Part shown: piece by piece, positions 1 to 29,823 of the stretch
Layout of the letters: each line of letters begins with the position of its first letter
Numbering within the stretch: the first letter of the stretch is position 1
From: a virus
Reading direction: 5' to 3' (one strand)
DNA length: 29,823 bases
IMG/VR virus record: IMGVR_UViG_3300025110_000082
Location: 1-29,823 of that record
Notes under the pieces: model-generated
Database searches by the model: none
What the model was told of the DNA's origin: nothing
Seen by the model: only the letters and a program-made list of their open reading frames with translations
Position numbers and translations under genes: made by a program

Positions 1-1
1 T

Positions 2-2269
2 AGTGCTTATTTAGAAAAAACTTTTTCTGGTGCTGGAAACAAAAAAACATTTACAATATCACTCTGGCTTAAAAGATGTACTTTAGGAGCAAGACAAGAT
101 ATTTGGTCTTTTAATCAAGATGTTCCTGTAACTTTTATGTCAGATAATACATTACGAGTTTTTTTATTTGGTGCTACTGCACTACAAACAAATAGAACTT
201 TTGAGGATACAAGTAAATGGTATCATGTCTTGTTGCGAGTTGATTCTACACAATCAACAGCAGATGATAGAGTAAGACTTTATGTAGATGGCGACCAAAT
301 AACAAGTTTTGGTACAAGAAATAATCCATCACAAGATGCTGATGCTAGTATTTGGACAAGTGGCACAGATATACGATTATTTAGATTAGTTGGAGGTACT
401 AATTATTATGATGGGTATGCTGCCGAAATAAATTATGCTGATGGTCAGAGTTATGGTCCTGACACATTTGGCGTCACCGACTCAAGCACAGGGCGTTGGA
501 TCCCAAAAACATTAACAGGTATTACATATGGAACCAATGGTTTCAGATTAGAATTTGGAACATCAAGTGCTCTTGGTGACGACACCAGTGGTAATACAAA
601 TGATTTCAGTGTTTCAAACCTTGTAGCTGGAGACCAACGTAATGACACACCTACAAATAATCTACCCACATTTAGACCATATAATCCTAGTTATTCTCAA
701 GTATTATATGAAGGTAATTTAACACATTACACTAATGGAACAAATAAAGGGTATCCGATGGTTCCAACTTTACGACCTAAAGGTTCTGGAAAATATTATG
801 CTGAATGTAGAGTTAGTGGTGATGGAGGTGGTAATACTGTTGATCTTGGAGTATTTCTTCAAGAAGATATGCACAATTATTCAAGTGGTAATTATTATCC
901 AGGAAATAATAATGGTAGTGGTTGGAACTCTGTTACAAGTTATGCAGATAGAGGGTTTTATCAACAAGTAAATGGTACTAATACATTTGTTAAATTTATT
1001 AGTGAAACTATTGCAGGAGGTGATGTTATAGGCATGGCTTTAGATATAGATAATGGTTTACTTTCATATTATAATAACTCTGGAAGTTTAGTTGGAAGTG
1101 TACCTTTTGACAATAACAAAACACCTTTGTTTGCAGCTACATCAAATACATCTATTACTTTTATTTGGAACTTTGGCGATAATGGAACTTTTGCTGGTAA
1201 CGAAACAGCTGGTGGTAATGCAGATGCAGATGGTAATGGAAACTTTTATCATAGTGTTCCAAGTGGTTTTAAAATGCTAAGCCAAGATAGTATGTCAACC
1301 ACAGATAAAGGTATAAGTGGGTTAGTATGGACGAAGAACAGAGATGCTACTGACAACCATCAATTATATGATAGTTCACGAGGTAAACAATTAGTTTTAA
1401 CATCAAATGCCACTTCTGCTGAAGCAACAGTTACTGATGGATTGCAAAAGTTTTTAAAAGGTGGGCAATCAATTGAAGATAGTGATGCAATTAATACAGC
1501 TAGTGAATCTTTTGTAAGTTGGAACTGGGTGGCAAATGGGGGAACTACTGCAAGTAATTCTGATGGTTCACTTCCCTCAACTGTTCAAGCTAATACAACT
1601 GCTGGATTTAGTATTATACGATATGAGGGTTCGGGTACTGGAAGTTCTGTTGCTGGTACTGTCGGTCATGGATTAGGACAAAAACCCGATTGTATTATTG
1701 TTAAATCCGAAACCCATGCCCATGAATGGACTGTTTATCATGCAGGAATAAGTGACCCATCAGATAAAGTTTTATATTTAAATGCTACTAATGCTGAAAC
1801 AGATTGGCCATACTTTGGAGATACAGATCCAACTTCTTCTGTATTTACTGTAAGCTCAGATTTACAAACTGGCAGAGTAAATTATGATTATGTTGCGTAC
1901 TGCTGGACAGAAATTGATGGTTACTCAAAATTTGGAAAATATGTAGGAAACGGAAATGCAGATGGTACATTTATATACACAGGATTTAAGCCAGCTTTTT
2001 TAATGATTAAGTCATCTTCACACGCAGTATCTTGGTATATGTTTGACAATAAAAGAAATCCATCAAATCCTGCTGGTAAAAGACTTGTAGCTGATGGTAC
2101 TTATGTAGAAGATGCTGGAACAACAGAAGCATTTGATTTTTTAAGCAATGGTTTTAAATTAAGAAATACATCTACTGGTACAAATGGAAGTGGATATACT
2201 TATATATATATGGCATTTGCTGAACACCCATTTGTAGGTGATGGCACGAATCCAGTTACTGCACGATAG
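2..2269 (+). CDS. Tail fibre / receptor-binding protein, 5' truncated (LamG-like, SPRY-like and DUF7483-type modules)
   Basis: The reading frame is open from base 2 with no stop, so the ATG at 137 is internal and the true start lies left of the window; 755 residues are visible. The first ~110 visible residues (including FTISLWLKR, KWYHVLLRVDS and RVRLYVDGDQI) look like a concanavalin A/LamG jelly-roll. The middle (around GVFLQEDMHNY and VIGMALDIDNGLLSYY) resembles a SPRY fold. The C-terminal third has the pattern of marine-phage DUF7483 fibre domains: VWTKNRDATDNHQLYDSSRG, SFVSWNWVANGG, GFSIIRYEGSG, then HGLGQKPDCIIVK and FKPAFLMIKSS. These are carbohydrate-binding-like folds, so a role in host-surface recognition is inferred. 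The protein is rich in Thr, Ser and Asn. It precedes the nozzle-like gene, unlike T7, where the fibre gene (17) follows the core proteins. Confidence 0.85.
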   Translation, partial: SAYLEKTFSGAGNKKTFTISLWLKRCTLGARQDIWSFNQDVPVTFMSDNTLRVFLFGATALQTNRTFEDTSKWYHVLLRVDSTQSTADDRVRLYVDGDQITSFGTRNNPSQDADASIWTSGTDIRLFRLVGGTNYYDGYAAEINYADGQSYGPDTFGVTDSSTGRWIPKTLTGITYGTNGFRLEFGTSSALGDDTSGNTNDFSVSNLVAGDQRNDTPTNNLPTFRPYNPSYSQVLYEGNLTHYTNGTNKGYPMVPTLRPKGSGKYYAECRVSGDGGGNTVDLGVFLQEDMHNYSSGNYYPGNNNGSGWNSVTSYADRGFYQQVNGTNTFVKFISETIAGGDVIGMALDIDNGLLSYYNNSGSLVGSVPFDNNKTPLFAATSNTSITFIWNFGDNGTFAGNETAGGNADADGNGNFYHSVPSGFKMLSQDSMSTTDKGISGLVWTKNRDATDNHQLYDSSRGKQLVLTSNATSAEATVTDGLQKFLKGGQSIEDSDAINTASESFVSWNWVANGGTTASNSDGSLPSTVQANTTAGFSIIRYEGSGTGSSVAGTVGHGLGQKPDCIIVKSETHAHEWTVYHAGISDPSDKVLYLNATNAETDWPYFGDTDPTSSVFTVSSDLQTGRVNYDYVAYCWTEIDGYSKFGKYVGNGNADGTFIYTGFKPAFLMIKSSSHAVSWYMFDNKRNPSNPAGKRLVADGTYVEDAGTTEAFDFLSNGFKLRNTSTGTNGSGYTYIYMAFAEHPFVGDGTNPVTAR

Positions 2270-2323
2270 GGTTGTATATATGAAGCAAATAATTAATAAT
2301 AGAAACATACAAAAAGGAGTATT

Positions 2324-2884
2324 ATGTCTTGGGCAATAGTAAAAAATAATCAGGTTATTGAAACTTTTAATGGTGCAAAGGCTTTAACTATTAATAGTAT
2401 ACAATACCCAAGTAATATTTTTAGTCTTTGGTCAAAAGCCGATCTTAAAAATATAGGTATTTATCCAATACAGATTACAAGTACAATAGACGAAAAGACT
2501 CACTATGGTACTGGGGGTGCTACATACACTATTAACACAGACTATGTAGCCGTTCATTATAGTAAAAAACCACATAATGTAGCAGATTTAAAAACACGTT
2601 TAGTTAAAGAAGTTAATCATCATGCTAACAGTATTTTATCACAAACAGATTGGATGACAGTTCGTCAACTTGAAGCTGGTGTAACTATAGCCGATGATTG
2701 GAAAACGTGGAGAGCTAGTGTAAGAACACAGGCTAAAGCTATGAAGACAGCTATTAATGCGGTAACAACTATTACAGATGTTCCAGGATTATATGTGACT
2801 TATGCATCAGCCAGTGATGGTACAATGACTTCAGTTTCAAGTGGTCATCTATGGCACTGGCCGGCAAATCCAGATGAGGCTTAA
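2324..2884 (+). CDS. Tail fibre assembly-like / tail-associated protein
   Basis: This 186-residue protein starts at an ATG behind a strong Shine-Dalgarno (AAGGAG, about 5 bases upstream). The N-terminal ~70 residues (SWAIVKNNQVIETF, then a hydrophobic strand-rich stretch) resemble small tail proteins that begin with a Trp-containing strand. Residues ~85-170 are helical with the pattern of DUF4376-type tail proteins (LKTRLVKEVNHHANSIL, DDWKTWRASVRTQAKAM). Its position just after the fibre gene fits an assembly chaperone or fibre accessory protein. The assignment rests on position and pattern, so the exact role is open. Confidence 0.6.
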   Translation: MSWAIVKNNQVIETFNGAKALTINSIQYPSNIFSLWSKADLKNIGIYPIQITSTIDEKTHYGTGGATYTINTDYVAVHYSKKPHNVADLKTRLVKEVNHHANSILSQTDWMTVRQLEAGVTIADDWKTWRASVRTQAKAMKTAINAVTTITDVPGLYVTYASASDGTMTSVSSGHLWHWPANPDEA

Positions 2885-2903
2885 AGAAAGGTGGGAAAAA
2901 TAA

Positions 2904-4748
2904 ATGTCCACCGATACAATTCTATTTGACGTAAATTTCAGACCGGGGATAGATAGAGAGTCAACATTATATGCATCCAAAGGTGGATGGTATAATGGTG
3001 ATAAGGTACGATTTCGTGCTGGTAAACCAGAAAACATTAGGGGTTATGAAAAGAAAGTCCCAACTTCTTTTATAGGAACAGCTCGGTCATCTCATTCATT
3101 TGCTAGTAACGAAGGATTAAAGTACCATTCGTTTGGTACACAAAGTCATATGTATGTTTATGCTGGTGGTGTTAATGCCGACATCACACCTTTCCGATCA
3201 TCCATTACATCATCGGTTACCTATTCAACTAAAGTATCAGCTACTCGAATTCTTGTATCAGCTACCAGTCATGGTGCTAATGCTGATGATTATTTTATAT
3301 TAGTATCATCAGCAACTGTAGGTGGTAATCATCGATTTTTAAATAGTAAATTTCAAATTGTATCAGCAACTCCTAATTCATTTACATTTAATACAACCGT
3401 TGCATCCTCGGCAACAACAACTATTACCACTCGTTCAAAGTTTCAATTCTATATTCACACAGGTGGTAGTCAAAATGTAACAGAATTAGGATATGGTATT
3501 GGTGTATATAATGCGGGGACATCTATATCAGGAGCTAGGACTTGGAATAGTCCAGCTAGTATTACCAGTTCCGAAGCAACCGAACCTTTACGACAATGGT
3601 CATTAGATGATTTTGGTGAAGACTTATTAATCAACCCAGTCGGTGGTCGTATTTATGTATGGGACGAATCAGCGGGAACAGGCAAACGAGCTACATTAGT
3701 TACAAGCTCTCCAAGTATTACAAACCATATGTTTGTATCGCAACAAGATCGTCACGTTATTAGTTTAGGAACTAACGGAGTTAATGGGACATTCGATCCT
3801 ATGTTAGTTAGATGGTCAGACCAGAATGACTATAACAACTGGAGTGTAAATGTTAGTAGTACATCTGGGGAGAACCAATTAGGTGATGGTAGTAAATTAA
3901 TTACGGGACTGAACACTCGTAACCAGTCTATGATCTGGACAGACAACGCAGTTCATGCAATGGAGTTTGTTGGTCCACCATTTATATTTAACTTTAGACA
4001 GTTGGGTTCTAACTGTGGTATTGCTGGTCAACATGCGGCAATTGAAATGGACGGTCGAGTATTCTGGATGGGTACAAAAGATTTCTTTGTTTATGATGGT
4101 GCTGTTAAAGCCTTACCGTGTTCTGTTCGTAGATATGTTTATGACAACTTTAACTTTTCTGAAAGCAATAAAGTTTATGCTGGTACTAACCAAGAGTTTA
4201 GAGAAGTAACATGGATCTATCCATCTAGTAGTTCATCAGAGTGTGATAAATATGTAAGCTATAATCCAGTGGAAAACTATTGGACATTTGGTACAACACA
4301 TTTTACAACATGGCAAGATAAAGCTATCTTTGATACAATATTAACGACTGGTCAAATAACCAGTACAACAAATTATTTATATGATAATGAACCAGAGGGA
4401 ATCTATACTGCCGATGGTCAAAAACAAGAATCCTTTATTGAGTCGTCTGAATTTGACACGACACCTCCAGCTTATGGACCAGGAGATAACATAATGTACT
4501 TGGATAGAATCGTTCCAGACTTTACAATAAATAGTGGTGGTAGAGTTACTTTAAAGTTAAAGACTAAAAACTTTCCAAATGGCTCCGTCACTGAGAAAGG
4601 TCCTTTTAATGTTACGAGTAATACTCAGTATATTCGTACACGTGCTCGTAGTCGTCAGGCTATTATTCGTATTTCTACTTCAACGGCAGAAACGAATTGG
4701 AGATTAGGATCATTTAGAATGGACGTAATGCGAGATGGTAAAAGGTAA
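2904..4748 (+). CDS. Tail nozzle-like structural protein (T7 gp12 / P22 gp10-like)
   Basis: This 614-residue protein is almost entirely beta-strand. It opens with DVNFRPGIDRESTLYASKGG and KVRFRAGKPENI, a start typical of marine podophage tail-tube proteins. The central part (DPMLVRWSDQNDYNNW, MIWTDNAVHAMEFVG, GRVFWMGTKDFFVYDG) shows WD/propeller-like repeated strands, as seen in T7 gp12 nozzle and P22 gp10 stabilisation proteins. Its expected role is the distal tail tube that closes the portal channel. A purine-rich AAGGTGG lies about 10 bases before the ATG. It ends 2 bases before the next gene. The structural role is likely; the exact T7 counterpart is inferred from fold and gene order. Confidence 0.7.
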   Translation: MSTDTILFDVNFRPGIDRESTLYASKGGWYNGDKVRFRAGKPENIRGYEKKVPTSFIGTARSSHSFASNEGLKYHSFGTQSHMYVYAGGVNADITPFRSSITSSVTYSTKVSATRILVSATSHGANADDYFILVSSATVGGNHRFLNSKFQIVSATPNSFTFNTTVASSATTTITTRSKFQFYIHTGGSQNVTELGYGIGVYNAGTSISGARTWNSPASITSSEATEPLRQWSLDDFGEDLLINPVGGRIYVWDESAGTGKRATLVTSSPSITNHMFVSQQDRHVISLGTNGVNGTFDPMLVRWSDQNDYNNWSVNVSSTSGENQLGDGSKLITGLNTRNQSMIWTDNAVHAMEFVGPPFIFNFRQLGSNCGIAGQHAAIEMDGRVFWMGTKDFFVYDGAVKALPCSVRRYVYDNFNFSESNKVYAGTNQEFREVTWIYPSSSSSECDKYVSYNPVENYWTFGTTHFTTWQDKAIFDTILTTGQITSTTNYLYDNEPEGIYTADGQKQESFIESSEFDTTPPAYGPGDNIMYLDRIVPDFTINSGGRVTLKLKTKNFPNGSVTEKGPFNVTSNTQYIRTRARSRQAIIRISTSTAETNWRLGSFRMDVMRDGKR

Positions 4749-4750
4749 CA

Positions 4751-5170
4751 ATGGCAGATTATCCTAGATTTCCAAAGATAAAACCAAGTATGGAGAATAG
4801 TGATAGCACATTCCAAACTGGGGATCCACCAATGAGTGGGTACGGTCCTGCTGGACCAGCTCCAACAGCAACTGTATCTTATCTTACTGCGGGTGCAGCT
4901 AATGTGGCTGCACAAGATGGTCTTGATCAAATAGAACAGTGGGCTGATTCGTTAAATGATAAACTATCAGCTGACCAAGTACAGATTCGTAACAGTGTTA
5001 AACAAGATCAGTTCGGATCCATTAGTATTCGTGGTAGAATTAGATTAAATAGTAATAATACAAATCCAGATACAGCCGAGGCTACTCCTGTAACTGGACA
5101 AATAAGATTTAACACCGGTACCAATAAGTTTCAAGGCTATGATGGTACAGGTTGGAGGGACTTTCACTAA
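4751..5170 (+). CDS. Small tail/fibre-tip-like structural protein
   Basis: This 139-residue protein has a Pro/Ser-rich N-terminus (YPRFPKIKP, GYGPAGPAPTATVSYL), a short helical stretch around DGLDQIEQWADSLNDKLSADQ and a C-terminal beta motif GQIRFNTGTNKFQGYDGTGW. That last motif recurs at the ends of phage tail-fibre and baseplate proteins. The helix followed by a beta tip would fit a small trimeric fibre or adaptor. Its stop codon overlaps the next start (TAATG at 5168-5172). Function is inferred only from motif and position. Confidence 0.6.
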   Translation: MADYPRFPKIKPSMENSDSTFQTGDPPMSGYGPAGPAPTATVSYLTAGAANVAAQDGLDQIEQWADSLNDKLSADQVQIRNSVKQDQFGSISIRGRIRLNSNNTNPDTAEATPVTGQIRFNTGTNKFQGYDGTGWRDFH

Positions 5171-7119
5171 TGTTTGGAAGTATAGGTGGTTTTTTTAGAG
5201 ATATAGTTGCGCCAGTCGCACTAGCCTTTATTCCAGGAGCAGGTCCTTATTTATCTGCCGCTTATGCTGGTATTAATACCGGTATTAAAACTGGTAGTCC
5301 ACTAGCTGGTCTTGGCTCGGCTGGTTTAAGTTTAGGATTGTCAAGTGCATTTAAAGGACTTACGGCAGGTAAAGAAGCTTCGTCAAGTATGGCACGTGTT
5401 ATTCAAGAAGGAGCAGGACCAACTGCTTACAGTGGTATAGGTTCAGGGGTTGGTGATGCTGCATTAAATATAGCTAATCCTATGTCTCAAACGGCTTCAT
5501 CTGCTTCAACGATATTTTCACAAAGTGTTCCAGGTGGTGCAGCGGCCATACCTAATACGGCATGGACAGCTGCTCCAACATCCTTTTTCGATAAAATTGG
5601 GACAGGATTTTCAAATTTAAATCCTTTTTCTGAAACTGCAACATTAGTTGGAGGCTTACCAGAAGGTGGAATAAGAGATGCTATTCCAGATTTTCTAGGT
5701 CGACAATCACCGGGAACTATAGCTTTGGGTGGACTTGCTTTAAAAACTATGGCAACACCTCCACCAGCACCAGCTCCGTTTGCTCCAATGCAAGGACCAC
5801 CGGCTAGAGACTTTAGTAAATATAGTTATAAAGGACCACTGAATCGTGGTGCTTATACTTATGCTGATCCAGAAGACATTGCTTATGGTCGAGTAAATCC
5901 AGATACCTATGGTTATCTCGGCGCTAAAGAAGGTGGAACTATTAATCTTGCAGATGGTGGTGGAGTGATGATGCAAAAAGGTCCATACAACCCAGCTGTT
6001 GAAAAAACTAAAGGTACATTCCGTCCAACAGGATCTATGGTATCTCCACAGATGGGTCCCACTATATCCAAGATTGCTCAGACCCAACCAATGATGTCGG
6101 TTGATAAAGGAAGGTTGGCAGGTCTAGCTCAACCAGTAGCTCCTACCGTCCCAACTAATCTACCAATACAAGCACCAACACCACAACCAACAGCTCCTAT
6201 GCCTATGCCACAACCCAACCAACAACAGGATGCATCCAAACAGGCAATGGAATTAATTAATAGATTACCTAAGAAAGATTTAAATGTTGATCTAGGACAA
6301 GTTGCTAGTGCATTAGGTTTTTCATTTAATGAAGGAGGTACGGTTCCGAGTCCAGAAGATCTTCCAGAAAAAGAATTTGCGAGTGTGGGTATATATAGAA
6401 AACCAACTGAGTATGAAGCTAAAGAAATGGCGAGTGGTGGAGAAGTCCCAGGAATGGCTAAACAAGCTTCAGCAGGAATCACTGGTCAAAGTTCTAATAT
6501 AGATGCTAGTGTATATTCCACTAGACCAACCAAACTAAGTGAACAAGCATTCGTCGATGGCTTTTTAAGCATTATGCCAAACAATATTTTGGGTAACACT
6601 GTTCGTGAGCTGGGTCTTGGTGCAGATGTTGGTAAACAAATGTACCAACAATATAAAAATTATGATCAACCTAAAAAAGAAATGGCTGAAGGTGGAGAAG
6701 TAAACTCCAACCAAACATTACAAGAGAATGCATTCGTTATACCAGCAGATGTCGTGGGTCACATAGGTGACGGTTCATCTGATGCTGGTGCACAAAGATT
6801 ACAATCATTTTTGGGTATGAACCCGCAACGTTATCAAGCGGGTGGGATTATGGCGGGTCAACTGAATGGACCAGGTGGTGGTATGGATGACCTAATCCAA
6901 ACTAGCATTGAAGGTAAGAGAGCCGCGGCAGTAAGCCCAGAAGAATTTGTAGTACCAAGAGATATAGTTGCAGAAATTGGTAGAGGTAGTTATGATAAAG
7001 GATCAAATAAATTATATGCCCTTATGCGTAATGTTCGCCAAACAAAAACAGGAACGACAAAACAACCAGCTGAACTAACAAGAGGTCTCGGCCAATTGAT
7101 GAGAACGGCGGTTGCTTAA
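5170..7119 (+). CDS. Internal virion-type protein with repeated GG motifs
   Basis: I choose the ATG at 5170, which overlaps the upstream stop as TAATG, over the in-frame ATG at 5152; this gives 649 residues. The first ~60 residues are hydrophobic and glycine-rich (FIPGAGPYLSAAYAGINTG), compatible with a membrane-active helix. A Pro/Gln-rich low-complexity stretch follows (nt ~6120-6230). Short motifs of the form (N/A/S)-(E/D/S)-G-G-x-V recur at 5941, 6322, 6427 and 6682. The C-terminus (SPEEFVVPRDIVAEIGRGS and DKGSNKLYALMRNVR) is a conserved block in marine podophage virion proteins. By position it matches the T7 core/ejection protein region. The biochemical role is unknown. Confidence 0.65.
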   Translation: MFGSIGGFFRDIVAPVALAFIPGAGPYLSAAYAGINTGIKTGSPLAGLGSAGLSLGLSSAFKGLTAGKEASSSMARVIQEGAGPTAYSGIGSGVGDAALNIANPMSQTASSASTIFSQSVPGGAAAIPNTAWTAAPTSFFDKIGTGFSNLNPFSETATLVGGLPEGGIRDAIPDFLGRQSPGTIALGGLALKTMATPPPAPAPFAPMQGPPARDFSKYSYKGPLNRGAYTYADPEDIAYGRVNPDTYGYLGAKEGGTINLADGGGVMMQKGPYNPAVEKTKGTFRPTGSMVSPQMGPTISKIAQTQPMMSVDKGRLAGLAQPVAPTVPTNLPIQAPTPQPTAPMPMPQPNQQQDASKQAMELINRLPKKDLNVDLGQVASALGFSFNEGGTVPSPEDLPEKEFASVGIYRKPTEYEAKEMASGGEVPGMAKQASAGITGQSSNIDASVYSTRPTKLSEQAFVDGFLSIMPNNILGNTVRELGLGADVGKQMYQQYKNYDQPKKEMAEGGEVNSNQTLQENAFVIPADVVGHIGDGSSDAGAQRLQSFLGMNPQRYQAGGIMAGQLNGPGGGMDDLIQTSIEGKRAAAVSPEEFVVPRDIVAEIGRGSYDKGSNKLYALMRNVRQTKTGTTKQPAELTRGLGQLMRTAVA

Positions 7120-7537
7120 AGTAGAAGAGGTGAGGACGTTTAATGATATTGATGAATTATTTGAATTATTTCCAGTTGAGTTAGATCGAATCCCTTATGA
7201 TGGGAAGTACACAACGGAAATAGTTAAAGATCATATTGAAAGAGGGTTATTAGGTTTGTTAAGAATTACATACAATGATAAAATACTTGCAGGTTATGTG
7301 ATAAGAATTAATACATATCCAACAACAAAGAAATTGTTGGAAATCTTGTTTGTCTTCGGACGGAATTTAAATTTCCGTATTGGCAAACAAATATTTAAGA
7401 AGCTAGAAGAGATGGCTAGACAATTAAAGTTGGATGGTATTGAACTAACCGGTCGAATGCAATGGAATAGAATATCCGATAAGCTTGGGTTCGACCAGAA
7501 ACAATTTATACAGAGAACAAAATGGCTGACTTATTAA
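7112..7537 (+). CDS. GNAT-like acetyltransferase-fold protein in the virion cluster
   Basis: A 141-residue frame begins at a TTG that overlaps the upstream gene by 8 bases; a GTG at 7130 is an alternative start and neither has a clear Shine-Dalgarno. The order of elements (helical start FNDIDELFELFP, strand-rich GLLGLLRITYNDKILAGYVIR, the helix KQIFKKLEEMARQLKLDGIE and the end RMQWNRISDKLGFDQKQF) fits a small GNAT fold ending in the usual 'xxLGF' segment. The acetyl-CoA loop (R/Q-x-x-G-x-G/A) is degenerate here (NFRIGKQIF), so it may be a structural relative and not an active enzyme. It lies where T7 has gene 13, between the internal virion genes. It overlaps the next gene by 16 bases. Confidence 0.55.
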   Translation: MLKVEEVRTFNDIDELFELFPVELDRIPYDGKYTTEIVKDHIERGLLGLLRITYNDKILAGYVIRINTYPTTKKLLEILFVFGRNLNFRIGKQIFKKLEEMARQLKLDGIELTGRMQWNRISDKLGFDQKQFIQRTKWLTY

Positions 7538-9807
7538 AACGATTACAAATTTCTGAACAACAATACGGTGTCGGAATGGAGGACAATCCATTCCAAGATG
7601 CATCTCCTGATGAGTGTATGAATGTATGCTTTGGTGGTAGTGGTGGTGGTGGCTCACCTCCTCCCCCTCCTCCTCAGACAATGCACCAACAAACAAGTAA
7701 TATACCAGAATATTTTCAGCCATATCTAGAAAGATTATTTGACAGAGGCGAAGCTATTACAACAGAACCATTTCAAAGATATGAGGGTCAACGATTAGCC
7801 GAAGTAAGTCCACAACAACAAGCTGCATATCAAGGTGTGGAAGACATGGTGGGTGGTTATAAACCGTATATAGGAACTGCCGATGTACTGACCGCTCAAG
7901 CCTCACAACAATCAACGGACCCAACAGCCGTTGCTTCACGTATGAGTCCATATCAACAGTCCGTAATTGATATACAAAAAAGAGAAGCATTACGAGATGC
8001 TAATAAACTCCAACAACAAATTGGTACTGCTGCGACGGGTGCGGGTTCTTATGGTGGATCACGTCAAGCTTTACAAGAAACAGAATTAGCCAGACAAACT
8101 GGTCAAAGGTTAGCCGATATCCAAGCCGTAGGTTCACAACAAGCCTACCAACAAGCAATGAATCAATTGTCTGCCGACAGAGCAGCATCACTAGCGGCGG
8201 GTCAACAGTTTGCAGGTCTTGGTGCTCAACAACAACAACTTGGTCTAGCTGGTTTAGGTGCATTAGAAACTGTAGGAGGATCACAACAAGCTCAAAAACA
8301 AAAAGCACTAGACATTGGGTATGAAGATTTTGCAAGAGAGACAACCTACCCACAACAACAAGTACAAGAAATGTCATCCTTGCTTCGTGGTTTTAATTTA
8401 CCAGTATCAACCTATACGACATCTCAAACACAACAAACTCCACCAACATTTGGACAACAGGCAGCTGGTCTTGGTCTGGGCGCACTAGGTATTTACGGTG
8501 CGGGTAAAGGTGTAGGACTATTTAACCAAGGTGGTAAGGTAGAAACTTTTGATAATGGCGGAGATACTGGTAGTTCTATTTCAGACTTTTTAGAAAGATA
8601 TGGAACCCCGGCAAACATCGCAACAGGAATTGCAGCAGCCGCTCCTTTTCTATATGGAGTTGGTAGAAAAATTGCTACTCCCTATAAATTGATTAAGGAT
8701 CAAGTAGAATTGCAAAAAAGAATGCAAGGGATGACAAAGGGAGAGAAAAAGCTTTATCTTGAAAAAGTGATTAAAGGTCGAAAAGAAAAAACGGCAGACC
8801 TAAACCGTAGCATTGAGGAAAAAGGAAGTTCCATAGTAGAAGGAGCGCGGGACGCTTTCAGAAGTTTAAAAGATTATAATCCCGTAACAACTGGAGCTAG
8901 ATATATAAGAGATAAGTTTGGTGGTGTATCACGTAATTTAAAAGATGATGTAATTGAACCTATTCCTGGAGGTGGTACTAAAGGACAGACGACTCCGACT
9001 CGGACGGGTCGAGAACTTGTAGTTAGAAAAGATACATTCCCTTCAACAGGTAAAAATGTGTCAACAGAAGTTATCAAAGATCTTAAAGGACCGGGTGTTT
9101 TAGGAACTATAGCTAGAACCGATCCGTCTGAAGATATGTTTTTACAGAATATAAATCTTCTGAATAAAGATCAAGATCAAGTAGGGGATGTTCAAAACAG
9201 AGTACCTCCACCACCACCGGGTGACGACAATGACGATAAAAAAGACACAAGCACTCTAGATAAAATAAAAGCAATGTTGGAAGGTGATGAAGATAAGTTT
9301 GATATGTCTGGTATAAATCTGGGTGTTGCAGGATTACAAGCGCTCGTTGAAGGTGAAAATATTAGAACTGGTCGTATACCTGTTGACCAAATGGGATCTA
9401 AGATTGGCGAAGTGGGTCAATCATTTGCGGCTGTTGATAAAGCAAAAAGAGAAGTGTTTAAAGACAAGCTTGCTAACTTAGCTTTACTTGCTGGTCTTGA
9501 ACAGACAGAGGCAAATTCAAAAGCCAAAGCTGAAGAGGTAAGATGGAATCAAATATTTAAAGGAACTAAATTAAATATGGAACAACAAACTAAAATATTT
9601 GAAGCCGTGTTGGGTGAACACGGATGGACGGGAGATAGATCAACTGAACAAATTATGGACATGGTAAACCAATATTCAACGGCATTATATGGAACGCAAC
9701 CTAAAAACACAAATGAAGAAGTAATTGGTGAAAGCAAAACAGAGATACCACTTTCACGTAAGTTTATTAAAGTTGAAGATGGTCAGCTGACAGAAGTCCA
9801 GGAATAG
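7522..9807 (+). CDS. Internal virion-type protein, Gln/Ala-rich with polyproline linkers
   Basis: This 761-residue protein starts at the ATG at 7522, inside the previous gene. Residues ~31-52 hold a CxxxC pair, a Gly/Ser run and a run of six prolines. The conserved block NIPEYFQPYLERLFDRGEAI follows, then YEGQRLAEVSPQQQAAYQG; these are typical of marine phage virion proteins upstream of a gp16-like gene. Residues ~110-300 are long Gln/Ala-rich helices, likely coiled coil. Two GG motifs (FNQGGKV, FDNGG) occur at nt 8521-8565, followed by a hydrophobic stretch and a second polyproline linker before an Asp/Lys-rich segment near nt 9208. It is likely part of the ejected inner core (gp14/gp15 position). 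Function is inferred from position. Confidence 0.65.
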   Translation: MADLLKRLQISEQQYGVGMEDNPFQDASPDECMNVCFGGSGGGGSPPPPPPQTMHQQTSNIPEYFQPYLERLFDRGEAITTEPFQRYEGQRLAEVSPQQQAAYQGVEDMVGGYKPYIGTADVLTAQASQQSTDPTAVASRMSPYQQSVIDIQKREALRDANKLQQQIGTAATGAGSYGGSRQALQETELARQTGQRLADIQAVGSQQAYQQAMNQLSADRAASLAAGQQFAGLGAQQQQLGLAGLGALETVGGSQQAQKQKALDIGYEDFARETTYPQQQVQEMSSLLRGFNLPVSTYTTSQTQQTPPTFGQQAAGLGLGALGIYGAGKGVGLFNQGGKVETFDNGGDTGSSISDFLERYGTPANIATGIAAAAPFLYGVGRKIATPYKLIKDQVELQKRMQGMTKGEKKLYLEKVIKGRKEKTADLNRSIEEKGSSIVEGARDAFRSLKDYNPVTTGARYIRDKFGGVSRNLKDDVIEPIPGGGTKGQTTPTRTGRELVVRKDTFPSTGKNVSTEVIKDLKGPGVLGTIARTDPSEDMFLQNINLLNKDQDQVGDVQNRVPPPPPGDDNDDKKDTSTLDKIKAMLEGDEDKFDMSGINLGVAGLQALVEGENIRTGRIPVDQMGSKIGEVGQSFAAVDKAKREVFKDKLANLALLAGLEQTEANSKAKAEEVRWNQIFKGTKLNMEQQTKIFEAVLGEHGWTGDRSTEQIMDMVNQYSTALYGTQPKNTNEEVIGESKTEIPLSRKFIKVEDGQLTEVQE

Positions 9808-9810
9808 TCA

Positions 9811-12800
9811 ATGGCACAGATAATAAGTTATGGTGGTTATGGTGACTTAGAATTTAGTGACAAAGCTTCTGATGCACAAATTAAAGATTACGTCGACCGA
9901 AACTACAAAGCAATTGAGAATCGTTTTAATGTTCCCCACTCTGACCCTGCAGGGTTAGTCTCGCCTATACTTCCCGATGCTCTTGAACGTGGTGTTCTGA
10001 ATGCCAAGAAAGCTTTTAATGTTGTGCAATTTAATTTAGGGTTAAACACTTTAGATGATGCGCTCTACGACATTCGTCGTTATGATGAACGAGCTAAACA
10101 GATTCCCATGGATAAAAGGGATAAGGAAACCTTAACAAAGGTTGTCAAGTCTAAAAGTCTTGGAGGTGCTTTATCTGCTTTAGGTGAGAATCCAATGGTG
10201 ATTTTTCCAGTTCTTGGAGAATCGATTGGACAATACTTACCAACCATAGCCTTGGGTGCGGCTCCTCCTTTACTCTTAGCACGAGGTTTGGCTGGATCAT
10301 TACTTGCGGCGGGTGGTACAGGTTTAGGTAGTGGGTTAACGGAATATGGTGGATCCGTTATTGATGCTTTAGCAGAGGCTGGGGTTAATACAGACGATGG
10401 AATGGAAATGGCACAAGCCTTGGCTGATCCAGTTAAAATGAAAAAAGCAAAACAGTATGCATTAGATAGAGGAGTACCAATCGGTGTCTTTGATGCTGCT
10501 TCGTTTGGTATGGCTGGTATATTAACCAAAGCTATCAGAGATTCTGGTCGTAAAATATTAGGCAGTCAGTTAGCAACTACCCTTGGTGCCAGTGGTGCTG
10601 AGATTGCTCAAGCGGGTTCATTAGGAGCAATGGGAGAATATGTTGCACAGATATCAGCCGACGGTAGAGTAACATCGCCTGGATCTATACTTCTTGAAAC
10701 TATCGCCGAAGGCCCATTGGGAATTGTTGAGGCTGGTATTAATTTAAGAAATGAATATAAAGCCGAACCAGACATAAACCCAGAAGTTGATGACGGTCAA
10801 CCTATAACACAACCTAAAATTCTTAGCTTACCTTCCCCAACGAAAACATCTTCCCCAACGGAAACAGTTACGGTCTCAAAACAAAGATTAATATTAAATA
10901 ATCTTCAAGACCAATTAAAGAAAGCTAAAACAAAAAAGGAAAGGGGAAACATAACAAAGCAAATAACAGATGCGAAAAAATTATTCACACAACAAAGAGA
11001 AGCTACGTTAGATTTGATACGAGGAAAATTATCTTCTTATCTTATAACTGCATCAAAACAAAGTACTGCCGATGGGATCGGTAATGATTTAGTAGATCCT
11101 AAAAAAATAAGAGAGAAAGCTCTTACTCCTTATGAAAGACAATTCCTTATTGATATGGACGAGCGGTCTAAAAAAAAGTTTGAAAAAGATTTAGATAAAG
11201 ATCCGTTTGGAAAAACCAAAAAACAACTTACGGCAACGGAATTTGAAGCAGAGATATATAAAGATTTATTTGACAAACGGATTCTCAATGTTGAATCAAC
11301 AGTAAACGATAGGGGAGAAACTGTTGCTAATTATTTTACCTTTTCACCTTTTGATATTGAGTCTTTAAAAAAAGCCGAAGCTGAACAGGAAATAGAAAAT
11401 AAGAAGAAGCCTATAATACGTAAGTTAAAACCATCTAAACTAAAGTGGCCATTTAATTTTGAAAAATTAAAGCTTAAACTAGGAACAAGAACAGCAACGG
11501 TTGCAGGTATAACGGCTTCAAGTCCGACAGAGTTTAATTTAAAGTATAAAGAAAAGTATGGACGAAACCCTGATATACAGTCTGAGCTTATGGTGTTTAA
11601 TCGTAAACTTAATTCAACCCCACAATACATACTAGATGAACAGGCTGAAAGTTCTCAAATAGAACTGAGCCCAACACTAGATGTTACAAATAAAGGTTTG
11701 ATACAAGACTTAGCTAAGTCATTTAATTTATTTAAACGAAAAGCTAAAAGAGGTAAGTCATCAGCTTTTTTAGGAGAAGGAGAGTTTAGGGCTTTAGATA
11801 CTATTACTAAATTAACTAATGAAGATGAAAGATCTCCTGGACTTATACAATTTTTACGTGGCAGTCTGGCACAAAAGATAGGTCAACGAGTTCCTACAAA
11901 AATCATACAAGATCAAAACGGAGATGTACAAGGACAAGTTCAGAAACTTGCTTTAAGTGGTAGAAGTTTTTTAGATGTAGGCACGGGACAACCACGAGGG
12001 ATACCTGGTCCAGGGTCTGTGTTTGTTGCTGTTGATATAGGTAATCCAGATAATAACAGAATATTTATGACAGAAAAAGAAGCTGCGACTCATCTAGATA
12101 AATCATTAAAGAAAAGAAAAGTAAATATTAATAAAGTTAAAACTAATCTTGTACCAAACTTGCCTCAAGAAAACTTTTTAAAAAATATTAGAGACGAACT
12201 TAATAGAATAGCACAAGACAGGCCAGATATATTAAACCAAGCAAACGATGATTTTGTAGAAATGAATAATGATGAACAATTACGTATTATAGAATCAGAA
12301 TTTTTAGATGATGCAAAGTTAATTAAGATACAAGATCTTATTGCTAGAGGTAGAAAAGGAGATACAGTGTCTGGCTTTTCTAGAAACTTAGATCCTGATG
12401 CAGTTACATTAAATTTAACTGACGATGCAAGGGATACAAATCTTCTTCGAGCTGCTGGTGTGAGTATGCATACTGAAGTAAACAAAGCTGACTACGAAAT
12501 AGAACAGATTGATCAAGAGCCTACACCTACCTACACAGCAAAAGAAAAAAGGGAACAAGACGGCTTTATACGAAAAGCAATCGATACAATGAAATCATTT
12601 ATAGGAGACAAGTTTTTAAATTTATTAGTACCGTGGGTTAACAGTGCCTACCATCTTGCACAGAAGAGCAAACCAATTGCAAGGATAGTTAAAGTACTTG
12701 AACAAAGATCATCACTCCGTCAAAAAATACTAGAACAACTTCAAAGGATTGTCGGTGAAAAATTTAACAACCTAGACGATGCTCAAGTGGCTGAAGTATT

Positions 12801-15666
12801 TAAGGTGGCTATGTTTGCACGAGCAGCTCAATTACAAATCAATACAGATAGTGAGTTTAGAGTTTCAGATAATGAAATATATATTCCGCCTTCGGTATTA
12901 CAAAGTGATCGACTAGGTGTTGGAGGTAAACCCCTTAAAGATATTGTTATTCCTATGTTAAATGGAACGGTACCTCCAGAAGGTTTAAGATTAACTGGTG
13001 ATGAGGTTGTGGCTTATGATGCTCTACTTCAGATGGGTCAGTTTGAAAGAGACTTAATGGTTCAAGATACCTTAGAAGATTTAATGACTAATCTACAAGA
13101 TGTTGGTCTGGTTATAAATAGTGATACAACTAATCTTAAATCGGGTGCGGCTATTCAATCGTTAGTAGATACCCTAAAAGGAAAATATTTTGAAACAGAT
13201 GAAAACGGAAAAATAAAAAGGAATAAAGATAAGACTCCTATATTAAGTGTTGACTCAATATCAGAATTCGATGGAATAATTTTAGATAGAACTTTAAAAA
13301 GATTAGAAGCTATCGCAAAAAACTATGACTCTACCTATGTTCCACTAAGTCGAAACGGTGATAAGTTTGTTTCTGTAACGGAAAATACAATTGGAACCAA
13401 TCCGGATGGAGAACCAAAGGATGTGAAAAGAACTATATATTGGATGGCATTTGAGACACAGACTGGGAAAAATATATTTGAAATGAATAAAGCAAAAACT
13501 TTAGATAGAGAACTTAAAGAAAGATTTTCACCAAAAGAAACAATTGTTAATGCAGACGGTAAACGAATTCCAAGATATGTTTTTAGTGGAGTCCGAAATA
13601 ATACATACGATTCAATGAAAGAATTTTTACCAAATGATTTTGCTAGTTCATTAGATACATTCTTACAACTTATGCCTACGGACAGTATACCAGGTAGAGA
13701 AGAACTTTTACAGAAGGCTAATCAGTTAGAGGGAGCAAAGTTATTACCTTCATTTCTTTCACAATCGTATATGATACCAGGCTTTGATTTTGAAAATTCC
13801 AGAGAAGCTCTTGGTAGACATATTAACTCCTTTGCTACTTGGAACGCAGGTTTTAAATTTGACAGTCGTTTAAAAAAAGTATTGACCGAGGGAGATTTCA
13901 ATGAGATGGAGGCTAAGTACCGAGATGAATTAGTTAATTACTTAAACCGAGATCCATATGAGTGGCAGCAGTTTAGACAGATTGCTTTTATGTATTATCT
14001 AACAGACATTAGTGCTTCTGTTATGAACCTTTTCCAAAGCATACCGGCTGGTGTACATATTGGTGCTTATAGTGGAATGAGGAAAGCCGCTAAAGGACAG
14101 GTAAAAACAATGGCTAATCTTCGTAAAGCTTTAAAACCAAATTTAAAAACAGATAACCAATTTGATTATGAAAAACTTAAAAAAATGTATGGCTCAACCA
14201 TTCCATTGTTTAATGATCCCGATCAATTGATTGGAACCGTCGTAGCACCAAGTCGTGCTAACGAATACTTAGCTAATGAAACTAGTGGTCTAATGAGAAA
14301 CACTCGGAATGTTTTAGGAACTAAAGGTTTTTCAAATAAGATAGAAAAGTCTACTAGACTTACAGGATTATTATTTACAACAACAGAGGCAGCAAACAGA
14401 TTATCAACATACATTAATAGCTTTGAGCAGACAGCCGACTTTGATACATTAAGAAGAGGAATAGAATGGAATCTAGAATCAAAACTATTCCAAGATAAAC
14501 TTCGTACGGATTATAATTTAGATCCAGACACTATCTTAAATAACTTTGAACAATTCAGAAACGATAAAGATATGAGGAATAGATTAGGTCATCTAATTGC
14601 CGAGACCGCTGTTGCTGAAACACAGTTTATGTATGGTCGTCATGTTAAACCAAGAATTAGTAGAGGAGCAGGTGCTGTGTTCTTCCAGTTTACTGAGTAT
14701 CCAACTATGATGTTAGAATTTTTAAAGAGATTATATGATAGACCAGGTGGTAAGAAAGCTTTTGCCACATATGTAGGGGCTTTACTGTTAACATCTGGTT
14801 TTATGGGTCTTCCTTTTGTAACAGACTTATCAGAAATTTATGAGTTGATCACTAAGAAGAATGCTAAAAAAGAATTATACGAAGTTTTAGGCGAAGCTAC
14901 AAATCCAAAGATAGCCGAGGCTTTAATGCTTGGTTTATCTCGGTCACTTACTGGAACATCTATAGGTCCGAGAGTTGGTCTGGGTACCCATCCTATCACT
15001 GGTGCGGCTATCGATTTGTTTGGTGGTCATGGGGGTGCAACTCGTTTAAATATTCCTATTGCTGGTGTGGTACGACAACTCAAGGATGCAAGGTCCTATG
15101 CTCAAGAAGATGACTATGCTCTTGCTATTGCTTCCGCTCTCCCAAAGGTTTTAGGTGCACCTATTAAAGCAATATATCAAGGAAGAGATGGAATAAGAAC
15201 AAGGTCTGGTGAGAAGGTTATGTTACCAGAAAATGTAGATACTTGGGATCAGGTTGTTGGTGCTCTTGGTTTCACTTCCGCAGATATTGCTAGAGAACGT
15301 GAGGCTATCTGGATGGCTAAGAGTTTAAAGAATGCCAGTGCTCCAATTCAAAGAAGATTTATGAGAAGAATTCAAAAACACCAAGGGGCACTGGCTAGAG
15401 CAATAAAAGATAATGATGAAGAAAAAATAAAGAATGCTAGAGCTAGATTGTCAGATGTTTACTTTGATATTCAAGAATACAATAGGGAGGCTATAGACGA
15501 GGGCGAATCATATCGTGTAATAAGACCAAATAAATCAACGGTACAAGGCAATTTGCGAAACGAACTCATGGGTATCCCAGAAACTGTATCTACCTTACCA
15601 AAAATAACAAGACCAGAGGCACAGAGAGTACTAAGAATAGTTCCTCGTGGTATTGACAATCCTTAA
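9811..15666 (+). CDS. Giant internal core / ejection protein (gp16-like, large polyvalent-protein type)
   Basis: At 1951 residues this is the largest gene. The N-terminus (YGDLEFSDKASDAQIKDYVD) matches the short strand-helix motif that opens many phage core proteins. Residues ~115-270 are Gly/Ala-rich and hydrophobic with blocks such as GLTEYGGSVIDALAEAGV and DRGVPIGVFDAASFGMAG, characteristic of large polyvalent phage proteins. The middle is Lys/Glu-rich and helical. Near the C-terminus a block (ISRGAGAVFFQFTEYPTMML, then AFATYVGALLLTSGFMG) could be membrane-inserting, and the last ~130 residues resemble the PLxRFG-type tail region. I see no lytic transglycosylase motif at the N-terminus, unlike T7 gp16. 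The likely role is a DNA-ejection conduit. A short tandem DNA repeat sits in its linker at 10832-10867. Confidence 0.7.
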   Translation: MAQIISYGGYGDLEFSDKASDAQIKDYVDRNYKAIENRFNVPHSDPAGLVSPILPDALERGVLNAKKAFNVVQFNLGLNTLDDALYDIRRYDERAKQIPMDKRDKETLTKVVKSKSLGGALSALGENPMVIFPVLGESIGQYLPTIALGAAPPLLLARGLAGSLLAAGGTGLGSGLTEYGGSVIDALAEAGVNTDDGMEMAQALADPVKMKKAKQYALDRGVPIGVFDAASFGMAGILTKAIRDSGRKILGSQLATTLGASGAEIAQAGSLGAMGEYVAQISADGRVTSPGSILLETIAEGPLGIVEAGINLRNEYKAEPDINPEVDDGQPITQPKILSLPSPTKTSSPTETVTVSKQRLILNNLQDQLKKAKTKKERGNITKQITDAKKLFTQQREATLDLIRGKLSSYLITASKQSTADGIGNDLVDPKKIREKALTPYERQFLIDMDERSKKKFEKDLDKDPFGKTKKQLTATEFEAEIYKDLFDKRILNVESTVNDRGETVANYFTFSPFDIESLKKAEAEQEIENKKKPIIRKLKPSKLKWPFNFEKLKLKLGTRTATVAGITASSPTEFNLKYKEKYGRNPDIQSELMVFNRKLNSTPQYILDEQAESSQIELSPTLDVTNKGLIQDLAKSFNLFKRKAKRGKSSAFLGEGEFRALDTITKLTNEDERSPGLIQFLRGSLAQKIGQRVPTKIIQDQNGDVQGQVQKLALSGRSFLDVGTGQPRGIPGPGSVFVAVDIGNPDNNRIFMTEKEAATHLDKSLKKRKVNINKVKTNLVPNLPQENFLKNIRDELNRIAQDRPDILNQANDDFVEMNNDEQLRIIESEFLDDAKLIKIQDLIARGRKGDTVSGFSRNLDPDAVTLNLTDDARDTNLLRAAGVSMHTEVNKADYEIEQIDQEPTPTYTAKEKREQDGFIRKAIDTMKSFIGDKFLNLLVPWVNSAYHLAQKSKPIARIVKVLEQRSSLRQKILEQLQRIVGEKFNNLDDAQVAEVFKVAMFARAAQLQINTDSEFRVSDNEIYIPPSVLQSDRLGVGGKPLKDIVIPMLNGTVPPEGLRLTGDEVVAYDALLQMGQFERDLMVQDTLEDLMTNLQDVGLVINSDTTNLKSGAAIQSLVDTLKGKYFETDENGKIKRNKDKTPILSVDSISEFDGIILDRTLKRLEAIAKNYDSTYVPLSRNGDKFVSVTENTIGTNPDGEPKDVKRTIYWMAFETQTGKNIFEMNKAKTLDRELKERFSPKETIVNADGKRIPRYVFSGVRNNTYDSMKEFLPNDFASSLDTFLQLMPTDSIPGREELLQKANQLEGAKLLPSFLSQSYMIPGFDFENSREALGRHINSFATWNAGFKFDSRLKKVLTEGDFNEMEAKYRDELVNYLNRDPYEWQQFRQIAFMYYLTDISASVMNLFQSIPAGVHIGAYSGMRKAAKGQVKTMANLRKALKPNLKTDNQFDYEKLKKMYGSTIPLFNDPDQLIGTVVAPSRANEYLANETSGLMRNTRNVLGTKGFSNKIEKSTRLTGLLFTTTEAANRLSTYINSFEQTADFDTLRRGIEWNLESKLFQDKLRTDYNLDPDTILNNFEQFRNDKDMRNRLGHLIAETAVAETQFMYGRHVKPRISRGAGAVFFQFTEYPTMMLEFLKRLYDRPGGKKAFATYVGALLLTSGFMGLPFVTDLSEIYELITKKNAKKELYEVLGEATNPKIAEALMLGLSRSLTGTSIGPRVGLGTHPITGAAIDLFGGHGGATRLNIPIAGVVRQLKDARSYAQEDDYALAIASALPKVLGAPIKAIYQGRDGIRTRSGEKVMLPENVDTWDQVVGALGFTSADIAREREAIWMAKSLKNASAPIQRRFMRRIQKHQGALARAIKDNDEEKIKNARARLSDVYFDIQEYNREAIDEGESYRVIRPNKSTVQGNLRNELMGIPETVSTLPKITRPEAQRVLRIVPRGIDNP
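10832..10867 (+). repeat. 18-base tandem repeat in the linker of the giant core protein
   Basis: Two adjacent 18-base units, each beginning CTTCCCCAACG, differ at two positions. They encode a Ser-Pro-Thr-x-Thr type linker (SPTKTSSPTETV) between the hydrophobic N-terminal region and the helical middle of the protein. Confidence 0.7.
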
Positions 15667-15679
15667 CGAACAGTATACT
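15653..15679 (+). promoter_or_regulatory. Promoter of the glycosyltransferase-holin operon
   Basis: TTGACA (15653-15658), a 15-base spacer and TATACT (15674-15679) overlap the last codons of the giant core gene. The -10 lies within AGTATACT, an 8-base palindrome. The expected start site (~15686) is almost at the ATG at 15688, which has no Shine-Dalgarno, so the transcript may be nearly leaderless. The same -35, spacer length and -10 recur on the other strand at 26578-26604. Confidence 0.6.
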
Positions 15680-15687
15680 TTTTAATT

Positions 15688-16473
15688 ATGAAAGATGTCC
15701 ACGTGGCGATCGGTTGGGACTCCAGAGAAATAGAAGCATATCAAGTATGTGAACACTCACTTGTTAGACGTTCATCCATACCCGTAGCTGTCACTCCTTT
15801 AATGCATAATGCTTTAAGAGAATTTAAATTGTTTGATAGAGAGTGGCGCATTGATAAGAACGGACAACACTGGGATGTACTAGACAATGCTCCCTTCTCT
15901 ACGGAATTCAGCCACACTCGTTTTCTTGTACCAGAGTTGGCAAGACGCAACAAAGTTAAAGGGTGGGTTATCTTTTGTGATTGTGACTTCTTATGGTTAG
16001 ATGATATAAAAAATTTACTTGATGAACTGGATGATAGCTATCCTGTTATGACAGTTAAATTTAACTATACTCCAGAAGACGATATAAAAATGGACAACAA
16101 AATCCAAACAAAATATAACTGTAAGTTATGGTCATCTCTTATAGCATTCAACATGGACCATAAGGCAAATAAAAAATTAACACATTATGAAGTTAACAAT
16201 ATGAAAGGTCTTGACCTCCATCAGTTTGCGTGGTTGTCACAAGGACCCAATAGTGTAGGAGAAATAAACCCAAGATGGAATTATGTTCCGGGTATAATGG
16301 GAGAGAATACCCCATTGACCCCATCAGCTGTTCACTTTTCTTTAGGTGGACCGTGGATGAACGGATATACCGACTGTGAGTTTTCAGACAAATGGTTTGC
16401 TGAAAAAGCTCATATGGATTATCAACATGGATCAACATTGAAGGATATGAAATGCCTACATTATCACTTGTAA
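15688..16473 (+). CDS. Glycosyltransferase, GT-A/GT8-like
   Basis: This 261-residue protein has a GT-A-like layout: an N-terminal nucleotide-binding part (VAIGWDSREIEAYQVCEHSL), a DxD metal/nucleotide-sugar site (FCDCDF, D98 and D100) and a C-terminal HF...GGPW segment (H216-W223) as in GT8-type enzymes. It probably transfers a sugar from a nucleotide sugar in the cytoplasm; acceptor and sugar are unknown. It is the first gene after a dedicated promoter, with no visible Shine-Dalgarno. Its 3' end overlaps the next gene by 22 bases. The DxD and GGPW motifs make the class confident but not the specificity. Confidence 0.75.
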   Translation: MKDVHVAIGWDSREIEAYQVCEHSLVRRSSIPVAVTPLMHNALREFKLFDREWRIDKNGQHWDVLDNAPFSTEFSHTRFLVPELARRNKVKGWVIFCDCDFLWLDDIKNLLDELDDSYPVMTVKFNYTPEDDIKMDNKIQTKYNCKLWSSLIAFNMDHKANKKLTHYEVNNMKGLDLHQFAWLSQGPNSVGEINPRWNYVPGIMGENTPLTPSAVHFSLGGPWMNGYTDCEFSDKWFAEKAHMDYQHGSTLKDMKCLHYHL

Positions 16474-18080
16474 CTTCTTTCCGTGGCGATCATTGGAATC
16501 TTTATGCTAAAGATTGTATCGAAAGTTTTATTAAGCACTGGCCAAAGGATGTTAAACTATATGCTTATTATAATGACTGGCCAGAACGAGGTCTTCAAAG
16601 TTATGACTCTGATAGGGTAGAGTTTGTTGATCTAATGACACAGTCATCTGAACTGTGTGAGTTCTTTAAGAAACATAAAGATAATCCAAATGATAAACCA
16701 AACTGGAGAACAGATGTTAAACGGTGGGCTTATAAAGTTTATACCGAGTATGATTTCTTTGTTAAGAATTCTCCTAAGTGTGACGTGGGTATATGGATCG
16801 ATGCCGACACCGTTACCTATAATAAAATAACACATAAAGATTTAGAAAAGTGGCTACCAAAAGATAAAGACATAGCCGTTCTTGGAAGAGAAGCCGTTAA
16901 CTACATTGAAGCTGGGTTTGTTGCTATGCGAATGACGGATTTAAACAAGGCATTGTTCTCTGATATGTTCGGTGTCTGGAACTCTGGTGAGATATACAAC
17001 TACCGTGAATGGCATGATGCATTTGTCTTCACAAGGATTATGAATCTACACCAAGCACATGGTTTACAGGTTCATAACTTATCTCCTCATTGTGCCGACC
17101 TTAATGCATTCGAAGCTTCGCCTTTAGTTAGGCATATGTATCACAACAAAGGTCTATTAAAATTTAAACAACAAGAAGCAAAGAATGAAAAGGTTAATAC
17201 GAATGTACAGTATCAGAAAAAGAATAGTAATAAGAAACCAATTGTTGTAACTCCTCAAGACTGTATGCCAGTCGAGGATATACGAATGAATATTCTTACT
17301 AATACTAAACGAATTAATTCTACAATTAAAAGATGTGCTTGGAATACAGAAGAGATAGCTATTGTTTCTGCTGGTCCTTCATTAAAGAAACAGTTTAAAG
17401 AATTACAACAACTTCAGAACAGGAAAGTAAAAATCGTTTGTGTTAAGCATAGTCATAACACACTTCTTGAGAATGGTATAATGCCTTGGGCTTGTACTAT
17501 ATTAGACCCACGTCCTTTCAATGAGAAATCTACGCATGGTTTTGTACGAAAAGAATTATTAGCTGAGCCTCACCCAAGAATTAAATATTTTGTAGCAACA
17601 ATGTCTAACCCAGATGTGGTTACACATTTACTAGACAAGAAGGCTACGGTTGTAGGATGGGATGCCTACTGTAATGCAATAGAAGGCTGGGACTTTTTCA
17701 AAAACAAGTTGCTTATAACTGGTGGTACATGTGCTGGTATGAGAACGATTGGTATGTTACATACTCTAGGATTTAGAACTATACATCTATATGGGTTTGA
17801 CTCGTGTATCGAAGGTGAGCCTAAAAACAAAGAAGAGTTAGCCGATGATGGCCGTAAGAAATGGTTGAAGGTAACCGTTGGTGAAGATAATCAAACCTAT
17901 TGGACTACTGGAGAACTGTTAGCTCAGGCTCAGGATTTTGAAAAGCTTATGCAAAGAGAAGAGGTTGACCTTGATATACATGTACATGGTGATGGGTTAG
18001 TGTCGGCTCTTTGGGACGATGGATTAAAAACAAAGAATAAAGATATAACATATAAGGAATTGTTCGATGACCTCCCGTAA
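16452..18080 (+). CDS. Two-domain sugar transferase: GT-A domain fused to DUF115/MAF-like domain
   Basis: This 542-residue protein looks like a fusion. Residues ~1-240 resemble a glycosyltransferase with IDADT (D117, D119) in the DxD position and a downstream EWHDAFVF that could be the acceptor-side acidic motif. Residues ~298-520 match the DUF115 / motility-accessory-factor (Maf) type of glycosyltransferase: IAIVSAGPSLKK (~302-313), LDPRP (351-355) and GGTCAGMRTIGMLHTLGFRT (~424-443), followed by HLYGFD. Maf proteins transfer nonulosonic acids such as pseudaminic acid to flagellin Ser/Thr; whether this domain does so is inference. A basic Asn/Lys linker (240-262) joins the halves. It overlaps both neighbours (22 and 14 bases). 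Confidence 0.75.
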   Translation: MPTLSLVTSFRGDHWNLYAKDCIESFIKHWPKDVKLYAYYNDWPERGLQSYDSDRVEFVDLMTQSSELCEFFKKHKDNPNDKPNWRTDVKRWAYKVYTEYDFFVKNSPKCDVGIWIDADTVTYNKITHKDLEKWLPKDKDIAVLGREAVNYIEAGFVAMRMTDLNKALFSDMFGVWNSGEIYNYREWHDAFVFTRIMNLHQAHGLQVHNLSPHCADLNAFEASPLVRHMYHNKGLLKFKQQEAKNEKVNTNVQYQKKNSNKKPIVVTPQDCMPVEDIRMNILTNTKRINSTIKRCAWNTEEIAIVSAGPSLKKQFKELQQLQNRKVKIVCVKHSHNTLLENGIMPWACTILDPRPFNEKSTHGFVRKELLAEPHPRIKYFVATMSNPDVVTHLLDKKATVVGWDAYCNAIEGWDFFKNKLLITGGTCAGMRTIGMLHTLGFRTIHLYGFDSCIEGEPKNKEELADDGRKKWLKVTVGEDNQTYWTTGELLAQAQDFEKLMQREEVDLDIHVHGDGLVSALWDDGLKTKNKDITYKELFDDLP

Positions 18081-18978
18081 AGTAATAGGTGTATTTGTTA
18101 ACTCGTCGGTTCACCAACCACATCATAATTGTTTAACTGCATTTTGCCATGGTATCAGAGAGACCACTGACAATCTTGTGTTTCTTTCTAACTCAACTAA
18201 GTATATGGATTGTGATGTTGCAGTTATCTTTGGTTCGTGGAAAGACAGACATACTCAACACCATCTCTTAAAGAAAGATATAATTGACAACCATAAAGGT
18301 GAGTTGATTGTGGTAGAAACCCCACTGCTCGGTCGTACTATAACCGAAGACCATAAGTATTATAGGGTGGGCAAGAACCACTATATGAATACACTTGCTG
18401 ACTTTAAAAATAATAAGAGTGGTAAAGAAAGATGGGGTATTATTCGTACGGATCTTAACATTGAGGTTAAGGACTGGAGAAAAGATGGGAAACATATCTT
18501 GTTTCTAATGCAACTACCCGGTGATGCAGCCACAGCTAACGTTGACATACTAGAATGGTTACAAAAAGAAATAGTCCAATGCAAAAAAATATCATCAAGA
18601 CCTATTGTAGTTCGTATGCATCCGTTAATATCATCTTATGACCTTACCAAATTTGAAGAGTTTGTTAAAGAACAAGATGATGTTTCAATGGTATTCGGAC
18701 ATAAGAATCCTATTGAAAAAGATTTGGAAAACTGTTGGGCTACGGTCTGCTTCACAAGTGGAGGTGCTGTGGATAGTATCGTTGCTGGTGTCCCTGTCAT
18801 TACACCTAGTCCTCTTAACTTTGCTTATCCAATATCATCCCATTCCATAGAAGAGATTGAGAAACCAAAGATGTGGGATAGAAATCAGTTGTTAAGTGAC
18901 TTAGCTTATACACAGTGGACTGTAACTGAAATGGCACACGGATTACCATACAAACATTTAATGGGGGAAGATGACTGA
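18067..18978 (+). CDS. GT-B-like glycosyltransferase (capsule polysaccharide-type)
   Basis: A 303-residue protein with features of KpsC/KpsS-like or CDP-glycerol-transferase-like GT-B enzymes. The N-terminal half resembles a Rossmann-like domain (VIGVFVNSSV, CDVAVIFGSWKD). The C-terminal half holds PIVVRMHPL (~180-187) and FTSGGAVDSIVAGVPVIT (~229-246), where such families bind the sugar donor. It is the third consecutive sugar-transfer gene, overlapping the previous one by 14 bases and the next by 8 (GATGACTGA). The family call is moderately sure; donor and acceptor are unknown. Confidence 0.65.
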   Translation: MTSRKVIGVFVNSSVHQPHHNCLTAFCHGIRETTDNLVFLSNSTKYMDCDVAVIFGSWKDRHTQHHLLKKDIIDNHKGELIVVETPLLGRTITEDHKYYRVGKNHYMNTLADFKNNKSGKERWGIIRTDLNIEVKDWRKDGKHILFLMQLPGDAATANVDILEWLQKEIVQCKKISSRPIVVRMHPLISSYDLTKFEEFVKEQDDVSMVFGHKNPIEKDLENCWATVCFTSGGAVDSIVAGVPVITPSPLNFAYPISSHSIEEIEKPKMWDRNQLLSDLAYTQWTVTEMAHGLPYKHLMGEDD

Positions 18979-19294
18979 CGATAAAGACAAACAAAAAGAT
19001 GTTGTTGTAAATTTATTTAAAGATAAAAGAGAAAAGGTTATGACAACTGCTGCGGCTAAGTCATTTCCACCTGAACATTTTAATAAATTAGTATTAGAAA
19101 ATATAGAGACAACTAAGAAAGATGCCGAAGATTTTAAAGCGACAGGAATCATCAGTATCATTATGGATGATCAAGGTCCTATTGCTGATTACTTTGCTGG
19201 TAGTATAAATTTAAACTCGGCTTATGTTTTGATGGACCAACTAAAGAATGTTATATTAGATAAGATAGAACAATCTCAAGAAGGAAAAGAATAA
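18971..19294 (+). CDS. Conserved-type small protein, unknown function
   Basis: I do not recognise this 107-residue protein. It is charged, with a Lys/Asp-rich start (MTDDKDKQKDVVVNLF), a helical middle and a C-terminal helix (LNSAYVLMDQLKNVILDKIE). No membrane segment or signal peptide is visible. The start overlaps the last codons of the transferase upstream and the stop overlaps the holin start (TAATG), so it is co-translated with the lysis gene and may be a late or lysis-linked factor. Confidence 0.6.
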   Translation: MTDDKDKQKDVVVNLFKDKREKVMTTAAAKSFPPEHFNKLVLENIETTKKDAEDFKATGIISIIMDDQGPIADYFAGSINLNSAYVLMDQLKNVILDKIEQSQEGKE

Positions 19295-19704
19295 TGTTAA
19301 CAGCACTTATTGGTCCAGTCACAGGTTTACTGGATAAGTTTATAGAAGATAAAGATCAGAAGAATAGATTAGCTCACGACATTGCAACAATGTCTGAGAA
19401 GCATGCGAATGCTTTGGCTAAAGAACAAGCTAAAGCTAACACCGAAGCAGCTAAACATCCAAGTATGTTTGTAGCTGGGGCAAGACCTGCAATTATGTGG
19501 GTATGTGCGATCGGTTTGTTTGTAAACTTTTTTATACTACCACTAATGACTTGGTTCACAGCCTTGTTTGCCCCAGAAATAAGTATGCCAAACTTTATAG
19601 ACACTGGTGAACTTATCTCTCTAACAATAGCCTTACTCGGAATGGGTGGCTTACGTTCTTTTGAAAAATCAAAAGGGGTTGCAAGAGAGAATATGAAGAA
19701 GTAA
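19294..19704 (+). CDS. Holin, GTA/3TM family
   Basis: This 136-residue protein has a soluble, Ala/Lys-rich N-terminal helix (residues ~1-57), the segment AGARPAIMWV and a long hydrophobic stretch (~65-93, IMWVCAIGLFVNFFILPLMT). A second hydrophobic stretch follows (~105-120, LISLTIALLGMGGL), then a basic tail. This is the layout of the 'holin of 3TMs, gene transfer agent release' family. It would form the inner-membrane lesion that releases endolysin. No endolysin gene is visible in the window. Start and upstream stop overlap (TAATG). Confidence 0.8.
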   Translation: MLTALIGPVTGLLDKFIEDKDQKNRLAHDIATMSEKHANALAKEQAKANTEAAKHPSMFVAGARPAIMWVCAIGLFVNFFILPLMTWFTALFAPEISMPNFIDTGELISLTIALLGMGGLRSFEKSKGVARENMKK

Positions 19705-19715
19705 TATATAAAGAT

Positions 19716-19770
19716 CAGTGGACTGCGGTCATCTAATGGCAACCAGCACTGTTTGTTTAACCATAACAAA
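19716..19770 (+). promoter_or_regulatory. Possible structured leader of the pqqA-like gene
   Basis: Between the holin stop and the pqqA-like start there are 77 non-coding bases. CAGTG (19716-19720) can pair with CACTG (19747-19751), enclosing two tiny hairpins: GAC-TGCG-GTC at 19721-19730 and TGG-CAA-CCA at 19737-19745. A separate stem TTTGTT/AACAAA (19752-19757 with 19765-19770) ends just before the GGAG ribosome site (19772-19775). All stems are short, so this may be chance; it does not look like a tRNA. Confidence 0.3.
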
Positions 19771-19781
19771 TGGAGTTGACT

Positions 19782-19856
19782 ATGTGGTCTAAACCTATTA
19801 TCACAGAAATAGCAGTCGGTCTTGAGATCAACAGCTATGCTTGTGCTGAAAAGTAA
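19782..19856 (+). CDS. pqqA: PqqA-like peptide: precursor of pyrroloquinoline quinone
   Basis: A 24-codon gene with a GGAG Shine-Dalgarno 6 bases before its ATG. The peptide starts MWSKPIITEI and contains GLEINSYACAE. In PqqA the conserved Glu and Tyr, which PqqE crosslinks to make the PQQ skeleton, are separated by three residues (ExxxY). Here they are E15 and Y19, the same numbers as in the Klebsiella-type peptide. The Trp near the start, the Lys-Pro, the GxE before the crosslink site and the SYxxAE end resemble alphaproteobacterial PqqA. No pqqB, C, D or E gene is visible here, so it would depend on host enzymes. It lies between the holin gene and other tiny genes, and a GC-rich hairpin follows its stop. 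The match is by motif only; a 24-residue peptide leaves room for coincidence. Confidence 0.75.
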   Translation: MWSKPIITEIAVGLEINSYACAEK

Positions 19857-19862
19857 TGTAAT

Positions 19863-19878
19863 GGGGACAGTAGTCCCC
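19863..19878 (+). terminator. Perfect hairpin after the pqqA-like gene (terminator or mRNA 3' stabiliser)
   Basis: GGGGAC-AGTA-GTCCCC forms a 6-bp GC-rich stem with a 4-base loop, 6 bases after the stop codon. It is followed by GTTATTATT, a weak T-rich tail. It could end a short transcript or protect its 3' end while letting some transcription continue into the next genes. Confidence 0.45.
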
Positions 19879-19896
19879 GTTATTATTGGAGGTCTT

Positions 19897-20019
19897 ATGT
19901 TATTAACTAAAAACTTTTTAAGATTTAAAAGAGATTTTATAATTAAAATTCCTAATCAAACTGGTAGAGTTTGGGATCTAGCTGAGAACAGATGGGGTTA
20001 TCGAAGAGCACACTCCTAG
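19897..20019 (+). CDS. Small basic protein, 40 residues, unknown
   Basis: I choose the ATG at 19897 because GGAGG lies 4 bases upstream (19888-19892). Longer in-frame starts (19822, 19861) would overprint the pqqA-like gene or the hairpin and have no ribosome site. The peptide starts MLLTKNFLRFKRDFIIK and contains NQTGRVWDLAENRWGYRR; it is basic with no membrane segment of normal length. It overlaps the next gene by 28 bases, suggesting coupled translation. I recognise no family. Confidence 0.5.
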   Translation: MLLTKNFLRFKRDFIIKIPNQTGRVWDLAENRWGYRRAHS

Positions 20020-20300
20020 TTCTTACCATTCTAATACCAACAGTGGTAAACAGTTGGAGTTATAAGTGGACTGGAAAAGGAAAGCTTTATGACCAACGGA
20101 ATCAGTACCATGTTACCTGTAGATTAACTAAAGAAAAAAGAGTTGAACCTTTTCTTGGAGAAGATTCAGTCAAATGCTTTTATACCTGTTCCGATAAAGA
20201 TAAAATGGTTGTAAATACACACAGTGATTTTGCATGTGAGAAACAAATACAAGCACCAAGGGGAGATCAAAGAAGTTGGAGGGACCGATTAAAATATTAA
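19992..20300 (+). CDS. Small secreted four-cysteine protein, unknown
   Basis: A 102-residue protein with a likely signal peptide: MGLSKS, then a hydrophobic core (TLLVLTILIPTVV) and a possible cleavage site after VNS near residue 21. The mature part (~80 residues) has four cysteines (C43, C62, C66, C82), enough for two disulfides, and many charged residues. It would act in the periplasm. It follows the holin and the pqqA-like gene in the same direction. It has no lipobox, so an Rz1-type spanin lipoprotein is unlikely; an exclusion factor, lysis factor or periplasmic binding protein are all possible. Confidence 0.55.
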   Translation: MGLSKSTLLVLTILIPTVVNSWSYKWTGKGKLYDQRNQYHVTCRLTKEKRVEPFLGEDSVKCFYTCSDKDKMVVNTHSDFACEKQIQAPRGDQRSWRDRLKY

Positions 20301-20301
20301 G

Positions 20302-20348
20302 ACTACAAGATTGTAGTGGTAGAAGGTTCCCCCTTAAAAAAAGTAGTC
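20302..20348 (+). promoter_or_regulatory. Alternative hairpins in the gap before the basic peptide
   Basis: ACTACAA (20302-20308) pairs with TTGTAGT (20311-20317) in a tight local hairpin. The overlapping GACTAC (20301-20306) can instead pair with GTAGTC (20343-20348). The two pairings exclude each other, as in an attenuator, but no T-rich terminator tail is present. The rest of the 78-base gap holds nothing else I can identify. Confidence 0.3.
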
Positions 20349-20378
20349 GTTCACCTTATAGAAATCCAGTAATTTATT

Positions 20379-20498
20379 ATGGCAAAAAGAATTAATCAAG
20401 TTGAATATTGTCCAAGAAAAAAAGTAAAGAGAAGATATAAAAAGAAAGGACGAACACATCAGAAGAAGTTAGGACCTAAGTCTCATTTAAGAAGTTGA
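20379..20498 (+). CDS. Very basic 39-residue peptide
   Basis: The frame encodes a 39-residue peptide with 16 Lys/Arg, 2 His and a single acidic residue (including CPRKKVKRRYKKKGRTHQKK). Such a charge suggests binding to nucleic acid or ribosomal RNA. There is no visible Shine-Dalgarno, which lowers confidence that it is translated. It is the last gene of the rightward arm, and its stop codon lies in the outer stem of the convergent terminator hairpin. No family is recognised. Confidence 0.5.
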   Translation: MAKRINQVEYCPRKKVKRRYKKKGRTHQKKLGPKSHLRS

Positions 20499-20539
20499 TC
20501 TCTAGGAGCTTACAGTTTCCAGTCCCACTCCTAGAAATC
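20497..20539. terminator. Hairpin between the two convergent arms (probable bidirectional terminator)
   Basis: TCTAGGAG (20501-20508) pairs with CTCCTAGA (20528-20535) over a 19-base loop. The stem extends by three more pairs (GAT/ATC) past one mismatch. On the + strand a short T-tract follows the stem (ending TCTTTT at 20544). It lies between the last rightward gene and the end of the leftward operon. Confidence 0.65.
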
Positions 20540-20572
20540 TTTTGACGACGTTGTTTCAATTAAAAGTATATA

Positions 20573-20989
20573 TTATTTAGTAGCTTGGTCAAGTAGTTTG
20601 CGAGCTATATCTGATGATGACATAGTTTTTTTACCACCAATATTAAATAACATAGGTACATTATTTTCCAAACAATATTCTACCTCAGGTGTGGAGGTTG
20701 GTACTCGATCCCCACCGTTGGCGAATGTAAAAGAAACTCCAAGTTCTTTTAAACTATTAACTACGGTGTCATCATTATCTTTTGCTTTGATAACTTTAGA
20801 AACATACTGAGTTGAATTTATAATTTCATATCGTTCTTTGTAAGGTAACATTACAAATCCCTTTTTTCTTTTCAACCATTTGTCGGTATTTAATATTACC
20901 CATACTTTACCGAACCAATGTGCTTGCCTAAACATATTTACATGTCCAGAATGTAGAGGGTCAAAGCCCCCACTCACTACTATAATCAT
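20573..20989 (-). CDS. Nucleotidyltransferase, cytidylyltransferase/RfaE-C fold
   Basis: This 138-residue protein opens with VVSGGFDPLHSGHVNMF; H13 and H16 form the HxGH signature of the cytidylyltransferase-like superfamily, and SSSDIAR (124-130) is the matching C-terminal ISSSxI motif. Relatives activate sugar phosphates or glycerol-3-phosphate (for example the heptose-1-phosphate adenylyltransferase domain of RfaE/HldE, or TagD), and length and motifs fit these best. NMN adenylyltransferase has a similar HxGH. It is the last gene of the leftward arm and overlaps the upstream cupin gene by 29 bases, pointing to sugar-nucleotide synthesis. Confidence 0.75.
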   Translation of the reverse strand: MIIVVSGGFDPLHSGHVNMFRQAHWFGKVWVILNTDKWLKRKKGFVMLPYKERYEIINSTQYVSKVIKAKDNDDTVVNSLKELGVSFTFANGGDRVPTSTPEVEYCLENNVPMLFNIGGKKTMSSSDIARKLLDQATK

Positions 20990-21308
20990 GACTTATCCTT
21001 ATTATATCGTTTTCATCTAGTTTTTCACCCTCCCAAACCTCGAATATCCTTGTATGCCCATTAGAAGCTCGTACACAATGAACAGTATTTTTTGGGATAT
21101 AAACTCTATGACCAGGTAGAAATGTCCACCAGTGGTCTCCTATGAGGGTCGTTGCTTCGCCATCGAGGATTTTCCAGTGCTCATTTCTATATTTATGGTA
21201 CTGAACCGACATTGCCTTGCCTGGATACACATGTAATATCTTTGCTACCATCTTTGGTGTTTCTTTTAACACTCGATAAGTTCCCCAAGGTCTTGAAACT
21301 ATCTTCAT
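20961..21308 (-). CDS. Cupin of mannose-6-phosphate isomerase type II family
   Basis: I choose the ATG at 21308 because it overlaps the stop of a small upstream gene (ATGA); the longer frame from 21380 would overprint that gene. The 115 residues start KIVSRPWGTYRVL and contain VYPGKAMSVQYHKYRNEHW and IPKNTVHCV, the signature of the C-terminal cupin of AlgA/ManC. Metal ligands are visible as Q36, H38, E43 and H77. The known reaction of the family is mannose-6-phosphate to fructose-6-phosphate. Here only the cupin is present, with no guanylyltransferase half. Next to a nucleotidyltransferase it fits sugar activation. Confidence 0.75.
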   Translation of the reverse strand: MKIVSRPWGTYRVLKETPKMVAKILHVYPGKAMSVQYHKYRNEHWKILDGEATTLIGDHWWTFLPGHRVYIPKNTVHCVRASNGHTRIFEVWEGEKLDENDIIRISHDYSSEWGL

Positions 21309-21397
21309 AATGTAAAAGCAAGGAAGGCAAAGAAAAAATAAACAGCTAATAACCCCATCATAAATTTTAATAATGTCCAAAGAAATTTATCCATCAT
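21305..21397 (-). CDS. 30-residue single-span membrane peptide
   Basis: A short frame fills the gap between the oxygenase and cupin genes with ATGA overlaps at both ends: its ATG overlaps the upstream TGA (21394-21397) and its own TGA overlaps the cupin ATG (21305-21308). It encodes a peptide that starts MMDKFLWTLLK and continues as one hydrophobic helix (FMMGLLAVYFFFAFLAFTL). The precise fit into the operon is the main evidence that it is real. The function is unknown; it could be a membrane anchor or a small inhibitor of a host membrane complex. Confidence 0.65.
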   Translation of the reverse strand: MMDKFLWTLLKFMMGLLAVYFFFAFLAFTL

Positions 21398-21960
21398 TTA
21401 AAAGGTGGCCCCATAAACCAACACACTAAACTATGTCGCACTCCTTCGGTGACTGCTTTAATTCTATGAAGATAAAAAGATGGGAAGATAATCATATCTC
21501 CTTTATCTTTGAATCCTTCTATTGGTTCTATCTTACCATCCATATTTTTTATTTGTAGTATCCCTCCCTTATAATCTTCAAAGTTAGATAACTGTACAAC
21601 CATAGATAACTTTCTTATTAATCCAGGATAAGGTCCATCAGATTCTGGTGGATAGATATCTCTGTGCCATTGATAGTGTTGTCCTTTTTTATACTCAGTA
21701 AACTGAGGGCACTGGAGTTGATTGATATCAAAACCATAATCCTTTTTATTTAAACCAGCAGCTACCTCACATAGTTTAGGAACAATCCAATGATCAAGAG
21801 GGAACCATCTTAACTTTGAGTTCCTATCTTTTTTTAAGTCGGCTTCCTTTTTCCACATAACACCTGCTAAATGTTCTGAATAGTTAGGTGATTCTTTTAT
21901 TATATCATCACAGAATTTTTCAGGGACAGCTTTAGGTATCGTCACATATGTTTTATACAT
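21394..21960 (-). CDS. 2-oxoglutarate/Fe(II)-dependent oxygenase (PKHD-hydroxylase type)
   Basis: This 188-residue protein has the double-stranded beta-helix motifs of the prolyl-4-hydroxylase/PKHD group: the iron ligands H99 and D101 in QWHRD, the distal H165 in FPSFYLHRIKAV and the 2-oxoglutarate-binding R175 with S177 in VRHSLVCWFMG. Such enzymes hydroxylate proteins or small molecules; the substrate here is unknown. Phages of marine bacteria often carry them. It overlaps the reductase gene upstream by 8 bases and the small membrane peptide downstream by 4. Confidence 0.8.
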   Translation of the reverse strand: MYKTYVTIPKAVPEKFCDDIIKESPNYSEHLAGVMWKKEADLKKDRNSKLRWFPLDHWIVPKLCEVAAGLNKKDYGFDINQLQCPQFTEYKKGQHYQWHRDIYPPESDGPYPGLIRKLSMVVQLSNFEDYKGGILQIKNMDGKIEPIEGFKDKGDMIIFPSFYLHRIKAVTEGVRHSLVCWFMGPPFK

Positions 21961-23890
21961 CTACGACCTCACATGAATTAGCTGTACATGCAAGAGTTTG
22001 GGAGGACTTAGTGTTATCATCTTGTTCATATTCAGTCAGTTCATTCCAATTAATTTTATTAGGTTGCTTTGACTTTAACTTATCATATGTTTCATTGTCA
22101 ATGTTTTCATATGGTGCTTGTTGATAGACATGCCCAGAGTTCGGTAGAAAAGATACACCACTGAGATCATTAAAGTTATTCCAACACCAGTCAGCAACAC
22201 CTAACCACTCATCTTCGTTAACGGATATCGTAATGCTTGGCTTATGTTCACACCAGTATTGTGCATAGATTAACCAATGTTCCAGTTGTTCAATTGCTGT
22301 CCGTTGATTACGAACAAGGCAACCGTTGGGCGCTCTCTCAACAAAAGAGAAAACACTGGTGGCTTCTGGCTTCATTACACAATCTTCAATTGGTATGTTT
22401 TGTTCTTGTAAAAATTTAGTTAATGGATCTTTCTTATCGCCTCTTACTCTACGAATGTAATAATCATTATGTCTTGCATGAATACCTGATGCCGCATTAA
22501 CAAGTTGTGATACAGTTCCAGATGGTTTAACACAAGTGATAGCTGTCGATTGTGATATACCAAATGTCTTTGCCCAAGCTCTGTTGGTTTCAATGGCGGC
22601 TTTCTTCATAGTCGTAAGTAAAGAAGTTAATGCCTCTTGATTATAAATATTACCAGATAATATTTTATGATCCATTATTCCTGTAAGGGATACTCCAAGC
22701 AATCTTTCCTTTTCAGTTGTGTCTTTCCACTGCCGACGTAAGTACTTAAAGTTTGTCAAGGATGCCTGCATTGTCCCTAGTATTGTAGCCGCTTTAACCT
22801 TTTCAATAAGTTCTTCTTCGGTATCATTAGCTCTAACAACTACTTCGGATAGATTACAAAATTGGAATGGTCGTAAAATTATTTCTGAACATGGGTTGGT
22901 TCCAAACTCAAAGCCAGAGTCTCTTCTTTTATTTCGTGCTGCAACTTTCTTTGAAGCCTCTCTATTAAAGATACCTCGTTCACCACTGCCTGATTTATAC
23001 AGTGCTAACCATTCTTCTATAAATGTACCGATGTTATCTGGTTTCGTTTCATATACCGCAGAGTTATTTGAGAGTGCTCGTTGTGATTCAACTCGATACC
23101 ACTCACCAGATTTAGCATCTCTCATATCTCTATCATTAAGATCAGATAAACTAATCATAGCCGACCGTCTAACACCACCAACAACAACAATCTCACCTAC
23201 CTTACATACTAGGTCGTGACATTCTAAAGAAGTTAGTTTTCTTCCCTTGGCTTTCTTAAAAGTTTCGACCGAGAAATTGAAGAGATCGACGAGCGGTGAA
23301 GGACCCGAAGCTCTTCCACCGAAAGTTTGAAGCCTAGCTCCTGCAGGGCGCACGTTGGATATATCCCACCTGGGTACTTGCCCGGCATACAATAACGTAA
23401 TGATTTCCCGAAATGCTTTTGCCCAACCGAGCTTAGAATCTCGAACGACAACAACTGTTTCAGTGCTATGAAAAGCATCAGCAATAATAGGAAGTTGTTC
23501 GGTATATTTCTTTTCCACACTGAAGCCTACTCCTGTTCCACACATTAATATATATAGTATCTCATCGAATGCTTTAGGGTGATCTACTGGTACATATGAA
23601 CAATTATACCCAGCTATGTTCTCTCTTTCCAAGGCTGGACCAGCAGTCATTAATGCTCTCATCGATGGCATAACATCTAGGTTTAATACTTTCTCTTCTA
23701 AATACTCACGAGTCTTTGGAGTTAATTTATATTTACAATTCTTATCTAGATGTTGTTCAAAGAAATCAAAGTACCTAGCAACTGTTTCGTGCCAGTCTTC
23801 TCTTCGTTTCTTTTCTGGTAACCACCTAGCATACCTAGATTTATGTATGAACTGTTGATACACAGTTGGTAATTCTTTATTCGTCGTCAT
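21953..23890 (-). CDS. nrdJ: Ribonucleoside-triphosphate reductase, adenosylcobalamin-dependent (class II, monomeric)
   Basis: This 645-residue enzyme converts ribonucleotides to deoxyribonucleotides with a B12-generated radical and supplies DNA precursors. Family motifs are clear: C97 in YNCSYVPVD, MCGTGVGFSVE (~116-125), GSGERGIFNRE (~301-311) and the catalytic loop TNPCSEIILR with N332, C334 and E336. The C-terminus ends with a CxxxxC pair (C635, C640), the shuttle dithiol seen in the Lactobacillus RTPR. It is shorter than that enzyme (about 740 residues). No ferritin-like small subunit is present or needed. It overlaps the membrane-protein gene upstream by 14 bases. Confidence 0.9.
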   Translation of the reverse strand: MTTNKELPTVYQQFIHKSRYARWLPEKKRREDWHETVARYFDFFEQHLDKNCKYKLTPKTREYLEEKVLNLDVMPSMRALMTAGPALERENIAGYNCSYVPVDHPKAFDEILYILMCGTGVGFSVEKKYTEQLPIIADAFHSTETVVVVRDSKLGWAKAFREIITLLYAGQVPRWDISNVRPAGARLQTFGGRASGPSPLVDLFNFSVETFKKAKGRKLTSLECHDLVCKVGEIVVVGGVRRSAMISLSDLNDRDMRDAKSGEWYRVESQRALSNNSAVYETKPDNIGTFIEEWLALYKSGSGERGIFNREASKKVAARNKRRDSGFEFGTNPCSEIILRPFQFCNLSEVVVRANDTEEELIEKVKAATILGTMQASLTNFKYLRRQWKDTTEKERLLGVSLTGIMDHKILSGNIYNQEALTSLLTTMKKAAIETNRAWAKTFGISQSTAITCVKPSGTVSQLVNAASGIHARHNDYYIRRVRGDKKDPLTKFLQEQNIPIEDCVMKPEATSVFSFVERAPNGCLVRNQRTAIEQLEHWLIYAQYWCEHKPSITISVNEDEWLGVADWCWNNFNDLSGVSFLPNSGHVYQQAPYENIDNETYDKLKSKQPNKINWNELTEYEQDDNTKSSQTLACTANSCEVVDV

Positions 23891-24122
23891 TCGTTTGTCT
23901 CCCTTTCATTTTAAAAATATTACGTATATGTGTTAGAGTCATAAAGATGTTTAGTACCATCATAAAGTATAACCCTTCTTCGATTGTCCACCACCACCAG
24001 AATACTTGCGAACCGAGTCCGAATAGTGGAGCCTTGATGGTTCCATTGCCGTATAAATATACGGATATACAGGCTGTTGTTGCCGCAGTTATTTCAAGTA
24101 GTGGAAGTTCTGATACTATCAT
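23877..24122 (-). CDS. Small two-span membrane protein
   Basis: An 81-residue protein with hydrophobic spans around residues 9-25 (LEITAATTACISVYLYG) and ~34-62 (FGLGSQVFWWWWTI, GLYFMMVLNIFMTL), then a basic/acidic tail. The Trp cluster followed by an Asn-containing helix vaguely recalls nicotinamide-riboside transporter (PnuC)-like folds, but it is too short for one. Its ATG overlaps the stop of the DUF3310 gene (ATGA). Function unknown; it sits between nucleotide-metabolism genes. Confidence 0.65.
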   Translation of the reverse strand: MIVSELPLLEITAATTACISVYLYGNGTIKAPLFGLGSQVFWWWWTIEEGLYFMMVLNIFMTLTHIRNIFKMKGRQTNDDE

Positions 24123-24349
24123 CTCTTCTCAATCAATTCAATAAGTCTATTTAAATACCATTGAGCTTTTTGTAAATCTTCTAGTTTCTTTCCTTTATAA
24201 TTACAGCGCCAAGTGTATTTAAATATCTGACCACGTAGGTACCCCTCGTATTCTCTTGCATCTAAAGCAGCTTCGATTGCATCAATACATTCAATACCTT
24301 TATCATTATATTTATAATGAGGTGGATGATTAACTAAATCATTTTTCAT
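24119..24349 (-). CDS. DUF3310 protein
   Basis: The 76-residue protein carries the DUF3310 pattern: NHPPHYKYNDKGIECIDAIE at the start, YLRGQIFKYTWRC in the middle and LQKAQWYLNRLIEL at the end. The family is widespread in phages and is related to part of the T7 gp1.7 nucleotide kinase, so a role in nucleotide metabolism is possible but not shown. It overlaps both neighbours by 4 bases (ATGA), between a small unknown gene and the membrane protein/reductase pair. Confidence 0.75.
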   Translation of the reverse strand: MKNDLVNHPPHYKYNDKGIECIDAIEAALDAREYEGYLRGQIFKYTWRCNYKGKKLEDLQKAQWYLNRLIELIEKR

Positions 24350-24756
24350 TTTGTCTCCTCTCCTGTTCTCATATTAAGTAATACATTCAATCGTCTTCTT
24401 TGAAAGTTTGTATTAGTGGGTTCATTAATAAGTTTAGTAGCGAATGAACGAACTTGTTGGTAGTTAAGACCAGCAAGGTCGCACACATCCACAAACCAAG
24501 AGGCTGTAACACCAACGGTTTTACTAAACCATCGAACTGCTTCCTCTTTAATTTGTATGGATTCTTTAGATTTATTTTCATTATCATTACTGGCATCAAG
24601 AAGTCCTTGGTAGATAACGGCTCGAAACAATGCTCTTTCATTCTCTCCCTCTTTATTTGCCCCGGTGTCCATACCGAGTGAAGGGTCTAAAACTATTCGG
24701 CTTTGGTTTGGCTTTGACAAATAAGTTTGTTGTGTCAATTTCTTTTGGTCGCTCAT
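24346..24756 (-). CDS. Conserved-type phage protein, unknown function
   Basis: A 136-residue protein whose middle (ENERALFRAVIYQGLLDASN, then AVRWFSKTVGVTASWF and VDVCDLAGLNYQQVR) resembles a small helical family common in phage replication regions; its role is not known to me. The ATG at 24756 gives a 104-base overlap with the resolvase gene. A later ATG (24672) would cut the overlap to 20 bases but loses 28 residues and has no better ribosome site; the first start has only a weak GGA. Its 3' end overlaps DUF3310 by 4 bases. Confidence 0.6.
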   Translation of the reverse strand: MSDQKKLTQQTYLSKPNQSRIVLDPSLGMDTGANKEGENERALFRAVIYQGLLDASNDNENKSKESIQIKEEAVRWFSKTVGVTASWFVDVCDLAGLNYQQVRSFATKLINEPTNTNFQRRRLNVLLNMRTGEETK

Positions 24757-25135
24757 CTATCCATTCCACAGGCACAAATCTTTCTGCCCATATAAAATTA
24801 TTATTCGTAAGCCAATCACCATAAGTTGTTTTACTAGTTTTGTAAAGTTTGTTTTTACAATTCTGTAATAGAAACCTTATGTCTAAGTCTGGTCTTTGTT
24901 TCTTTATCAGTAAATGTTTGGCTCTATCTTCCCTTGTTAGTTGACCTTTCAGTTCAATTATAATTCCGTTAGACAATACTATATCTGGTGTGTAAGTTTT
25001 TCGTAGCTCAGGCACAACATATGGTATGACTAAGCTTTCATATTCAAACTGTACTTTATTGTCTTCCAATCTGGAACACACTGTCTTCTCAAAAATAGAT
25101 CTATAATATCCTGTTTCTTTTTGTAGGCAACTCAC
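24653..25135 (-). CDS. Endonuclease I (T7 gp3-like Holliday-junction resolvase)
   Basis: This 160-residue nuclease aligns with T7 endonuclease I. The catalytic residues are all visible as E16 (SIFEKTV), D51 (YTPDIVL), E61 and K63 (GIIIELKGQ), exactly four positions before their T7 counterparts. RAKHLLIKKQRPDLDIRFL and KTTYGDW are further matches. It cuts branched DNA during replication and packaging and can break down host DNA. The C-terminus is about ten residues longer than in T7, and this tail is encoded in the region shared with the next gene. Its start overlaps the exonuclease stop (ATGA). Confidence 0.9.
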   Translation of the reverse strand: MSCLQKETGYYRSIFEKTVCSRLEDNKVQFEYESLVIPYVVPELRKTYTPDIVLSNGIIIELKGQLTREDRAKHLLIKKQRPDLDIRFLLQNCKNKLYKTSKTTYGDWLTNNNFIWAERFVPVEWIDERPKEIDTTNLFVKAKPKPNSFRPFTRYGHRGK

Positions 25136-25989
25136 GGAAGATCCTCTGAAACATTGGGTTCATTAACCACCTTGGTTAACCATCGAGGTCCTTTGCTATA
25201 TATAAATTTCCTAAGTCCTATTCCATCGTTTGCATCGGACCAACAATCATTCTTATAAGAACAGTAAGAACAACCAACACTTAGTTTCATATTGCCTGAT
25301 GCTCCGTCGGCTTCGGCATCATAACATCTAGGTGGTGGTGTCTGTTTATCTTTTAAAGCTTTTCTTAAATGTGCAATCCGTTCCTTTGCATTGGGCACAT
25401 CTTCCTTATTAGGTTTACATAGAGCCAGTGCTCCACTTTGTTTATCGATAGCAAGGAAAGCAACCTTATCATTCTTGTTTGCCTCAGAGTATGCAGCGAT
25501 CTGATGTAGATATCCAAAGGCATCTGTCTCTTTTGTTAAGTCATTCTCTCTAAATTTTCTAAATCCAAACTGTGATGCAGATTTTATATCGACTACCCAT
25601 CCATCTATTATTGCATCTTGGTGCCCTACAACTCCATCAAGTTCTAAAGTTTTTTGTGCATCACTTACTGAATGACCAGCTGTTTTAGTTAGGAGTATTA
25701 ATAAAGCCTCAAGCATATGACCATATAGAAATTTGATTCGTGCATGTGATGGCATGTGCTCCCGCAACTCTGATTTATATAACTCATACCACAGTTGTCG
25801 GTCTGGTTTGCCGAGGCTCGACATACGAATACCTCGGCTACCAGATTGTTTCTCTGTTAGAAACTGACGAAGAACATCTTTCATTGTAGTTGCAAACTCT
25901 TCTAAATCATTTTCAGTTGGAACTTTTTTGTTTCCTTCTTCAAACAAATTATAAATGTCTTTAACTAATGTGTTGATATCCTTCTTCAT
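25132..25989 (-). CDS. PD-(D/E)XK exonuclease, Cas4/RecB type
   Basis: A 285-residue nuclease with the RecB-family core: GHMLEALL (E94), GHQDAIIDGWVVDIKSAS (D125, D134, K136) and LHQIAAYSE (Q163, Y167), the QxxxY motif. Four cysteines near the end (C222, C240, C243, C249) could hold an iron-sulphur cluster. The usual N-terminal Cys of Cas4 (GxxxC.R..WY) is not there: SSLGKPDRQLWYE has Asp, so the cluster may be altered or lost. By position it takes the role of the T7 gp6 5'-3' exonuclease in recombination and host DNA breakdown. It is 6 bases downstream of the SSB gene. Confidence 0.85.
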   Translation of the reverse strand: MKKDINTLVKDIYNLFEEGNKKVPTENDLEEFATTMKDVLRQFLTEKQSGSRGIRMSSLGKPDRQLWYELYKSELREHMPSHARIKFLYGHMLEALLILLTKTAGHSVSDAQKTLELDGVVGHQDAIIDGWVVDIKSASQFGFRKFRENDLTKETDAFGYLHQIAAYSEANKNDKVAFLAIDKQSGALALCKPNKEDVPNAKERIAHLRKALKDKQTPPPRCYDAEADGASGNMKLSVGCSYCSYKNDCWSDANDGIGLRKFIYSKGPRWLTKVVNEPNVSEDLP

Positions 25990-25995
25990 AAGCTA

Positions 25996-26499
25996 CTAAA
26001 ATGGGACCTCGTCGTTTAGTCCGTCGTCGTTTGCTTTACCGTTAGCACCTGGTGCCTGGTATCCAGACTCCTCACTAAGTTCTTCAAGGTTCTCGGAAGG
26101 ACTATACTCTATTAGCTTAGTAACTTGAACGGCTTTCAAAGATGATCCAACACCTTTATTACCACCGACATCATAGTCATATGTATCAAACAATACATTA
26201 ACCAATGATCCATTACCAATCAGAATGTCTGAACTAATAGGTTTCTTTTTCGCATCAACAACACGAGGTGAGGCATTCTTCGTACCATCTTTACGAGTAT
26301 ACTTCCTCTTGATAGTAACGAAATCATCCCTCTCATCTTGCTTGTTTTTAATACGAGGACCAAGACCTAAGTCTTGTAATTGTTTCTTAGTCTTTGCATC
26401 CACAGTTACATCAATAGAAAAGATACCTTGTTCGTTGTATTGATCGTAATGTGGTTGGTGGACTTTCGCCCAATAGGCTGTGCCTGATATTACTGGCAT
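25996..26499 (-). CDS. Single-stranded DNA-binding protein (T7 gp2.5-like)
   Basis: This 167-residue protein has an OB-fold-like pattern (SGTAYWAKVHQP, FSIDVTVDAKTKKQL, GNGSLVNVLFDTYDYD) and an acidic tail ending DDGLNDEVPF with a terminal Phe. In gp2.5 such a tail contacts the polymerase and primase-helicase. It has the best ribosome site of the leftward arm (AAGGAG, 6 bases before ATG). It is preceded by a promoter and a 10-base tandem repeat in its leader, so it may be made in larger amounts than the upstream polymerase. Confidence 0.85.
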   Translation of the reverse strand: MPVISGTAYWAKVHQPHYDQYNEQGIFSIDVTVDAKTKKQLQDLGLGPRIKNKQDERDDFVTIKRKYTRKDGTKNASPRVVDAKKKPISSDILIGNGSLVNVLFDTYDYDVGGNKGVGSSLKAVQVTKLIEYSPSENLEELSEESGYQAPGANGKANDDGLNDEVPF

Positions 26500-26516
26500 A
26501 AGTTTCTCCTTATTAT

Positions 26517-26540
26517 AAAAGTTATTAAAAGTTATTAAAG
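26517..26540 (-). repeat. 10-base tandem repeat in the SSB leader
   Basis: On the + strand GTTATTAAAA (26521-26530) is followed at once by GTTATTAAAG (26531-26540), with a partial copy just before. In the transcript this is an AU-rich unstructured stretch directly upstream of the SSB ribosome site. Confidence 0.6.
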
Positions 26541-26549
26541 TTTATGTCT

Positions 26550-26575
26550 CCTAATTTATTTCAAGAAACATTAGG
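26550..26575. promoter_or_regulatory. Dyad at the SSB transcription start (possible operator or leader hairpin)
   Basis: CCTAAT (26550-26555) and ATTAGG (26570-26575) are inverted copies 14 bases apart; the space between contains a smaller inverted pair (TTTC/GAAA). It covers the predicted start site of the promoter at 26578-26604, so it could be an operator or a 5' hairpin. Confidence 0.35.
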
Positions 26576-26577
26576 AC

Positions 26578-26604
26578 AGTATAGCATACTACCCTATGTG
26601 TCAA
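26578..26604 (-). promoter_or_regulatory. Promoter of the SSB-to-nucleotidyltransferase operon
   Basis: On the minus strand TTGACA (26604-26599), a 15-base spacer and TATACT (26583-26578) lie in the 110-base gap between the polymerase and SSB genes. The -10 is part of the dyad AGTAT-GCT-ATACT. The same -35, spacer length and -10 occur on the + strand at 15653-15679. Confidence 0.6.
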
Positions 26605-26609
26605 CAGAG

Positions 26610-28328
26610 TTAGTGAGTCTCTTCCCAAGTAGTTCCGATTGAGTACTCACTATCTAGTGGACATCGTAAGTCAAATTGTTTTTCTACATGTTTCATTGCC
26701 TCCTTTGTTATGTTACCAAATTCTTCAGCATGAGATTTACGAACCTCAAACTGAACTTCATCATGGACGTTAGCCACTGGCTTGGCATCCAAGTTCTGCT
26801 TGGCGGCTTCATCAATTATATTTATAAGCCATTGCTTACATATAATTGCACCCGCTCCTTGAATAAGTGTATTCAAACTAGAGTGGATAGACCGTGCAAG
26901 TAGAATTCTTTTATCAAGTGCGACAAGTTGGTACTCGCCGTACTTACGTTTACGTTCTCGTAAGAATCTTATTAGTGTCTGGTTTAGTGTCTTCATTCCA
27001 TTAACTTTATTTATAAATCGTTTACGACTTTCTAATCCAGCAACTGTATCTCCTCCAACTATCTGACCTAGCTTTGTATCACCAGCTCCATAGATAAATG
27101 CATAGACCCATGTCTTTGCCGTTGGTCTATCTTTAAGTCCGATAATCTTTTGGTTATAGGTATGGATGTCTCCGTCCACAACTTGTTCTGTAAACTTAGG
27201 GTTCCGTAAGTAATGGGCAAAACATCTAAGCTCCAACCCACTTGCATCGGATCCAACAAGACAATACTTATCTGGATCTGATACCGTCCAGAGTGAGCGA
27301 CACTCCTTACCATATGGGGAATAACTTGCTGGAACCTGTGCCATATTAGGACCGTAATGACTCATACGAGAAGTCACACATCCTAATGTTATTACTCTTC
27401 CGTGTACCTTGCTATCATCTTTAACATTCTTTAACCACGATTTTATTTGGGATACTCTTTTCTCAAACAATAGGTACTTAGCAATTGTCTTTGCCTCTGG
27501 ATAATCTAATCCTTTTAAAACTTGCTCATCAATAACTGGTAGTCCAGTGGGTGTGGTTTTAGTAGGCACCCATTGATATTTCTTTTGCAACCTCTCGGCT
27601 ATTTGTTTTCTGGAACTAGGGTTAAACTCATCGACATGATCTTTCAATGCTCTACCTGTGGTCTTATGAAACCGTGGTGTATGTATTGTAGGAAAGATTG
27701 TTTGTAATTCTTTCTTTAAGTCTTCTGCTTTTGTTTTTAATTCTTCCAACAAATCATGTGCCTTATTTATATTAAGATGAAATCCATTATCTTCTTGTTG
27801 ATCAATGATCCTTCTAACTCTATGCTCCATTCTCACACTTTCTTTACCGAACCTAGATATTTTTGGTGCGAGGTGTTGCATAAGTAATCGAGTAATGTGT
27901 ACATCTTGTTGGCAATAGGTCACCATCTCCTCCGAAAATTCAGAGAAGTCTTTGAAGTCTATTTTATTTCCACTGTCTAATCTTTTACCCCAAGCTTTTA
28001 AACTATGGCCACCCTCTCTATGTGCATTGATCATCTGTGAAAGCAAGAGGGTATCAACAATATATTCAATGGGTATACGAATATGTAATAGTCTCTCCAA
28101 CACTGGCGCATCAAAGCTTACACCATTGTGCATAATATATTTACGAAATTTACCGTTCTTAGCATAATACATATTATGCCATCCAATAAATTCTCTACAC
28201 CCTTCTTCTTGACGGAAGTTTTTCATCATACCCGTTTCATAATCTTGTACACATATACAATGTATCTTGGTTGCATCAAGACTGTCTGTCTCTATGTCTA
28301 GGACTACTGTATTAAACTTGGAATCCAT
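26610..28328 (-). CDS. DNA polymerase, family A (T7-like)
   Basis: This 572-residue replicative polymerase has a proofreading domain (DIETD with D11 and E13; HNGVSFDAP with D73; YCQQDV with Y138 and D142) and a polymerase domain: motif A VGSDASGLELRCF (D361), motif B RPTAKTWVYAFIYGAG (R401, K405, Y409, Y413) and motif C VANVHDEVQFEV (H522, D523, E524). The residue equivalent to E. coli Phe762 and T7 Tyr526 is Tyr (Y409). It is shorter than T7 gp5 (704). It overlaps the primase-helicase gene by 17 bases. Confidence 0.95.
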   Translation of the reverse strand: MDSKFNTVVLDIETDSLDATKIHCICVQDYETGMMKNFRQEEGCREFIGWHNMYYAKNGKFRKYIMHNGVSFDAPVLERLLHIRIPIEYIVDTLLLSQMINAHREGGHSLKAWGKRLDSGNKIDFKDFSEFSEEMVTYCQQDVHITRLLMQHLAPKISRFGKESVRMEHRVRRIIDQQEDNGFHLNINKAHDLLEELKTKAEDLKKELQTIFPTIHTPRFHKTTGRALKDHVDEFNPSSRKQIAERLQKKYQWVPTKTTPTGLPVIDEQVLKGLDYPEAKTIAKYLLFEKRVSQIKSWLKNVKDDSKVHGRVITLGCVTSRMSHYGPNMAQVPASYSPYGKECRSLWTVSDPDKYCLVGSDASGLELRCFAHYLRNPKFTEQVVDGDIHTYNQKIIGLKDRPTAKTWVYAFIYGAGDTKLGQIVGGDTVAGLESRKRFINKVNGMKTLNQTLIRFLRERKRKYGEYQLVALDKRILLARSIHSSLNTLIQGAGAIICKQWLINIIDEAAKQNLDAKPVANVHDEVQFEVRKSHAEEFGNITKEAMKHVEKQFDLRCPLDSEYSIGTTWEETH

Positions 28329-29823
28329 TGTTTACCTCCTGGAAATCATCGTTGTCTTTTTGTTTTGGGTTAGGTACTTCAGTTAAGCGACCACTATCCT
28401 TATGCCATTGTAACCAACAGCAAGGGCCAGTCTCTCCACTAAATCTATTCTTCAGAACACGAACAGTTGTTCTGTTTCTCTTGCTCTCTTCTTCTGCTTG
28501 TCCATTTCTTTCTAAGGAGAAACAAAAGTCAGAGAGTTGCGCAATACCATGTGATCCTCTGAGTTGTGATAGACTTACTATCGCACCCTCTTCGTGTCCA
28601 CTATCGGAACTGGCTCGTCTGCTTAGATGAGACACCAACATCAGATGTATGTTCTGTTCCTGGACTAGTGTTCGTAGCCTTGTCATTATGCTATCGATTG
28701 CTCTTCTCTCATTCTCTGTAGTCATAGCCGATACAATCATAGTCAAGTGATCGAGTATAATAAACTTACAATCCAAACCACTAGCCAGATACTGTACCTT
28801 AGATATGATGTTATCTATATCGGTTGATCCAAAGTGATCCCACATTCTTATCTTGTTTGTACCAAGGGTAGCCTCCCAAGCTTGTCTCTTCTCTTCCATA
28901 GTAGACTCACAGAATGGTAGGTGTAATGGTTTGTTTGCATGTACCGACATAATACCTTTGGTTGTTCGTTCAATAGATTCCTCTAGAAATAAACAACCAA
29001 CTGAATGATTACTGTTCTTGATTATATGATAGGCTAGTTCCCTCATTACACTAGACTTACCTATCCCAGACCCCGCAGTATAGGTACATAACTCTCCGAG
29101 TCTCATACCATAGGTCATAGTATTCATACCATCCCACGGATAAGGTATTGATTCGATTACCTTTTCATTAGCAATAAGATCCCAAGTATTCTCACCAAGT
29201 ATGATACCCTCTGGTGTATAAGTTTGCGCAGCATAGTATCTATCCTTAAATTCTTTTTGTTTATCTTGCATAAGATAATCATTTGCATCTTTAAGATTAA
29301 GTTTAACTATGTGTACTTTCTTAGGTGGAAAAAGTTCAGCGACTCTTCTGCTTGCCTCACGACCAGGCTCGTCGTTATCAAAACATAAGTATATCTTCTC
29401 AAAACTATTTAGAAATTCGTATTGTTTCTTACAATCCGTAATGGCTCCAGCTGCACCAGTTCTAACACTAACAACTGGATAAGAATTTGGTGCAAACATT
29501 TCGAACACAGATAAGGCATCGATCTCTCCCTCACATATTGTTATTGTTTTTAAATTGTTAGAACTAAATAGGTGTTGTCCAAACAACAAAGCTTTACCGG
29601 TCTTACCCTCTACACTAAATGATTTATCGGTTACTCTTCTTACCTTCGTAGCGATATGATTACCCTCATCATTATAGTATGGGTAGTGGTGCTTATATAG
29701 ATTAGGTTTATCACTGTTAGTTGTAGTCACTCCGAAGAACTCACAAGTCTTTCGGCTTATCTTTCTTTCGGTAATCGGTTGACTAATACCTAGTGGTATA
29801 ACCTTCGGCGCCGAGCCTTGAAT
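28312..29823 (-). CDS. Primase-helicase (T7 gp4-like), 5' end outside the window
   Basis: A GTG at 29730 could be taken as start, but the frame stays open to the window edge, and its 31 extra residues (including LGISQPITERKISRKTCEFF) match the stretch before the Toprim domain in T7 gp4. The true start is therefore to the right, where a zinc-binding domain may lie. Counting from that GTG, the Toprim motifs are TICEGEIDALS (E67, E69) and CFDNDEPGREAS (D118, D120); the helicase has Walker A AGSGIGKSS (K225), LFLEES and Walker B FIILDHL (D327). The RecA-like helicase and primase work with the polymerase at the fork. Confidence 0.9.
   Translation of the reverse strand: MQGSAPKVIPLGISQPITERKISRKTCEFFGVTTTNSDKPNLYKHHYPYYNDEGNHIATKVRRVTDKSFSVEGKTGKALLFGQHLFSSNNLKTITICEGEIDALSVFEMFAPNSYPVVSVRTGAAGAITDCKKQYEFLNSFEKIYLCFDNDEPGREASRRVAELFPPKKVHIVKLNLKDANDYLMQDKQKEFKDRYYAAQTYTPEGIILGENTWDLIANEKVIESIPYPWDGMNTMTYGMRLGELCTYTAGSGIGKSSVMRELAYHIIKNSNHSVGCLFLEESIERTTKGIMSVHANKPLHLPFCESTMEEKRQAWEATLGTNKIRMWDHFGSTDIDNIISKVQYLASGLDCKFIILDHLTMIVSAMTTENERRAIDSIMTRLRTLVQEQNIHLMLVSHLSRRASSDSGHEEGAIVSLSQLRGSHGIAQLSDFCFSLERNGQAEEESKRNRTTVRVLKNRFSGETGPCCWLQWHKDSGRLTEVPNPKQKDNDDFQEVNNGFQV

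Follow-up and report, generated by a model that had tools for sequence, protein, structure and literature searches.

A stand-alone pqqA gene in a podovirus-like marine phage probably supplies PQQ precursor to its host

A 24-codon phage gene encodes PqqA

The window, i.e. the whole stretch of DNA analysed (29,823 nucleotides, a 29.8 kb viral fragment deposited as IMG/VR record IMGVR_UViG_3300025110_000082), carries a bona fide stand-alone pqqA, the gene for the peptide precursor of PQQ. This gene probably supplies the phage's host with additional precursor, raising PQQ during infection of what is likely a HIMB59 alphaproteobacterium and sustaining its PQQ alcohol dehydrogenase and respiration.

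The peptide, MWSKPIITEIAVGLEINSYACAEK, scored above the curated cut-offs of two profiles, namely Pfam PqqA (PF08042; 33.8 bits, E 3e-8, cut-off 21.1) and the NCBIfam equivalog TIGR02107 (36.8 bits, E 2e-9, cut-off 20), and it contains the Glu-X-X-X-Tyr core described for PqqA (PMC2294125). A profile built in this study gave it 60 bits, a score to be read knowing that the peptide belongs to the seed, while with the same profile none of the 69,253 fragments taken from Markov-shuffled windows exceeded 10.9 bits. The first-pass annotation, made from the letters alone, had proposed an orphan PqqA-like peptide with the Glu–Tyr pair at residues 15 and 19 and a good ribosome site, all of which held (Table 1). 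A motif resembling a ribosome-binding site precedes 67 of 67 viral pqqA copies located through their neighbouring genes. The window's own record holds a single PqqA copy; an Rfam search of the window returned no match, and promoter-like sites were in no excess over shuffled sequence.

Table 1. Features of the pqqA locus in the window
Feature	Coordinates	Strand	Evidence
Holin (GTA_holin_3TM / phrog_3427), constantly found 5' of pqqA within the window's family	19294..19704	+	Profile matches
GGAG ribosome-binding site, 6 nt 5' of the ATG	19772..19775	+	Sequence
pqqA, 24-aa PQQ precursor peptide MWSKPIITEIAVGLEINSYACAEK (E15, Y19)	19782..19856	+	PqqA profiles, sequence, conservation in relatives
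40-aa ORF, MLLTKNFLRFKRDF...	19897..20019	+	Sequence
Small protein with a hydrophobic N-terminus (probably a signal peptide) and four invariant Cys; accompanies the pqqA slot (companion protein)	19992..20300	+	Homologue comparison

Genomic context

The window phage is a podovirus-like marine phage encoding a family A DNA polymerase, a ribonucleotide reductase (RNR), a DnaB/Toprim helicase-primase, endonuclease I and a virion stabilization-like protein. Its polymerase is nearest to those of pelagiphages HTVC103P, HTVC104P and HTVC115P (41–44%). A 1951-aa ORF at 9811–15666 had no Pfam match.

No pqqB, pqqC, pqqD or pqqE was seen among the scanned window ORFs, and PqqD was found neither in the window nor in 11 related viral records. 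The gene stands outside the usual operon with pqqBCDE, an arrangement that is typical of PqqA without defining it. Since PqqD is absent from the phage record and the window showed no further pqq gene, the phage's pqqA would depend on the host pathway. The PQQ-dependent enzyme domain PF01011 was absent from 20 of 20 tested viral records with a window-like pqqA, a point against the proposed supply role.

The gene lies on the same strand as the structural genes and, in several other phages, other holin-like proteins occupy the holin's place beside it. A relative of the downstream 40-aa ORF is found between the holin and the companion gene in three loci without pqqA (L294, L296 and L299). The companion protein is 60–83% identical to counterparts in other marine phages and has distant relatives in HIMB59-order genomes; its predicted structure is of low confidence (pLDDT 62).

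Conservation and selection

Relatives of the locus were gathered via neighbouring genes (the companion protein, RNR and the holin) rather than via the peptide, and then scanned with the PqqA profile. This matters because the degenerate DNA pattern used to search viral contigs itself fixes E15, Y19, W, K, P and G, hence conservation was judged on the neighbour-fetched loci. These gave 67 places with pqqA, several of them on overlapping fragments of one contig, which correspond to 22 distinct DNA sequences. Across these 22, E15, Y19 and the tail GLEINSYACAEK were invariant. Neither a frameshift nor a diverged Glu or Tyr, which the first-pass annotation had named as evidence against a functional PqqA, was seen among these relatives. 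In three loci (L337, L338 and L341) the leader has drifted to WSKPSITVVS, with the core and GLEINSYACAEK unchanged.

Viral pqqA is under purifying selection, with a pN/pS of 0.155 in the window-like, or alpha, type (38 DNA variants) and 0.187 in a second, beta, type (92 DNA variants), both sets including pattern-selected loci. Residues 20–22 (ACA), which lie outside the search pattern, were fixed across the 38 alpha variants. The gene is kept in 10 of 10 RNR relatives (≥83% identity) whose sequence spans the slot; none was found in the available sequence of 15 more distant RNR relatives (about 60%). Six loci have the same neighbours and no pqqA (L240, L241, L294, L296, L299 and L386), which indicates that the gene is dispensable and comes and goes as a cassette.

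Probable host

The nearest bacterial peptides end in NSYACAEK and come from marine alphaproteobacteria, one of them from HIMB59-MED-G10. All 15 tested genomes with this ending fall in one order, as opposed to none of five with other endings, and from the title of the HIMB59-MED-G10 record we infer this order to be HIMB59 (AEGEAN-169). The PqqA of this order shares the identical 12-residue tail GLEINSYACAEK with the window peptide and matches it at 19–20 of 23 residues; the bacterial gene, however, lies 5' of pqqBCDE or at scattered chromosomal sites, whereas the phage copy follows a holin.

The companion protein points in the same direction. Its family was found in 7 of 32 HIMB59-order genomes versus 2 of 289 genomes class-wide (one of them a member of the order), by a profile that included HIMB59-order members and so favours matches there, the first matches having come from phage sequence alone. 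On the indirect evidence of the PqqA C-terminus and the companion protein, the most likely host would be a HIMB59 (AEGEAN-169) alphaproteobacterium. Against this assignment, no polymerase like the window's was detected in the 32 HIMB59-order genomes.

Such a host would probably be able to make and use PQQ, in line with the first-pass expectation of a PQQ-making host. Among the 32 genomes, PqqA was present in 31, with 79 copies in all and two or more in 25 genomes; a full or partial PqqE was present in 22, and 21 carried a PQQ alcohol dehydrogenase gene, located no more than a few kb from pqqE. The rest of the PQQ pathway is likewise found in most genomes of this putative host order. Certain papers on HIMB59 do not mention PQQ. 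Some genomes of the order (e.g., G021 and G033) have a single pqqE alongside as many as five pqqA copies dispersed over the genome, mostly outside the pqq operon.

Distribution among viruses

A single degenerate pattern retrieved at least 120 IMG/VR stretches, a lower bound in which some contigs are represented by more than one overlapping piece; each stretch had an open PqqA ORF. The matches listed split into the alpha and beta types. Two contigs binned as bacterial, in a Flavobacteriaceae bin (L172) and a Maricaulis bin (L125), are probably misbinned phage contigs: the former matches the window's replication genes, and the latter matches the companion gene and is arranged like other phage loci. 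A further candidate, Acinetobacter "phage" MD-2021a (CAKLQF020000010.1, L486), was rejected because it looks like bacterial host DNA: its match is followed by pqqBCD and a radical-SAM gene, and the contig holds ppk in addition to this bacterial pqq operon.

Beta-type pqqA was identified in the deposited Methylophilales phages Venkman, MEP301, MEP401, MEP402 and Melnitz (four records), as well as in LD28 phage P19250A and one metagenomic phage. The OM43 isolates preceding MEP401 and MEP402 are Venkman, MEP301 and Melnitz (PMC10580990), so that all OM43 isolates named in that paper carry pqqA. The gene is present in every isolated OM43/LD28 phage found, and these phages belong to several unrelated groups. 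These phages, whose hosts are methylotrophs, resemble the window phage in encoding a stand-alone pqqA that is not annotated as such, although they differ in a beta-type peptide identical at about 8 of 23 residues, and in phage group and genome position. The annotations of the five examined closely (Venkman, P19250A, MEP301, MEP402 and Melnitz) list no pqqA CDS, which agrees with the first-pass remark that gene callers miss genes this short; a hypothetical ORF on the opposite strand overlaps the gene in Melnitz. The papers describing Melnitz (PMC9004378) and MEP401/MEP402 (PMC10580990) do not mention the gene. Alpha-type queries gave no match in 50,697 phage records, among which an isolate infecting the putative HIMB59 host seems to be absent.

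Phage PqqA is not unprecedented, and the window phage is by no means the only one to encode it. Lake Baikal VP_266 encodes a PqqA proposed as an auxiliary metabolic gene (PMC7678222), and pqqA has been listed among reservoir viral genes (PMC13188868). VP_266, however, is T4-like, infects Methylophilaceae and encodes a methanol dehydrogenase as well (PMC7678222), whereas the window phage is podovirus-like, with an alpha-type PqqA, a different putative host and no PQQ enzyme seen. As a host-type metabolic gene kept in phage genomes, pqqA corresponds in this respect to an auxiliary metabolic gene. On another T4-like contig (L009:4417-8745, with a gp59 loader), pqqA sits in a dense auxiliary-gene cluster amid soxYZ fusion, iscA-like, iscU-like, cell-wall hydrolase, cupin and redoxin genes. 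Several Fe-S clusters are essential to PqqE.

Proposed role and alternative explanations

In PQQ synthesis, PqqE and its chaperone PqqD join the Glu and Tyr of PqqA, after which a protease, PqqB and PqqC act (PMC10906245). Since PqqA is itself crosslinked and processed into PQQ, one peptide is spent per PQQ, and the peptide alone (75 bp) would be the cheapest way to more PQQ. Supply of this consumed substrate is the simplest reading. In one host, PqqA reportedly exceeds PqqC or PqqE about 20-fold in abundance (PMC2294125), and raised pqqAB in Acetobacter pasteurianus increased PQQ by 29%, pqqB having been raised along with pqqA (PMC7936290). In the infected cell, the phage would make PqqA, host PqqD would bind its leader, host PqqE would crosslink E15 to Y19, and the host's protease together with its PqqB and PqqC would complete PQQ. 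The extra cofactor may then keep the periplasmic PQQ alcohol dehydrogenase, and hence host respiration, going to the benefit of the phage. The multiple scattered pqqA copies in HIMB59-order genomes suggest that these hosts use the same trick.

The first-pass annotation had offered two readings, precursor supply or a decoy, and it is the former that fits better. As a decoy, phage PqqA would occupy PqqD or PqqE, or become a dead-end product, and so block or redirect PQQ-dependent respiration. A binding surface would be conserved likewise, no other pqq gene accompanies the peptide, and the leader can drift while the core stays; a decoy, however, need not retain both crosslinked residues and the whole tail, and all of these are invariant in the protein despite varied codons. 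In addition, extra PqqA is evidently tolerated, given the several additional pqqA copies in host genomes, and phages usually profit from a sustained host energy supply. We therefore prefer precursor supply, because the crosslinking core is kept whole, pN/pS is low and the peptide matches host PqqA at 19–20 of 23 residues, and regard a decoy or diverter as quite unlikely.

Precursor supply could also serve ends other than respiration, such as redox protection of infected cells or release of PQQ at lysis. The latter would suit a place beside the holin, which pqqA follows in several alpha-type phages, and the soxYZ, iscA-like, iscU-like and redoxin genes around pqqA on the T4-like contig would suit a redox role. 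Yet the annotated neighbourhoods of pqqA in the OM43 phages show no holin linkage, and the known role of PQQ is that of a dehydrogenase cofactor, so that a non-respiratory use appears unlikely. That pqqA is a recently captured, non-functional host fragment without effect might be suspected from its very short length and from the relatives of the locus that do without it, but purifying selection, a ribosome-binding site kept everywhere and recurrence in many unrelated phages strongly contradict such a passenger, which we consider highly improbable.

Supply of precursor may extend well beyond the window phage. We lean towards viewing stand-alone pqqA as a convergent and widespread phage strategy towards PQQ-dependent aquatic bacteria, adopted independently in unrelated phages that infect two or more host groups (OM43/LD28 methylotrophs and HIMB59-like alphaproteobacteria) and nearly always unannotated, because PqqA supply would limit PQQ in streamlined cells.

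Biological significance

Phages are known to bring in enzymes that enhance the metabolism of their hosts. To encode just the peptide substrate of a cofactor pathway represents a different and very cheap solution, invisible to standard annotation, and given stand-alone pqqA in many unrelated phages, feeding PQQ synthesis in the host looks like a strategy that phages commonly use. Two questions are now directly testable, namely whether streamlined ocean bacteria are limited in PQQ by their supply of PqqA, and whether the oxidation of methanol and alcohols in the sea is steered by phages; the isolated OM43 phages provide cultivable systems for both.
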